Source: Methylobacterium oryzae | Lineage (GTDB): Bacteria > Pseudomonadota > Alphaproteobacteria > Rhizobiales > Beijerinckiaceae | DNA: 64,000 bases | Assembly (NCBI RefSeq): GCF_021398735.1 | Contig: NZ_CP090349.1 | Span: 2,489,001-2,553,000, forward strand | Direction: 5' to 3' | Notes under the pieces: model-generated | Told to the model about the DNA's origin: nothing | The model's input: the letters and a program-made list of their open reading frames with translations, nothing else | Database searches by the model: none | Program-made: the position numbers and the translations under genes | Part shown: positions 1 through 64,000 of the stretch, piece by piece | How the letters are laid out: each line of letters begins with the position of its first letter | How positions within the stretch are numbered: the first letter of the stretch is position 1

Positions 1-1194
1 AACGCGCTGGCCAAGGAGATCGGCGGCGCCAAGAAGGCCAAGGACGAGGAGCGCGCCGCCGCCCTGATGGCCGAGGTCGCGGCCCTGAAGGGCGCCGAGC
101 CGCAGCTGAAGGCGGCGCAGGACGCGGCCGACAAGACCCTGGCAGACCGCCTCGCCGCGATCCCGAACCGGCCGAAGTCCGACGTGCCGGAGGGCGCGGA
201 CGAGCACGGCAACGTCCTCTATCGCAGCCACGCCGCGACCCGCGAGCGGCTGACCGAGGGCAAGGAGCATTTCGAGCTCGGCGAGGCCGCGGGCCTGATG
301 GATTTCGAGGCGGCGGCCAAGCTGTCCGGCTCGCGCTTCGTGGTGCTGAAGGGCCAGCTCGCGCGGCTGGAGCGGGCGCTCGGCCAGTTCATGCTCGACC
401 TGCACACGCAGGAGCACGGCTACCTGGAGGTGGCGCCGCCGGTGCTGGTGCGCGACGCCGCCATGTTCGGCACCGCGCAGCTGCCGAAGTTCGAGGACGA
501 CCAGTTCTCGGTCTTCAAGGGCCTCGATTACGTCAGGTCGCTGCAGGGGCAGGCGGGCGCGGATGCCGCGCCGGTCAGCGACGAGCATTTCTGGCTCGTG
601 CCCACCGCCGAGGTGCCGCTGACGAACCTCGTGCGCGAGGCGATCCTCCGCGAGGAGGAGCTGCCCCTGCGCTTCACCGCCCTGACGCCCTGCTTCCGGG
701 CCGAGGCCGGGGCGGCGGGGCGGGACACCCGCGGCATGCTGCGCCAGCACCAGTTCAGCAAGGTGGAACTGGTCTCGATCACGACGCCGGAGGAATCCGC
801 CAACGAGCACGAGCGGATGCTGACCAGCGCCGAGGCGGTGCTGAAGAAGCTCGATCTGCCCTACCGGGTGATGACGCTCTGCACCGGCGACATGGGTTTC
901 GCCAGCCAGAAGACCTACGACATCGAGGTCTGGGTGCCCGGCCAGCGCACCCACCGCGAGATCTCGTCCTGCTCGGTCTGCGGCGACTTCCAGGCCCGGC
1001 GGATGAATGCCCGCTACCGGGGCAAGGACGGCAAGCCGGCCTATATCCACACGCTCAACGGCTCGGGCGTCGCGGTCGGCCGCGCGCTCATCGCCGTGAT
1101 GGAGAACTACCAGAACCCGGACGGGAGCATCACCATCCCGTCGGTGCTCCACCCCTACATGGGCGGGCTCAACCGGATCGAGGGCACCCGCTGA
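1..1194 (+). CDS. serS: Seryl-tRNA synthetase, 5'-truncated by window edge
   Basis: Cytoplasmic class II aminoacyl-tRNA synthetase that charges tRNA-Ser (and tRNA-Sec where present). The frame is open from base 1, and the first residues ([17 protein letters not shown]) are part of the N-terminal helical tRNA-binding arm, so the true start lies upstream of the window and the ATG at 67 is internal. The class II core is clear: motif 2 around [15 protein letters not shown] and motif 3 near the C-terminus ([10 protein letters not shown]). The stop codon overlaps the surE start by one base (TGATG), which implies translational coupling. Identification is very secure; only the start is missing. Confidence 0.97.
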
Positions 1195-1958
1195 TGCGCA
1201 TCCTGGTCACCAACGACGACGGCATCCACGCGCCGGGGCTCAGTACCCTGGAGGAGATCGCCCGCGAGCTCTCGGACGACGTCTGGGTCGTGGCGCCGGA
1301 GAGCGACCAGTCCGGCGTGTCGCACTCGCTCTCGCTCAACGATCCGCTGCGGCTGCGGCAAGTCTCGGAGCAGCGCTTCGCCGTGAAGGGCACGCCGTCG
1401 GACTGCGTGATCCTGGGCGTGCGCCACATCCTGGGCGATCACGGGCCGGACCTCGTCCTGTCGGGGGTCAACCGCGGCCAGAACGTCGCCGAGGACGTGA
1501 CCTATTCGGGCACGATCGCGGCCGCCATGGAGGGGACGATCCTCGGCATCCGCTCCATCGCCATGAGCCAGGCCTACGGCGCGGGCGGGCGCGGCGCGCT
1601 CAAGTGGGACTGCGCCCGGACGCACGGCGCGAAGGTCGTCCGGAAGATCCTGGAGACCGGGATCGAGCCCGGCATCCTGGTCAACGTGAACTTCCCGGAC
1701 TGCGAGCCGGCCGACGTGCAGGGCGTCGCGGTGGCGGCGCAGGGCTTCCGCAACCAGGCGCTGCTGTCGATCGACGCGCGTGTCGACGGGCGCGGCAACC
1801 CGTATTTCTGGCTGGCCTTCGCCAAGGCCCGGTTCGAGCCGGGCCACGGCTCGGATCTCAAGGCCATCGCCGAGAAGCGGATCTCGGTGACGCCCCTGCG
1901 CCTCGACCTCACCGACGAGCCGACGCTGACGCGCTTCGCGCAGGCTTTCGCCGAGTGA
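1194..1958 (+). CDS. surE: 5'/3'-nucleotidase SurE
   Basis: 254-residue metal-dependent nucleoside monophosphate phosphatase (stationary-phase survival protein). The N-terminus [15 protein letters not shown] carries the family's Asp-Asp metal site, followed by the PESDQSGVSHS and LVLSGVNRGQN segments that line the active site. Length is normal for the family. Its ATG overlaps the serS stop by one base, and its own stop overlaps the GTG start of pcm, so serS-surE-pcm behave as one transcription unit. In many proteobacteria surE and pcm also sit beside nlpD; here an nlpD-like gene lies about 7 kb away on the opposite strand. Confidence 0.97.
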   Translation: MRILVTNDDGIHAPGLSTLEEIARELSDDVWVVAPESDQSGVSHSLSLNDPLRLRQVSEQRFAVKGTPSDCVILGVRHILGDHGPDLVLSGVNRGQNVAEDVTYSGTIAAAMEGTILGIRSIAMSQAYGAGGRGALKWDCARTHGAKVVRKILETGIEPGILVNVNFPDCEPADVQGVAVAAQGFRNQALLSIDARVDGRGNPYFWLAFAKARFEPGHGSDLKAIAEKRISVTPLRLDLTDEPTLTRFAQAFAE

Positions 1959-2602
1959 TCGATCTGGGCAGCCTGGAGGAGGCTGCCGGCAACGCGGCCT
2001 TCGTGATGGCGCTCCGGGGCCGCGGCCTGCGCGATACCGCGGTGCTGCGGGCCATGGAGCAGGTCCCGCGGGACACCTTCGCGCCGCCGCCGCATCGGGA
2101 GCACGCGCGGCGCGACATCGCCCTGCCGCTGTCGTGCGGAGCCTCGATGACGGCGCCGTCGACGGTGGCGCTGATGCTGGCGCAGCTGCGGATCGAGCCC
2201 GGCCAGCGCGTCCTGGAGATCGGCACGGGCTCGGGCTACGTGACCGCGCTGCTCGCCCAGCTGGGCGCCGGGGCGGTGCTCAGCCTGGAGCGCTACACCT
2301 CGCTGGCCGGGGCGGCGACGCGGCGGCTCGCGGCCCTGTCCGAGGTGCATGTGGTCCGGGCGGACGGCTTGGCTCCGGACCTGCCGGACGGCGGCTTCGA
2401 CCGGATCCTCGTCCACGGCAGCGTTCCCGCGATCCCATCGCACTGGCGCGCGGCCCTGGAACCGGGCGGACGGCTGGTGACGGGCCTGCGCGGCGACGGC
2501 GGCTGCCGGGTGGCGGTGCTGGCGACGCCGGAGGCCGAGCCGGAGCTCGGCGCGCCGGTGCGTCTGGCGGCCCTGGTGCCGGGACTGGCGCAGGTACTCT
2601 GA
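1955..2602 (+). CDS. pcm: Protein-L-isoaspartate O-methyltransferase
   Basis: 215-residue SAM-dependent methyltransferase that repairs isoaspartyl damage in proteins. The SAM-binding motif I is VLEIGTGSGY, and the upstream segment GASMTAP is a variant of the GQTISQP substrate loop typical of PCMT. I chose the GTG at 1955 because it overlaps the surE stop (GTGA), the usual coupled arrangement, and because it immediately precedes the conserved N-terminal helix. The same frame stays open further upstream, but that part is only surE read out of frame. It faces a convergent gene across a palindromic repeat element. Confidence 0.93.
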   Translation: MIDLGSLEEAAGNAAFVMALRGRGLRDTAVLRAMEQVPRDTFAPPPHREHARRDIALPLSCGASMTAPSTVALMLAQLRIEPGQRVLEIGTGSGYVTALLAQLGAGAVLSLERYTSLAGAATRRLAALSEVHVVRADGLAPDLPDGGFDRILVHGSVPAIPSHWRAALEPGGRLVTGLRGDGGCRVAVLATPEAEPELGAPVRLAALVPGLAQVL

Positions 2603-2610
2603 CAACCCTC

Positions 2611-2698
2611 CGTCATCGCGCGCGGCGAAGCGACCCGTGGCCGCGCGCCCTCCGCAGGCGTGGCGCCGCTGGATTGCTTCGCCCCGCTCGCAAAGACG
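2611..2698. repeat. Dispersed palindromic repeat element, copy 1
   Basis: An 88-bp intergenic element beginning CGTCATCGCG and ending TTCGCCCCGCTCGCAAAGACG. The two ends are imperfect inverted repeats of each other, so the element can fold into a long hairpin. A second copy at 26501-26592 shares the first 10 bases and nearly all of the last 30. It lies between the convergent genes pcm and the squalene/phytoene synthase-like gene, a common location for REP-like or MITE-like elements, where it could help end transcription. No coding capacity is apparent. Confidence 0.75.
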
Positions 2699-2704
2699 CC
2701 GCCG

Positions 2705-3583
2705 CTATCCGACGCGCCGCGCCCCCCACCACAGGCGCCACAGCCGGCGCCAGCGCGGCAGCTCGACGGGCGTGTTGAGCGGGTCGTAGGAGGCCCGCTC
2801 CATGGCGGCGAGGTAGGGCTCCACCAGGGCCGTGGGCAGGAAGGCGGCGCCCGCCGAGGGCGCGATGGTTGGGCGGGCCGCCTCGAAGGCCTTCAGGTGC
2901 TGCCGGGCGAGGGCGCGCAGGTCGGCGCAGGCCCGGCGCAGGCCCGGACCGCCGCGGCCCGTCACGATATCCTCGCGGGTGACGCCGTAACGGCCGAGGA
3001 TGTCGGCCGGCAGGTAGACTTGCCCCGCGCGGGCGTGCCAGGGCAGGGCGCGCAGGAGCCCGGTGATGCCGTACGCCACGCCGGCATGCCCGGCCGCGCC
3101 CGCACCGCCCGGTTCGGTGCCGTTGCCGATCACGAGGCTCGCCAGCCGGAACAGCGCCGAGGCGGTCTCGCCGCAATAGCCCTCGAGGTCGTTCACCCGG
3201 GGCATCGGGTCCTCGTAGAGGTCGAAGACGCGGGCGTCGATCAGGTCGACGAAGGGCTGGCGCCCGAGGCGGTTCGCCCGGATCGCCTCCTCCAGGGCGG
3301 CCGCCACCGGGTTGGCGCGCACGTCGCCGCGCGCCTCGCCCTGCAGGGCGTCGCGCCACCATTGCAGGCGGATCTCGCCGGCCATCGGGTTCGAGACGGC
3401 CTCGCGCACCCGCGCGATGGTCAACGAGAAGGCGTAGAGGGCGAAGAGGTGCGGGCGGGCGGCGGCCGGGGCGAACAGGGTCGCGTAGTAGCGGTCCGGG
3501 TCGCCGGCCCGCACGAGGCCCTCGCAGTGGGACTGCGCGAAGGCGAGCCCGGTCTCGGCGGTCTGGCCGTCGACCTCCGGCAT
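2705..3583 (-). CDS. Squalene/phytoene synthase-like protein, NDUFAF6-type
   Basis: 292-residue protein with the all-helical squalene/phytoene synthase fold (YAFSLTIARVRE near residue 50; GITGLLRALPWHARAGQVYLP around 172-192). Active synthases carry two Asp-rich motifs (DDxxD type) at these two places. Here the first reads ARVREAVSN and the second LLRALPWHA, with the metal-binding aspartates missing, so prenyl transfer chemistry is unlikely. The mitochondrial complex I assembly factor NDUFAF6 belongs to this family and also lacks the motifs. Its ATG overlaps by one base the stop of an NDUFAF3-type gene. A role in respiratory complex assembly is inference from homology and pairing. Confidence 0.82.
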   Translation of the reverse strand: MPEVDGQTAETGLAFAQSHCEGLVRAGDPDRYYATLFAPAAARPHLFALYAFSLTIARVREAVSNPMAGEIRLQWWRDALQGEARGDVRANPVAAALEEAIRANRLGRQPFVDLIDARVFDLYEDPMPRVNDLEGYCGETASALFRLASLVIGNGTEPGGAGAAGHAGVAYGITGLLRALPWHARAGQVYLPADILGRYGVTREDIVTGRGGPGLRRACADLRALARQHLKAFEAARPTIAPSAGAAFLPTALVEPYLAAMERASYDPLNTPVELPRWRRLWRLWWGARRVG

Positions 3584-3981
3584 CAGGCCACCGCGATCAG
3601 CGCGGCGGCGACCTTGCGGTTCTCGGCCACCAGGATGTTGTAGGTCCGGGCCGCGGCGCCGGTCTGCATCACGTCGAGGCCGACGCCGAGATCCTTCAGC
3701 CAGCCCCGGAGCGCGGGATCGATCGCCGCGATGTCGAGGCCGGTCCCGACGAGCAGCAGCTCGATGCCGTCGGCCTCGGCCTGAACCGGGCGCAGGGCCG
3801 TGCGGTCGATGGCCCGCGGCTCCGTCACGTCCCAGGCGCGGACCCCGGAGGGCAGCAGCAGGATCGAGCCGCGATGCGACATCCCGGCGAAGCGGAATCC
3901 GCCGTTGCCGTAGGTGTCGATGATGTGCCGCCCCGGCACGAAGCCGGAGTCGAAGCTCTTCGGGCTTGGCTGATCGGCCAT
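3583..3981 (-). CDS. Mth938-like domain protein (DUF498), NDUFAF3-type
   Basis: 132-residue single-domain protein of the Mth938/DUF498 family. It shows the hallmark core: the GxRFAGMSHRGSILLLPSG strand region, the PELLLVGTG-like segment (ELLLVGTGLDI), and the C-terminal GAAARTYNILVAENRKVAAALIAV. Mitochondrial NDUFAF3, a complex I assembly factor, is the eukaryotic member. The gene follows secF by 13 bases and overlaps the next gene by one base, so it belongs to the yajC-secD-secF transcription unit. Its biochemical activity in bacteria is not established as far as I know; a link to membrane-protein assembly is inferred from the neighbours. Confidence 0.88.
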   Translation of the reverse strand: MADQPSPKSFDSGFVPGRHIIDTYGNGGFRFAGMSHRGSILLLPSGVRAWDVTEPRAIDRTALRPVQAEADGIELLLVGTGLDIAAIDPALRGWLKDLGVGLDVMQTGAAARTYNILVAENRKVAAALIAVA

Positions 3982-3994
3982 CTCGGGAAAGGGA

Positions 3995-4936
3995 CTACTC
4001 CGCCGGTTGCGGGACGCCGGACCGCTCCGAGGCCACGCGGGCGCCCGAGAGCATCAGGCCCAGATAGATCAACACCGGCGTCGAGACGAAGATCGCCGAG
4101 TAGGTGCAGATCAGGACGCCGCAGAGCATCACCACCGCGAAGCCCTTGATCGCCTCGCCGCCGAACAGCACCAGCGCCAGCAGCGACAGCGCCGACGAGA
4201 TCGACGTCATCACCGTGCGCGACATGGTCGAGTTGATCGACAGGTTGAGCAGGTCGACGGTCGGAATGGTCTTGTACCGGCGCATGAGCTCGCGGGTCCG
4301 GTCGAACACCACCACGGTCTCGTTCAGCGAGTAACCGACGATCGTCAGGATCGCGGCGATCGAGGTCATGTTGAACTCGATCCGGCTGATGATGAACACG
4401 CCGACGGTCAGAACGATGTCGTGGAGGGTGCCCACGATGGCGCCGAGCGCCAGCTCCCGCTCGAACCGGAACCAGAGGTAGAGCAGCACCGCCACGACGG
4501 AGAGCACGACGCCGAGCGTGCCGGACTGGACGAGCTCGCCGGAGACGCGCGGACCGACGGTCTCGGTGCGGCGGAAATCGTAATCCTTGTCAAAGGCGGC
4601 GTGCGCCTTGTTCATCACCGCGGTCTGGCCCTGCTCGCCGGGCTGGAGCGGCAGGCGGACCAGCACGGTGCCCTGGTTGCCGAGTTCCTGAACCTCCGGC
4701 TCGCCGAAGCCGAAGCCCGCGGCCGTGTGCCGGATCGACGCCACGTCCGCGGTGCCGGACTTCGCCTGCAGCTCCACCAGGGTGCCGCCCTTGAAGTCGA
4801 TGCCGAAATTCAGGCCGATCGTCAGGAACAGCGCCACGGTCGCGAGCGACAGCACCGCCGAGAGCGGGAAGGTGAAGCGCCGGAATCGCATGAAGTCAAA
4901 ATGCGATTCATCGGGCCAGAGGCGGAGCAGGCGCAT
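3995..4936 (-). CDS. secF: Protein translocase subunit SecF
   Basis: 313-residue inner-membrane subunit of the SecDF complex, which uses the proton gradient to pull secreted proteins through SecYEG. It has an N-terminal TM helix followed by the conserved FGIDFKGGTLVELQ, a periplasmic P4-like domain, then five TM helices with the RND-type segment SLNETVVVFDR. I prefer the ATG at 4936 (MRLLRLWPDE), which matches the usual start of alphaproteobacterial SecF; an ATG eight codons upstream (4960) is also possible. It is downstream of secD, separated by about 120 bases. Confidence 0.95.
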   Translation of the reverse strand: MRLLRLWPDESHFDFMRFRRFTFPLSAVLSLATVALFLTIGLNFGIDFKGGTLVELQAKSGTADVASIRHTAAGFGFGEPEVQELGNQGTVLVRLPLQPGEQGQTAVMNKAHAAFDKDYDFRRTETVGPRVSGELVQSGTLGVVLSVVAVLLYLWFRFERELALGAIVGTLHDIVLTVGVFIISRIEFNMTSIAAILTIVGYSLNETVVVFDRTRELMRRYKTIPTVDLLNLSINSTMSRTVMTSISSALSLLALVLFGGEAIKGFAVVMLCGVLICTYSAIFVSTPVLIYLGLMLSGARVASERSGVPQPAE

Positions 4937-5058
4937 GGTCGGTACTCTATTCGCGGACATCGCGATGGAGGACGGTCGAGGCGCGGGTCCCCTCTCCCGT
5001 GCGGGACAGGGGGGTCACGTCGCGCCGCCCGCGCTCCCTCGATGGCCTCCCAGACTAA

Positions 5059-6663
5059 TCAGAACGGCAGGGTCTTCGGCCGGAACGTATTGTACCACAC
5101 CGCGATCATCATCCGGGTCAGCGTCACCGCGGTGATGACCGTGGTGAGGATGCCGAGGATGAAGACCACGGCGAAGCCCTTCACCGGGCCCGAGCCGAGG
5201 AAGAACAGGATCAGGGCGGCGATCGCCATGGTCGAGTTCGAGTCGATGATGGTGGCGAAGGCCCGGTCGAAGCCCGCCTGCAGCGCCGAGATCAGCGAGC
5301 GGCCGGCCCGCTGCTCCTCGCGCATGCGCTCGTAGATCAGCACGTTCGAATCCACCGCGGTGCCGATGGTGAGCACGATGCCGGCGATGCCCGGGAGCGT
5401 CATGGTCGCCTCCAGCACCGACATCAGGCCGAGGATCAGCCCGACGTGGACGATGAGGGCGATGTTGGCGATGAAACCGAAGGTCCCGTAGGTCGCGAAC
5501 ATGAAGGTCACGACGAGGGCCGCCGCCACCAGGGTCGCGAGCTTGCCGGCCTCGATGGAGTCGCGGCCGAGGCCCGGGCCGACGACGCGGCGCTCGACCA
5601 CGGTGAATTTCGCGGGCAGCGCGCCGGCGCGCAGCAGGACCGCCAGATCGTTGGCCTGCTGCACGGTGAAATTGCCGGTGATCTGGCCCGAGCCGCCGGT
5701 GATCGCCGAGCGGATCACCGGGGCCGACACGACCTCGTTGTCGAGCACGATCGCCATGCGCCGGCCGATATTCTCCGAGGTCGCCTGTCCGAAGCGCTGC
5801 GCGCCGCGCAGGTTGAACTTGAAGCTCACCATCGGCTCGTGGGACTGCTGGTCGAAGGACGGCTGCGCGTCGGTCAGCTCGCCGCCGTCGGCCATGACCC
5901 GGCGCTCCACCGGGACCTTGGCGCCCTTCTCGTCCTTGGAGGGCAGCATGTCGACGTCGCCCGAGGGGCTGTCGGCGAGCATGCGGAACTCGAGCTTGGC
6001 GGTGGAGCCGAGCAGCTTCTCGAGCCGCTCCGGGTTCTGCTCGCCGGGCACCTGGATCAGGATCCGGTCCGCGCCCTGCTGCTGGATCGAAGGCTCGGTG
6101 GTTCCGGTCGAGTCGAGGCGGCGCCGGATGACCTCGATGCCCTGGCTCACGGCCCGGCGGGTGCGGTCGGTGATGCCGGCATCGGTGAGGGTCAAGCGGA
6201 TCACCCCGCCCGGCTGCTCGGCGATGTCCAGGGTGCGGGCCGCCGTCTGGCCGATCGAGGTGGTGATCGGCTGCGACAGCTCCTGGAGCTTCGGCAGGAC
6301 CTTGGCCCGGGCGGCGGCGTCGTCGATCTTCACCTGCACGCCGCGCGGCAGCAGGCCGATGCCGCCGTCGGCGCGGACGTTCTCCTGCTGGAGCACGCGG
6401 CGCACGTCGTCGCGCAGGGCCTTCGCCTGCGAGGCGATCAGTTCGTTCTGGTCCACCTCGAGCAGCAGCTGCGAGCCGCCCTGCAGGTCGAGGCCGAGCA
6501 CGATCGCGCGCGTCGGCACCACCCAGCTGGGGAACCAGGGGGGCAGGCTGGCGACGAAGCTCTTGCGCTGCTCGGGCGAGAAGAAGCTCGGCACGGCGAG
6601 CATCAGCCCCACCAGGATCAGGCCCAGTGTCGCGATGATCTTCGCACGGGAGAAGCGCAGCAT
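5059..6663 (-). CDS. secD: Protein translocase subunit SecD
   Basis: 534-residue inner-membrane partner of SecF. After an N-terminal TM helix comes the signature LGLDLQGGSQLLLEVD (about residues 56-71), a large periplasmic P1 head domain, and a C-terminal six-helix RND-like bundle with AVDSNVLIYERMREE and an SNSTM segment. Its length is typical for alphaproteobacterial SecD. It lies 56 bases downstream of yajC in the usual order yajC-secD-secF, which indicates co-transcription. Confidence 0.97.
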   Translation of the reverse strand: MLRFSRAKIIATLGLILVGLMLAVPSFFSPEQRKSFVASLPPWFPSWVVPTRAIVLGLDLQGGSQLLLEVDQNELIASQAKALRDDVRRVLQQENVRADGGIGLLPRGVQVKIDDAAARAKVLPKLQELSQPITTSIGQTAARTLDIAEQPGGVIRLTLTDAGITDRTRRAVSQGIEVIRRRLDSTGTTEPSIQQQGADRILIQVPGEQNPERLEKLLGSTAKLEFRMLADSPSGDVDMLPSKDEKGAKVPVERRVMADGGELTDAQPSFDQQSHEPMVSFKFNLRGAQRFGQATSENIGRRMAIVLDNEVVSAPVIRSAITGGSGQITGNFTVQQANDLAVLLRAGALPAKFTVVERRVVGPGLGRDSIEAGKLATLVAAALVVTFMFATYGTFGFIANIALIVHVGLILGLMSVLEATMTLPGIAGIVLTIGTAVDSNVLIYERMREEQRAGRSLISALQAGFDRAFATIIDSNSTMAIAALILFFLGSGPVKGFAVVFILGILTTVITAVTLTRMMIAVWYNTFRPKTLPF

Positions 6664-6719
6664 CGGCCGTCTTTTTCTCTTTTGGGCCGGCGCGCGGCGC
6701 CGGCCGGTTCAACCGGGAA

Positions 6720-7052
6720 TCAGGCGGCCTTCACCGTGCCCTTGGCGCGGACCTCGGAGATCATCGACCGGACCACCCGCACGCGCACGTTCGGGGCGAT
6801 CTCGACCTCGATCTCGGCCTGGTCGTCCGAAGCCTTGGTCACGCGGCCGACGAGGCCGCCGTTGGTGACGACCGTGTCGTCCCGGCGCACGGACTTGAGC
6901 AGCGCCTGGTGGTCCTTGACCCGCTTCTGCTGCGGTCGCAGGATCAGGAAGTACATGATCACGAAAATCAGGACGAACGGGACCACCTGAAAGGCGATCT
7001 CCGCTCCGCCAGCGGCCGCACCGGCCCCTTGCGCGAAGGCGGGGGTGATCAA
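6720..7052 (-). CDS. yajC: Preprotein translocase accessory subunit YajC
   Basis: 110-residue single-pass membrane protein that associates with SecDF. It has a hydrophobic segment FQVVPFVLIFVIMYFLILRPQ ending in the family's RPQQKR motif, then a small soluble domain (VTNGGLVGRVTK). There is no ATG in a suitable place: the start is a TTG at 7052, supported by an AGGAG six bases upstream (7059-7064) and by the length. It is the first gene of the sec operon. Confidence 0.95.
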   Translation of the reverse strand: MITPAFAQGAGAAAGGAEIAFQVVPFVLIFVIMYFLILRPQQKRVKDHQALLKSVRRDDTVVTNGGLVGRVTKASDDQAEIEVEIAPNVRVRVVRSMISEVRAKGTVKAA

Positions 7053-7183
7053 CGAGCGTCTCCTGCGAATGGCGCGCAGGCCTGCCGCCGGATGTGGCGC
7101 CCGCAGACCTGTCGAAAAGCGCGCGGACTATAGCCAGGGGCTTCCCGAAAGCAACGCCGAACCGCCGGGCATCGGCGGCGCGC

Positions 7184-8065
7184 TCATAGCAGGGCGCGTA
7201 TCGCCGCCGCGAAGGCGTCCGGCGCCTCCTGGGGAAAGTTGTGGCCGACCCCCGCGACGATCTCACGCCGGTACGGCCCGGTGAAATGGCGGGCGTCGGT
7301 ATCCGTGGCGGGCGGCGGCCCGACGCCGTCATCGGCGCCGAGCAGCACGATCGACGGCACGGCGATCGCCGGCTGGGCCGCCAGCCGCCCCTCGATCGCC
7401 ACCAGCGCCGGATCGCTCGAAACGAGGCCGAAGCGGTGGCGGTAGGAATGCACCACCACGTCGACGAAGTCGGGATTGTCGAAGGCGCGGGCGGTCCGCG
7501 CGAAAGTCTCCGCGTCGAAGGCCCAGGTCGGCGACCACAGCTGCCACAGCAGGCGGCAGAAGGCGTCCCGGTTCTCCGCGAGGCCAACGCGGCCGCGCTC
7601 GCCGTGGAGATAGTACTGGTACCAGAGGCGGTACTCGGTTTCCGGCGCGGCCGGCCGCCCGGCGGCCGGGATGTTCTGGATGTTGTAGCCGACGCCGCAG
7701 CTGACGAGGCCCCGGGCCCGGCCCGGCCAGAGCGCCGCCACCACGCAGGCGGCCCGGCCGCCCCAATCGTAGCCGGCGAGCACGGCGCTCCCGACGCCGA
7801 GGGCGTCGAGGAAGGCGAGCAGGTCGGCCCCGAGCGCCGCCTGCTCGCCGGAGCGCGGCGTGGCGGCATCCAGGAAGCGCGTCGGCCCGTAGCCGCGCAG
7901 GTACGGCACGAGACAGCGCACGCCGTCGGCGGCGAGCTGCGCGGCCGCGGCCGCGCAGGCGTGGACGTCGTAGGGGAAGCCGTGGAGCAGCACCGCCGTC
8001 GGCCCGCCGGCCGGACCGGACTCGAGATAGGCGACCTCCAGGACGCCGGCCCGCACGCGCTTCAT
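7184..8065 (-). CDS. Alpha/beta hydrolase, epoxide hydrolase-like
   Basis: 293-residue alpha/beta-hydrolase fold enzyme. The oxyanion-hole motif HGFP is at residues 28-31, and the nucleophile elbow GYDWGG puts an aspartate, Asp100, in the nucleophile position, as in epoxide hydrolases and haloalkane dehalogenases rather than serine esterases. A late GVGHNFP supplies the catalytic His, and LLGADDGVGPP a plausible acid. The ATG at 8065 is preferred because the fold begins directly after it. It stands alone about 130 bases upstream of yajC on the same strand. Substrate unknown; epoxide hydrolysis is a family-level inference. Confidence 0.85.
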   Translation of the reverse strand: MKRVRAGVLEVAYLESGPAGGPTAVLLHGFPYDVHACAAAAAQLAADGVRCLVPYLRGYGPTRFLDAATPRSGEQAALGADLLAFLDALGVGSAVLAGYDWGGRAACVVAALWPGRARGLVSCGVGYNIQNIPAAGRPAAPETEYRLWYQYYLHGERGRVGLAENRDAFCRLLWQLWSPTWAFDAETFARTARAFDNPDFVDVVVHSYRHRFGLVSSDPALVAIEGRLAAQPAIAVPSIVLLGADDGVGPPPATDTDARHFTGPYRREIVAGVGHNFPQEAPDAFAAAIRALL

Positions 8066-8191
8066 CGATGGCTCCCGGGTTCGTGACGCCGGGATCCTAG
8101 CCGGTTCGCCGCGCAATTGCCGCACGCGCTTGCCGTCGCCGGTTCGCGCCCGACTTCACCCTGCGACGAAGAAGCGCGACGGTGGAGAACC

Positions 8192-8584
8192 ATGGGCCTG
8201 CTCGACGGTGCGAAGACCCTGATCGGCGATGTGGTTGCGGCGGCCGACCGGGCCCTCGAGGAGACCGGCAGCGGCAAGCTCGCCCTGTCGCTGGCGAAGT
8301 TCTATCCCGGCGGCCTCCCGTCCTTCCTCGACCGCCTGCGGGAGACCGGGCACGGGGAGGCGGTGGCATCCTGGCTCGGCTCGGGCGCGCGGCAGACGGT
8401 GCCGGAGAGCGCCATCGCGGCCTGCCTGCCGCAGGGCGTGACCGAGCGCCTCGCGTACGATCTCGGCGTTCCGGAGGCGCGGGTCCCTACAGTGCTGGCG
8501 GAGTTCCTGCCCGCGGCGGTCGCCGACCAGAGCGAGAACGGCACGCTGAAGCCGCAGCCGAATTTCAGCACCCAGGTCCGCTGA
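8192..8584 (+). CDS. YidB/DUF937-type protein, copy 1
   Basis: 130-residue soluble protein, mostly helical. It shares its layout with the gene at 9030: an N-terminal short helix, a Gly-Gly-Leu turn (YPGGLPSFLDRLRETG), a WLGSG motif, and a C-terminal segment ending in ENGTLKPQ (compare PEGTLQAP). These are features of the YidB/DUF937 family, whose function is unknown. The ATG at 8192 is preceded by GGAG and begins the family-typical MGLLDGAK; longer in-frame starts are unlikely. It is more divergent than copy 2. Confidence 0.8.
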   Translation: MGLLDGAKTLIGDVVAAADRALEETGSGKLALSLAKFYPGGLPSFLDRLRETGHGEAVASWLGSGARQTVPESAIAACLPQGVTERLAYDLGVPEARVPTVLAEFLPAAVADQSENGTLKPQPNFSTQVR

Positions 8585-8593
8585 TCGCCCACC

Positions 8594-8866
8594 TCACGGG
8601 GCGGCGCACTTCATCTGCGGCGGCGCGGTCGCGCAGCTCAGGTGGCAGCTCTGCCTGGCGAAGCAGAACCACGACAGTTCGCCGCTCTTCAGGCAGGAGC
8701 CGCCACAATGGCGGTACGTGCCATAGAGCGGCCGAACGAAGACGGCATCCGCTAGAGGGCGCTCTTGAGCAAAGCGCTCCTGCACCGGACGCGTCGCTTC
8801 CGCGTCCGGCAGGGCCGCGGAGACGGACGCGACCGCGAGCACGCATGACAGCGCCAGGGATCTCAT
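8594..8866 (-). CDS. Cys-rich secreted protein, unknown function
   Basis: Predicted 90-residue product starting MRSLALSCVLAVASVSAALPDAEA, a plausible Sec signal peptide. The short mature part is rich in cysteine (HCGGSC, FCF, SCHLSC, MKC near the C-terminus), consistent with a disulphide-bonded or metal-binding periplasmic or secreted peptide. The start at 8866 is chosen because it opens the signal peptide; an upstream in-frame ATG at 8944 would bury it. I do not recognise the family. It sits between two YidB-type genes on the opposite strand. Confidence 0.55.
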   Translation of the reverse strand: MRSLALSCVLAVASVSAALPDAEATRPVQERFAQERPLADAVFVRPLYGTYRHCGGSCLKSGELSWFCFARQSCHLSCATAPPQMKCAAP

Positions 8867-9029
8867 GAGAGCCGACCGCGGACCGATGTCCCGGCCGGCA
8901 TTCCGGACCAAAGGCCGATCGCTGTCGACTAAATTGCGGTTCACACCGGCGCGTCGCGGACCACCGGCCTCTCCCGCTTCGCGGAGATTGCTCTAGACTC
9001 GCGCCACTGACCATTCGACGGGGGTCCAC

Positions 9030-9371
9030 ATGAGTCTGCTCAACACTCTCGGCGGCTCGCTGGGGCAGATCGCGCTGAAGGCACTGCCGGGCGTGATCCA
9101 GCAGGTGCTGCCCGGCGGACTGAACGCGCTGCTCGATCAGCTCCGGCGCTCCGGCTACGAGAGCCAGGTCAATTCCTGGCTCGGCCGCGGCCCGAACGAG
9201 CCGATCACAGCCGAGGATCTGCGCAAGGTCCTCGACAACGAGCAGGTGCGCCAGATGGCGGAGAAGCTCGGCGTTCCGATGGACCAGCTGTTCCCGACCC
9301 TGGCGCAGGCCCTGCCCGAGACCGTCGACCGTCACAGCCCCGAGGGGACGCTGCAGGCGCCGAAGGCTTAG
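9030..9371 (+). CDS. YidB/DUF937-type protein, copy 2
   Basis: 113-residue protein of the YidB family. It has an N-terminal amphipathic region (MSLLNTLGGSLGQIALKALPG), the LPGGLNALLDQLRRSGY segment, the WLGRGPNEPI motif, and an SPEGTLQAP ending. It is a paralogue of the gene at 8192 in the same orientation. Function is unknown in the literature I can recall. The start is supported by family length and a purine-rich upstream region (GACGGGGGTCC). A GC-rich inverted repeat follows before the convergent nlpD-like gene. Confidence 0.85.
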   Translation: MSLLNTLGGSLGQIALKALPGVIQQVLPGGLNALLDQLRRSGYESQVNSWLGRGPNEPITAEDLRKVLDNEQVRQMAEKLGVPMDQLFPTLAQALPETVDRHSPEGTLQAPKA

Positions 9372-9424
9372 GACAGCCGGCGCGGGTCGCGAGCCGGGGC
9401 GGCCGGACGGCGGACGACGCGAAA

Positions 9425-9448
9425 CGGCGGCCCCGTCCGGGACCGCCG
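9425..9448. terminator. Weak intergenic hairpin between convergent genes
   Basis: An imperfect inverted repeat (CGGCGGCCC ... GGACCGCCG, with G-T pairs) lies between the stops of the YidB-type gene and the nlpD-like gene. There is no T-run on either side, so it is only a candidate bidirectional termination structure. Confidence 0.3.
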
Positions 9449-9507
9449 CCGCATCTTGCCTCTCGTTCGGTGCCGCGCGGGCCGGCCTCGGCCCCGCGCG
9501 GTCCGTC

Positions 9508-11013
9508 TCAGTTGCTGGCGAGCTGGGACATCGGATCCACGGGCGCGCCGCCCTTGCGGATCTCGAAGTGCAGCTGCGGCGAGGTCACGTTTCCGGAGGC
9601 GCCGGACTTCGCGATGGTCTGGCCGCGCTTGACCTTCTCGCCGGGCTTCACGTCGATCTCGCCGTTATGGGCGTAGGCCGAGACGTAGCCGTTGGCGTGG
9701 CGCACGAGGACCAGCTTGCCGTAGCCCTTCACGTCGGAGCCGGCATAGGCGACCGTGCCCTCCTCGGCGGCCTTGACCGGAGTACCCTCCGGCACGGCGA
9801 TGTTGATGCCCTCGTTGCCGGAGGTGCCGTAGCCGGAGATCACCCGGCCCTTGGCGGGCCAGCGGAAGTTCTCCGTCGCCTCGGCCACGGAGCCGGTGGC
9901 GGCGGGCTCGGGCTTGGCCGGCGCGGCAGCGACCGGGGCCGCCTTCGGCGCCTCCTTGGCGGCGACCTTCTCGACCTTCTCGGCGGCGGCAGCCTCCTTG
10001 GCAGCCTCCTTGGCGGCCTTCTGGGCGGCTTCCTTGGCGGCCTTCGCCTCGGCCAGCTTCTGGGCGGCCTCCGCCTTCGCGGCGGCCTTCGCCTCGGCCT
10101 TGGCCTCCTGAGCCTTCGCCTCGGCCTTCGCCTTGGCCTCGGCCTTCGGATCCGCCTTCTTCTCGTCGGCCTTCTTCTCGTCCGCCTTGGCGACCTGTCC
10201 CGGGCGCACGTGCTTCGGCTTCTCGCCCTCCTTCAGGGCGACGTCCTTGCGGGTCTTGGCGTCGGCGACCTTGCGGGCGGCGGCGTCGCGGGCGAGCGCC
10301 TCCTTGCGCTCCGCCTCCTTCTCGGCGGCGGCGGCCTTCTGCGCGGCCTCCTTGGCGGCCTTCGCCTCGGCCAGCTTCTGGGCGGCCTCCTTGGCGGCTT
10401 CCTTGGCCTCCTCTCGCTTGGTCGCGATCTTGTTCTCGACCTGCTTGGCGTCCTCGCGCTTCTCCTCGGCGGCCCGGGCCGGCCGGGCGGTCATCGGGGA
10501 CGCGGCGGGGTTCAGCCCGGAGGCGTTGTAGACCGGGATCACGATCTGGCGGCCGGGCGTGATCTGGTTCGCGTTGCTCAGGCCGTTGGCGGCCAGGATC
10601 GCCGAAGCGGGCACGCCGAAGCGGGTCGACATCTGGTTCAGGCTGTCGTTGCGCGACACGGTGATCTGCGTGCCACCCTCGGCGCTCCAGCCGACCTTGC
10701 CGGTCGAGGCGACGCGGGTCGCGGGGGCGGCGGCGTTGGTCTGAACCGGCGTCGCGGCGGCGGACGGCCGCGCGGCGGCGGGGGCGCCGAGCGCCTCCGA
10801 CTGGATGCGGCCCGTCCGGACCGGCGGGACGGACTTGAGGCTCCCGTCCGGCAGGCTGCCGGTCGCGGAGGGTTCCGAGTCGAACGGGTTCGAGAACGGG
10901 TTCGTCAGACGCGACGCGTCCGACGAACAGGCGGCAGCCGCACCGCCGATGATGCCGATGAGCGCGACGCGCGACAGCGTCCGCAACATCTGACCCGTAC
11001 CGCGCACCCGCAT
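9508..11013 (-). CDS. nlpD: LysM/LytM lipoprotein, NlpD-like, degenerate active site
   Basis: 501-residue predicted lipoprotein. Residues 1-29 form a signal peptide with lipobox GAAAAC; an ATG at 10989 would give a shorter signal. A LysM peptidoglycan-binding domain covers about residues 116-162, then a long Ala/Lys/Glu-rich coiled coil (about 175-365), then a C-terminal LytM/M23 domain. The zinc ligands are lost: the usual HxGxD is NEGIN, and the HxH is QLH, just as in E. coli NlpD and EnvC, which activate cell-wall amidases rather than cut peptidoglycan. A role in septal wall splitting is therefore likely. surE and pcm, its classical neighbours, lie 7 kb away. Confidence 0.9.
   Translation of the reverse strand: MRVRGTGQMLRTLSRVALIGIIGGAAAACSSDASRLTNPFSNPFDSEPSATGSLPDGSLKSVPPVRTGRIQSEALGAPAAARPSAAATPVQTNAAAPATRVASTGKVGWSAEGGTQITVSRNDSLNQMSTRFGVPASAILAANGLSNANQITPGRQIVIPVYNASGLNPAASPMTARPARAAEEKREDAKQVENKIATKREEAKEAAKEAAQKLAEAKAAKEAAQKAAAAEKEAERKEALARDAAARKVADAKTRKDVALKEGEKPKHVRPGQVAKADEKKADEKKADPKAEAKAKAEAKAQEAKAEAKAAAKAEAAQKLAEAKAAKEAAQKAAKEAAKEAAAAEKVEKVAAKEAPKAAPVAAAPAKPEPAATGSVAEATENFRWPAKGRVISGYGTSGNEGINIAVPEGTPVKAAEEGTVAYAGSDVKGYGKLVLVRHANGYVSAYAHNGEIDVKPGEKVKRGQTIAKSGASGNVTSPQLHFEIRKGGAPVDPMSQLASN
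10031..10072. repeat. 42-bp direct repeat inside nlpD-like gene, copy 1
   Basis: An exact 42-bp match to 10349-10390, inside the coiled-coil coding region. Each copy encodes the 14-residue unit EAAQKLAEAKAAKE. Exact identity at DNA level suggests recent duplication or gene conversion, and such repeats can expand or contract. Confidence 0.85.
10349..10390. repeat. 42-bp direct repeat inside nlpD-like gene, copy 2
   Basis: Second exact copy of the 42-bp unit at 10031-10072, 318 bases apart. Recombination between the copies would delete 318 bp (106 codons) and keep the frame, shortening the coiled coil. Confidence 0.85.
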
Positions 11014-11204
11014 CGACGCACCCGTTTGCCTGACGCAACCTGATGCGCCAATGAAGACGGATTCAGGTTAAGCAACCGTTCCCGTTCCGGCGGTCTGCGA
11101 CCCTGGAGCGAAGGTAGGTGCAAGGTTTTCGCGCGGCCCAGAGGATGATTCCCGCTCGCGGGATCGTCCCTTTTCGTAACCGGCCGGCACCCCACATCGC
11201 ATCC

Positions 11205-11744
11205 ATGTTTACCATCCGCGGCGCGCGCGACACCCTGGCCGACCTGCCGGCGCTCGAGACGGCGCGCCTCGCGATCGCCGCCCTCCGGCCTGCCGACGCG
11301 CCGGCCGTCCGCGCGCTCACCGACGATCCGGCCATCACCGCGGCGGTGGATTTCCTGCCGACGCCGTTCACCCTGCAAGATGCCGAGGACCTGATTCGCA
11401 GCTGCGCCCGGGGCCGGGACTGCTTCCTCGGCGCCTGGACGCGGGACGGCGCGCCCGATCCGCCCGGGCGCGCGCTCGTCGGCGTCTTCGGCACGCATCT
11501 GCGCGGCGCCGGCACGATCGAGATCGGGTACTGGGTCGGCGGCGCCGCCCGCGGGCGCGGCTACGCCTACGAGGCCGTCTCGGCGATCCTCGATCTCCTC
11601 GGGGGGCGCTTCCCGGCGCGCGTCGTCGTGGCGGAGTGCCGCCCCGCCAACGTCGCCTCCTGGGGCCTGCTGGAGAAGCTCGGCTTCCGCGACACCGGCG
11701 AGGAAGGCCACCGGCCGGGCCGGCGCCTGCTCAGGCGAGCCTAA
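11205..11744 (+). CDS. GNAT-family N-acetyltransferase (RimJ/RimL-like)
   Basis: 179-residue acyl-CoA acyltransferase of the GNAT superfamily. It begins with ETARLAIAALRPADAPAVRALTDDP, the RimJ/RimL-type opening, and continues to IEIGYWVGGAARGRGYAYEA, the acetyl-CoA pyrophosphate-binding loop (RGRGYA), then CRPANVASWGLLEKLGFRDTG, the family's Asn-x-x-Ser-x-x-x-x-x-x-k-lGF ending. The ATG at 11205 was preferred to an upstream in-frame ATG because the domain starts just after it. Substrate cannot be told from sequence. It converges with the porin gene. Confidence 0.88.
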   Translation: MFTIRGARDTLADLPALETARLAIAALRPADAPAVRALTDDPAITAAVDFLPTPFTLQDAEDLIRSCARGRDCFLGAWTRDGAPDPPGRALVGVFGTHLRGAGTIEIGYWVGGAARGRGYAYEAVSAILDLLGGRFPARVVVAECRPANVASWGLLEKLGFRDTGEEGHRPGRRLLRRA

Positions 11745-11789
11745 CTCGGGGAAGGCGTGCCGGGCCGGGACCGGTGTCGCGCGGCCACG

Positions 11790-11818
11790 AAAAAGCCCCC
11801 GGCCTGAGGCCGGGGGCT
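11790..11818 (-). terminator. Rho-independent terminator of the porin gene
   Basis: A perfect 11-bp stem (AGCCCCCGGCC / GGCCGGGGGCT) with a three-base loop. Read on the minus strand it is followed by TTTTT. It sits about 40 bases downstream of the porin stop codon, a textbook intrinsic terminator for that gene. Confidence 0.85.
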
Positions 11819-11855
11819 CGCTGACAGGCGTCCTGAGCCGGACCGGGCGGTCCGA

Positions 11856-13133
11856 TCAGAAGGTGATGCCGGTCTCGACCATGTAGCGGTCCTGCGAGGT
11901 GCGGTTGCCGGTGCGGCCGAAGCCGGTGCCGAGCGTGCCTTCCGCGAGGTTGCCGCGGGTGATCCCGCCGAGCTCGACGTGGGCGTACTCCACCCGGAAG
12001 AAGTAGCGGTCGAAGGTGAAGGTCGGCGTGACGGTCACCGAGAAGGCGTTGCTGCCGGCGCCGAAGCCCAGCAGGTTGGTGCCGCCCGACCCGCGGACGC
12101 CCGTCTGCTCGGTGTACTCGACGCGGCCGGCCAGGGCGAAGTTGTCGGTGAAGGAGTAGGCCGCCAGCAGCGCCCCGCCGTAGGTCGAGGCCGAGTTGGC
12201 GATGCCGACGCGCAGGTCACGCTCGACGTTGGTGAACTGGAAGTACGGCGAGATGATCCACGGGCCGTTCGCGTAAGTGTAGTTGATGTTGAAGATGCCG
12301 CTGTTCTGCTGGAGGTTCGGCGTCGCGAACTGGTAGCGCGGGCTGCGGTCCAGGGCGTTGGTCCGGCCGAGGTTCAGGCCGCCGTTGACGCCGATCGTGT
12401 TGTAGTCGTCGAGCTTGTAGGCGACGTTGCCGGTGAACCACGAGATCTCGTTGGAGAAGAACCCGTCCGTGCCGGCGACCGACACCGAGAGCGGCCCGCT
12501 GCTGTAGTTGACCTGCACGCCCTGGTTGATGAAGTTCTCCTGCACGAACAGGAGGCCGCGGTTGATGTTCAGGTTCTGGTAGGTGAACAGCAGCTCGGTG
12601 CCGATCATGGTGAACATCCGGCCGCCCTGGACCGACCATTCATCGTTGATCTGGATCTTGCCGTAGGCGACCGGGACCGGGCCGAACAGGAGGTCGGTCT
12701 GGGTGAAGGTGCTGAGGGTGGGGAAGCCGAGCTGCGGGATCGAGTAGCCGCCGGCCTGGATGTAGAACTGGAACGCGCCCTCGGGCTTCTGGATGATGCC
12801 CTGCACGTTCGAGAAGTCGAACCGGGCCGCGCGGTCGCGGTCGTTGGGCGCCGCCGGGGTCGAGAACGACGCGAACGGGTTCGACTGAGTGTAGCCGTAG
12901 CCGGTGATGGCGCCGCCCACGTAGAGGTCGCCGAGCGGTCCGGCCGAGAAGCAGCTCGGATTCGGGTTGGCCTTGATCACGCCGCCGTAGGCCGGGCCGA
13001 GGAGCGTGGCCTTGCAGGGCTCGGCGGGGGGCGCGACCGGAACCGGCGCCGGAGCCGACAGGTCGGCCGCGAGGATGCTGGTCGAGGACAGCAGCACGGT
13101 GGCCAGTCCGGCCAGGGTGGATCGCTTCAGCAT
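11856..13133 (-). CDS. Outer-membrane beta-barrel porin
   Basis: 425-residue predicted outer-membrane porin. The signal peptide MLKRSTLAGLATVLLSSTSILAADL is followed by a Pro-rich linker and then alternating polar/aromatic beta-strands. It ends MVETGITF, with the terminal aromatic residue used by the BAM machinery. The ATG at 13133 opens the signal peptide; the frame is open for a further 106 codons upstream, without any export signal. The family looks like OmpL-type beta-barrel porins common in methylobacteria (recall, not searched). A strong terminator lies just downstream. Confidence 0.85.
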   Translation of the reverse strand: MLKRSTLAGLATVLLSSTSILAADLSAPAPVPVAPPAEPCKATLLGPAYGGVIKANPNPSCFSAGPLGDLYVGGAITGYGYTQSNPFASFSTPAAPNDRDRAARFDFSNVQGIIQKPEGAFQFYIQAGGYSIPQLGFPTLSTFTQTDLLFGPVPVAYGKIQINDEWSVQGGRMFTMIGTELLFTYQNLNINRGLLFVQENFINQGVQVNYSSGPLSVSVAGTDGFFSNEISWFTGNVAYKLDDYNTIGVNGGLNLGRTNALDRSPRYQFATPNLQQNSGIFNINYTYANGPWIISPYFQFTNVERDLRVGIANSASTYGGALLAAYSFTDNFALAGRVEYTEQTGVRGSGGTNLLGFGAGSNAFSVTVTPTFTFDRYFFRVEYAHVELGGITRGNLAEGTLGTGFGRTGNRTSQDRYMVETGITF

Positions 13134-13356
13134 GGTGTCGCAGCTCGTTCGGGTTCGTCGACGGCCAAGCTGACATCGCGGTGCGATTGACACAAAATCA
13201 AACATAGAGCAGTTGCATAATTTTTGGGCAGTTCCGTATCGCTGATCACGTTCGTTGCGGAAATGTGACTTTGCCGCCACAATTGTATCGGAACCCCGGC
13301 CCTTTCCTTCCGCGCAGGCCCGGAGGTCTTCCGCGCGGCGCCCCAATTCTACCGAG

Positions 13357-14205
13357 TCAGGCGGCCGGGCCGATCGGATCGCAGCGAAATCCTCCGAAGT
13401 CCTGCCGGGCCAGACGTTCTGCGAGCGCCGGCAGGAACAGCATCGCCTCATCGGCGAGGCGCCAAGGCGGGTTGACGACGATCAGGCCGCTGCCGGTCAG
13501 CCGCGTCGGGTCGTCCGGCCGGTCGATCAGCAGGTCGAGCCGCAGGGCGGGGCGGGGCAGGGCGGCCCCGAGGTCGCGGACCATCCGGTCGAGGGCCGCG
13601 GCGTCCTTGATCGGGTACCAGGCCAGGAACAGGCCGGTCGGCCACTTCGCCACCGCGCGGGCGAGATGGGCGCCGAGGCGCTCGATCTCGCCGGGCACCT
13701 CGTAGGGCGGGTCGATCAGCACGAGGCCGCGCCGCTCCGGCGGCGGGATCTGCGCGTTGATCGCGGTCCAGCCGTCGAGGTTCATCACCTTGGTGCGGGG
13801 ATCGCGGGCGTAGCGGTCCTGCAGGGTCGCGGCGTCCGCCGGGTGCAGCTCGACGAACACGCCCTTGTCGCCAGGGCGGAGCGCCTCGCGGATCACGGCC
13901 GGCGAGCCCGGATAGGCGGTGGTGCCGTGTCGAGCGCGCACCGCCGCCACCGCGGCCCGGTAGGGCTCCAGCAGCGCTTCCACCTCCGGCGCGAAGGGCG
14001 CCCCCATCCGGCCCCAGCCGTCCCGCCACTCTCCGGTCCGGGCCGCCTCGTCGGCCTCGAGATCGTAGACGCCGAGGCCCGCGAAGGCGTCCAGCGCCCG
14101 GAACGGCTTGTCCTTGCGGCGCAGGTGGTCGAGCACCCGCGCCAGGACGAGGTGCTTGAGGACGTCGGCGTGGTTGCCGGCGTGGAAGGCGTGCCGATAG
14201 TTCAT
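13357..14205 (-). CDS. rlmJ: 23S rRNA (adenine(2030)-N6)-methyltransferase RlmJ
   Basis: 282-residue SAM-dependent N6-adenine methyltransferase acting on 23S rRNA A2030. The N-terminus MNYRHAFHAGNHADVLKH is diagnostic for RlmJ; the catalytic motif IV reads DPPYE, and LDAFAGLGVYDL is the SAM-binding region. Length is normal. It is a single gene, downstream of and on the same strand as the RNase T2 pair only in the sense of position; about 65 bases separate its start from the RNase stop. Confidence 0.95.
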   Translation of the reverse strand: MNYRHAFHAGNHADVLKHLVLARVLDHLRRKDKPFRALDAFAGLGVYDLEADEAARTGEWRDGWGRMGAPFAPEVEALLEPYRAAVAAVRARHGTTAYPGSPAVIREALRPGDKGVFVELHPADAATLQDRYARDPRTKVMNLDGWTAINAQIPPPERRGLVLIDPPYEVPGEIERLGAHLARAVAKWPTGLFLAWYPIKDAAALDRMVRDLGAALPRPALRLDLLIDRPDDPTRLTGSGLIVVNPPWRLADEAMLFLPALAERLARQDFGGFRCDPIGPAA

Positions 14206-14271
14206 GGCAGCGCGCTGAAGCCGATCCCGGGCGCCGGGTCCAGGGGCCGGCGTGCGAAAGGCGGAAAAAAC

Positions 14272-14946
14272 TCAGCGCGCGGCGTCGAGGCTCACCTCGG
14301 GCGCCCGGCAATTGCCGCGGGCGACCTCGGGACAGGGGGTGAAGCCGCGCAGGTCCTTGCCGAAGCAGATCCGGACCTCCTGCAGCTGCCCGCGGGTGCA
14401 GGTGACCGCCATCATGTCGGGGCGCAGGCCGCGATTGGCCGCCACGAACTGCCGGGCGATCTCGATCGGCGCGAGGGTCTGCGGCGGGGCGCCGCCCTTG
14501 AGCCCGTCGGGGATCGTCACCGCGAGCCGCGCCGTGCGGGCGGCCGCGAAATAGGCGGCGGGATCGAGACCCGAGCAGGTGCCGTGCTTGCGCCACTCGT
14601 ACCGCGCGAGGCCCTCGCTCGGGTAGACCTGTCCGGCGACCTCCATGGCCTGCCGGGTCGGGGCGCGGTTCACCGCCGAGCAGTTCTGCGGATACCCGCT
14701 CGCGTATTGCGGCCACAGGCCGTGGACGACGAAGCCCAGGCCGCGTCCGGGGGCGCACTGGACGTCGTCCCGGCGGGCGCCCGGCCCCGCGCAGTAGGTC
14801 GGCGACCACGACAGGGCGAGGACGTAGAAGTCGAAGTCGCCGGGCGCGCCGCGCCGGGCGAAGCCGCCGTAATCCTGGGCGGCGGCCGGGGCGGCGGCCG
14901 ACCCGGCGAGGAGCAGGCCCGCGAGGCCGGCGGCGCGCCCGCGCAT
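14272..14946 (-). CDS. Ribonuclease T2 family protein, secreted
   Basis: 224-residue predicted secreted endoribonuclease. A signal peptide (MRGRAAGLAGLLLAGSAAAPAAA) precedes the mature enzyme. Both conserved active-site segments are intact: CAS I VVHGLWPQ and CAS II EWRKHGTC, each with its catalytic histidine, plus several cysteines for disulphides. T2 RNases cut RNA through 2',3'-cyclic phosphates in the periplasm or outside the cell, giving phosphate or nucleotides. The start lies 2 bases after the stop of the upstream secreted-protein gene, so the two are surely co-transcribed. Confidence 0.92.
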   Translation of the reverse strand: MRGRAAGLAGLLLAGSAAAPAAAQDYGGFARRGAPGDFDFYVLALSWSPTYCAGPGARRDDVQCAPGRGLGFVVHGLWPQYASGYPQNCSAVNRAPTRQAMEVAGQVYPSEGLARYEWRKHGTCSGLDPAAYFAAARTARLAVTIPDGLKGGAPPQTLAPIEIARQFVAANRGLRPDMMAVTCTRGQLQEVRICFGKDLRGFTPCPEVARGNCRAPEVSLDAAR

Positions 14947-14948
14947 GG

Positions 14949-15410
14949 TCAGGGACGCGCCATCCGGCAGGCGGTGGCGTAGGCGTAGGAGAGGTCCCGG
15001 TCGAGGCCGTGGATGCAGAACTCGACGCCCCAGGTCGCGCCGATGATGCCGAGGCTCTCGCGCACCGAGTAGTCGACCTTGCGGCGGACCCCGTCGGAGG
15101 TGGTCACGGTCGCGGTGCAGAACCGGCGCGGATAGGTGTCGAGGCCCCAGGGCCGCCACGCGGTGCGCTCGATCGTGTCGAAGGACAGGATCGTCATCGA
15201 CGAGTTCCAGAACTTCGCCTCCTTCTCGGCGAAGTTGGTCGAGACCCGCTCCAGCACCGACGGGTCCTGGCAGCCCGGGATCTGCGCGTCGAACGGGAAG
15301 ATCCGCTCCTCGGCGGGCTCGATGTCCTCCCGGGCCGACCGGGCGAGCGCCGGCTGGGCCAGGGCGAGAAGGGCCAGCCCGAGGGCGAAGCCGTGAAGAA
15401 CCGGGCGCAT
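14949..15410 (-). CDS. Secreted protein of unknown function, RNase T2 partner
   Basis: 153-residue predicted periplasmic protein. The signal peptide MRPVLHGFALGLALLALAQPALA is followed by a domain with four cysteines (PGCQD, RRFCTA, VEFCIHG, TACRM). I do not recognise a named family. It is directly upstream of the RNase T2 gene with a two-base gap, so a shared periplasmic function is possible but unproven. The ATG at 15410 is chosen because it opens the signal peptide; an ATG 11 codons upstream is less suitable. Confidence 0.75.
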   Translation of the reverse strand: MRPVLHGFALGLALLALAQPALARSAREDIEPAEERIFPFDAQIPGCQDPSVLERVSTNFAEKEAKFWNSSMTILSFDTIERTAWRPWGLDTYPRRFCTATVTTSDGVRRKVDYSVRESLGIIGATWGVEFCIHGLDRDLSYAYATACRMARP

Positions 15411-15613
15411 GGCGCGTGCCTCGACGGATGTGCGATCCTGCATCCGCGAACGATGGCTTCGCCGCGCCGCCAGTCAAGCTCCGGCAGTCCCGCGCCGGCG
15501 CTTTGCCGGCCTGTGCGGCGCGGCCGCTACAGTCACCGGTCGGGGCGCGGCGCGGGATCGGCGCCCGGCCGGATCCGGCGCCCGGCGCGAGCCCCGCGGG
15601 TCGCGCCCGCCTC

Positions 15614-16609
15614 TCAGTAGATCGGCTCCGCGCTCGGCGGCGCGCCGAGCTGCAGCGGCTCGTCGTACTCCTGCGCGGGCTCGTCGTGGGCGGCGGCGAC
15701 CCGCGGTGCCGGCCGCACGGGCGCCGTCGCGGTGTAGGCCGAGGCCGCGGCCGGACGGTCGAGGGGCCGGGCGGGCGCACGGGCGACCTGGGTCGCGCTC
15801 CCGGCCTTCGACATCGGCGACACGCCGTAGGGATCGTCCTCCTCGACGTCCACCGGCGCCTGAGGGCCGGCGGGCTGGCGCTGCGGCGGGATCGGGCGGC
15901 TCAGCGGCCGCTCGGCCCCGGTGCCGAGCTGCGGCGTGAACTTGATCAGCGGCTTGCAGATCCGGCGCAGACCGCGCGGGTCGTGCCGTGCGAGATCGAC
16001 GTGGATGTGATCGTAGTGGAACACGTTCGAGCCGGGCGCCAGCACGGTGGTGAAGCGCTGGCAGGCGCCCAGGAAGATCTCGCGCAGGAAGCCCTGCTCG
16101 GCCTCCGTGCCGCGCCAGCCGCCCTTGACGGTGATCACGTGGCCGTCGGCGAGCTTGATCGACATGACGTCGATCGCGTTCCCGAAACCGTGCTCGGAGA
16201 GCTTGGCGCCGGGCTGGTTGTTGCGGCCGCGGCAGGAATAGGAGCCGGCGTTGATCTCGGCCACCGGCACGCCGAAGTAGAGGTTGGCGGCCGGCTGGAT
16301 CGTGTCGGCGAGCCACGCCTCGGCCTCGGCCAGCGCCGGGCAGCCCAGCGTCATCCGCTGCTTCAGCAGGACGGAGCCGCTGCCGAGCCGCGTCACCCGG
16401 AAGGGCTGCTGCATGCCGCAGGGCCCCGGGCCATCCATCGCCGCGATGGGCGTGATGTACTCCGAGGGCTCGACGAGCTTCTTGGCCAGGCAGACCTGCT
16501 CCGCCTGATCGCGCCACGGTTCACGTCGCTCGAAATGATTGATCGAGCACGCGGTGAGGCCCGCACCGAACAGCGCAAGGGCCGAGAACAGGGATACGCC
16601 ACGCCACAT
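15614..16609 (-). CDS. Extensin-like family lipoprotein
   Basis: 331-residue predicted lipoprotein with lipobox LTAC near residue 21. The conserved Extensin-like C-terminal domain covers about residues 35-230. It contains EHGFGNAIDV and the late HYDHIHVD, a His/Asp arrangement reminiscent of M15-type zinc peptidases, and cysteines at conserved places. The last 100 residues are low-complexity, rich in Pro/Arg/Ala. I take the ATG at 16609; an in-frame GTG six codons upstream (16627) is possible. Such proteins are widespread in Hyphomicrobiales. A peptidoglycan-related role is likely, by inference. Confidence 0.85.
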   Translation of the reverse strand: MWRGVSLFSALALFGAGLTACSINHFERREPWRDQAEQVCLAKKLVEPSEYITPIAAMDGPGPCGMQQPFRVTRLGSGSVLLKQRMTLGCPALAEAEAWLADTIQPAANLYFGVPVAEINAGSYSCRGRNNQPGAKLSEHGFGNAIDVMSIKLADGHVITVKGGWRGTEAEQGFLREIFLGACQRFTTVLAPGSNVFHYDHIHVDLARHDPRGLRRICKPLIKFTPQLGTGAERPLSRPIPPQRQPAGPQAPVDVEEDDPYGVSPMSKAGSATQVARAPARPLDRPAAASAYTATAPVRPAPRVAAAHDEPAQEYDEPLQLGAPPSAEPIY

Positions 16610-16720
16610 GACCCGGACGATGCGCACGGTCGCGTAAAGCGTTCGTCAACGGCGTTTCGGGAATGCCGTCGGCTGTGGCGTCTCGGTTGACAGCGCCGCG
16701 GACCGCGGACTGAATGCATT

Positions 16721-17953
16721 ATGCTCTCGCTTCTCGACCTCCGCGCCCGCATCGAAGCCGGCACCCTGACGCCCGCGGGCGCGATCGACCTGTGCCGCGC
16801 CGCGATCGCCGCGCGGGAGCCGGACCTGCGCGCGCTGGTCACCCTCGACGCGGCGCCGGCGATCCCCGAGACCGGGCCGCTCGCCGGCATCGCGGTCGGC
16901 GTGAAGGACATCATCGACAGCGCGGGCCTGCCGACCCAGATGGGCTCGCCGATCTACGCGGGCTGGAAGCCCCGGGGCGACGCCGCGGTCGTGAGCCGGC
17001 TGAAGCAGCTCGGTGCCGTCGCCCTCGCCAAGACCACCACCACGGCCTTCGCCAGCAGCGATCCGACCGAGACGGTCAACCCGCACGATCCCGGCCACAC
17101 GCCGGGGGGCTCCTCGGCGGGCTCGGCCGCCGCCGTCGGCGCCGGGATGCTGCCGCTGGCCCTGGGCACGCAGACGGCAGGCTCGGTGATCCGGCCAGCG
17201 AGCTTCTGCGGCTGCGCGGCGGTGAAGCCGTCGTTCCGGCTGATCCCCACGGTCGGCGTGAAGACCTACTCGTGGGCCCTCGACACGGTCGGGCTGTTCG
17301 CCGCCGGGGTCGCGGACGTCGCCCACGCCCTCGCGCTCGTCACCGGGCGGCCGGAGATCGAGCGGGCGGAGGGGGGCTCGGCGCCGCGCATCGCCGTGGT
17401 GCGGCAGGATTTCGCCGGCACCCCCGAGCCGGAGGCCGAGGCGGCGCTCACCCGCGCCCGGCAGGCGGCCGAGCGGTCCGGGGCGCGGGTGAGCGACCTC
17501 GCCCTGCCGACCGAGCTGGCGCAGGCCTGGGAACGCCACCGCCTCATCCAGAACTACGAGGGTCGGCTGGCGCTGGCCTGGGAGTACGACACGCAGGTCG
17601 ACGCGCTGCCGCCGCGCACCCGCGCCCATCTCGATGACGGGGCGACGATCAGCCCGGCCCAGTACGATGACGGGCGCCGCCACGGCCATCACGCCCGCCG
17701 GGTGCTGAAGGGCCTCTTCGCCGATTACGACGCGATCCTGACCTTCTCGGCGCCGGGCCCGGCGCCCGCGACCCTGGCCTCGACGGGCGACCCGCGCTTC
17801 AACCAGCTGTGGACGCTGATGGGCGTGCCCTGCGTGAACGTGCCGGTGCCCGGCCACCGCCTGCCGGTGGGCGTCCAGGTGATCGGCCGCTTCGGCGACG
17901 ACGGCCGGGCCCTGGCGGTCGCCCGGATGATCGAGGCCGCGCTGCGCGGCTGA
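16721..17953 (+). CDS. Amidase signature family enzyme
   Basis: 410-residue amidase of the GatA/AS family. The Ser-cisSer-Lys triad is present: Lys62 in VGVKDII, the Gly/Ser-rich GGSSAGSAAAVGAG around 129-142, and Ser155 in AGSVIRPASFCG. It is shorter than GatA and lacks GatA's gatC/gatB neighbours, so it is a catabolic amidase, not the tRNA amidotransferase. Substrate cannot be assigned. The ATG at 16721 follows a short intergenic region shared with the divergent extensin-like gene. It converges with the AI-2E-type permease. Confidence 0.9.
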   Translation: MLSLLDLRARIEAGTLTPAGAIDLCRAAIAAREPDLRALVTLDAAPAIPETGPLAGIAVGVKDIIDSAGLPTQMGSPIYAGWKPRGDAAVVSRLKQLGAVALAKTTTTAFASSDPTETVNPHDPGHTPGGSSAGSAAAVGAGMLPLALGTQTAGSVIRPASFCGCAAVKPSFRLIPTVGVKTYSWALDTVGLFAAGVADVAHALALVTGRPEIERAEGGSAPRIAVVRQDFAGTPEPEAEAALTRARQAAERSGARVSDLALPTELAQAWERHRLIQNYEGRLALAWEYDTQVDALPPRTRAHLDDGATISPAQYDDGRRHGHHARRVLKGLFADYDAILTFSAPGPAPATLASTGDPRFNQLWTLMGVPCVNVPVPGHRLPVGVQVIGRFGDDGRALAVARMIEAALRG

Positions 17954-17959
17954 CCGGCC

Positions 17960-17984
17960 GCCCGCGCCCGTCGACGGCGCGGGC
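17960..17984. terminator. GC-rich hairpin between convergent genes
   Basis: A perfect 9-bp inverted repeat (GCCCGCGCC / GGCGCGGGC) with a 7-base loop, 7 bases after the amidase stop and 12 bases before the stop of the convergent permease gene. No T-run follows, so its action as a bidirectional terminator is only likely from position. Confidence 0.4.
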
Positions 17985-17995
17985 GCCCGGGGCGC

Positions 17996-19141
17996 TCAGC
18001 TGCTCGGCTGCTCGTGGAGCGTGTCCTCCACGTAGAGCTGCTCCAGCAGGACCTTGATCACCGCCATCAGCGGCAGGGCGAGGGCGATGCCCCAGAGCCC
18101 GAAGATCACGCCCAGGATCAGCTGGCCGGCGAAGATCGTGGCCGGCGGGATGTCGAGCGCCCGCTTCTGGATGAACGGCGTCAGGCCGTAGCTCTCCAGG
18201 CACTGGACCGCGAGATAGACGCCGATCGCGCCGATCACCGCCTTCGTGCCCGAGGCCAGGGCGGCCAGGACGATGACGAGGCCCGCCACCAGCGGCCCGA
18301 CCGTGGGCACGAAGGCGAGCAGGCCAGCCTGCAGGCCGAGGATCAGCGCGCCGCCGATACCCAGGAAGGCGAGGCCGGCCCAGGTGCACAGGAAGATCAC
18401 CGCCATGATAATCAGCTGGCCGAACAGCCAGTGGCGGAGGGTCTCGCCGGCCCCGTCGAGGACCTGGCTGGCCCGCCAGCGCTTCGCCGGCGGCACGAAC
18501 CGGACGACCCCGTCCCGGTAGGCCTTCGGGTCGGCCGCGAAGGCGAGCCCCAGGAAGGCGATCACCAGCACGTTGCCGAGGGCGTCGAACAGGCCCAGGA
18601 TCACCGCCGCGGCCGGCCCCAGGACGCTGCCGGCATCCGACACCATCGAGCTGCCGCCCTTCAGCAGGCCGTTGGCGAGGCCGCCGAGCCCCCCCTCTCT
18701 CTGGCCCGCATCCGTCGAGCCGTCCTTGCCACCGCCCTGCGGCGCGAGGCTCGGCACGTCGATGCCCCGCTCCGACAGCCAGCCCGTGACGGTTCCGGCC
18801 TGATCCTTGATCGTCGTCCCGAGGTCGCGGCCCTGCTGGACGATGGTGGCGCCGCCGTAGCTCCCGAAGCCGATCACCGCGGCGGCGACCGCGAGGCTGG
18901 CGATGGACAGCCGCAATCCTCGCCGGAGGGGCAGGACGCGGCCGAGCCCGCGGGTCAGGCCGTCGAGGAACACGCCGAGGAGCACCCCGGCGAAGATCAA
19001 GAGGAGCGTGCCGGCCGACATCCAGGCCAGGGCCAGCGCCACCACGAAGCACACCACGGCGATCCCCGAGGCCGCCAGCGGTGCGGCCCCGCGCCAGGGC
19101 CCGACGGGGCCGTCCAGTTCCTGAAGGCTGCTGTCCGACAT
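17996..19141 (-). CDS. AI-2E family transporter (PerM/TqsA-type permease)
   Basis: 381-residue inner-membrane protein of the AI-2 exporter (DUF20) superfamily with about eight TM helices. A first hydrophobic hairpin covers about 20-55, a cytoplasmic/periplasmic loop region lies in the middle, and the conserved C-terminal bundle includes LVGLQAG-like LILGLQAGLLAFVPTVGPLVAG and the PxxI(F)AGQLILGVIFGLWGIALALPLMAV segment. Members export autoinducer-2 or other small solutes, and some act in sodium/proton exchange, so the substrate is open. Single gene. Confidence 0.9.
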   Translation of the reverse strand: MSDSSLQELDGPVGPWRGAAPLAASGIAVVCFVVALALAWMSAGTLLLIFAGVLLGVFLDGLTRGLGRVLPLRRGLRLSIASLAVAAAVIGFGSYGGATIVQQGRDLGTTIKDQAGTVTGWLSERGIDVPSLAPQGGGKDGSTDAGQREGGLGGLANGLLKGGSSMVSDAGSVLGPAAAVILGLFDALGNVLVIAFLGLAFAADPKAYRDGVVRFVPPAKRWRASQVLDGAGETLRHWLFGQLIIMAVIFLCTWAGLAFLGIGGALILGLQAGLLAFVPTVGPLVAGLVIVLAALASGTKAVIGAIGVYLAVQCLESYGLTPFIQKRALDIPPATIFAGQLILGVIFGLWGIALALPLMAVIKVLLEQLYVEDTLHEQPSS

Positions 19142-19489
19142 CGTCGCTCCTAAACCGCGGGCTCACGAACGCCGTGGGCTCTCAGGGGTCAAGTCCGGCG
19201 GCCGGCTTCTGTGCAATCCGGGGTGGGGATGCGCGTCCGCGCGTCGTCCGCGCGTCGTCCGCGCAAGTCGCCGGACCGCAGGCTCCGGCCGCCGGGAGCC
19301 GCACCGTCGGCACGGACGGCGACCGACAGGGTCCGCCCCTCGGCCCGGGCCGGCCCATCGACACCGGCCATCGGCCCGGCGGCGTGGTCCGTCCCGGACT
19401 CGCGCGTCGGTGCCGCGGGCGCGGCCCCGATCATCGCGCCGATCGTCGAGCGCCCTGGGGCAGCCTGAGCGCGACCCCGGGCACGGCCA
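19142..19489. other. Gene-free stretch between permease and moaE
   Basis: A 348-base GC-rich interval upstream of the permease and downstream of moaE. I see no convincing reading frame. Its one visible feature is the 11-bp tandem repeat at 19235-19264. Confidence 0.5.
19235..19264. repeat. 11-bp tandem repeat, 2.7 copies
   Basis: The unit GTCCGCGCGTC occurs twice head to tail and is followed by a partial third copy (GTCCGCGC). It lies in the non-coding interval upstream of the permease gene. Confidence 0.8.
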
Positions 19490-19957
19490 TCAGGCCCAGC
19501 GGCCGGCCGCGGCCTCGTCGTGGGCCGCCGCCTCGACCCAGCCGCCGGTCGTGCCGTCGGCGAGGTGCTCCCGCTTCCAGAACGGGGCGCGGGTCTTGAG
19601 GTAGTCCATCAGGAAGTCCGCGGCCTCGAACGCCGCGACCCGGTGGCTGGCGGCGGTGACCACCAGCACGATGCCGTCGCCCGGACGGACCAGGCCGTGC
19701 CGGTGGATCACCCGCAGGGCCTGGAGCGGCCAGCGCGCCATCGCCTCGTCGGCGACGCGCCGGATCTCGGCCTCGGCCATGCCGGGGTAGTGCTCCAGCT
19801 CGAGGGCGGTCAGCCGCCCGCCCTCGTCGCGGCACAGGCCGGTGAAGGTCACGACGGCGCCGGCCCGGCCGCCCAGCGCGGCGCTCAGGCCGGCGATCTC
19901 GGCCGCGGTGTCGAAGGGCTCGGCCTGGATGCCGACGCTCGGGACGGGGGCGCTCAT
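19490..19957 (-). CDS. moaE: Molybdopterin synthase catalytic subunit
   Basis: 155-residue large subunit of molybdopterin synthase, which with MoaD inserts two sulphurs into precursor Z during molybdenum cofactor synthesis. The family core is clear: VVTFTGLCRDEGG, LELEHYPGMAE, the RHGLVRPGD turn, and the lysine pair at DYLKTRAPFWKRE (active-site Lys residues). ATG at 19957 preferred over one four codons upstream. moaD is not adjacent, so the sulphur-carrier partner must be elsewhere. Confidence 0.95.
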   Translation of the reverse strand: MSAPVPSVGIQAEPFDTAAEIAGLSAALGGRAGAVVTFTGLCRDEGGRLTALELEHYPGMAEAEIRRVADEAMARWPLQALRVIHRHGLVRPGDGIVLVVTAASHRVAAFEAADFLMDYLKTRAPFWKREHLADGTTGGWVEAAAHDEAAAGRWA

Positions 19958-20124
19958 GGCCCGATCCATAGGAGGCCCCGGCTTCGCGGACCAGCCCCGT
20001 CCCTGTCACACCCGGTCCCGCCGCTATATGACACGGTCCGTCGCGCCCTGCCGGCCCGGCGCGCGGCCCGCCATCGTCCGGATGTCCCCGCGCGCTCCGG
20101 ACGGCGCTGGAGAAGGATACCCGC

Positions 20125-21144
20125 GTGACCCCCGACCTGATCCTGCCCTACGACGGCGAGCAGCCGGACTTCGCCAGTCGCCCCGTCTGGTGCGGCCGCG
20201 GCAGCACGGTGATCGGCGCCGCCCGGATCGGCGCGCAGGCCTGGATCGGCGACGAGGCGGTGATTCGCGCGGACGGCCAGACCGTCACCCTCGGCGACCG
20301 CTTCTGGCTCGGCCACCGCTCGACGGTGCACATCGCCACCGCGACGCACGGCACCCGGTGCGGCGACCGGGTCACGGTCGGGCGCAACAGCGTGGTCCAC
20401 GCCTGCACGCTCGGCTCCGACGTCGTCGTCGAGGACGACGTGGTGATCCTCGACGGCGCCGAGGTCGGCGACGGCGCGGTCCTCGAGGCCGGCGCGACGG
20501 TCTTCCCCCGGGCGACGCTGCCCGGCGGCTTCGCCTACGCGGGCAGCCCGGCCCGCCCCAGCCGCGCGATCGGATCCGACGAGGTCGCCGAGCGGGCCGA
20601 GCGGTTGCGCGAGCGGATGGGCGACGGGCCCGCGCTCCCGGCCGGGGAGGCGCTGGAGGTCGAGGACAGCGTCTTCGTGGCGCGCACCGCCCGCCTGCGC
20701 GGACGGGTGAGCCTCGGCGCCGGCGCGAGCGTGCTGTTCTGCTGCGACCTCAACGCGGAAGTCGGACCGATCGTGGTCGGCGCGGACACCAACATCCAGG
20801 ACAACACGGTCATCCGCACCCGGGCGGACGGGGTGGTGATCGGTCGGGACACGACCATCGCCCACAATGTCCGGATCGCCGATTGCCGGATCGGGGCGCG
20901 GGCGCTGATCGGCATCGGCGCGACGATCGCGGCCGGCACCCTCATCGCCGACGACGTCATGCTGGCGGCCGGGGCCACCACCGATCCCGGGCAGATCCTG
21001 GAGGCCGGCTACCTCTGGGGCGGCCGCCCCGCCCGCATCCTGGGGCCCCTCGACGCCGAGAAGCGGGCGATGATGATCCGCATCGTCGAGGGCTACTGCC
21101 GGCACGGCCGGGAATACCGGGCCGCGCAGGAGGCGCTGGCCTGA
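20125..21144 (+). CDS. Tandem gamma-carbonic anhydrase-like hexapeptide protein
   Basis: 339-residue protein made of two left-handed beta-helix (hexapeptide repeat) domains, about residues 20-150 and 178-310, each like gamma-carbonic anhydrases (CamH/YrdA/PaaY), which are usually single-domain trimers. Aligned by eye with YrdA, domain 1 keeps Arg48/Asp50 and the zinc ligands His69 and His92, but has Arg87 in place of the third His. Domain 2 has lost the equivalents of the first two (Arg231, Ala252) but keeps the third, His247, and Gln225 in NIQD. The retained ligands are complementary. The start ATG is actually GTG at 20125. Whether it is an active carbonic anhydrase is open. Confidence 0.85.
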   Translation: MTPDLILPYDGEQPDFASRPVWCGRGSTVIGAARIGAQAWIGDEAVIRADGQTVTLGDRFWLGHRSTVHIATATHGTRCGDRVTVGRNSVVHACTLGSDVVVEDDVVILDGAEVGDGAVLEAGATVFPRATLPGGFAYAGSPARPSRAIGSDEVAERAERLRERMGDGPALPAGEALEVEDSVFVARTARLRGRVSLGAGASVLFCCDLNAEVGPIVVGADTNIQDNTVIRTRADGVVIGRDTTIAHNVRIADCRIGARALIGIGATIAAGTLIADDVMLAAGATTDPGQILEAGYLWGGRPARILGPLDAEKRAMMIRIVEGYCRHGREYRAAQEALA

Positions 21145-21154
21145 CGGCCCGCCG

Positions 21155-22015
21155 TCAGTGCTGCAGGATCTTCGACAGGAAGGTCTGCGCGCGCTCGGAG
21201 CGGGGGCTGCCGAAGAACTCGTCCTTCCGGGCGTCCTCGACGATCTCGCCGCGATCCATGAAGATCACCCGGTCGGCGACCTTGCGGGCGAAGCCCATCT
21301 CGTGGGTCACGACCATCATGGTCATGCCCTCCTTGGCGAGCTCCACCATCACGTCGAGCACCTCGCCGACCATCTCGGGGTCCAGCGCCGAGGTCGGCTC
21401 GTCGAACAGCATCACCACCGGGTTCATGGCGAGGGCCCGGGCGATGGCGACGCGCTGCTGCTGCCCGCCCGAGAGCTGCCCCGGGAACTTGTTCGCGTGG
21501 GCGCCCAGGCCGACGCGGGCGAGCAGGTCGAGGCCGCGCTTCTTCGCGTCCTCGGCGCCGCGGCCGAGCACCTTGCGCTGGGCGATGGTGAGGTTCTCGG
21601 TGATCGACAGGTGCGGGAACAGCTCGAAGTGCTGGAACACCATGCCGACCCGCGAGCGGAGCTTCGGCAGGTTGGTGGCCTTGTCGGCGACCTTCGTGCC
21701 GGCCACCGTGATCTGGCCCTTCTGGAAGGGCTCCAGGGCGTTGACGCACTTGATCAGGGTCGACTTGCCCGAGCCCGAGGGACCGCAGACGACCACGACC
21801 TCGCCCTTGGCGACCTGGGTGCTGCAGTTCGTCAGCACCTGGAAGTCGCCGTACCATTTGCTGATGTTGTCGATGGCGATCATCGTCTCGCCGGGGGCCA
21901 CCGCCTGGGCGCCGGAGATCAGGCTGCCCGGCTGCAGGCCCGCATCCTTCGGCGCGTGGCTGGCATCGGCGACGGGTTCGGCGGCGGTGGGGGCCGGCAT
22001 CGGGGACGAGGTCAT
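21155..22015 (-). CDS. gltL: Glutamate/aspartate ABC transporter ATP-binding protein
   Basis: 286-residue ATPase of a polar amino acid ABC importer. Walker A is GPSGSGKST, the signature [15 protein letters not shown], and Walker [14 protein letters not shown]. It carries a 44-residue Pro/Ala-rich extension before the usual start [12 protein letters not shown]; the ATG at 22015 lies 20 bases from the upstream permease stop, so the extension may be real, but translation could begin at the inner Met. Last gene of the gltI-J-K-L cluster. The substrate assignment comes from the binding protein. Confidence 0.92.
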
Positions 22016-22035
22016 GACACGGTCTCCAGTGTCGG

Positions 22036-22728
22036 TCAGCGGATGATGGCCACGCGGCGCTGCAGGCGGCGCACGAGGTACGAGGCCGAGAAGCAGATCG
22101 CAAAATAGACCACGGCGGCGAAGACATACATCTCGACGAGACGGCCGTCGCGCTGGGCGACCTTCGAGGCGGCGCCCATGAAGTCGGTGAGCGAGAGCAC
22201 GTAGACCAGCGACGTGTCCTGGAACAGGATGATGGTCTGGGTCAGCAGCAGCGGCAGCATGTTGCGGAAGGCCTGGGGCAGGATCACGTTGCCCATGGTC
22301 TGCCAGTAGTTCATCCCGAGGGCCTGGGCGGCGGCCGTCTGACCCTTCGGGATCGACTGGATGCCGGCGCGCATGATCTCCGAGAAGTAGGCCGCCTCGA
22401 AGGCCATGAACGTGATCAGGGCCGACGGGAAGGCGCCGACCTGGATCGGCGTCGAGGATCCGGTCAGGTAGGCGCCGATATACGGCACTAGGAAGTAGAA
22501 CCAGAAGATCACCAGAACCAGCGGCAGCGAGCGGCAGAGCTCGACGTAGGCCTTGGCGAGGTGCCACAGGCCGGGAATGCCCGACAGGCGCGCCATCGCC
22601 AGCAGCGTGCCGATGATGACGCCGCCCACGGCGGCCATGGCGGTGAGCGTCACGGTGAAGACCATGCCCTGACCGAACAGGTAGGGCAGGGAGGAGACGA
22701 TGACGGAGAAGTCGAAATTCGAGAGCAT
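22036..22728 (-). CDS. gltK: Glutamate/aspartate ABC transporter permease GltK-type
   Basis: 230-residue inner-membrane permease of the HisMQ family with five or so TM helices. The EAA cytoplasmic loop that contacts the ATPase reads [20 protein letters not shown]. Together with the neighbouring permease it forms the heterodimeric channel of a polar amino acid importer. The ATG at 22728 lies about 55 bases from the upstream permease stop, and the gene is followed closely by the ATPase gene. Confidence 0.92.
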
Positions 22729-22784
22729 CGGGGCCTGTTACCGGTGGCCGTCGGGCGGGGTGGCGGAGCGGAAGCGGGCGGCCC

Positions 22785-23507
22785 TCAGCGCTGGCCGGGG
22801 ATGGCGACCGCCTTCTCCAGGAAGGTCGCCGCCGTGACGACCACGAGGTTGATGATCACGTAGAGGATCGTCGCGGCCGTGAACGCCTCGAACACCTGGA
22901 ACGAGAATTCCTGCATCGAGCGGGCCCGGGCGGTCAGCTCCAGCAGACCTATGGTCAGCGCCACCGACGTGTTCTTGAGATTGTTGAGGAATTCCGAGGT
23001 CATCGGCGGCAGGATGATCCGGTAGGCGTTGGGCAGCAGCACGTAGCGGTAGGTCTGATAGGTGGTGAAGCCCATGGCGGTGCCGGCCATGCGCTGGCCC
23101 CGCGGCAGCGACTGGATGCCGGCGCGGACCTGCTCGGCCACGCGGGACGCGGTGAAGAAGCCGAGGCAGACCACCGCCGTGTAGAACGGCGCGTCCGGCA
23201 ATTGCTTGATCGCGTCGCCGATCCGGGTCGGGACCACTTCGGGCAGCACGAAGTACCAGAGGAACATCTGCACCAGCAGCGGCACGTTGCGGAACAGCTC
23301 GACATAGGCCGTGCCGATCGCGTTCGCGGGCTTCGACGGCAGGGTGCGCATCACGCCGACCAGGGAGCCCAGGAAGAAGGCGATCACCCAGGAGCAGAGC
23401 GCGGTCGTGACCGTCCACATGAGCCCCGAGAGCAGCATGTCGAGATACGTGCCGTTGCCCTCAGGCGAGGCGTCGAAGAAGATCCGCCAGTTCCAGTTGT
23501 AGTTCAT
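22785..23507 (-). CDS. gltJ: Glutamate/aspartate ABC transporter permease GltJ-type
   Basis: 240-residue inner-membrane permease. The N-terminus [28 protein letters not shown] is typical of GltJ in proteobacteria, and the EAA-type loop is [19 protein letters not shown]. Partner of GltK. It is separated from the binding-protein gene by a strong hairpin at 23539-23564, suggesting that it is expressed at a lower level than the binding protein. Confidence 0.92.
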
Positions 23508-23538
23508 CGCGCCGCTTCTACTGTGAACTTACAGAGAC

Positions 23539-23564
23539 GCACCGCGGGCCGGAGCCCGCGGTGC
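23539..23564 (-). promoter_or_regulatory. Intercistronic hairpin between gltI and gltJ
   Basis: A perfect 11-bp stem (GCACCGCGGGC / GCCCGCGGTGC) with loop CGGA, in the 89-base gap between the binding-protein stop and the first permease start. No T-run follows on the minus strand, so it looks like an mRNA-stabilising or partly attenuating structure of the kind that raises binding protein over permease. Confidence 0.6.
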
Positions 23565-23596
23565 GCATCATGGCATGAAACCGGACCGAACGGGTC

Positions 23597-24520
23597 TCAG
23601 TAGGCCGCCGGATCGGGGCTCGAGATCGGGGTCGTGAACTGCTTCTTCATCTCCGCGCTCATCGGCAGGTTGAGGTTGATGTTGCGCGGCGGGATCGGCT
23701 GGGTGAACCACTTGTCGTAGAGGGCCTTGCCCTCGGGGCTCGTGTAGAGCTTGGCGGTGGCGTCGTCCGCGACCTTCTTGAACTCCGTGTCGTCCTTGCG
23801 GAGCATGATGCCGTAGGGCTCGGGCTTCGACAGGGCCTCGGTGGAGATCTCGTAGGCGGAGGGGTCCTTCGACGAGGCGGCGAGCGAGGCGAGCAGCACG
23901 TCATCCATCACGAAGGCGGCGGCTCGGCCGGTCTCGACCATCAGGAACGCCTCGGCGTGGTCCTTGGCCGGCAGGATCGTCAGGCCGAGCTTGCGCTCCG
24001 TGTTGGCCTCGTTGATCTGCTTGATGTTCGTGGTGCCCGAGGTCGACACGACGGTCTTGCCCTTCAGGTCCTCGATCGTGTGCAGGTTGGCCGACTTCTT
24101 CGAGACGTAGCGGGTCGCGGTCAGGAAGTGCGAGTTGGTGAACCACACCTGCTTCTCGCGCTCGGCGTTGTTGGTGGTCGAGCCGCACTCGAGATCGATC
24201 GTGCCGTTCGCCATCAGCGGGATGCGGGTGGCGGAGGTGACCGGGTTGAGCTTCACCTCGAGGTTCGGGAGGTTGAGCTTGGCCTTCACCGCGTCGGCGA
24301 TCTTGTAGCAGATGTCCATCGCGTAACCGATCGGCTTCTGATCGGCGCCGAGATACGAGAACGGCACGGAGGCGTCGCGGTAGCCGATGACGATGGCGTT
24401 GGCGTCCTTCACCTTCTTGAGGGTGCCGGTCAGCTCCTGCGCCCCGACGCTCATCGGAGCGAGGGCGAGGGTCAGGCCCAGCGCCGCGGCGGCGCCGCGG
24501 CGAGCGATTTCAGACTGCAT
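23597..24520 (-). CDS. gltI: Glutamate/aspartate ABC transporter substrate-binding protein
   Basis: 307-residue periplasmic binding protein (SBP family 3). Signal peptide ends around MSVGAQE. The sequence VIGYRDASVPFSYLG...PIGYAMDICYKIADAVK, the DLECGSTTNNAERE motif and the C-terminal IPPRNINLNLPMSAEMK are close to E. coli GltI, which binds glutamate and aspartate. First gene of the gltI-J-K-L cluster. A second, clearly related binding protein lies at 32267-33172. Confidence 0.93.
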   Translation of the reverse strand: MQSEIARRGAAAALGLTLALAPMSVGAQELTGTLKKVKDANAIVIGYRDASVPFSYLGADQKPIGYAMDICYKIADAVKAKLNLPNLEVKLNPVTSATRIPLMANGTIDLECGSTTNNAEREKQVWFTNSHFLTATRYVSKKSANLHTIEDLKGKTVVSTSGTTNIKQINEANTERKLGLTILPAKDHAEAFLMVETGRAAAFVMDDVLLASLAASSKDPSAYEISTEALSKPEPYGIMLRKDDTEFKKVADDATAKLYTSPEGKALYDKWFTQPIPPRNINLNLPMSAEMKKQFTTPISSPDPAAY

Positions 24521-24911
24521 CGGTACGGAACTCCTGGATCGGGCCGAACGACATCGGCCGGCGGCGGGGTACGCGGGCCCGCCCGCTCGGGCGACGCCTT
24601 TGCAATGATGGTGCCGGGAGAAAGCGCGATGCGCCGCGCGAGCCTGCGGCTGAGTACGGACAAGTTGCGGCCAAGCCTCTGCGCACGTCCGCAGATGCGG
24701 TCCCTGCCGTCCTCATGGCCTCCTCCCAAGCGCTGAGCCGGCCTCACGCTCGCGCCGGCGGCATCATGCACACTTCTTAGGCGTACGCACGCGGTGCGGA
24801 GGACGGATCCGCCCGGAAAGCTGACGAATCCACGGTATAGAAAACGACGACGCCGCCCCCCGCGGTATCGGGAGGCGGCGTCGGACTGAAATCCCGGTTC
24901 GTGACCGCGGC
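24521..24911. other. Gene-free stretch upstream of gltI
   Basis: A 391-base interval holding the promoter region of gltI on one side and the livJ terminator on the other. I see no convincing coding frame and no promoter that I would defend from sequence alone. Confidence 0.5.
24841..24883 (-). terminator. Terminator downstream of livJ
   Basis: A perfect 10-bp stem (CGACGCCGCC / GGCGGCGTCG, bases 24848-24857 and 24874-24883) with a 16-base loop. Read on the minus strand the stem is followed by TCGTTTTCT. It lies about 30 bases past the livJ stop and probably ends the liv transcript. Confidence 0.7.
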
Positions 24912-26033
24912 TTACTTCGTCAGCTCATTGCCGCTGTAGTCGATCTTGCCGTCGGGTCCCTTCTTCCACTCGTACATGACGTAGTCGGGCCGGGTGATGT
25001 CGCCCTTCTTGTCGTAGGCGATCGGGCCGACCACCGTGTCCACCGGCTTGCCCTGGTGCAGCCATTCGGCGAGCTTCTTGCCGTCGCTGGAGCCGGTCTC
25101 GGCCATCGCCTTGGCCAGGACCTGCACGGCCGCGTAGGAGTAGAGCGTGTAGCCCTCGGGATCGATGTTCTTGGCCTTGAAGGCGGCGAGCGCCGCCTTG
25201 GCGTTCGGGTTCTTGCGGGCGTCCGGCGGGAAGGTGGTCAGCGTGCCCTCGGCCGCGGGACCGGCGATCGCCACCAGCTCGCGGTCGACCATGCCGTCGC
25301 CGCCCATCATCGGCGCCTTCAGACCCTGATCGCGCATCTGGCGCAGGATCAGCCCGGCCTCGGTGTAGTAGCCGCCGAAATAGACGACGTCGACGTTGGC
25401 GGACTTCAGCTTGGAGACGAGCGCCGAGTAGTCCTTCTCGCCCGGATTGATACCCTCGGACATGACCTCCTTGCCGCCCTTGGCCTTGAAGGCCTTCAGC
25501 GTCTCGTCGGCCAGCCCCTTGCCGTAGGGGGTCTTGTCGTGGACGAAGGCGACCTTCTTGCCCTTGAAGTGATCGGCCAGGTAGTTGCCGGCGACGGCAC
25601 CCTGCTGGTCGTCGCGGCCGCAGGTGCGGAACGTGTTCCACATCCCGCGCTCGGTGAACTTCACGTTCGTGGAGGCCGGCGTGACCTGGATGATGCCGGC
25701 GTCGAGGTAGACGTCGGAGGCCGGGATCGACACGCCGGAATTGTAGTCGCCGACGACCATCTTCACGCCGTCGCTGGCGAACTTGTTGGCCACCGAGACG
25801 CCCTGCTTCGGGTCGGAGGCGTCGTCGCCGACCGTCACGGTCAGCGTCGTGCCCTTCAGCGTCCCGGCCTTGTTGAGGTCCTCGACCGCCTGGCTCGCGC
25901 CGTTCTTGAGCTGCGCGCCGATGGCGGCGCTGTTGCCCGTGATCGGCGCGGCGACGCCGAGCTTGACCTCGGCGGCCTGCGCGGCCGCCGCCATGGCGCC
26001 GAGGGCGAGCCCGGCCAGCAGAATCGATCTCAT
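24912..26033 (-). CDS. livJ: Branched-chain amino acid ABC transporter substrate-binding protein
   Basis: 373-residue periplasmic binding protein of the Leu/Ile/Val type (SBP family 6). After the signal peptide (ending AAAAQAAEV) come KLGVAAPITGNSAAIG, the GVKMVVGDYNSGVSIPAS ligand-binding region and the FVHDKTPYGKGLADE hinge segment. It follows the DUF6867-type gene and ends the liv cluster, with a terminator after it. It is the only binding protein beside the liv permeases and so the likely supplier of substrate. Confidence 0.93.
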   Translation of the reverse strand: MRSILLAGLALGAMAAAAQAAEVKLGVAAPITGNSAAIGAQLKNGASQAVEDLNKAGTLKGTTLTVTVGDDASDPKQGVSVANKFASDGVKMVVGDYNSGVSIPASDVYLDAGIIQVTPASTNVKFTERGMWNTFRTCGRDDQQGAVAGNYLADHFKGKKVAFVHDKTPYGKGLADETLKAFKAKGGKEVMSEGINPGEKDYSALVSKLKSANVDVVYFGGYYTEAGLILRQMRDQGLKAPMMGGDGMVDRELVAIAGPAAEGTLTTFPPDARKNPNAKAALAAFKAKNIDPEGYTLYSYAAVQVLAKAMAETGSSDGKKLAEWLHQGKPVDTVVGPIAYDKKGDITRPDYVMYEWKKGPDGKIDYSGNELTK

Positions 26034-26082
26034 CGCGTACTTCCCCTAAGTGTCAGGACCGCACGTGCGGATCCGGCCGCAC

Positions 26083-26460
26083 TCATCGGACCTCGCCGGC
26101 CGCGGGCGCCCGTGCGCGCCATGTCAGCGGTGAGGTCTTCTCGTAGAGCCAGCGGTACTGGCTCGTCATCTGGCGCGTCCGCGTGTAGCGGAAGCCCGCA
26201 GCGCCGATGATCATGACGATGACCGCGTCGACCGCATAGTAGTGCAGCGACAGCAGGGTGCCCGAAAACAGGGCGTAGTGAATGAAGCGCACGGCGGCTG
26301 CCACCAGAAGCAGCGCCAGGGCGCATTGCCAGAACGGCCGCCAGCCCCGGGCGATGCCGCGGGCGGCCATCCATCCGGCCCACCCGCCCATCACGACGGT
26401 CACCAGCAGGAACAGCCAAGCCGACGGCTCCTCGTACAGGATCCCCTGCAGCATGCTCAT
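26083..26460 (-). CDS. DUF6867-type membrane protein in liv operon
   Basis: 125-residue inner-membrane protein with three predicted TM helices (about 15-33, 45-63 and 75-95) and a basic C-terminal tail (TRTRQMTSQYRWLYEKTSPLTWRAR). I recognise it as the small membrane protein found in branched-chain amino acid operons of Alphaproteobacteria (DUF6867, by recall). Function unknown. It sits between livF and livJ, 49 bases before livJ, so a part in transport or regulation is plausible but unproven. Confidence 0.75.
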   Translation of the reverse strand: MSMLQGILYEEPSAWLFLLVTVVMGGWAGWMAARGIARGWRPFWQCALALLLVAAAVRFIHYALFSGTLLSLHYYAVDAVIVMIIGAAGFRYTRTRQMTSQYRWLYEKTSPLTWRARAPAAGEVR

Positions 26461-26500
26461 GTGATGTCCGGTCGATTGCTTCGGTTAACGCGCCCCTCGC

Positions 26501-26592
26501 CGTCATCGCGAGCGCAGCGAGGTGACCTGGGGCAGCGCAACCTCGAAAGGTGGGGCGCCGCCCTGGATTGCTTCGCTCCGCTCGCAAAGACG
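26501..26592. repeat. Dispersed palindromic repeat element, copy 2
   Basis: A 92-bp element beginning CGTCATCGCGAGCGCAGCGA and ending TGCTTCGCTCCGCTCGCAAAGACG. The ends form an inverted repeat. It matches copy 1 (2611-2698) at both ends but differs in the middle. It lies between livF and the DUF6867-type gene, within a set of genes that otherwise look co-transcribed, so its hairpin may affect transcript stability or read-through. Confidence 0.78.
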
Positions 26593-26623
26593 GGGATGCC
26601 AATGGCATCAACCGAAAACGGCA

Positions 26624-28307
<1,684 letters not shown>

Positions 28308-28308
<1 letters not shown>

Positions 28309-29702
28309 CAGCCGTGCCCCTCGCTGACATGGGCGCCCGAGACCGCGCGCCGCTGGCCGAGCGACACGGACGGCATCCGCTCCGAGATCAGGCCGCGCGG
28401 CCGCCAGACCATCATGGCGACCATGGCGAGCCCGAACAGCAGCAGCCGGTACTCGCTGGGGTCGAAGCCCTCGCCGAACACGGCCTTCAGGAACCCGAGA
28501 TTGCGCAGCATCTCCGGCCCGCCGACCATCGCCACCGCGGCGATCGCGACGCCGACCTGGCTGCCCATGCCGCCGAGGACGACGATCGCCAGGATGATGG
28601 CGCTCTCCAAGAAGTTGAAGCTCTCCGGGCTGATGAAGCCCTGGCGCACGGCGAAGAACGAGCCGGCGAAGCCCCCGAAGGCCGCGCCCAGCGCGAAGGC
28701 CGTGAGCTTCGTGGCGGTGGTGTCGATGCCGAGCGAGCGGCAGGCGATCTCGTCCTCGCGCAGGGCCTCCCAGGCCCGCCCGATCGGCAGGCGGCGCAGG
28801 CGCAGGGTGACGAAGTTGGTGATCAGGGCCAGCCCGAGGATCAGGTAGTACAGGAAGATCAGCCGGTGCATCGAGTCGTACGGGATGCCGAAGGTGGCGG
28901 CGAACCCGCCCTCGCCCGCCGTGAACGGGATGCCGAAGAAGGTCGCCCGCGGGATCGACGAGATGCCGGCCCCGCCGCCGGTGACGTCGGTCCAGTTGAT
29001 CAGGACCAGGCGGATGATCTCGCCGAAGGCCAGGGTGACGATGGCGAGGTAGTCGCCGCGCAGCCGCAGCACCGGGAAGCCGAGGATCATGCCCCACAGG
29101 CCGGCGAACAGGCCCGCCAGCGGCAGGCAGACCCAGAACGACAGGCCGAAGGTCGTCGACAGCAGCGCGTAGGAATAGGCCCCGACCGCGTAGAAGGCGA
29201 CGTAGCCGAGGTCGAGCAGGCCCGCGAGGCCGACCACGATGTTCAGGCCCCAGCCGAGCATGACGTAGGTCAGGATCAGGATGCCGAGGTCGATCCAGTA
29301 GCGGGCCGAGGACAGGCCGCCGGTCGCCAGCGCGGAGATCATCGGCAGGGTCAGCGCGACGAAGATGAACAGCCAGAGACCGACCTTCGAGGTCTTCTGC
29401 CCGGCGTCGGGCTCGCCGTGCACCGCCTCGGTGGCCTGGGCCGGGGAGGGGGTCAGCGCCCGCCGCGCGTCGCGGCGCAGCAGCACGAGGCGCTGGACGA
29501 GGCGTAGCACGAAGATCGCCGCGCAGAGCGCCGCCACCAGCCCCCAGCGCGGCACGAGCACCAGCTCGCTCCCGGGCCCGGGATCGGTCCGGTAGGCGAT
29601 GATCGGGACGCAGAGGCCGAAGGTGACGAGGGCGTAGAGGGCGGCGTCGCGCAGGATGCCGGCCATCGCGGAGCCGGGGAGAGCGTTCTGCGAGGCGGCC
29701 AT
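28308..29702 (-). CDS. livM: Branched-chain amino acid ABC transporter permease LivM
   Basis: 464-residue inner-membrane permease. The LivM core begins about residue 115 ([31 protein letters not shown], shown here in part) and includes [16 protein letters not shown] and the ATPase-contacting [15 protein letters not shown] loop. It is about 100 residues longer than small LivM proteins because of an N-terminal extension with extra TM helices and a charged linker. The ATG at 29702 overlaps the livH stop by one base. Confidence 0.94.
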
Positions 29703-30619
29703 CAGACTTTCTCGACCTCGGGCCGGCCCAGGATGCCCGACGGCATGAAGATCAGCACGATCGCCAGGATCGAGAAGGCGGCGACGTCCTTGTACTCGAT
29801 GGAGAAATAGGCCGACCAGAAGGTCTCGATCAGGCCGATGATCAGGCCGCCGAGCACGGCGCCGGGCAGCGAGCCGATGCCGCCGAGCACCGCCGCCGTG
29901 AACGCCTTCACGCCGGGCACGAACCCGTCCGAGAAGGACACGACGCCGTAGTACATGAGGTAGAGGACTCCCGCGACGGCCGCGAGCGCGGCGCCGAGCA
30001 CGAAGGTCAGCGAGATCGTGCGGTCCACGTCGATGCCGAGCAAAGCCGCCATCTTGCGGTCCTGCTCGCAGGCGCGCTGCGCCCGGCCGAAGGGCGTGCG
30101 CTGCACGAGGTACCAGAAGCCGGTGAGCAGCACGGCGGTCACCGCCATGATCAGCACCTGCTTCCAGGCCAGGAACACCGCGTAGCCGTCGCGCTCGAAC
30201 AGCGTGATGCCGCCCGACAGCATCGGCGGGGTCGGCTTGTTGCGCGCGCCCTGCACGACCTGCACGAAGTTCGACAGGAAGATCGAGACGCCGATCGCCG
30301 AGATCAGCGGCGCGAGGCGGAACGAGCCGCGCAGCGGCCGGTAGGCCACCCGCTCGATCGCCCAGCCCCACAGGGCGGTCAGCACCATGGCGACCACCAG
30401 CACCACCAGGAAGGCCAGCGCGATGGAGCTGACCCCGAGCCAGACCGTCAGCAGCAGGAAGGTGATGAGCGCGATGAAGCAGGAGACCATGAAGACGTCG
30501 CCGTGGGCGAAGTTCACCATGCCGATGATGCCGAACACCATCGTGTAGCCGATCGCGATCAGGCCGTAGATCGAGCCGAGCGTCAGCCCGTTGATGAGCT
30601 GCTGTACGAAGACGTCCAT
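29702..30619 (-). CDS. livH: Branched-chain amino acid ABC transporter permease LivH
   Basis: 305-residue inner-membrane permease. The opening [27 protein letters not shown] is typical of LivH, followed by [12 protein letters not shown] and the late [17 protein letters not shown] segment. Forms the channel with LivM. First gene of the liv cluster, so the promoter should lie in the 240 bases between it and the divergent symporter gene. Confidence 0.95.
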
Positions 30620-30861
30620 GAACTCTCGCGCGCAGGTTGCTTGGGCCGCCTACGGAGAGCGCAGGCAGCTTGGCGGGGCAAGTCTCGTACCGCAGCCGTA
30701 GCACACCGGCCACCGGTTTCATCGCCGCCCGAGCGTCGCGTGAAAACAGTCGACCACGCCAGTAACGCCCCCTGGCCGGGCTTGCGTGTGGCGCAGTTCC
30801 TGCGACACGTTAACGAATTGCAATGCTCGATCATCCCGGGCCCAGGCGAGGAGCAGTACCG

Positions 30862-32142
30862 ATGGCAGGGTCGCGACTCACGACGATGATCTTCATCGGC
30901 ATGCTCCTCGGCATCGCCGTCGGCTACGCCTGCAGCATCACCTGGCCCGATCCGCAGACCGCCAAGGAGATCGCCGGCTACATCGCGCTGGTCTCCGACG
31001 TGTTCCTCCGCTTGATCAAGATGATCATCGCGCCGCTGGTCTTCTCCACGCTGGTCGTCGGCATCGCCCATCTCGGGGATACCGCCTCCGTCGGCCGGGT
31101 CGGCGGCAAGGCGCTGCTCTGGTTCGTCGGCGCCTCGTTCTGCTCTCTGATGCTCGGCCTCATCATGGTCAACCTGATGCAGCCCGGCCACAACCTGAAC
31201 CTGCCGCTGCCCGATGCCGGGGCCGGCACCGGGCTCAAGGCGGCCTCGCTCTCGCTCAAGGAGTTCGTCACGCACCTCGTCCCGAAGAGCGCTGTCGAGG
31301 CGATGGCCAACAACGAGATCCTGCAGATCGTGGTCTTCTCGATCTTCTTCGGCGTGGGCCTCGCCGCCCTCGGCGAGAAGGGCCGCCTGCTCGCGCAGGG
31401 CATCGAGGGCATCGCCGACGTCATGCTCAAGGTGACGGGCTACGTGATGATGTTCGCCCCCGTTGCGGTGTTCGCCGCCATCGCGGCGACGATCACCACG
31501 CAGGGCATCGGCGTGCTCGTGACCTACGGCAAGTTCCTCGTGGAGTTCTACATCAGCCTCGGCGTGCTCTGGACGCTGCTGATGGGCGTCGGCTTCCTGC
31601 TGCTCGGGGGCGGCGGCATCATGCGCCTGTTCAACCTGATCAAGGAGCCCTTCGTGCTGGCCTTCTCGACGGCGTCGAGCGAGGCCGCCTACCCCAAGAT
31701 GCTCTCGAACCTGGAGAAGTTCGGGGTGCCGAACCGGATCACCTCGTTCGTGCTTCCGATGGGCTACTCGTTCAATCTCGACGGCTCGATGATGTACTGC
31801 ACCTTCGCGGTGATGTTCATCGCGCAGGCCTACAACATCCCGCTGAGCTGGGGCCAGCAGCTCACGATGCTGCTCCTGCTGATGGTGACCTCGAAGGGCA
31901 TGGCCGGCGTGCCGCGCGCCTCGCTGGTGGTGATCTCGGCGACGCTGTCGCACTTTAACATCCCGGAGGCCGGGCTGCTGCTGATCATCGGGATCGACCA
32001 GTTCCTCGACATGGGCCGGTCGGCCACCAACGTGCTCGGCAACAGCGTCGCCACCGTGGCGGTCGCCAAGTGGGAGGGCCAGCTCAGCACCACCGACCAG
32101 CGCCTCGACCATGTCGGCACGGTGGCCTCGCCCGCGGAATAG
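30862..32142 (+). CDS. Dicarboxylate/amino acid:cation symporter (DAACS family)
   Basis: 426-residue inner-membrane secondary transporter of the DctA/GltP family, which brings in C4-dicarboxylates or glutamate/aspartate with protons or sodium. Family motifs are present: the serine-rich hairpin STASSEAAYPKML (about 267-279), PMGYSFNLDGSMMYCT, and SKGMAGVPRASLV. The ATG at 30862 has GAGGAG upstream (about 30848-30853); the in-frame ATG at 30823 is less likely. It diverges from livH and precedes an orphan amino-acid-binding protein gene. Confidence 0.94.
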   Translation: MAGSRLTTMIFIGMLLGIAVGYACSITWPDPQTAKEIAGYIALVSDVFLRLIKMIIAPLVFSTLVVGIAHLGDTASVGRVGGKALLWFVGASFCSLMLGLIMVNLMQPGHNLNLPLPDAGAGTGLKAASLSLKEFVTHLVPKSAVEAMANNEILQIVVFSIFFGVGLAALGEKGRLLAQGIEGIADVMLKVTGYVMMFAPVAVFAAIAATITTQGIGVLVTYGKFLVEFYISLGVLWTLLMGVGFLLLGGGGIMRLFNLIKEPFVLAFSTASSEAAYPKMLSNLEKFGVPNRITSFVLPMGYSFNLDGSMMYCTFAVMFIAQAYNIPLSWGQQLTMLLLLMVTSKGMAGVPRASLVVISATLSHFNIPEAGLLLIIGIDQFLDMGRSATNVLGNSVATVAVAKWEGQLSTTDQRLDHVGTVASPAE

Positions 32143-32266
32143 GGGCCGGTCCGGCGAAATCTGCGCGCGCCGCGATGGCGGGCGCAGGACGGCCGCTCTC
32201 ATGAGCGCTCTCACGGGTGCCCTGAATCGCGGCGTGGCTTGTTCGGTGCCCTTCGGAGGCGGAGTG

Positions 32267-33172
32267 ATGACGATGCGGCTCGTCGCGGTTCTGGCGCTGG
32301 CGCTGGCGGCGACGCCCGCCTCCGCCGTCGAGGTGCTCACCGGGACGCTCAGGAGCGTCGCCGAGCGCGGGGAGATCGTCCTCGGCTACCGGGAGAGCTC
32401 GGTGCCGTTCTCCTTCGTGGAGGGCAAGCAGTCGGACGGGAGCCCCCGACCGATCGGCTACGCCATCGACCTCTGCGGCGAGATCGCGGACGACATCCAG
32501 GCGGCGATCGGCCGGCCGGTGAAGATCCGCTACGCACCGGTCACGGCCGAGAGCCGCATCGAGGCGGTGACCTCCGGCAAGATCGACCTCGAGTGCGGCT
32601 CGACCACCGCCAATGCCGAGCGCCGCAAGCAGGTCGCGTTCTCGCCCGTGGACTACATCAGCGCGACGCAGCTGCTGGTGAAGCGCGGATCGGGCATCGC
32701 CTCCTACCGGGATCTCGGCGGGAAGACCGTGGTGGTCACGGCCGGCACCACCAACGAGAAGGCCGTGCGCGACCAGTTCGCCCGCCTGAAGATCGACGCG
32801 CAGGTGGTGACGGCGCCCGACCACGCCGCCTCCTACGCGATGGTCAAGGCCGGCAAGGCCGACGCCTTCGCCACCGACGACGTGCTGCTCTACGGGCTGA
32901 TCGCCACGGACGCGAAGGACGGGGCGAACTACACGGTGCTGCCCGACAAGCTCTCCTACGAGCCCTACGGCATCATGTTCCGCAAGGACGATCCGGAACT
33001 CGCCGGCCTCGTGCAGCAGACCTTCACGCGGCTCGCCGAGTCGCGGGCGCTGCGCTGGACCTACGAGCGCTGGTTCCTCAAGCGCCTGCCCAACGGCGAA
33101 CGCCTGGACATCCCGATGTCGAACGACCTGCGGGTCAGCTTCCAGCTGATGGGCCTCGACGGGGGCGAGTGA
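32267..33172 (+). CDS. Orphan amino acid substrate-binding protein (GltI-like)
   Basis: 301-residue periplasmic binding protein of SBP family 3 with signal peptide ending PASAVEV. It is plainly related to GltI at 23597 (GYRESSVPFSF, PIGYAIDLCGEIADD, DLECGSTTANAERRKQ), so glutamate or aspartate binding is likely. The ATG at 32267 has GGAGG seven bases upstream. No ABC permease or ATPase is adjacent; it may serve the glt permease at a distance, or have a sensing role next to the symporter gene. Both are inference. Confidence 0.88.
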   Translation: MTMRLVAVLALALAATPASAVEVLTGTLRSVAERGEIVLGYRESSVPFSFVEGKQSDGSPRPIGYAIDLCGEIADDIQAAIGRPVKIRYAPVTAESRIEAVTSGKIDLECGSTTANAERRKQVAFSPVDYISATQLLVKRGSGIASYRDLGGKTVVVTAGTTNEKAVRDQFARLKIDAQVVTAPDHAASYAMVKAGKADAFATDDVLLYGLIATDAKDGANYTVLPDKLSYEPYGIMFRKDDPELAGLVQQTFTRLAESRALRWTYERWFLKRLPNGERLDIPMSNDLRVSFQLMGLDGGE

Positions 33173-33283
33173 CCGGCGCGGGGACAGGCGCGACGACCGG
33201 ACGGCGCCTCGCTTTCGCCCAACCGGCACGCGAGGAAGACGCGACCTGATCGCTTCCCTCCCGCCGCGAGCGTGCCACCGTCC

Positions 33284-33958
33284 ATGCTGATCGCCGCGCC
33301 CTGTCCGAAACCGCTCGCCCTGGCGCTGGCCGCCGCCCTCGGCTGCGCCGCCTCGGCGGCCACCGCCCACCCGCACGTCTGGGTGACCGCCAAGGCGCAG
33401 CTCGTCTACGCGGACGGCAAGCTCGTCGGCGTCCGCGACACGTGGAGCTTCGATCCCGAGTACACGGCCTTCGTCACGCAGGGCCTCGACACCAACAAGG
33501 ACGGCAAGCTCAGCCCGGAGGAACTCGCCGGGCTCGCCGCCGAGAACACCGCCAACCTCGCCGAGTTCGGCTACTTCACGAAGCTGAAGGTCGGCGGCAA
33601 GGAGCAGGCCTTCGGCGATCCGAAGGAGCCGGCGGCGCACATGGACGACCGGGCGCTGGTCATGACCTTCCTGCTGCCCCTGAAGACCCCGGTCCAGCAG
33701 GGGCGGGGGGTCGCCGCGCTGGAGGTCTACGACCCGACCTACTTCGTCGCCTTCTCGTTCGCCGAGGGCGCGGACGCCGCCACCCTCGCGGGTGCGCCCC
33801 AGGGCTGCGCCGCCACGGTCACCCGGCCGAAGACCGAGCAGCCGAAGACGGCCGATGCCGGGTCGCCGGGCATGACCGAGGCCTTCTTCGAGGCGCTCAC
33901 CGCCGCCTCGACCTACGGAGTGCAGTTCGCCAGCCGGGTTCTCGTGGCATGTCCGTAG
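33284..33958 (+). CDS. DUF1007 family periplasmic protein with EF-hand
   Basis: 224-residue predicted periplasmic protein. A signal peptide is followed by the mature start HPHVWVTAKAQLVY, the DUF1007 hallmark, which looks suited to metal binding. A canonical EF-hand loop is visible at residues 69-80 (DTNKDGKLSPEE, with Asp69, Asn71, Asp73, Ser77, Glu80). The gene overlaps the downstream NicO-type transporter by 10 bases. DUF1007 proteins usually pair with such transporters, so it is probably the periplasmic partner in nickel/cobalt handling. Confidence 0.88.
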   Translation: MLIAAPCPKPLALALAAALGCAASAATAHPHVWVTAKAQLVYADGKLVGVRDTWSFDPEYTAFVTQGLDTNKDGKLSPEELAGLAAENTANLAEFGYFTKLKVGGKEQAFGDPKEPAAHMDDRALVMTFLLPLKTPVQQGRGVAALEVYDPTYFVAFSFAEGADAATLAGAPQGCAATVTRPKTEQPKTADAGSPGMTEAFFEALTAASTYGVQFASRVLVACP

Positions 33959-34941
33959 GCATCGGGATCGTCGCCCCCGCCGGGGCGGGACGGCTGGGGC
34001 TGAGGCTCGGCCTCATGGCCGCGGCCATCGCGCTGGCCGCGCTTCTCGCGGCCGCGATCGCGTGGCTGGTCGCGCCCGGCCTCGCCGCGCCGCCGCCGCG
34101 CTCGCCCTTCGGGATCGGCTTCCGCGAGGCCGCGCCGGCCGCCACGGGTCTCGGCGGCGTCATCCTGGCGCTGCAGGCGAGCTTCTCCCGCAGCCTCAAC
34201 GCCGCGGTGAGCGCGCTGCGGGGCGGCGGCAGCTGGACCCCTCTGATCGGCCTCGCCTTCGCGTACGGCGTGTTCCACGCCGCCGGCCCGGGCCACGGCA
34301 AGGCGGTGATCGCCGGCTACATCCTGGCGGGGGAGCGGGCGCTCCGGCGCGGCGCCGCGCTGAGCGTGTGCGCCGCGCTGCTCCAGGCCTGCGTGGCCGG
34401 GGCGATCGTCGGCCTCGGCACGCTGGTCCTCAACGCCACGGCGGCGGGCATCACCCGGGCCGGCACCCTGATCGAGACCGTGAGCTTCGCCCTCGTCGCC
34501 CTGATCGGGCTGGTCCTGACGTGGCGCAAAGCCGGTCGCCTCGCCAATCTCGGCGCGGGCTGCGGCCCGGGCTGCAGCCACCTGCCGGAACCGCAGGCCC
34601 TCGACACCCTCGACACGTGGCGCGAGCGGGCCGGGGTGGTGCTGGCGGCCGGGACACGACCCTGCGCCGGCGCCGTGCTGGTCCTCGTCTTCGCGGTGTC
34701 GCAGGGCGTGCCCGGCGCGGGCGTGCTGGCGGTTCTGGCGATGGCGCTCGGCACCGCGCTGACCACGACGGCCCTGGCCTGCCTCGCGGTCTTCGCCAAG
34801 CGGATGGCGCTGCGCCTCGCGGGCGGACGGGGACAGGCCGGCCTCCTGGCGCTCGGTGGCCTCGAACTCGTCGCTGCCGCCTTCGTGCTGGTCCTGGGCG
34901 CCGCGATGCTCTCGGGCCTCGCCCCGGGCCTCGGCGGCTGA
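33949..34941 (+). CDS. Nickel/cobalt transporter, NicO/RcnA family
   Basis: 330-residue inner-membrane protein with six or more TM helices. The family motif is FAYGVFHAAGPGHGKAVIAGY (His residues in TM; given here across residues about 100-120), and a second conserved segment is GTRPCAGAVLVLVFA. RcnA-type members export Ni and Co. A cytoplasmic His-rich loop, often seen, is replaced by a Cys/Gly stretch (GAGCGPGCSH). The ATG at 33949 overlaps the DUF1007 gene by 10 bases, so the two are coupled. Confidence 0.88.
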   Translation: MSVGIGIVAPAGAGRLGLRLGLMAAAIALAALLAAAIAWLVAPGLAAPPPRSPFGIGFREAAPAATGLGGVILALQASFSRSLNAAVSALRGGGSWTPLIGLAFAYGVFHAAGPGHGKAVIAGYILAGERALRRGAALSVCAALLQACVAGAIVGLGTLVLNATAAGITRAGTLIETVSFALVALIGLVLTWRKAGRLANLGAGCGPGCSHLPEPQALDTLDTWRERAGVVLAAGTRPCAGAVLVLVFAVSQGVPGAGVLAVLAMALGTALTTTALACLAVFAKRMALRLAGGRGQAGLLALGGLELVAAAFVLVLGAAMLSGLAPGLGG

Positions 34942-35002
34942 AGGGCCTCGCCTTCCGGGGCGCGGCGTGCCACGCTGCGCGACCGAGACGGAGCGCGCGC
35001 CG

Positions 35003-35719
35003 ATGCATCCCGACTTCGCGACGATCCTGAACTGGCGTCTGCTCGCCGGATCGCATCCCTTCCCCGGGCCAGACGGCGGGACCTGCATCAACGAGGCCGC
35101 GATGGTGGCCGCGGGCCTGCCCTACCGGGCGATCCGCTCCAGCGCGGACTGCCCACCCTGCTTCTCGCGGCCGGCCGCCGCCTACGCCCTCGGGCTCAAC
35201 GACGCCATGCCGGACGAGGCGCGGCCGCAGCTGATGGCCTTCGTCCTGCGCCTGTCGGGCAGCGCCGACACGGCGGAGATCGAGGCCGCCCGCACCCGGC
35301 AGCTGGCGCTGGAGAGCGTCCGCCGCATCCTGGCGCCGCTCTGCGCGGTCGCCGGGATGGTCGAGGACGCGGAAGCCTGCTCCGGCGCGCCGGACTGGCC
35401 CGCGGCCCTGGCGGCGGCCCGCGCGGCCGCGTGGCGGGGCGGGGCACGCGCGCAGGCGGCGGCCCAGGCGCGGCGCTGGCGGGAAGGCGCGCTGACCGCG
35501 GCGGTGTCCCGCACCGCGACGGCGGCGGAACGCGCCGGCGAGGACGCGCGCTGCGCCGCCGAGGTGGCCGAGGGGGCGGCGCCGTTCCTGACCGGAACCT
35601 GGGCCGAGGCCTGCACGATCCTCGCGGAGACCCTCGCCATCGGCCGGCAGGCGCCGGAGATCGCCGTCGCCGGCGCCCGACAGCGCATGGACGCGGCGCG
35701 CGCCCGGGTGCCGGCCTGA
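35003..35719 (+). CDS. Conserved protein of unknown function
   Basis: 238-residue soluble protein. The first 90 residues look well conserved by recall in Hyphomicrobiales (GGTCINEAAMVAAGLPYRA, DCPPCFSRP, AYALGLNDAMPDEARPQL, FVLRLSGSAD). The rest is Ala/Arg-rich and helical with a cysteine-containing segment (AGEDARCAAEVAEG). No catalytic motif that I can name. The ATG at 35003 begins the conserved part; it lies about 60 bases after the NicO gene and is on the same strand, so co-transcription is possible. Confidence 0.75.
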   Translation: MHPDFATILNWRLLAGSHPFPGPDGGTCINEAAMVAAGLPYRAIRSSADCPPCFSRPAAAYALGLNDAMPDEARPQLMAFVLRLSGSADTAEIEAARTRQLALESVRRILAPLCAVAGMVEDAEACSGAPDWPAALAAARAAAWRGGARAQAAAQARRWREGALTAAVSRTATAAERAGEDARCAAEVAEGAAPFLTGTWAEACTILAETLAIGRQAPEIAVAGARQRMDAARARVPA

Positions 35720-36307
35720 TCAGGCCGCCGCGGGCGCGGCGTCGAGATCGAAGTCGATGGTGCCGCAATTCTCCAGGAACGTGCCGGTGAGGTGGTAGAA
35801 GAACGTCCCGTGGCCGACCACCGCGATGGTGGTCTCCGGCCGGGCCCGCAGCCAGTCGCGGAACGCCGCGACCCGGGCGTCGAACAGGGGGCGGGGCTCC
35901 ACAGGGTAGCCGCCGACCTCGCAGCCCGGCTCCGCGTGCCACCAGACCTCGGGCAGGTGCCCGACATCGAGGTGGGGGAAGTCCGCGGCGATCTCCGAGG
36001 CGGCCCGGCCGACATCGCAGCTGCTCTCCTGGCACTCGCGGTGCAGCACCTCGACCAGCACCCGCGGCCGGCTCGGATGCTCGCCGAACAGGATCGCCGC
36101 GGTCTCGATGGCGCGGGTCAGGGGCGAGACCACCACGAGATCGAAAGGGATCGGCCGGAGCCGCTCCCGCGCCGCCCGGGCCTGGGCTTGGCCCAGCTCG
36201 GTCAGGCGGGCGTCGGGCAGGCCAGGATCGCCGCCCCCGTGCCGGTGGGCGGCGTTGAAGGTCGACTGCCCGTGGCGGATGCAGACGATGCGGGTCTTGT
36301 CCTGCAT
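35720..36307 (-). CDS. Histidine phosphatase family protein (phosphoglycerate mutase-like)
   Basis: 195-residue enzyme of the histidine phosphatase (branch 1) superfamily. The phosphorylated histidine lies in the RHGQST motif near residue 11, the second catalytic His in VVGHGTFFYH, and an acidic residue and arginines sit in SPLTRAIETA. It lacks the length of metabolic phosphoglycerate mutase; small-molecule or protein phosphatase activity is likely. The ATG at 36307 opens directly into the RHG domain. It abuts the convergent upstream gene with no gap. Confidence 0.88.
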   Translation of the reverse strand: MQDKTRIVCIRHGQSTFNAAHRHGGGDPGLPDARLTELGQAQARAARERLRPIPFDLVVVSPLTRAIETAAILFGEHPSRPRVLVEVLHRECQESSCDVGRAASEIAADFPHLDVGHLPEVWWHAEPGCEVGGYPVEPRPLFDARVAAFRDWLRARPETTIAVVGHGTFFYHLTGTFLENCGTIDFDLDAAPAAA

Positions 36308-36351
36308 GGATCTCGAAGACGTTCCGGAGAGGGAATGGCGGACCGGACCGG

Positions 36352-36747
36352 TCACGCGAAGCGGCCGCCGCGCTGGATGACCTCGATCTTGTAGCCGTCC
36401 GGGTCGGTGGCGAAGAAGAACCGCGCGAGCACGTCGTCCCCGTGCTTGAGGGTCTTGACGTCGGTGGCCGTGAAGCCCTCGCGCCGGTGCCGGGCGTGCT
36501 CGGCCTCCACGTCGTCGACCACGAAGGCGATGTGCCCGTAGCCGTCGCCGAGATCGTAGGGCTTGTCGCGGCCCTTGTTCACCGTGAGCTCCAGCTCGAA
36601 CGGCGAGTCCGGATCCCGCATGTAGACGAGGGTGAAGTCCGGGAAGTCGAACCGGCCGGACACCGCGAGACCGAAGGCACGGGCATAGTAGTCGCGCGCG
36701 CGCTCTTCCTCGAGGACGCGGATCATGGCGTGGACGGGCTTGGACAT
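36352..36747 (-). CDS. gloA: Glyoxalase I-like VOC family protein
   Basis: 131-residue VOC-fold protein, closest in layout to lactoylglutathione lyase, which detoxifies methylglyoxal. The four metal ligands of glyoxalase I are in the expected places: His6, Glu53 (FELEL), His72 (YGHIAF) and Glu122 (KIEVIQ). The substrate segment LTVNKGRDKPYDLGDGYGH is also typical. The ATG at 36747 gives the standard length. The gene is upstream of and on the same strand as the histidine phosphatase, with a 44-base gap. Confidence 0.88.
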   Translation of the reverse strand: MSKPVHAMIRVLEEERARDYYARAFGLAVSGRFDFPDFTLVYMRDPDSPFELELTVNKGRDKPYDLGDGYGHIAFVVDDVEAEHARHRREGFTATDVKTLKHGDDVLARFFFATDPDGYKIEVIQRGGRFA

Positions 36748-37146
36748 GCGCGCGGATTTCCGTGGGCACGCCGGCGGCGTGCAGCGCCCCCTATGTGGCG
36801 CGATCCGCAGCCGCGAAAAGGCCGGTGGCGCGGCGCCGGGGTCGCGCCCCGGGACGTCGGCCACGAGCTGTCGAAGAACCCGGCCCTTATAGACCGATCC
36901 CATATTGCATATCCTAGATCAATATCTGTTCTTTAAATCGTTCCAAGCAGTGTATTGGAGTCAATATATGAGGAGCCATGCTGATATAAGATATCGCAAA
37001 AGGCTCGGAGACACAAAATCAAACCGCAAAATGATATTTCTCATTGACACAATCGCGCTTCCAACGCTTTATCGCCCTCGACGACCAAAGTGAATCCCAT
37101 GAGATCATGAGGCCGATCATCGATCAAGTGAAGGGATTTCAAGACA
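36748..37146. other. AT-rich gene-free stretch upstream of chemotaxis gene
   Basis: About 400 bases without a convincing gene. From about 36,890 to 37,200 the sequence is strongly AT-rich (runs such as ATATTGCATATCC and CAATATATGA), unlike almost everything else in this window. Short open frames occur on + but look incidental. It contains the candidate promoter at 37044-37072. Horizontal origin or a silenced, H-NS/MucR-type regulated region are possibilities. Confidence 0.6.
37044..37072 (+). promoter_or_regulatory. Candidate promoter of the chemotaxis receptor gene
   Basis: A perfect TTGACA -35 at 37044-37049, then about 17 bases, then a poor -10 (CTTTAT, 37067-37072). It lies about 75 bases upstream of the GTG start of the receptor gene. 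The -35 is convincing, the -10 is not. Confidence 0.35.
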
Positions 37147-38838
37147 GTGATACGCTTATCAAATATCAATATACTTCCAAAAATTGCTGCCGTCATCGCG
37201 CTGATAAGCGTGATTGTCGGCGGATGTATCTGGTGCGCTCAGGCGCGGATGACGGTTATCGACGACCGCTACAGCGAGTTCCTCGCCCGCGAGGCGACGG
37301 CGGTGGCGGAGGCACGCAGGCTGAACCGCCTGGTGATCGAGTTGAATTACTGGGTCTACCGGATCATCGCGGAGACCGATCAGGGCCAGATGCAGGCCGC
37401 CAACAGGGGCTTCGAGGCCGCGCTGCCCGCGGTGAGGGCGCTCCTTCCGAGCCTCCGATCGCACGCGCCGACCTTCGCCGCGCGCATCGATGAGCAGGCC
37501 GCGCGGATCGAGCGCTATCTCAGGGACGTGAGCGAGGTCCGCCGGCTGGGCACTGCCAATCAGAACGAGCAAGCCATCGCGCTGATCCACACGGCGATCG
37601 ATCCGACGTTCTCCGGCTTGCTGACCGACGGCAACCGGATGGCCGAGGACATCGATGCGTACATGCAGAGGGGCTCGGGCGACCTGACCGATCAGACCAA
37701 CGAGACCCGCCGGACGCTGATGATCGTCAGCGGTCTCGGCATGCTGGCGGGGCTGCTGGCGGCGGTGTTCATCGCCACGGTCGGGATCACGCGGCCGCTC
37801 GACCGGCTGGTCAAGGTCCTGCAGCGGATGGCGCAGGGCGAGGTCGAGGCCGAGATCACCGAGGCCGCCCGAAGGGACGAGGTGGGCGCCGTCGGCAAGG
37901 CCGTCGAGGGCATCAAGGTCATGGTCGCCCGAAAGGCCGCCGAGGAAGCCGAGATGAAGCGCCGCGCCGACGAGGCGGCAGCGGCCGCGCGCAGGCGGAC
38001 CATGGTGGAACTCGCGGACGGGTTCGAGCGGGCCGTGGGGAACATCGTCGGGATGGTCTCGTCCTCGGCCACCGAGTTGCAGGCCACGGCGCAGACCATG
38101 ACGTCGAGCGCGACCGAGACGGCCAGCCAGTCCACCACGGTGGCGGCCGCCGCCGAGCAGGCCTCCGCCAACGTCCAGACCGTGGCGGCCGCCGCCGAGG
38201 AGCTGGGCACCTCCGTGCAGGAGATCGGCCGGCAGGTCCTCGGCTCGGCCAACCTCGCGCAGGCGGCGGTCGGCGAGGCGGACGAGACCCAGCACCTCGT
38301 TCAGGCGCTCAGCCAGGCGGCGACGCGCATCGGCGACATGGTCGGGCTCATCGCGAACATCGCCGGCCAGACCAACCTGCTGGCGCTGAACGCCACGATC
38401 GAGGCGGCGCGGGCCGGCGAGGCCGGCCGCGGATTCGCGGTCGTCGCCGCCGAGGTCAAGGAGCTCGCCGGCCAGACCGCCCGGGCCACCGAGGAGATCA
38501 GCCAGCAGATCGGCCAGATCCAGGGTGTGACCGGCCAGGCGGTATCGGCCATCGACACGATCGCCGCCCGGATCCGCGAGATCGACGCGGTCGCCGCCAC
38601 CATCGCGGCGGCGGTCGAGGAGCAGGGCGCGGCCACGCAGGAGATCGTCCGCAACGTCTCGCAGGCGGCGGCCGGCACCGACGAGGTGACGAGCAACATC
38701 GCCGGCGTGGCGCGGGCCTCGGAAGAGACCGGCGCCGCGGCAGCCCAGGTTCTGGGAGCGGCCGGCGAGCTGTCGCGCCAGTCCGAGCATCTGGGCGTCG
38801 AGGTCTCCCGCTTCCTCGGGTCGGTCCGGGCGGCCTGA
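37147..38838 (+). CDS. Methyl-accepting chemotaxis protein
   Basis: 563-residue membrane receptor. TM1 is about residues 10-31, the periplasmic helical sensor domain (four-helix-bundle type) about 32-190, TM2 about 191-213, then a HAMP domain, a coiled-coil signalling rod, and the highly conserved hairpin tip ([20 protein letters not shown], about residue 403) that binds CheA/CheW. The start is a GTG with AAGGGA about 11 bases upstream. No CheB/CheR pentapeptide at the C-terminus. The 5' end of the gene is more AT-rich than the rest. Ligand unknown. Confidence 0.92.
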
Positions 38839-38844
38839 GGCCGA

Positions 38845-39999
38845 TCAGCCACCGATCCGCAGGACCTGCGTCCGGGTGCCGGCCTGCGCGAAGGCGTCCG
38901 GGTCGGCGCCGGTCATCCAGACCTGCCCCGGCAGGGCCTCGAGGGCCTCGAACAGGCCGGCCCGGCGGCGGGGATCGAGGTGGGCCGCCACCTCGTCCAG
39001 GAGGATCAGCGGGGCGATGCCGCTCATGGCCCGCACCAGCCGCGCGTGGGCGAGGACGAGGCCGATGAGCAGCGCCTTCTGCTCGCCCGTGGACGCCGTC
39101 CCGGCCGGCACGTCCTTCGGGCCGTGGCGGACCACGAGGTCGCTGCTCTGCGGCCCGATCAGCGTGCGGCCGGCGGCCCGGTCCCGGTTGCGGCCGTTGC
39201 GGAGCGCCATGCGGTAGCGGTCCTCGGCCTCGAGGGCCGGCCAGACCGCGACCAGATCGTCGAGGTCGCCCTCGAGGCGGATGGCCGCCCAGGGGAAGGG
39301 CTGCGCGTCGTCCCGGGTCTCGGCGATCAGCCGGTCGAGGCGCTCGGCGGTCTCGCGCCGGGCGAGCGCCACGGCGACGCCCAGCTCCGCGACCTCCCGC
39401 TCCACCGCGTCGAGCCAGCGGTCGTCGTCGGGCCGCTCCTCCAGCAGGCGGTTGCGCGAGCGCAGGGCCCGCTCCAGCGCGGAGACCCGGGCGCCGTGGG
39501 CGGCGTCGACCGCCAGCACGAGACGGTCGAGGAACCGTCGCCGGTCTCCGGCCGCCCCGCGGAACAGGCCGTCGAGGTCGGGGGTCAGCCAGACGACCCG
39601 CAGGAACTCGCTGAACGCCACCGGCGAGGCCGCGGTGGCGCCGTCGATCCGGCACAGCCGGCTCGCGCGCCCGTCGGGACCCGGCGGCTCGAGCCCGGTG
39701 CCGAGCCGGTGCTCGGCGCCGTCGCGGTCGAGGGTGAGCGAGACCGCGAATCCGCCCGGGCCGCCGCTGCGCGCCATGGCGGCGAACTCCGCCCGGCGCA
39801 GGCCCCGGCCCGGTACGAACAGCGAGAGCGCCTCGAGCAGGTTGGTCTTGCCCGCGCCGTTCTCCCCGACCAGCGCGACGAAGCGGGCCTCGGGCGTCAG
39901 TTCGAGGTCCGCGTGGTTGCGGAAATCGCGGGCGATCAGGCGGGTGACGCGCAGGCTCGACCCGTCGGGCTCGTCCCGCGGATCGCGGATGTCGCTCAT
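38845..39999 (-). CDS. recF: DNA replication and repair protein RecF
   Basis: 384-residue SMC-like ATPase that helps load RecA at gapped DNA. Walker A is GENGAGKTN (VALVGENGAGKTNLLEALSLF), a signature-like STGEQKALLIG is near residue 310, and Walker B is PLILLDEVAAHLDP. The N-terminus VTRLIARDFRNHADLEL is typical. The ATG at 39999 is preferred; the frame stays open further upstream across a 12-bp duplication. dnaN lies upstream on the same strand, giving the classical dnaN-recF order, but dnaA is not adjacent. Confidence 0.95.
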   Translation of the reverse strand: MSDIRDPRDEPDGSSLRVTRLIARDFRNHADLELTPEARFVALVGENGAGKTNLLEALSLFVPGRGLRRAEFAAMARSGGPGGFAVSLTLDRDGAEHRLGTGLEPPGPDGRASRLCRIDGATAASPVAFSEFLRVVWLTPDLDGLFRGAAGDRRRFLDRLVLAVDAAHGARVSALERALRSRNRLLEERPDDDRWLDAVEREVAELGVAVALARRETAERLDRLIAETRDDAQPFPWAAIRLEGDLDDLVAVWPALEAEDRYRMALRNGRNRDRAAGRTLIGPQSSDLVVRHGPKDVPAGTASTGEQKALLIGLVLAHARLVRAMSGIAPLILLDEVAAHLDPRRRAGLFEALEALPGQVWMTGADPDAFAQAGTRTQVLRIGG

Positions 40000-40000
40000 C

Positions 40001-40024
40001 GGTGAACCGAGGGGTGAACCGAGG
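40001..40024. repeat. Perfect 12-bp tandem duplication at the recF start
   Basis: GGTGAACCGAGG occurs twice in direct succession immediately upstream of the recF ATG (on the minus strand the gene starts at 39999). It occupies the place where a ribosome binding site would be, and no Shine-Dalgarno-like sequence is visible there. Confidence 0.85.
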
Positions 40025-40219
40025 GGCCGAGACGCGCCGCGTTCAACCGTCCCTTGCTGTCTGACATCCCATCCAACCACCTCGCCCCGAGGCGCCCGCG
40101 TCAGCGGGCCGCGCGGGCGGGCTCCAGAAACCACATCGCCGTCCGGGGACCTCCCGCGCGGCCCCCGCTGCGATCCGGCACCTCGGGACGAGGGCGGGAC
40201 CGGGATCCGCGCGGCCGCC

Positions 40220-41341
40220 TCACACCCGCATCGGCATCAGCACGTACAGCGCCGGCGCGCCCTCGCGGTCCTGGATCAGGGTCGGCGAGCCGGGATCCGC
40301 GAGCTTGAACAGGGCGGTGTCGCCCTCGAGCTGCGCGGTGATGTCGAGGAGGTAGCGGGCGTTGAAGCCGATATCGAGGCCGGCCGCCTCGTAGTCGACG
40401 TCGAGTTCCTCGGTGGCACTACCGGAATCCGGGTTGTTCACCGAGAGCGCGAGGCGCCCTTCGGCGAGCCCGAGCTTCACCGCGCGCCCGCGCTCCGACG
40501 AGATCGTCGAGACCCGGTCCACGGCCTTCGCGAAGGCGTCGCGCTCGACGGTCAGCCGCTTGTCGTTGTTGGCCGGGATCACCCGCTGGTAATCCGGGAA
40601 GGTGCCGTCGATCAGCTTGGAGATCAGCGTCAGGCCGCCGGCGAAGCGCAGGCGGATCTTCGCGGGCGACAGGTCGACCGCGACGGTCTCGCCGCCGTCG
40701 TCGAGGAGCTTCTGGATCTCGGCGACCGCCTTGCGGGGCACGATCACGCCCGGCATGCCGACGCTGCCCTGCGGGGCCGGGATCTCGACGCGGGCGAGCC
40801 GGTGGCCGTCCGTTGCCACCGCCCGCATCGCCGGGCCGTTCTCGGTCTCCAGCGTGTGCAGGTAGATGCCGTTCAGGTAGTAGCGGGTCTCCTCGGTGGA
40901 GATCGCGAACTGGGTCTTCTCGATCAGCCGCTTCAGGTCGGCGGCGGCGATCTCGAAGCCGTGCGGCATCTCGCCGGCGGCGAGGTCCGGGAAGTCGCCC
41001 TCCGGCAGGGCGCCCAGGGCGAAGCGCGAGCGTCCGGACCGGATCGTCATCTGGCCGGACTCGCCGCCGGTCTCCAGGGAGACCTGCGCGCCGTCGGGGA
41101 GCTTGCGCACGATGTCGTAGATCACGTGCGCCGGCACGGTCGTGGCGCCCGCATCCGCCACGTCCGCCGGCACGCTCTCGGTCACCTCGATGTCGAGATC
41201 CGTCGCCCGGAGCTGGAGACCCGACCCTTCCGCGCGCAGGAGCACGTTCGACAGGATCGGGATCGTGTTGCGGCGCTCGACGACCCGGTGCACGTGGCCG
41301 AGCGACCTGAGCAGGGCCGCGCGCTCGACAGTGACTCTCAT
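40220..41341 (-). CDS. dnaN: DNA polymerase III sliding clamp (beta subunit)
   Basis: 373-residue beta clamp that encircles DNA and tethers the polymerase. The N-terminus MRVTVERAALLRSLGHVHRVVERRNTIPILSNVLL is diagnostic (quoted only in part in databases); the C-terminus ends YVLMPMRV, the partner-binding pocket typical of the family. The ATG at 41341 is chosen because it is the normal family start; the frame opens 4 codons earlier. About 220 bases separate it from recF. Confidence 0.97.
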   Translation of the reverse strand: MRVTVERAALLRSLGHVHRVVERRNTIPILSNVLLRAEGSGLQLRATDLDIEVTESVPADVADAGATTVPAHVIYDIVRKLPDGAQVSLETGGESGQMTIRSGRSRFALGALPEGDFPDLAAGEMPHGFEIAAADLKRLIEKTQFAISTEETRYYLNGIYLHTLETENGPAMRAVATDGHRLARVEIPAPQGSVGMPGVIVPRKAVAEIQKLLDDGGETVAVDLSPAKIRLRFAGGLTLISKLIDGTFPDYQRVIPANNDKRLTVERDAFAKAVDRVSTISSERGRAVKLGLAEGRLALSVNNPDSGSATEELDVDYEAAGLDIGFNARYLLDITAQLEGDTALFKLADPGSPTLIQDREGAPALYVLMPMRV

Positions 41342-41560
41342 CGCAATACTCAAGTGATAGGGACGGCGCCGCGGCCGGCGACCGTCGCGGAATATGGCCG
41401 TTCAGCTTGGCGAAGGGGACAGGGGAACGCAAGGCCGCCGTCGGTGCACCGCACAGCGACCTCCGCGTCCAGGGCGGATGCCCATGTCCGGAGCGGGGTA
41501 TCGGCCCCCGGCGGCCCGTGCGAAAGCGCCGCGACCGACCCGGATCCCCCCATCCCGATC

Positions 41561-42889
41561 ATGCTGCAGACCATCGACCCCGCAGGCAACACCGCAGACC
41601 CCTCGCAGGCCACCCCGAGCGCCCCCCCGAGTGCTCGGCGGATCCTCGCCGCGAGCTTCGTCGGGACGGCGATCGAGTTCTTCGACTTCTACATCTACGC
41701 CACCGCCACCGCCCTGGTGATCGGCCCGGTCTTCTTCCCCGCCGGCGCGCCCGGCGTGCAGCAGCTCAGCGCCTTCGCGACCTTCGCCATCGCGTTCATC
41801 GCGCGGCCCGTCGGCGCGGCCCTGTTCGGGCATTTCGGCGACCGGGTCGGCCGCAAGGCGACGCTGGTGGCGTCGCTGCTGATCATGGGCATCTCCACGG
41901 TGCTGATCGGCTGCCTGCCGACCTACGCGTCGGTCGGCTGGTGGGCGCCGGCGGCGCTGTGCATCCTGCGCTGCGGGCAGGGGATCGGGTTCGGCGGCGA
42001 GTGGGGCGGCGCGGCGCTGCTGGCGGTCGAGAACGCGCCGCCGGGCCGGCGCGCGTGGTACGGCATCTTCCCGCAACTCGGGGCGCCGGTCGGCTTCGTC
42101 CTGGCCAATCTCGGCTTCCTCGCCCTCAGCTTCGGCCTGACGCCCGAGAGCTTCCAGGCCTGGGGCTGGCGCCTGCCGTTCCTGGCCTCGGCGGCGCTCG
42201 TCGGCGTCGGGCTCTACGTGCGCCTGAAGCTCACCGAGACGCCGGCCTTCAAGGCGGCGCTCAGCCAGGCCCGGCCGGAGCGCGTGCCCTTCGCCACCAT
42301 GCTGACCCAGCACGGACACGCCGTCCTGGTCGGCACCTTCGCGATGGTGGCGGTCTACGCGGTCTTCTATCTCTCCACCGTCTTCGCCCTGGGCTACGGC
42401 ACCGGCACCCTCGGCTACAGCCGGCCGACCTTCCTGCTGTTCGAGTGCATCGCGGTCTGCTTCATGGCGCTCGGCACCGTCGTGTCGGGGGCCGCAGCCG
42501 ACCGCTTCGGCCGCCGGCCTGTGCTGCTCTCCGGCATGGCTGTGACGTTCCTGCTGGGCTTCCTCATGGGGCCGATGCTGGGCCACGCCGCCGGCACCGG
42601 CACCTGGCCGCCGGTTCTCGGCTTCCTGTGCCTCAGCCTCCTGACAATGGGGTGGGTGTTCGGACCGTTGGGCGCCGTCCTGCCCGAGCTGTTCCCGACG
42701 CGGGTGCGCTACACGGGCGCCTCGGTGACCTACAACCTCGCGGGGATCCTGGGGGCCTCGGGGGCGCCCTACATCGCGCAGCAGCTCGCGGCCTACGGCG
42801 GCATCGGCTTCGTCGGGTTCTACCTAGCGGGGGCCGCGATCCTCAGCTTCCTCGCCGTGCTGGCCATGCCGGAGACTGCCGGCCGCTGA
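41561..42889 (+). CDS. MFS transporter, metabolite:proton symporter (MHS) type
   Basis: 442-residue twelve-helix major facilitator. MHS-family features are present: the TAIEFFDFYIYATATALV opening, the loop motif GHFGDRVGRKATL between helices 2 and 3, the RCGQGIGFGGEWGGAALL helix-4 motif, and a second DRFGRRPVLL motif. Relatives carry dicarboxylates, citrate, shikimate or osmoprotectants, so the substrate is open. The frame extends far upstream as an open frame antisense to dnaN and recF; the ATG at 41561 is the sensible start. Confidence 0.92.
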   Translation: MLQTIDPAGNTADPSQATPSAPPSARRILAASFVGTAIEFFDFYIYATATALVIGPVFFPAGAPGVQQLSAFATFAIAFIARPVGAALFGHFGDRVGRKATLVASLLIMGISTVLIGCLPTYASVGWWAPAALCILRCGQGIGFGGEWGGAALLAVENAPPGRRAWYGIFPQLGAPVGFVLANLGFLALSFGLTPESFQAWGWRLPFLASAALVGVGLYVRLKLTETPAFKAALSQARPERVPFATMLTQHGHAVLVGTFAMVAVYAVFYLSTVFALGYGTGTLGYSRPTFLLFECIAVCFMALGTVVSGAAADRFGRRPVLLSGMAVTFLLGFLMGPMLGHAAGTGTWPPVLGFLCLSLLTMGWVFGPLGAVLPELFPTRVRYTGASVTYNLAGILGASGAPYIAQQLAAYGGIGFVGFYLAGAAILSFLAVLAMPETAGR

Positions 42890-42913
42890 CGGGACGGGCG
42901 GGCGCCGCCGGCC

Positions 42914-43150
42914 TCAGCGGCCGGCGCGATCCTGAGCCGCCGCCACGGTGGGCTCGAAGCGCCCGAGGAAGCGCGTCCGCTCCCACAGCTCGATCGCGTC
43001 GCGCCCGACCATCGCCCGGGCGCGGCGGCGCGCCTGCGTGTCGTCCTCGGCCGACAGGATCTCGGCCGCGCGGACGCGGCCCGCCCGGTCGAGCCGGAAG
43101 GCCCTGTAAGCGCGGCTCCGGTGAGCCGTTCCAGCATCCAGCGCGAGCAT
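42914..43150 (-). CDS. Small conserved protein of unknown function
   Basis: 78-residue predicted soluble protein, basic and Ala/Arg-rich, with a two-part layout (RVRAAEILSAEDDTQARRRARAMV and IELWERTRFLGRFEPT). I recall similar proteins in methylobacteria but no function. It converges with the MFS gene and has a candidate CtrA-type box 38 bases upstream of its ATG. Confidence 0.65.
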   Translation of the reverse strand: MLALDAGTAHRSRAYRAFRLDRAGRVRAAEILSAEDDTQARRRARAMVGRDAIELWERTRFLGRFEPTVAAAQDRAGR

Positions 43151-43187
43151 AGCGACATCCTCCGGGCCGGAACGTCCCGGAAGATGG

Positions 43188-43202
43188 TTAACCGTCGGTA
43201 AA
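43188..43202 (-). promoter_or_regulatory. Candidate CtrA-type box, one mismatch
   Basis: On the minus strand the sequence reads TTTA-N7-TTAAC, one mismatch from the CtrA consensus TTAA-N7-TTAAC. It lies 38 bases upstream of the 78-residue gene. Weaker than the two boxes near flgB. Confidence 0.35.
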
Positions 43203-43263
43203 TCGCGGTTCTCGCGATCGAGGACGCGGTCCCGACGCGCCCGCTCGGCGGGGGCGGAGCTCC

Positions 43264-44556
43264 TCAGCTCCGCTTGTCGAGCGGGCGACCGAGGAGGCGG
43301 GCGAACTCGGCCTCGATCTCCTCCACCGAGAACGGGTTGCCGGATCCCTTCGCGTCGGGCGTGGGCGCGGACGGCGGCGGCGGCGGGGGGGCCGGCACGG
43401 GCGGAGGGGGTTCGACCTTGGGCATCGCCGGCGGCGGCACGGGTTTGGCCGGAGGCGGAGGCGGAGGCGGCGGGGCCTCCGGCTCTTCGACCGGGGCGGG
43501 GGCGGGCACCGGCTCGACCGGGACGCTCGCCATCGCGGCGGCCAGCGGATCGACGCCCTCGGGCGCCGGCGGGGCGGGCGCGGACTGCGGCGGCGGCGTC
43601 ACGGCCGAGGACGAGCGCGACAGGGCGGCCTGGAGCTGCCGGGCCATGTCGGACAGGACCACCGGATCGACCGACTTGCGCTCGGAGGGCACCGCGAGGC
43701 TCGGGGCCAGACGGGCGGGCTCCGGCTCCGCCGGTGCCGGCTCGGGCTTGCGCTCGGAGGCCGGGTTGGGCCGCGGCTCGATCAGCGGCGGCGCGGTCCG
43801 GCTCAGGATCCGCCGCGGGGCGACCGGCTCGCGCGGCGGGGGCGCGGGCGGCTCCACTGCCGGCGGCGCGACCGGCGGCGACACCATCGGCGGCGGCACC
43901 ACCGGCTCGGGCGCGGGCGGCGCCGGGGGTTGAGGCGCGGGCGGCTGGGGCGGCGCTGCACTCAGAGGTGCGGTGACGTCCTGGCCGGGCTCGTCGCCGC
44001 CGAACAGCCCGGGATCGAGGGGCAGAGTCACGGGCGGAGCGGAGGCCGAGCGCGGCACCGGCGACGGCACCACCACCGGCATCGCGAAGCCCGGATCGAA
44101 CAGCGGTTCCGCGCGCCGGCCGCCAGATTCCGGCAGACCGCGGGGCGGCTCGGGCAGGCGGCCGCCCTGGACGAGGGGGTCCGGGAGCGGCTCGTCCAGC
44201 GGCTCCGGCGCCAGCTCCGGCCGGATCGCCGCCTCCGGCAGGGGCCGCTGGCCGCGCTGGATATTGCGCTCGACCACCACATCGTTGGGGCCGCCTACGA
44301 GGAGCAGGTGCTCGACATTGTCCCGGCGCAGAAGGATGAGCTGCCGGGCCCGGTCGAGCTCGTACACGTCGACGATCCCGAGCCGCGGCTGGCGCCCGCG
44401 GCTCCCGGACCGCCCCGGCAGGGCGAGGCTCCGGCCGGTGAGCCGGCGCACCGTGAACACGATCGCCGCGAGCGCCGTGAAGATGACGGCGAAGATCACG
44501 ATATACTGGACGATGGGGGAGCCGTCAGAGCCGAACACGGATTGCAGCCATCGCAA
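43264..44556 (-). CDS. fliO: FliO-type flagellar protein with long proline-rich tail
   Basis: 430-residue protein. The first 100 residues match FliO: one TM helix (about 15-37), then RRLTGRSLAL and the soluble strand region VYELDRARQLILLRRDNVEHLLLVGG. FliO helps assemble the FliP pore of the flagellar type III export apparatus, and usual FliO proteins are about 100-150 residues. Here about 310 extra residues follow, very rich in Pro/Ala/Glu, ending in a distinct motif SGNPFSVEEIEAEFARLLGRPLD. It diverges from flgB, separated by a region with two CtrA-type boxes. Confidence 0.8.
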   Translation of the reverse strand: MRWLQSVFGSDGSPIVQYIVIFAVIFTALAAIVFTVRRLTGRSLALPGRSGSRGRQPRLGIVDVYELDRARQLILLRRDNVEHLLLVGGPNDVVVERNIQRGQRPLPEAAIRPELAPEPLDEPLPDPLVQGGRLPEPPRGLPESGGRRAEPLFDPGFAMPVVVPSPVPRSASAPPVTLPLDPGLFGGDEPGQDVTAPLSAAPPQPPAPQPPAPPAPEPVVPPPMVSPPVAPPAVEPPAPPPREPVAPRRILSRTAPPLIEPRPNPASERKPEPAPAEPEPARLAPSLAVPSERKSVDPVVLSDMARQLQAALSRSSSAVTPPPQSAPAPPAPEGVDPLAAAMASVPVEPVPAPAPVEEPEAPPPPPPPPAKPVPPPAMPKVEPPPPVPAPPPPPPSAPTPDAKGSGNPFSVEEIEAEFARLLGRPLDKRS

Positions 44557-44647
44557 GATTACGCACTCGCACGTTCCGACCGCCGCGGGTGCGCGCCGGC
44601 ACGGACTTGATCCATACCACGCCGGAGGGGCGGCAAGGCAAACGACG

Positions 44648-44663
44648 TTAAGAGTTCGTTAAC
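44648..44663 (+). promoter_or_regulatory. CtrA binding box 1 (TTAA-N7-TTAAC)
   Basis: Perfect match to the CtrA consensus: TTAA at 44648-44651, seven bases GAGTTCG, TTAAC at 44659-44663. It lies 92 bases upstream of the fliO start and is likely to control fliO, or both divergent units. Confidence 0.75.
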
Positions 44664-44788
44664 AGACCTTTTAATTGAGCGCGCGCAAGACAATAGGTCG
44701 GGACTGCGCCGCCGGCCCGGCCGAACCGGGGGTTCACTCCCCCCGTGGCGCGAGCTGATGCGGGCACCGGCCGGCCCGGAGATCGGGC

Positions 44789-44804
44789 TTAACGCGCCGT
44801 TAAC
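44789..44804 (+). promoter_or_regulatory. CtrA binding box 2 (TTAA-N7-TTAAC)
   Basis: Perfect match: TTAA at 44789-44792, seven bases CGCGCCG, TTAAC at 44800-44804. It is also a palindrome (TTAACG-CGC-CGTTAA). It ends 67 bases before the flgB ATG, a normal place for an activator of the flgB operon. Confidence 0.8.
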
Positions 44805-44870
44805 CATGCAGGCGGCAGATTTTGCCGAGCCCGCTCGTCCCGGCGCGGCCACGCCATCCCGGAGGCGACC

Positions 44871-45272
44871 ATGGCCCTCACCGATCTGCCCGTGCTGAGC
44901 ATGCTGCGCACGCGGATGCAATGGGCGCAGGCGCGCCAGGGCGTGATCGCCGAGAACGTCGCCAACGCCGACATGCCGGGGTTCAAGCCCCGCGACCTCG
45001 TGGAGCCGCGCTTCGACCGGGCGACCGGCGCCCTCGCCACCAGCGGCTCCGGCCTGACGCTCACGAGCGCGGGCCACATGGCGCCGCCCGGTCAGACGGT
45101 CGGAGCCGACTCCAAGCGCGCCAAGGGCTTCGAGGTCCGGCCCAGCGGCAACGGCGTCAACCTCGAGGACGAGATGATGAAGGCCGGCGAGAACCAGGCG
45201 GACTACCAGCTCGCCGCCTCGCTGTACCAGCACAGCCTGACCACCCTGAAGATCGCGATCGGCAAGAGCTGA
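44871..45272 (+). CDS. flgB: Flagellar basal-body rod protein FlgB
   Basis: 133-residue proximal rod protein, exported through the flagellar type III system. The motif VIAENVANADMPGFKPRDL is the rod/hook N-terminal signature, and YQLAASLYQHSLTTLKIAIG the C-terminal helix. Start supported by GGAGG just upstream. First gene of a run flgB-flgC-fliE-fliQ-fliR-flhB. Confidence 0.95.
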   Translation: MALTDLPVLSMLRTRMQWAQARQGVIAENVANADMPGFKPRDLVEPRFDRATGALATSGSGLTLTSAGHMAPPGQTVGADSKRAKGFEVRPSGNGVNLEDEMMKAGENQADYQLAASLYQHSLTTLKIAIGKS

Positions 45273-45337
45273 CGCGCGACGGCCGAATGTGGAGCGCCGA
45301 CGGCCGCGGGGTCGCGGCAGCGGGAGGGTCCTGAGCC

Positions 45338-45745
45338 ATGGAATTCACGAAGTCGCTGGCGGTGGCGGCCGCGGGCCTCAAGGCCCAGTCGGGCCGGATG
45401 CGCATCATCGCCGAGAACATCGCCAACGCCGATTCCGCGCCGGCCTCCGCCGGGGCGCAGCCCTACCGCCGCAAGATCCCGACCTTCACCAGCCACCTCG
45501 ACGACGAGACCGGTGCCAAGCTCGTCGAGGCGGGGCGCGTCAGGCGCGACCCGTCGGCCTTCCGGACCAAGTACGAGCCCGGCAACCCCGCGGCCGACGC
45601 CCAGGGCGTGGTGCAGATGCCCAACGTCAACGCGCTGATCGAGAACATGGACCTGCGGGAGGCCCAGCGCTCCTACGAGGCGAACCTCAACATGATCAGT
45701 GCCACCCGCAAGATGCTGGCGCAGACCCTCGGCATCCTGAAGTGA
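45338..45745 (+). CDS. flgC: Flagellar basal-body rod protein FlgC
   Basis: 135-residue rod protein. The N-terminal signature is RIIAENIANADSAPASAG, close to the family consensus; the C-terminus ends in EANLNMISATRKMLAQTLGIL, the FlgC-type helix. Located 65 bases after flgB, as in other flagellar operons. Confidence 0.95.
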   Translation: MEFTKSLAVAAAGLKAQSGRMRIIAENIANADSAPASAGAQPYRRKIPTFTSHLDDETGAKLVEAGRVRRDPSAFRTKYEPGNPAADAQGVVQMPNVNALIENMDLREAQRSYEANLNMISATRKMLAQTLGILK

Positions 45746-45783
45746 CCCCCGAAGCCCGCGGCAGGACCGCTTAGCAAGGACGC

Positions 45784-46104
45784 ATGGCGATGGCTTCGAG
45801 CAACTTCGCGGCGGGTGCCTACGCGGCCGTCCAGGGCCTCGCCGGCGGCCGGCCCGCCCCCCGGGTGCAGCCGACGACCGGCACCGGCACCGATTTCATG
45901 CAGATGCTCGGGCAGACCCTGGACAGCGTCGGCGATGCCGGCCGTCGGGCCGATTCCCAGGCCGTCTCCGCGGCCGCCGGCAAGGCCAACGTCGTGGACG
46001 TGGTCACCGCGGTCGCCGAGAGCGAGACGGCCCTTCAGACCATGGTGGCGGTGCGCGACCGCATGATCTCCGCCTACGAGGAGATCATGCGGATGCAGAT
46101 CTGA
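45784..46104 (+). CDS. fliE: Flagellar hook-basal body complex protein FliE
   Basis: 106-residue protein that joins the MS ring to the rod. The C-terminal half is conserved (VDVVTAVAESETALQTMVAVRDRMISAYEEIMRMQI, cited in part), ending with the family's typical IxxMQI. The N-terminal part is Gly/Ala-rich. Start at 45784 or at the second ATG two codons later. Confidence 0.95.
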   Translation: MAMASSNFAAGAYAAVQGLAGGRPAPRVQPTTGTGTDFMQMLGQTLDSVGDAGRRADSQAVSAAAGKANVVDVVTAVAESETALQTMVAVRDRMISAYEEIMRMQI

Positions 46105-46152
46105 CCGGCCGACCGTTTCCCCGCCCGCTCCCCCCGCACTGAGCGCATCCCC

Positions 46153-46419
46153 ATGACCGGCCTCGCCATCCTCGACATCGCCCGCGACGGCATCTTCGTG
46201 TTCCTCAAGGTGGCCGGGCCCCTGATGCTGGTCGCGCTCGCGGTCGGCCTCGCCGTCTCCCTGGTCCAGGCCCTGACGCAGATCCAGGAACAGACGCTGA
46301 TCTACGTGCCCAAGGTCGTGGCGGTGTTCGCCGCGCTCCTGCTGATGCTGCCCTTCATGGGCGACGCCATGGCCGGCTACATGACCCGCATCGCCGCCCG
46401 CATCGCGGCCGGCGGCTGA
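46153..46419 (+). CDS. fliQ: Flagellar biosynthesis protein FliQ
   Basis: 88-residue inner-membrane component of the flagellar export gate with two TM helices. The conserved ALTQIQEQTLIYVPK loop links them. Length and layout are normal. It lies between fliE and fliR, as in the FliP-Q-R set; fliP itself is not in this window. Confidence 0.95.
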   Translation: MTGLAILDIARDGIFVFLKVAGPLMLVALAVGLAVSLVQALTQIQEQTLIYVPKVVAVFAALLLMLPFMGDAMAGYMTRIAARIAAGG

Positions 46420-46470
46420 TGCGCCCGCCGGCCGGGACAGGCGCGGCCCCCGCGTGCCATAGGGGCCGCG

Positions 46471-47232
46471 ATGAACCTGCTCCTGCCCGGCATCGCCTCG
46501 GCCTACCTGATCACCTTCGCGCGCATCGGCACGCTGATCATGCTGATGCCGGGGATCGGCGAGCAGACGGTGTCGCCGCGCCTGCGCCTCGCCTTCGCGC
46601 TGCTCACGTCCCTGGTGTTGTTCCCGACCGTGCGCCCGCTGCTCGGCGGCACGGAGGGCGTGGCCGGCCCGCGGCTGATCGGGCTCCTGTTCGGCGAGAC
46701 GATCATCGGGCTGGTGCTCGGCCTCACGGTGCGGATGATCCTCGCCGCCCTTCAGACCGCCGGGGTGATCATCTCGGCGCAGGTCGGGCTGTCCTACGCG
46801 ATGACGGTGGATCCGAGCCAGGGCGGCCAGCAGGTGGCGATCGGCAACTTCCTGTCGTTGCTCGGGATCACGCTGATCTTCGCCGCGGACCTGCACCATC
46901 TCGCCATCGAGGGCGTGGCCCGCAGCTACGTGGTGCTGCCCCCCGACGGCGTGCCGTCCTTCTCGGACGCGCTGATGCTGGCCACGAAGGCGCTGGCCCG
47001 GGGCTTCACCCTGGCGGTGCAGATCGCCGGCCCGTTCATCGCCTTCGGGATCCTGTTCAACCTGGGTCTCGGCGTGCTGTCGCGGCTGATGCCTCAGATG
47101 CAGGTGTTCTTCCTGGCGGTCCCGGCCTCGGTGCTGATCGGCATGCTGCTGCTGATGGGCTGCCTCGGCGTCATGATGGGCGTCTTCCTGGACGACCTGG
47201 GCCGGTATCTCGGGGATTACGTCGGCCGCTGA
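46471..47232 (+). CDS. fliR: Flagellar biosynthesis protein FliR
   Basis: 253-residue inner-membrane export-gate protein with about six TM helices. Conserved segments are FARIGTLIMLMPGIGEQ, QVGLSYAMTVDPSQGGQ and FILFNLGLGVLSRLMPQMQVFF-like AFGILFNLGLGVLSRLMPQ. It begins 51 bases after fliQ and is followed by flhB, its cognate partner in gating export. Confidence 0.95.
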   Translation: MNLLLPGIASAYLITFARIGTLIMLMPGIGEQTVSPRLRLAFALLTSLVLFPTVRPLLGGTEGVAGPRLIGLLFGETIIGLVLGLTVRMILAALQTAGVIISAQVGLSYAMTVDPSQGGQQVAIGNFLSLLGITLIFAADLHHLAIEGVARSYVVLPPDGVPSFSDALMLATKALARGFTLAVQIAGPFIAFGILFNLGLGVLSRLMPQMQVFFLAVPASVLIGMLLLMGCLGVMMGVFLDDLGRYLGDYVGR

Positions 47233-47285
47233 GCGGCCGGACCGCCCGTGCCCCGACGATGCCCACGCTCTGAGCCCGACGCGCG

Positions 47286-48353
47286 ATGGCCGACGATACC
47301 GACGACGAGGACAAGACCGAGGAGCCGTCCCAACGACGGCTCGATCAGGCGATCGAGCGCGGCGACGTCGCGACCAGCACCGAGATCAACACCTTCGCGA
47401 TACTGGCCGCGTTCACCCTGGCGCTGCTGGTCGCGGCCCCGACCATCGCCACGAACCTGCTGCACGGGCTCAAGGCCTACCTCGCCAACGCCCATACCCT
47501 GCCGGACGACGCCACGGCCATGAAGGCGGCCATGACGCGCGGCCTGTGGCTGTGGCTCCAGGCGGTGGCGGTGCCGGTCGGGCTGGCGGTCGTGGCCGGG
47601 CTGGCCGCGGGGCTCCTGCAGCACCCGCTGGTCTTCTCCGCCGAGACGCTGATGCCGAAATTCTCGCGCCTCTCGCCGATGGCGGGCGTGAAGCGCCTCC
47701 TCGGCGTCGAGGCCCTGTTCCAGTTCGGCAAGGGGCTGGCGAAGATCGCCGCCGTGGGCGTGGTCGGCGCGGTGATGCTGTGGAACGACCGCGACCGGCT
47801 GGAAGTGTTCGCCCAGCTGGACCCGGCCGCCTCCATGCCGGCGATCCTGTCCCTCAGCCTGAAGCTGCTCGCCGGCATGCTGTGCATGCACCTCGCGATC
47901 ACCCTCGGCGACGCGCTCTACGCGCGGTTCCGCTGGCGCAAGCGCCACCGGATGTCGAAGGAGGAGCTGAAGCAGGAGATGAAGGAGTCGGAGGGCAATC
48001 CCGAGGTGAAGGGTCGCCTGAAGCAGCTCCGGATGGCCCGGGTGAAGAAGCGCATGATGGCCGCGGTCCCCACCGCCACCGTCGTGGTGACGAACCCCAC
48101 CCACTACGCGGTGGCACTGCGCTACGAGACCGGCATGGCCGCGCCGGTCTGCGTGGCCAAGGGCGTCGACGCGCTCGCCCTGCGCATCCGCGCGGTGGCG
48201 GCCGAGCACGGGGTCGCGGTGATCGAGAACCCGCCGCTCGCCCGGGCGCTCCACGCCACCGTGGAGATCGACCGGGAGATCCCGGCCGAGCACTACCGCG
48301 CGGTGGCGGAGGTCATCGGGTTCGTGCTGCGCCTGCGGAGACGGGCGGCGTAG
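47286..48353 (+). CDS. flhB: Flagellar biosynthesis protein FlhB
   Basis: 355-residue export-gate protein controlling the switch from rod/hook to filament export. N-terminal DEDKTEEPSQRRLDQA is typical. Four TM helices follow, then the cytoplasmic domain with the autocleavage motif NPTH at residues 270-273 (VTNPTHYAVAL) and the ending FVLRLRRR. All key features are intact. Last structural gene of the flagellar run before cckA. Confidence 0.96.
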   Translation: MADDTDDEDKTEEPSQRRLDQAIERGDVATSTEINTFAILAAFTLALLVAAPTIATNLLHGLKAYLANAHTLPDDATAMKAAMTRGLWLWLQAVAVPVGLAVVAGLAAGLLQHPLVFSAETLMPKFSRLSPMAGVKRLLGVEALFQFGKGLAKIAAVGVVGAVMLWNDRDRLEVFAQLDPAASMPAILSLSLKLLAGMLCMHLAITLGDALYARFRWRKRHRMSKEELKQEMKESEGNPEVKGRLKQLRMARVKKRMMAAVPTATVVVTNPTHYAVALRYETGMAAPVCVAKGVDALALRIRAVAAEHGVAVIENPPLARALHATVEIDREIPAEHYRAVAEVIGFVLRLRRRAA

Positions 48354-48523
48354 CCCCGCGCGATCCGCGCGCCGCGCCGTCTCGCCGAACGCCCGGTGGG
48401 GCGAAAGCCACGCTTCCTCCACCTTTTTTCGCGAGGCTGTGTCAAGGCTTGGCGCGACGAGACTGATGCCGCGCCCCGCATGTCCTGATATGGCCGGCGG
48501 ACTAACCGGGTGACTGTTCTGGA

Positions 48524-51328
48524 ATGAAGCCGATGGCCGACGTCACTGGACCTCCGGCGCCCGCCGCGGGCCCGCAGAATTCGGGTCCCCCGGTCGCGCA
48601 GGCCTCGTCCCTGCTGGGAACGGGCTCGATCGACCGCTCGGAACAGCCGGGCCGGGTCGGCCTGCTCCTCGTGCTCGCCGGCCTGCTGGTCGGCGCGGCC
48701 ATCGGCCTGTCCTTCGTGGCCAACGAGCAGGCCCAGTCGCTGATCGTCTGGCTGCTGGCCCTGCTGGCCATGGCGGGCGTGTTCTTCCTGTTCGCCCTCG
48801 CCATCGGGGCGCTCCAGCTCAGCGGCAGCGCCGCCCGGGACGACATCACCAAGGGCATCGTCGACGCCTCGCCGGACGGCCAGCTGGTCGTCGAGGACGG
48901 CGGCCGGCTGATCTACGCCAACGAGGCCTATCTCCGGATCGCCAGCGGCGACACCTTCTCCAACCTCGTGCCGGTGGAGCGCATCCTCGTCGGCTCGCCG
49001 GAGGTCTCCGAGGCGGTCTACCGCCTGTCGCAGGCCTCACGCGACGCCCGGGCCCACACCGAGGAGGTGCGGATGTCGCCGCCCCTCGGCCCCACGGCCG
49101 GCGAGCGCGGCTTCGGCTGGTACCGGGTCTCGGTGCGGCCCCTCGCGCGCCCGCGCCGGTCGGCCTCCCTCTGGACGGTGGCCGACATCACTGCCGAGCG
49201 GGAGCGGCAGGAGAACGTCTTCCAGGAGCTCCAGCACGCCATCGACTACCTCGACCACGCCCCGGCGGGCTTCCTGTCGATCGATCCGGCGGGCGCCATC
49301 GTCTACATGAACGCGACCCTGGCGGCCTGGCTCGGCTACGACCTCGCCAGCGTCGGCCCCGGCGGCCCGCACCTCACCGAGATCGCCCCGGAGGCGGACG
49401 TGCTGGTGCGCACGGCCGGCCTGCCGGGCGAGGTCCGCACCGACCGCTTCGACCTCGACCTGCGCCGCCGCAACGGTCACACCCTGCCGGTCCGGCTCTA
49501 CCACCGGGTCGCCTTCGGCAAGGACGGCAAGCCCGGCTCGTCGCGGACCTTCGTGATCAACCGCTCCGCCGGGGCCGAGACCGACGAGCCGCAGCGCGCC
49601 GCCGAGGTCCGGCTCGCCCGCTTCCTCAACAACTCGCCGATCGCCATCGCGACCCTCGACAGCGGCGGCCGGATCGCCCGCGCCAACGCCTCGTTCACGC
49701 GCCTGTTCGGCACGGTCCCGCGGCAGGCCGACGACGGCGCCCCGGACGGGGAGGGTGTCCCGCGGGTCGAGCCCAACGTCGCCGACTCGGTGGCCGACCG
49801 GACCGCCCTGGAGGCCGGGCTCGCCCGCGCCGCGAGCGGGCGGACGGATCCGGAGCCCATCGAGGTCCAGCTCAACGGGCCCGGCGGCCGCTCGGCCCGG
49901 GTCTGGCTCAGCCCGGCCGACGGCGGCGATGCCGGCCAGCAGACCGACGAGGCCGAGCGGGTGATCCTCTACGCCCTCGACACGACGGCGCAGCGCCAGC
50001 TGGAGCAGCAGGTCGCCCAGGCCCAGAAAATGAACGCGGTCGGCCAGCTCGCCGGCGGCATCGCGCACGACTTCAACAACGTCCTGCAGGCGATCATCGG
50101 CTACTCGGACCTGCTGCTCGCGAGCCACCGGCCGACCGACCCGGCCTTCCAGGACATCATGCAGATCAAGCAGAACGCCAACCGGGCGGCGGGCCTCGTC
50201 CGCCAGCTCCTGGCGTTCTCCCGCCGGCAGACGCTGCGCCCGGAGGTGATGAATGTCGGGGAGGCGCTCTCCGAGCTGACCCTCCTCCTCAAGCGGCTGC
50301 TCGGCGAGCGCGTCGCGCTGGAGCTGAAGCACGGCCGCGAGGTCTGGCCCGTGAAGGCCGACGTCAACCAGTTCGAGCAGGTGATCGTCAATCTGGCGGT
50401 CAACGCCCGCGACGCCATGCCGGAGGGCGGCAAGCTGATGATCCGCACCGAGAACGTCTCCGATCCGGGGGCGGCCGCCGGGGCGGAGGGGCGCGGTGGG
50501 GCGCCGGCGGGCGACCACGTGCTGATCGAGGTGCGCGACACCGGCCAGGGCATCCCGCCCGAGCTGATGGAGAAGATCTTCGAGCCGTTTTTCACCACCA
50601 AGGAGATCGGCAAGGGCACCGGCCTCGGGCTCTCGACGGTGTTCGGCATCGTCAAGCAGTCCGGCGGCACCATCGACGTGCAGTCGAAGGTCGGGGAGGG
50701 CACGGCCTTCCGCATCTACCTGCCGCGTCACGTGCCCGTGGCGGAGCCCGAGGAGGTGCCGGTCGCGGCCGCCGAGCCGGCACTTCCGCGCGCGGAGCCG
50801 CTCGCGCCGGCTTCCACCACCGCCCATCCCGATTCCGGGTCGGACGCCAAGCCGGTCACCGCGCCGGCCGCGGGCGGCGACGCCGCTGTGCCGAACGGGA
50901 AGACGCCGCCCGCCAAGGTCGACAAGCCGGCGCCGCGCAAGCCCGCCGCCGATCATACGGGGCAGGGGACCATCCTGCTCGTCGAGGACGAGGACCCGGT
51001 GCGGGCGGTCAACAGCCGGGCGCTCTCGGCCCGCGGCTACACGGTGCTGGAGGCGGCCTCGGGCCTCGAGGCCCTGGCGATCGTCCGCGAGGGCGCGCAG
51101 ACCATCGATCTCGTCGTCTCCGACGTGGTCATGCCCGAGATGGACGGCCCGACGCTCCTGCGGGAGGTGCGCAAGCATCAGCCCGACCTGAAGGTGATCT
51201 TCGTGTCCGGCTACGCCGAGGACGCGTTCCGCAAGAACCTGCCCGAGGGCGAGACCTTCAACTTCCTGCCCAAGCCCTTCAGCCTGAAGCAGCTCGTCGA
51301 GACCGTGAAGAAGACGATGGCGGACTGA
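48524..51328 (+). CDS. cckA: Hybrid histidine kinase CckA
   Basis: 934-residue membrane-bound hybrid kinase that (through ChpT) phosphorylates the master regulator CtrA in Alphaproteobacteria. Two TM helices lie at about residues 45-66 and 73-97, then PAS-type sensor domains to about 480, a HisKA domain with His515 in the signature GGIAHDFNN, HATPase with [13 protein letters not shown], and a C-terminal receiver with Asp867 ([12 protein letters not shown]). A 90-residue Pro/Ala linker separates HATPase and receiver. The ATG at 48524 or the one at 48533 may be used. The REC and HisKA sequences match CckA by recall. Confidence 0.92.
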
Positions 51329-51366
51329 CCGGCCCCTCGCTTCCGCTCACCGTCGCTCAACGAAGA

Positions 51367-51393
51367 GCGGCCCCGGAGAGACTCCGGGGCCGC
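51367..51393. terminator. Hairpin between convergent cckA and recA
   Basis: A perfect 11-bp stem (GCGGCCCCGGA / TCCGGGGCCGC) with loop GAGAC, 38 bases after the cckA stop and 59 bases before the recA stop codon. T-rich sequence follows only weakly on either strand, so it is likely a bidirectional terminator without a classical T-run. Confidence 0.55.
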
Positions 51394-51451
51394 GCATCTT
51401 CGAACGTCGCCAAGTCCGCCGCGCGCCGTCGCCGGCCCGCGGCGGCGCGGC

Positions 51452-52543
<1,092 letters not shown>

Positions 52544-53030
52544 CTGGCGGGCTCCTTATGAAGGGGTTGGACGCAGTTCACAACGCGCGTCGCCACCGCC
52601 TTTATGTACCCGTTTTGTTCTCAGCCAGCAAGGCCGGAACGCCGTTTTGCTGGACGCAAGTCACGAAATCCCGGCTCGAGCCCCGGATGCCCCGCGACAG
52701 CAATCCAATCCGGTAATCGCCCGCGAGGACCCGTACGAACGCCGACACAACGCGCCGGGACGGGACGACCGCCAGCCGCAATGGCGACGCCTCCCGCGGT
52801 CCCGCAGCAGGCTCGGCCCGCCGGCGACCAGGACCCAACCGCCAGACATGCCGCCGAAAACGACGACGCCCGGCACGAATCCGGCTCTCGCGAGTCGAAT
52901 TGCGTCCGGGCGTTCGTCGTACCGGTCGCCGGGCATCCCCGGGATGGTCACCCCAAAGGAGGCACCATCCCGCGACGCCGCGGGCCGGGATCTGGCGGAC
53001 GCGGAGACCGCAGCCGCCGGGATCCCGGGA
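52544..53030. other. Gene-free stretch between recA and rpsQ
   Basis: 487 bases. The first 100 carry the recA promoter region with the candidate SOS box; the remainder shows no convincing gene on either strand. It occupies the place where the spc ribosomal genes would normally follow rpsQ. Confidence 0.6.
52606..52620 (-). promoter_or_regulatory. Candidate LexA (SOS) box upstream of recA
   Basis: The minus strand reads GAAC-N7-GTAC, one mismatch from the alphaproteobacterial LexA site GAAC-N7-GAAC (equivalently GTTC-N7-GTTC). It lies 63 bases upstream of the recA ATG, between a possible -35 (TTGCTG) and -10 (TACATA), so LexA bound here would block the promoter. Confidence 0.55.
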
Positions 53031-53294
53031 TCAGGCGGCCTCGCCGGCCTCGGCCTGGGCGGCCTCGCCCTCGACCAGCTTCCAGGTCTTGGTCTTGGAG
53101 AACGGACGGCACTCCTCGATGAACACCGTCTGCCCGACCTTGGCGACGTTGCCCTCGTCGTGCGCGTGGTAGTTCTTCGACCGCCGCACGGTCTTCTTCA
53201 TCACCGGGTGCGTGAAGCGGCGCTCCACCTTCACCACGATGGTCTTCTCACCCTTGTCGCTGACGACGGTGCCCTGCAGGATGCGCTTCGGCAT
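53031..53294 (-). CDS. rpsQ: 30S ribosomal protein S17
   Basis: 87-residue ribosomal protein binding 16S rRNA. It begins [19 protein letters not shown] and contains [10 protein letters not shown] and the typical [11 protein letters not shown]; the C-terminal tail is short and Ala/Glu-rich. Last gene of the S10 run in this window: the next gene would usually be rplN, but none follows. Confidence 0.97.
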
Positions 53295-53315
53295 GGTTGT
53301 CTCCTAAAACCCGCC

Positions 53316-53531
53316 TCAGCCCTTGGCCTGCTGCAGCGTCTTGGAACGCTGCAGAGTCCGGACACGGGCGATGTCGCGACGGACCTCGCGGACGCGGGCG
53401 ACGTTCTCGAGCTGGCCGGTGGCCCCCTGGAAGCGCAGGTTGAACTGCTCCTTCTTGAGGTTGATCAGCTCGTCATTCAGCTGATCCGGCGACAGCGCCT
53501 TCAGATCAGACAGTCTCTGGGTCGACTTCAC
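53316..53531 (-). CDS. rpmC: 50S ribosomal protein L29
   Basis: 71-residue two-helix ribosomal protein near the exit tunnel. [19 protein letters not shown] is the family core. Encoded between rplP and rpsQ with short gaps. Confidence 0.96.
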
Positions 53532-53543
53532 GATATCCTCCGT

Positions 53544-53957
53544 TCAGTCGGCGATGCGCTGGACGACCCGCGTGCGGATCGGGAGCTTCGCGGCGCCGAG
53601 GCGGAGCGCCTCCTTGGCGATGTTCTCGGCAACGCCGTCGACCTCGAACATGATCCGGCCGGGATGGACCCGGGCCGCCCAGTAATCCGGGGCGCCCTTA
53701 CCGGAGCCCATACGGACCTCGGTCGGCTTCGACGAGACCGGGACGTCCGGGAACACCCGGATCCAGACGCGGCCCTGGCGCTTCATCTCGCGGGTGATCG
53801 CGCGGCGGGCCGCCTCGATCTGGCGGGCGGTGACGCGCTCGGGCTCCACCGCCTTCAGGCCGAACTGGCCGAAGTTCAGCTCGAAGCCGCCCTTGGCCGC
53901 ACCGTGGATGCGGCCCTTGAACTGCTTGCGGAAGCGGGTCTTTTTCGGTTGCAGCAT
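53544..53957 (-). CDS. rplP: 50S ribosomal protein L16
   Basis: 137-residue core ribosomal protein near the peptidyl transferase centre. Start [16 protein letters not shown] and the segments [18 protein letters not shown] and [16 protein letters not shown] are diagnostic. Follows rpsC by 11 bases. Confidence 0.97.
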
Positions 53958-53968
53958 GGCTTCCTACC

Positions 53969-54715
53969 TTACGCGTGCTCGCGCTCGCGGCGTCCGCGCT
54001 CGCGGCCGCCCTCGCCATCGCGCTCACGGCGTCCGCCGGAGCGGCCGCCCTCTTCCTGGGCCTTCTTGTCCTGGGCCATCGGGTCGTGCTCGAGGATCTC
54101 GCCCTTGAACACCCACACCTTGATGCCGCAGGTGCCGTAGGTCGTGAACGCCGTAGCGGTCCCGTAGTCGACATCGGCGCGCAGCGTGTGCAGCGGGACG
54201 CGGCCCTCGCGGTACCATTCCTGGCGGGCGATCTCGGCGCCGCCGAGACGGCCCGAGCAGTTGATCCGGATGCCCTCGGCGCCCAGACGCATGGCCGACT
54301 GCACGGCCCGCTTCATGGCACGCCGGAAGGCGACGCGGCGCTCGAGCTGCTGGGCGATCGAGTCGGCCACCAGGGTGGCGTCGATCTCGGGCTTGCGCAC
54401 CTCGACGATGTTGATGGTCACGTCGGCCTTCGTCATCGTGCCGACGAGCTTGCGCAGCTTCTCGATGTCCGCGCCCTTCTTGCCGATCACCACGCCCGGA
54501 CGACCCGAGTGGATGGTGACCCGGCACTTCCGGTGCGGGCGCTCGATGACGATCTTGGAGACCGCCGCCTGCTTGAGCTGCTTCATGAGGGCGGCGCGGA
54601 TCGCGACGTCCTCGTGCATGAGCTTCGCGTAGTCGCCCTTGTTGGCGAACCAGCGGGAATCCCAGGTCCGGTTGATGCCGAGCCGGAGACCGATCGGGTT
54701 GACTTTCTGACCCAT
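53969..54715 (-). CDS. rpsC: 30S ribosomal protein S3
   Basis: 248-residue protein of the mRNA entry channel with a KH domain ([17 protein letters not shown]). Opens [22 protein letters not shown]. The C-terminus is extended by an Arg/Glu/Gly-rich tail (about residues 220-248) longer than in E. coli, a feature common in alphaproteobacterial S3. Confidence 0.97.
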
Positions 54716-54725
54716 CAGATCCTCC

Positions 54726-55112
54726 TCAAGCCGCTTCGGCTTGGCGGACTTCGCGAACCACGATGGTGAGGTTCGAGAAGGGCTTCAGGATGCGCGCGCC
54801 GCGGCCGCGGGCGCGAGCGTGGAAACGCTTGAGAACCAGCGCCTTGCCCACGAAGGCCTGGGACACGACGAGGTCGTCGACGTCCAGGTCGTGGTTGTTC
54901 TCGGCGTTGGCGATGGCGCTCTCGAGGCACTTCTTGACCTCGGTCGAGATCCGCTTGCGCGAGAACTGCAACTCGGCGAGCGCCGTGTCGACCTTCTTGC
55001 CGCGGATCATCTGCGCCACGAGGTTGAGCTTCTGCGGGCTGACGCGCAGCATGCGCGCGACGGCCTTCGCCTCGTTCTCGGGGAGCGCGCGGGGGGTGGC
55101 TTGCTTGCCCAT
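54726..55112 (-). CDS. rplV: 50S ribosomal protein L22
   Basis: 128-residue protein lining the exit tunnel. The start at 55112 ([20 protein letters not shown]) is chosen over an open frame upstream because it gives the normal family length. Contains [15 protein letters not shown] and [12 protein letters not shown]. One base separates it from the rpsS stop. Confidence 0.96.
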
Positions 55113-55113
55113 C

Positions 55114-55392
55114 TCAGCGCCTCTTCGCCTTCTTGTCGGCCGCGTGGCCCGGGAAGGTGCGGGTCGGCGAGAACTCGCCGAACTTGTGCCCGACCATCTC
55201 CTCGGTGACGTAGACCGGGATGTGCTTCTGCCCGTTGTGCACACCGAAGGTGAGCCCGACGAACTGCGGGAGGATCGTGGAGCGGCGGCTCCAGATCTTG
55301 ATGACCTCGGAGCGCGAGGAGCCCCGCGCCGCCTCGGCCTTCTTGAAGAGGTAGCCGTCGACGAACGGCCCCTTCCAGAGAGAGCGTGCCAT
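55114..55392 (-). CDS. rpsS: 30S ribosomal protein S19
   Basis: 92-residue head protein of the small subunit. [15 protein letters not shown] and [14 protein letters not shown] are diagnostic. The start at 55392 gives standard length; the upstream open frame overlaps rplB and is not real. Confidence 0.97.
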
Positions 55393-55397
55393 AGCGA

Positions 55398-56234
55398 TTA
55401 CTTCTTGCGGTTGTGGCGGCTGGACAGGATGAACACGTCGGTCCGCTTGTTGGACCGGGTCTTCTTCCCCTTGGTGGGCACACCCCAGGGCGTGACCGGG
55501 TTGCGGCCGCCCGAGGTGCGACCCTCGCCGCCGCCGTGCGGATGGTCGACCGGGTTCATCGCCACACCGCGGTTGTGCGGGCGCTTGCCGAGCCAACGGT
55601 TGCGCCCGGCCTTGCCGAGCGAAATGTTCATGTGGTCCGGGTTCGAGACCGCGCCGACGCTGGCGAAGCACTGGCCGTGGACCAGGCGCTGCTCGCCCGA
55701 GTTCAGGCGGAGCGTCACGTAGCCCTGGTCGCGGCCGACGATCTGCGCGTAGTTGCCGGCCGAGCGGGCGATCGCGCCGCCCTTGCCGATCTTCAGCTCG
55801 ACATTGTGGACGATCGTGCCTACCGGCATCGAGCCGACCGGAGCGGCGTTGCCCGGCTTGATGTCGACGCTCTCGCCGGCCACCACCTTGTCGCCCGGCT
55901 GCAGGCGCTGCGGGGCCAGGATGTAGCTCTGCTTCCCGTCGGGGAAGTTGATCAGCGCGATGAACGCCGTGCGGTTCGGATCGTACTCGATCCGCTCCAC
56001 CGTGGCGGCGACGCCGAGCTGCTCGCGACGCTTGAAATCGACGTTGCGCAGCACGCGCTTGTGGCCGCCGCCGCGGAAGCGGACGGTGATGCGGCCGAGA
56101 TTGTTGCGGCCGCCGGAGGACGACTTGCCCTCCGTCAGCGCCTTCACCGGCTTGCCCTTGTAGAGCTCACGGCGGTCGACGAGCACGAGCTGGCGCAGGC
56201 TCGGCGTGACCGGTTTGAATGTCTTCAAGGCCAT
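55398..56234 (-). CDS. rplB: 50S ribosomal protein L2
   Basis: 278-residue ribosomal protein needed for subunit association and peptidyl transferase assembly. Contains [22 protein letters not shown] [19 protein letters not shown] and [13 protein letters not shown] near the C-terminus. Standard length. Lies between rplW and rpsS. Confidence 0.98.
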
Positions 56235-56259
56235 CGGCTTGGATCCCTAAATCCCGTCC

Positions 56260-56556
56260 TCAGAGCCCGGTCGTGACGTCGATCGAGTGGCCCTCGGCCA
56301 GGGTCACGATCGCCTTCTTCACGTCGGAGCGCTGTCCGCGGAGACCGCGGAAAATCTTCTTCTTACCCTTGGTGACAAGGGTGTTCACGGCCGTGACCTT
56401 CACGTCGAACAGCTTCTCGACGGCCTCCTTGATCTGAGGCTTCGTCGCCTTGGGGGCGACGCGGAAGACGACCTTGTTCTGCTCGGTCAGGTTGGTCGCC
56501 TTCTCGGTGATGACCGGGGAGACGACGATGTCGTAGTGGCGCGGATCGGCACTCAT
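56260..56556 (-). CDS. rplW: 50S ribosomal protein L23
   Basis: 98-residue protein at the exit tunnel rim, docking site for trigger factor and SRP. Core [16 protein letters not shown] and [15 protein letters not shown] are conserved. Overlaps the rplD stop by four bases, implying coupling. Confidence 0.97.
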
Positions 56557-57173
56557 TTGAAACGCTCCTCCAGCGCGTCGACGGCAGCCTTCGTCAGGAC
56601 GAGCGTGTCGCGGCGCAGGATGTCGTAGACGTTGATGCCCTGCACGGGCAGCACGTCGATCTGCGGGATGGCGCGGGCGGCCCGGCCGAAATTCACGTCG
56701 ACCTCGGCACCGCCGATGATCAGCGCGTTCGAGAGGCCCATCTTGCCGAAGCGCTCGATGAGACCCTTGGTCTTGTGATCCTCGATCTTGATGTCGTCGA
56801 CGACGATCAGGGTCGAGGCCTTGGCCTTGGCCGACAGGGCGTGGCGCAACGCCAGCGCGCGGACCTTCTTGGGCAGGTCGTGGCTGTGGTCGCGCGGCAC
56901 GGGGCCGAAGGCGCGCCCGCCGCCGCGGAACTGCGGCGCCGAGGCCGCGCCGTGGCGGGCGTTACCGGTGCCCTTCTGCTTGTAGAGCTTCTTGCGGGTC
57001 CGGTTCACGTCCGAGCGGTTCTGCACGGCGTGGGTACCGGCGCGCCGCTTGGCGAGCTGCCAGCGGACCATGCGTTGCAGCAGGTCGGCGCGCGGCTCCA
57101 GGCCGAAGATCTCTTCGTTCAGCTCGACCGAGCCGGCGCCGGCACCGTCGAGGGTTTTGATATCGAGCTTCAT
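56553..57173 (-). CDS. rplD: 50S ribosomal protein L4
   Basis: 206-residue exit-tunnel protein; in many bacteria it also represses its own operon. Core [24 protein letters not shown] is typical. The ATG at 57173 overlaps the rplC stop by one base; an in-frame GTG one codon upstream is possible. Confidence 0.97.
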
Positions 57174-57898
57174 CACGCGGTCTCCTCAGCCGCAGGGGCC
57201 TCGGTCGCCGGGGCGGAGGCGCCGTTCTCGCGGAACTTGCCCGGCAGCGGAACGTCGGCGGGGAGCTTGCGCTTCACCGCGTCGCGGATCTGGATCCAGC
57301 CGCCGGCGACGCCCGGGACCGCGCCCTCGACCAAGATCAGGCCGCGCTCGGGATCGGTGCGCACGACGCGCAGGTTCTGGGTGGTGACCCGCTCGACGCC
57401 GAGGTGACCCGGCATCTTCTTGTTCTTGAAGGTCTTGCCCGGGTCCTGGCGGCCGCCGGTCGAACCGATCGAGCGGTGCGAGATCGACACGCCGTGGGTG
57501 GCGCGCAGGCCGCCGAAGTTCCAGCGCTTGATACCGCCGGCGAAGCCCTTACCGGTCGTGGTGCCGGTGACATCCACGAACTGGCCGGGGATGAAGTGGT
57601 CCGCGGTGATCTCGGCGCCGACCGGGATCAGCGCGTCCTCGGACACGCGGAACTCGGCGAGCTTCTTCTTCGGCTCGACCTTGGCGACCGCGAAGCGACC
57701 CCGCTCGGCGGCCGAGACGTTCTTGACCTTGGCCTTGCCGACGCCGACCTGCAGCGCAACGTAGCCGTTCTTCTCGACGGTGCGGTGGGCAACCACCTGG
57801 CACTGATCGATCTTGAGCACGGTGACGGGGACATGCTCCCCCGCGTCCGTGAAGACGCGGGTCATGCCGACCTTCTGTGCGATGACGCCTGAGCGCAT
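57173..57898 (-). CDS. rplC: 50S ribosomal protein L3
   Basis: 241-residue core ribosomal protein. [16 protein letters not shown] opening and the conserved [27 protein letters not shown] (central hook region, about residues 140-165) are clear. The C-terminus has an Ala/Glu-rich tail. Follows rpsJ by about 50 bases. Confidence 0.97.
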
Positions 57899-57949
57899 AG
57901 GTTCTCTCCCTCGCGCGATGAAACGGTAAGCTCTAAGTCCTCAGCGGAC

Positions 57950-58258
<309 letters not shown>

Positions 58259-58280
58259 GATCCTGGAACCTTGAGAGGGA

Positions 58281-58311
58281 CGGCGGGGTACGCGAGGCCT
58301 TCACCCCGCCG
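58281..58311 (-). terminator. Hairpin between tuf and rpsJ
   Basis: A perfect 9-bp inverted repeat (CGGCGGGGT / ACCCCGCCG) with a 13-base loop in the 80-base gap between the tuf stop and the rpsJ start. No T-run follows on the minus strand. It may be a tuf terminator, a partial attenuator, or part of an S10 leader. Confidence 0.4.
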
Positions 58312-58338
58312 CGCCCTGCTAAGGATGCTTGCTCGAGC

Positions 58339-59529
<1,191 letters not shown>

Positions 59530-59573
59530 CAGAGCCTCCTAGATTCGAATTCGCGTTGCGGAAGAAGAGATGC

Positions 59574-61649
<2,076 letters not shown>

Positions 61650-61679
61650 CGAATTGCTCCTGAGAGACGGCGGAACCGC

Positions 61680-62150
61680 TTACCAGCGGTAGTGCGAGAA
61701 GGCGCGGTTGGCTTCCGCCATCCGGTGCGTGTCTTCGCGCTTCTTGACGGCGTTGCCGCGGTTGTTCGCGGCGTCGAGCAGCTCGGCCGAGAGGCGCTCG
61801 ACCATGGTGCGGTCGTTGCGCGAACGCGCGGCCTGGATCAGCCAGCGGATCGCGAGGGCCTGGCGGCGCTCGGTGCGGACCTCGACGGGGACCTGGTAGG
61901 TCGCGCCGCCGACGCGGCGGGAGCGGACCTCGATCATCGGGGCGACGTTGTCGAGCGCGGCGCGGAACACCTCGATCGGGTTGGCCCGGGCGCGGTTCTC
62001 GACGATGTCGAAGGCACCGTAGACGATCCGCTCGGCGGTCGACTTCTTGCCCTCGTACATGATGGAGTTCATGAACTTCGTCAGCACCACGTCCCCGTAC
62101 TTCGGGTCCGGGATGATCTCACGCTTCTCGGCAGAGTGACGACGGGACAT
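61680..62150 (-). CDS. rpsG: 30S ribosomal protein S7
   Basis: 156-residue 16S rRNA-binding protein that nucleates head assembly. [20 protein letters not shown], and the late FSHYRW ending, are standard. Between rpsL and fusA in the str cluster. Confidence 0.97.
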
Positions 62151-62278
62151 CTTCTGAGACTCTCGAACGAAAAGATCTTAAGCGCCCCGCGCAGGCCGCC
62201 TTAGCCCTGAGGCCGGCGACATCCTTGCGAGGCCGTGGAAACGCGTACCGGCGCCCGGGAAATATCCGGGCGTCCGAC

Positions 62279-62650
62279 TTACTTCGGGCGCTTGGCGCCG
62301 TACTTCGACCGGCGCTGCTTGCGGTTCTTCACGCCCTGCGTGTCGAGCACGCCGCGCAGGATGTGGTAGCGCACACCCGGAAGATCCTTCACGCGGCCGC
62401 CGCGGATCATCACCACGGAGTGCTCCTGAAGGTTGTGACCCTCGCCCGGGATGTAGCCGATCACCTCGAAACCGTTGGTGAGGCGCACCTTGGCGACCTT
62501 CCGGAGCGCCGAGTTCGGCTTCTTCGGGGTCGTCGTGTAAACGCGGGTGCAGACGCCGCGCTTCTGCGGGCAAGCGTCGAGCGCCGGAACCTTGTTGCGG
62601 CTCCGCTGGATCTTCCGCGGCTGGGCGATCAGCTGGTTGATCGTCGGCAT
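62279..62650 (-). CDS. rpsL: 30S ribosomal protein S12
   Basis: 123-residue decoding-centre protein. [20 protein letters not shown] is the normal start; an upstream open frame is not real. The two lysines whose mutation gives streptomycin resistance are wild type (TTPKKPNSA and GGRVKDLPG). First gene of the str cluster here; rpoB/rpoC do not lie next to it. Confidence 0.97.
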
Positions 62651-63424
62651 CCTGTGCCCTCTTCCTCGGTCACCTAGTCCGAACTGCGCAGGGCAGTCCG
62701 CAAAACGAATATGCGCCGGAGGGCCTGTCACGGACCCTCGGCGCGGTGTGGGCAGAGGAGCACGCCCGAAACGAACGCGCTCGTACCTACGGATCTGACT
62801 TACAGCGTCAGGCGATTTGAACCCTCGGAGCGCTCGGTGCGATGGCGGCGGCTTCCGGGGTTGCGCCCAAGGGCCGTCGGCAGCCGATGGCCGTCCGAAG
62901 TGGCGCGCTTCTAGACGCCGTTGCGCCGCAGGTCAATGCGGTCACGGCAGAAAACTGCACCGCGGCGGAGGTTAAGGATCGGTCAAGGGCGCGCACGGCG
63001 CCCGCGATCGGCGAGCCTTCGCGACGGCGGAGCCGAGGGACCGCTATCGCGCACGGCGCCTTGTCCCGTCAACGGAAGCCGGGGCAGGCCGGCCACGTGG
63101 CGGCGGGACTTCGGCGCAGCCTCGGGCCGTGCCCGGGCGCGGCAGGAAAATCTGCCCCGCAGCCGCCAGATCTTTCGGCGAGCGGCGCCCACCCGCGAGG
63201 AAAAAATAGAATCTTTCTCCGTTGATTTTCGCGTTCTCCAAAGATGAAAATGTGGCGGCGGTCGAGATAAATCCGACTGGCATCCTCTGACTTTGCGCAA
63301 AGAGCGAAGACAAGATCGATTTATACCTCAACTCAGGAGTCCGACGCGGTTTAGACTGCAATATTCGCGATATTTGATCATCGCTCTGCCTGTACCGGCC
63401 CCGAACCATTCGACGGAGTCACCC
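62651..63424. other. Gene-free stretch between rpsL and solute-binding protein gene
   Basis: 774 bases of divergent upstream region. It should hold the promoter of the str/S10 ribosomal cluster on one side and that of the binding-protein gene on the other. Visible items: an inverted repeat CTGAC-N7-GTCAG at 62795-62811, and a more AT-rich stretch about 63,190-63,400. No convincing gene or tRNA. Confidence 0.6.
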
Positions 63425-64000
63425 GTGCGCCGCCTCTTCGCCCTCGTTCTCGCGACCCTCCTGTCGGTCGGCCCCGCAACGGCCGACCGTCTGGACGACA
63501 TCAGAAAGGCCGGCGTTCTCCGGGTCGCCGCCTTCGACAGCAACCCGCCGTTCGGCTTCGTCGATCCCGCGAGGAAACGGATCGCCGGCCTCGACGTCGA
63601 CTACGCGCAGGCCATCGCCGACGCGCTCGGCGTCAAGCTGGAGATCCGGCCCACCAACCCGGCGAATCGTATCCCGCTGCTGACCTCCGGCAAGGTCGAT
63701 CTGGTTCTGGCGAACTTCACCATCACGGACGAGCGGGCTAGGCAGCTCGATTTCAGCATCCCGTACTTCGCCTCCGGCCAGCAGTTCCTGGCCAAGAAGG
63801 GCACCCTGTCGTCGCCGGAGCAGCTCAATGGGCTTCGAATCGGTGCAGACAAGGGCACCACCAACGAGATCGTCCTGCACCGCGACTTCCCGAAGGCGGT
63901 CGTGGTCGCCTTCGACGACACGCCCTTCGCATTCACGGCCCTGCGCAACGGCAATGTCCAGGCGATCACGCAGGACGGCCCGAAGCTGGTCGGGCTGCTC
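63425..64000 (+). CDS. Amino acid ABC transporter substrate-binding protein, 3'-truncated
   Basis: 192 codons of an SBP family 3 protein run off the window end. GTG start at 63425 with GGAG about 10 bases upstream; signal peptide VRRLFALVLATLLSVGPATA; then LRVAAFDSNPPFGFVD, IAGLDVDYAQAIADALGVK, SGKVDLVLANFTITDERARQ and IGADKGTTNE, the standard SBP_3 core. It is a more distant paralogue of GltI. Transport partners would lie beyond the window. Substrate unknown. Confidence 0.88.
   Translation, partial: MRRLFALVLATLLSVGPATADRLDDIRKAGVLRVAAFDSNPPFGFVDPARKRIAGLDVDYAQAIADALGVKLEIRPTNPANRIPLLTSGKVDLVLANFTITDERARQLDFSIPYFASGQQFLAKKGTLSSPEQLNGLRIGADKGTTNEIVLHRDFPKAVVVAFDDTPFAFTALRNGNVQAITQDGPKLVGLL

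Follow-up and report, generated by a model that had tools for sequence, protein, structure and literature searches.

The window analysed here is a 64-kb stretch of DNA carrying a flagellar gene cluster, in which a fliO-like gene stands divergent to a run of forward-strand genes that begins with flgB, continues with flgC, fliE, fliQ, fliR and flhB, and ends with cckA (Table 1). All seven genes of this run have family support. A sequence-only reading of this DNA had assigned the labels fliO, flgB and cckA, and had placed cckA 3.7 kb downstream of flgB in the same run. The flgB and cckA labels are upheld by scores above the family cut-offs, and cckA begins 3.65 kb past the flgB start on the same strand. 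The fliO label was not upheld to the same degree, as the gene product scored 13.5 bits against PF04347, below the cut-off of 22; we refer to the gene as fliO-like. A relative of it stands divergent to flgB in most loci examined. The genome also encodes CtrA (NF045991, 421.8 bits, cut-off 350), FlbD (797.7 bits, cut-off 750), FliX and RpoN.

Table 1. Features of the fliO-flgB-cckA region, in window coordinates.
Feature	Position	Strand	Basis or remark
fliO-like gene	43264..44556	-	FliO by position; no family match at 1e-3
TGnTAt block, probable -10 of fliO-side promoter	44614..44619	-	predicted from genus sequences by eye
Conserved TTTGCC block, 4 nt past fliO-side box	44637..44642	-	predicted from genus sequences by eye
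fliO-side CtrA box, symmetric GTTAA-N7-TTAAC	44647..44663	-	exact pattern match
Degenerate third box overlapping fliO-side box, spacing 8	44658..44674	.	exact spacing 7 in some close relatives
flgB CtrA box TTAACGCGCCGTTAAC, then CAT	44789..44804	+	exact pattern match
Dyad GGCA-N5-TGCC, proposed FlbD (ftr-like) site over predicted -10 of flgB	44814..44826	+	conservation
Predicted flgB transcription start	44828	+	R. sphaeroides fla2 rule, from a passage of PMC6180460
flgB	44871..45272	+	NF004654, 174 bits, cut-off 142
flgC	45338..45745	+	TIGR01395
fliE	45784..46104	+	TIGR00205
fliQ	46153..46419	+	TIGR01402
fliR	46471..47232	+	TIGR01400
flhB	47286..48353	+	TIGR00328
flhB-cckA gap	48354..48523	+	no CtrA box; partial match to block kept in many genus members
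cckA	48524..51328	+	NF046020 (NCBIfam CckA), 1114 bits, cut-off 1000

Two exact copies of the CtrA box TTAA-N7-TTAAC had been reported at 44648-44663 and 44789-44804, and both are present at these positions. In the window this pattern gives three strand matches at two places, both between the fliO-like gene and flgB, and 100 dinucleotide shuffles of the window yielded none. The fliO-side box is part of a symmetric 17-mer, GTTAAGAGTTCGTTAAC, that is read on both strands. The flgB box with the following CAT gives TTAACCAT, which a passage of PMC6180460 names as a variant for Caulobacter CtrA. The box itself, without CAT, ends 66 nt short of the flgB ATG.

Over the 6.65-Mb genome, a search for TTAA-N{0,20}-TTAAC returned 71 rows, of which 34 (28 places) have spacing 7 and 37 are shared among the other 20 spacings. 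Since the reversed-pattern control returned 91 rows over all spacings, it is the spacing alone that is enriched and not the word pair. This is the result of the whole-genome scan that the sequence-only reading had called for. A small excess was also seen at spacing 20 (7 rows) and at spacing 13 (6 rows). The fliO-flgB region is the sole intergenic region in the genome-wide list with two exact spacing-7 places. Outside the window there are 26 spacing-7 places, none of them within a called gene; however, the ten other-spacing sites examined (those among the 30 loci returned) are all intergenic as well, and intergenic location was dropped as evidence for this reason. Position relative to gene starts, as given by a simple gene caller, differed between the groups: 17/26 spacing-7 places outside the window sit 25-100 nt before a called start, compared with 2/10 other-spacing sites within 120 nt before one. 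Genes beside spacing-7 places (30 proteins scanned) include flagellin, fliL, flgF, a lytic transglycosylase, a ParA-like ATPase, a hybrid kinase and a hemE / kinase-pyrophosphorylase pair. The boxes might in principle be chance AT-rich words, which do cluster between genes in this genome (the window is 70% GC), as the intergenic control sites illustrate. However, the confinement of the enrichment to spacing 7 and the conservation of the box across the order speak against chance, and the spacing control contradicts it, making this explanation extremely improbable.

Conservation of the flgB box was assessed in three sets of loci. In the genus, a full-length FlgB match was found in 58/59 genomes, the window's own included, with a distant match only in the remaining genome (G015). 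The exact flgB box is present in 56 of these 58 loci, 43-100 nt before the flgB start, and its columns in the genus alignment are invariant, bar one at 97%. A survey of the order found a FlgB match in 110/150 genomes: two of the same genus, 86 with the same type of FlgB (E at most 3.7e-20) and 22 with a distant type only. Of the 28 best-matching loci from other genera of the order, 25 have an exact box no more than 350 nt from flgB; in these 28 loci together with one genus locus, 27 matches have spacing 7 and 26 are distributed over the other 20 spacings. The third set, named loci from Methylobacterium, Methylorubrum, Bradyrhizobium, Rhodopseudomonas, Afipia, Bosea and others, gave an exact box within 400 nt of flgB in 76/80 loci (the best 80 of 526), and 84 matches at spacing 7 against 10 at the other 20 spacings in these same best 80, counts that do not represent independent trials since all of the sets consist of best FlgB matches that are mutually related and may overlap.

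The two boxes behave differently where the fliO-flgB gap widens among genus members. The distal box keeps a distance of approximately 95-107 nt from the start of the fliO match, whereas the proximal box moves with flgB, so that the two boxes belong to two promoters. Read on the fliO strand, the distal box has the form TTAACGAN4TTAA, found within 1300 nt of flgB in 41/58 genus loci, and further along that strand come TTGCC and TGnTA blocks judged by eye to be conserved; this exact form of the box is rarer outside the genus (7/28 and 5/20 order loci, 16/80 named loci). In a subgroup of close relatives (L067, L071-L076) the third box that overlaps the fliO-side box is exact, with spacing 7. From these sequence comparisons, the boxes appear as one per divergent promoter and not as a double site for flgB. 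The claim that CtrA controls the fliO-flgB region is thus retained in altered form: the spacing enrichment, the presence of a ctrA gene and the conservation of the flgB box, all of them sequence evidence, make such control well supported, but the two boxes do not form a pair for flgB.

A second conserved site, which the sequence-only reading had not mentioned, adjoins the flgB box. The genus alignment contains a further conserved block, CGGCAGATTTTGCC, from -58 to -45 relative to the flgB start (columns 71-100%), which corresponds to the dyad GGCA-N5-TGCC, beginning 9 nt past the box. The dyad occurs within 250 nt upstream of flgB in 58/58 genus, 25/28 order and 73/80 named loci, and each of the other half-site spacings from 0 to 12 was found in at most three regions per set. 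An exact dyad directly follows an exact box in 56/58, 17/28, 15/20 and 67/80 loci, leaving 11 of the 28 order loci without this combination. In all of these the dyad follows TTAAC after 9 nt, apart from four loci, two in the order set of 28 and two in the named set, where it follows after 8 nt. A second GGCA-N5-TGCC, toward fliO, is present in 14/28 order loci (L120-L122, L125-L129, L132, L134, L136, L142, L143, L146).

The position of the dyad can be related to a predicted flgB transcription start. According to passages of PMC6180460, measured starts in R. sphaeroides lie 23-24 nt after the CtrA box, at a purine, with an invariant A at -11 and an invariant G at -4. Applied here, this rule predicts a start at an A 23 nt past the flgB box, with A at -11 (44817) and G at -4 (44824), and the position of the box relative to this predicted start matches the R. 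sphaeroides geometry. Since the A of GGCA is at -11 and the G of TGCC at -4, the dyad covers the predicted -10. A scan of 44300-52600 for consensus sigma-70 promoters gave none. Genome-wide, the flgB form of the dyad, GGCANNTTTTGCC, was not enriched at one mismatch (37 matches, 48 in the reversed control); the box-plus-dyad pattern at up to three mismatches gave 790 matches against 1135 in the control, a comparison given no weight as the list lacks the window's own exact copy.

The dyad resembles a shortened sigma-54 -24/-12 element, and a sigma-54 promoter at flgB was considered. The sigma-54 consensus has GG and GC 12 positions apart; in the dyad they are 10 apart. As no proper site was detected either, this candidate was rejected. 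The best -24/-12 element upstream of flgB on its own strand has 5 of 12 consensus bases, which does not place flgB in class III. In the relatives, a sigma-54-like site at flgB was found in 1/58, 1/28 and 2/80 loci, which does not exceed the frequency in shuffled sequence (25/290, 6/140 and 21/400).

Other flagellar genes of the same genome carry the dyad in a different setting. It is present upstream of flgI (facing fliX), flgF (facing fliL) and flgE, in each case with a sigma-54-like site following 87-111 bp downstream on the gene's own strand; these sites have 10, 11 and 10, respectively, of the 12 consensus bases. The flgI arrangement is common in the order: among 25 fliX-flgI regions, the dyad is present in 22 and a sigma-54-like site (at least 9 of 12) in 23, compared with 47/500 shuffled regions. 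The dyad and the site are separated by 87-132 bp, with one case at 166. Both regions that lack a sigma-54-like site also lack the dyad, and in a single further region the site is present but no exact dyad. Lying about 100 bp upstream of these sites, the dyad is placed as an enhancer bound by a sigma-54 activator would be.

Beyond the order, flgI regions have the dyad in 22/29 cases and the sigma-54-like site in 27/29 (one of 30 loci lacked flgI), and a further class-level set has them in 7/12 and 12/12. The exact dyad is thus absent from 12/41 class-level flgI regions (7/29 and 5/12). A sigma-54-like site is nevertheless present in ten of these twelve, which points either to a variable site or to a link that does not hold generally. 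A Caulobacter-like genome (G269) has the dyad only in a one-mismatch form. At flgE, a class-level search with the Caulobacter hook-protein model found no dyad within 1.1 kb upstream of the match in 16 loci; two of these loci have one approximately 1.16 kb upstream, and only one locus scored above the model cut-off. In 8/29 class-level flgI regions (L384, L392, L395, L397, L401, L405, L411, L412) the dyad is doubled, with copies 18-32 nt apart.

These observations suggest FlbD as the most likely protein to bind the dyad, on the basis of position and co-occurrence. Passages of PMC3930126, PMC7064773 and PMC3096577 describe Caulobacter FlbD as an activator of genes for rod and hook that also represses fliF, an early gene, via ftr4. 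As flgB has the dyad without a sigma-54 site, it resembles fliF and not a class III gene. The dyad beside the flgB box is probably a site through which another flagellar regulator switches flgB off. Alternatively, the dyad could be a mere part of the flgB core promoter, or the site of a regulator other than FlbD. It holds the A at -11 and the G at -4 that are invariant in R. sphaeroides promoters, and passages of PMC6180460 describe FlbD as absent from R. sphaeroides, both of which would fit a core element. However, its outer arms are conserved as well, the same dyad stands at enhancer distance from the sigma-54-like sites of flgI, and FliX accompanies this flgB type in 85/88 order genomes, against 0/20 where only another type is present; we consider this alternative unlikely.

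Based on the boxes and dyad, their spacing and conservation, the regulator genes and the sigma-54-like sites, all of which are seen in the sequence, we infer CtrA binding, activation rather than repression of flgB, and FlbD as both the binder of the dyad and a repressor. We propose as the likely arrangement two divergent flagellar promoters with one CtrA box apiece, in which flgB would be activated by CtrA and repressed by FlbD through the dyad, as is Caulobacter fliF. Phosphorylated CtrA over the -35 region would activate the flgBC-fliE-fliQR-flhB operon, and CtrA at the other box would control the fliO-like gene. After assembly of the early flagellum, FlbD on the dyad would shut flgB down, acting through FliX, and would switch on the genes for rod, ring and hook from copies of the dyad that stand some 100 bp ahead of their sigma-54 promoters. 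Against this arrangement speak the lack of genome-wide enrichment of the flgB form of the dyad, the order loci and class-level flgI regions in which the exact dyad is missing, and the reports on flgB in C. crescentus, S. meliloti and Methylosinus sporium given below. In this scheme cckA, at the end of the cluster, is an old neighbour that may share the transcript.

The closest precedents each differ from the proposed arrangement. Passages of PMC6180460 describe the C. crescentus fliO-flgB pair as divergent with a CtrA site between the genes, as here. However, in that species one shared site serves both, with fliO activated and flgB repressed by CtrA, whereas here there is a box per promoter and flgB is probably activated. 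The Caulobacter logic could nevertheless hold at this locus too, given the same gene pair with a CtrA site. This appears quite improbable, since a separate box serves flgB, spaced from the predicted start like a -35 element and not over the -10, and flgB has no sigma-54 promoter here and next to none in the relatives. In R. sphaeroides flgB2-fliI2, flgB again stands on one side: the same source reports two independent CtrA sites there, supported by mutagenesis for the two-site arrangement and by ChIP for the region, and activation of flgB2 by CtrA with the box-to-start geometry predicted here. The differences are the partner gene, fliI, a half-site spacing of 6, and the reported absence of FlbD from that group.

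For the proposed combination of activation and repression the precedent is C. crescentus fliF with ftr4, which passages of PMC3930126 and PMC3096577 describe as an early promoter activated by CtrA and repressed by FlbD. The flgB region has a CtrA box, a dyad over the predicted core promoter and no sigma-54 site, and would be of this type if the dyad is an FlbD sequence. The target differs: here it would be flgB of the rod operon, and in Caulobacter most rod genes depend on FlbD and RpoN, according to a passage of PMC6180460. In S. meliloti, flgB is listed as an indirect CtrA target in a portion of PMC4433202. A passage of PMC12403871 on Methylosinus sporium reports as novel a motif, Motif 3, that is found in core promoters including those of flgB, flgF and flgE, is enriched at flgB and is listed apart from the CtrA motif. 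That Motif 3 is the dyad is a guess. The dyad is in this sense a candidate explanation for a Methylosinus motif that the passage reports without an identity. In the titles, abstract openings and passages that were searched, which included few subscription papers, no CtrA box with a dyad at flgB was recognised, which is weak evidence of novelty. The CtrA-type divergent promoter pair is genuine, conserved and of a known kind; its combination of a CtrA box with a probable FlbD site at flgB is a variant. By simple sequence evidence, many Alphaproteobacteria associated with soil and plants have a CtrA-plus-dyad promoter at their first rod operon, unlike the wiring reported for Caulobacter. The flgB promoter offers a concrete site for studying how flagellar expression order was rewired and any feedback of assembly on the CckA-CtrA pathway.

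The sequence-only reading had further proposed that cckA, encoding the kinase that feeds phosphate to CtrA, forms a compact regulatory loop with a CtrA target promoter in the same locus. Linkage of the two genes is widespread: in 75/86 order genomes with the same FlgB type, cckA follows flgB on the same strand at a distance of 3.4-7.0 kb, inside the 10-kb limit applied. In the remaining 11 the genes are on different contigs (7), no cckA match was found at the limit used (3), or the distance is 12.6 kb (1). Linkage was seen in 0/20 genomes with the other flgB type, a count that leaves out two more of the 22 that have no cckA match, and in 28/28 genus loci of sufficient length and 74/75 named loci. 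The order flgB-flgC-fliE-fliQ-fliR-flhB-cckA is kept in 20/20 order loci, with a divergent fliO match in 19/20. Such preservation of gene order identifies the linkage as old inherited synteny, and according to passages of PMC12363192, flagellar genes of Rhodospirillum rubrum also have phosphorelay genes nearby.

We found no TTAA-N7-TTAA in the flhB-cckA gap of the window, of 28 genus loci or of 20 order loci, so that CtrA could reach cckA only by read-through over six genes. The compact loop as first described is not shown by these results. A loop by read-through, in which the CtrA-activated flgB transcript extends into cckA and CtrA raises its own activating kinase, is possible but unproven, and we regard it as doubtful. 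It would be helped by the common strand, by a 170-nt gap in which neither a terminator-like nor a sigma-70-consensus site was found, by the preserved linkage, and by the prediction of CtrA control of cckA in Rhodobacterales given in a passage of PMC2877005. However, in addition to its lack of a CtrA box, the flhB-cckA gap is the widest of the cluster and is partly conserved in many genus members, which suggests that cckA has a promoter of its own, and approximately 3 kb separates flhB and cckA in 2/20 loci. A more far-reaching version, in which CtrA activation and FlbD/FliX repression of flgB hold across the order, the transcript reaches cckA, and expression of the CtrA-driving kinase falls once the early flagellum is complete, is speculative and improbable. 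If true, flagellar assembly would act back on the cell cycle via one conserved promoter, as a checkpoint.

The flhB-cckA gap of the window partly matches a block kept in many genus members (L091-L111), which resembles CCACGG-TTTATGCACC-TTTTTTCGCGAGA. Within the gap, TTATGCACC/TTATCCACC is DnaA-box-like in relatives and degenerate in the window.

Two further observations concern CtrA-type sites elsewhere in the genome. A spacing-7 box lies between hemE (URO-D) and the kinase-pyrophosphorylase gene (L032 2345-2843, G000:C1 near 365432), a gene pair that flanks the Caulobacter replication origin. Exact TTATNCACA is absent from this locus; it is possible that the box marks a CtrA-bound origin. Approximately 110 nt upstream of the ctrA match in this genome, TTAATCGTTAAC (spacing 3) is present at G000:C1:1454579-1454590, where autoregulation is possible.
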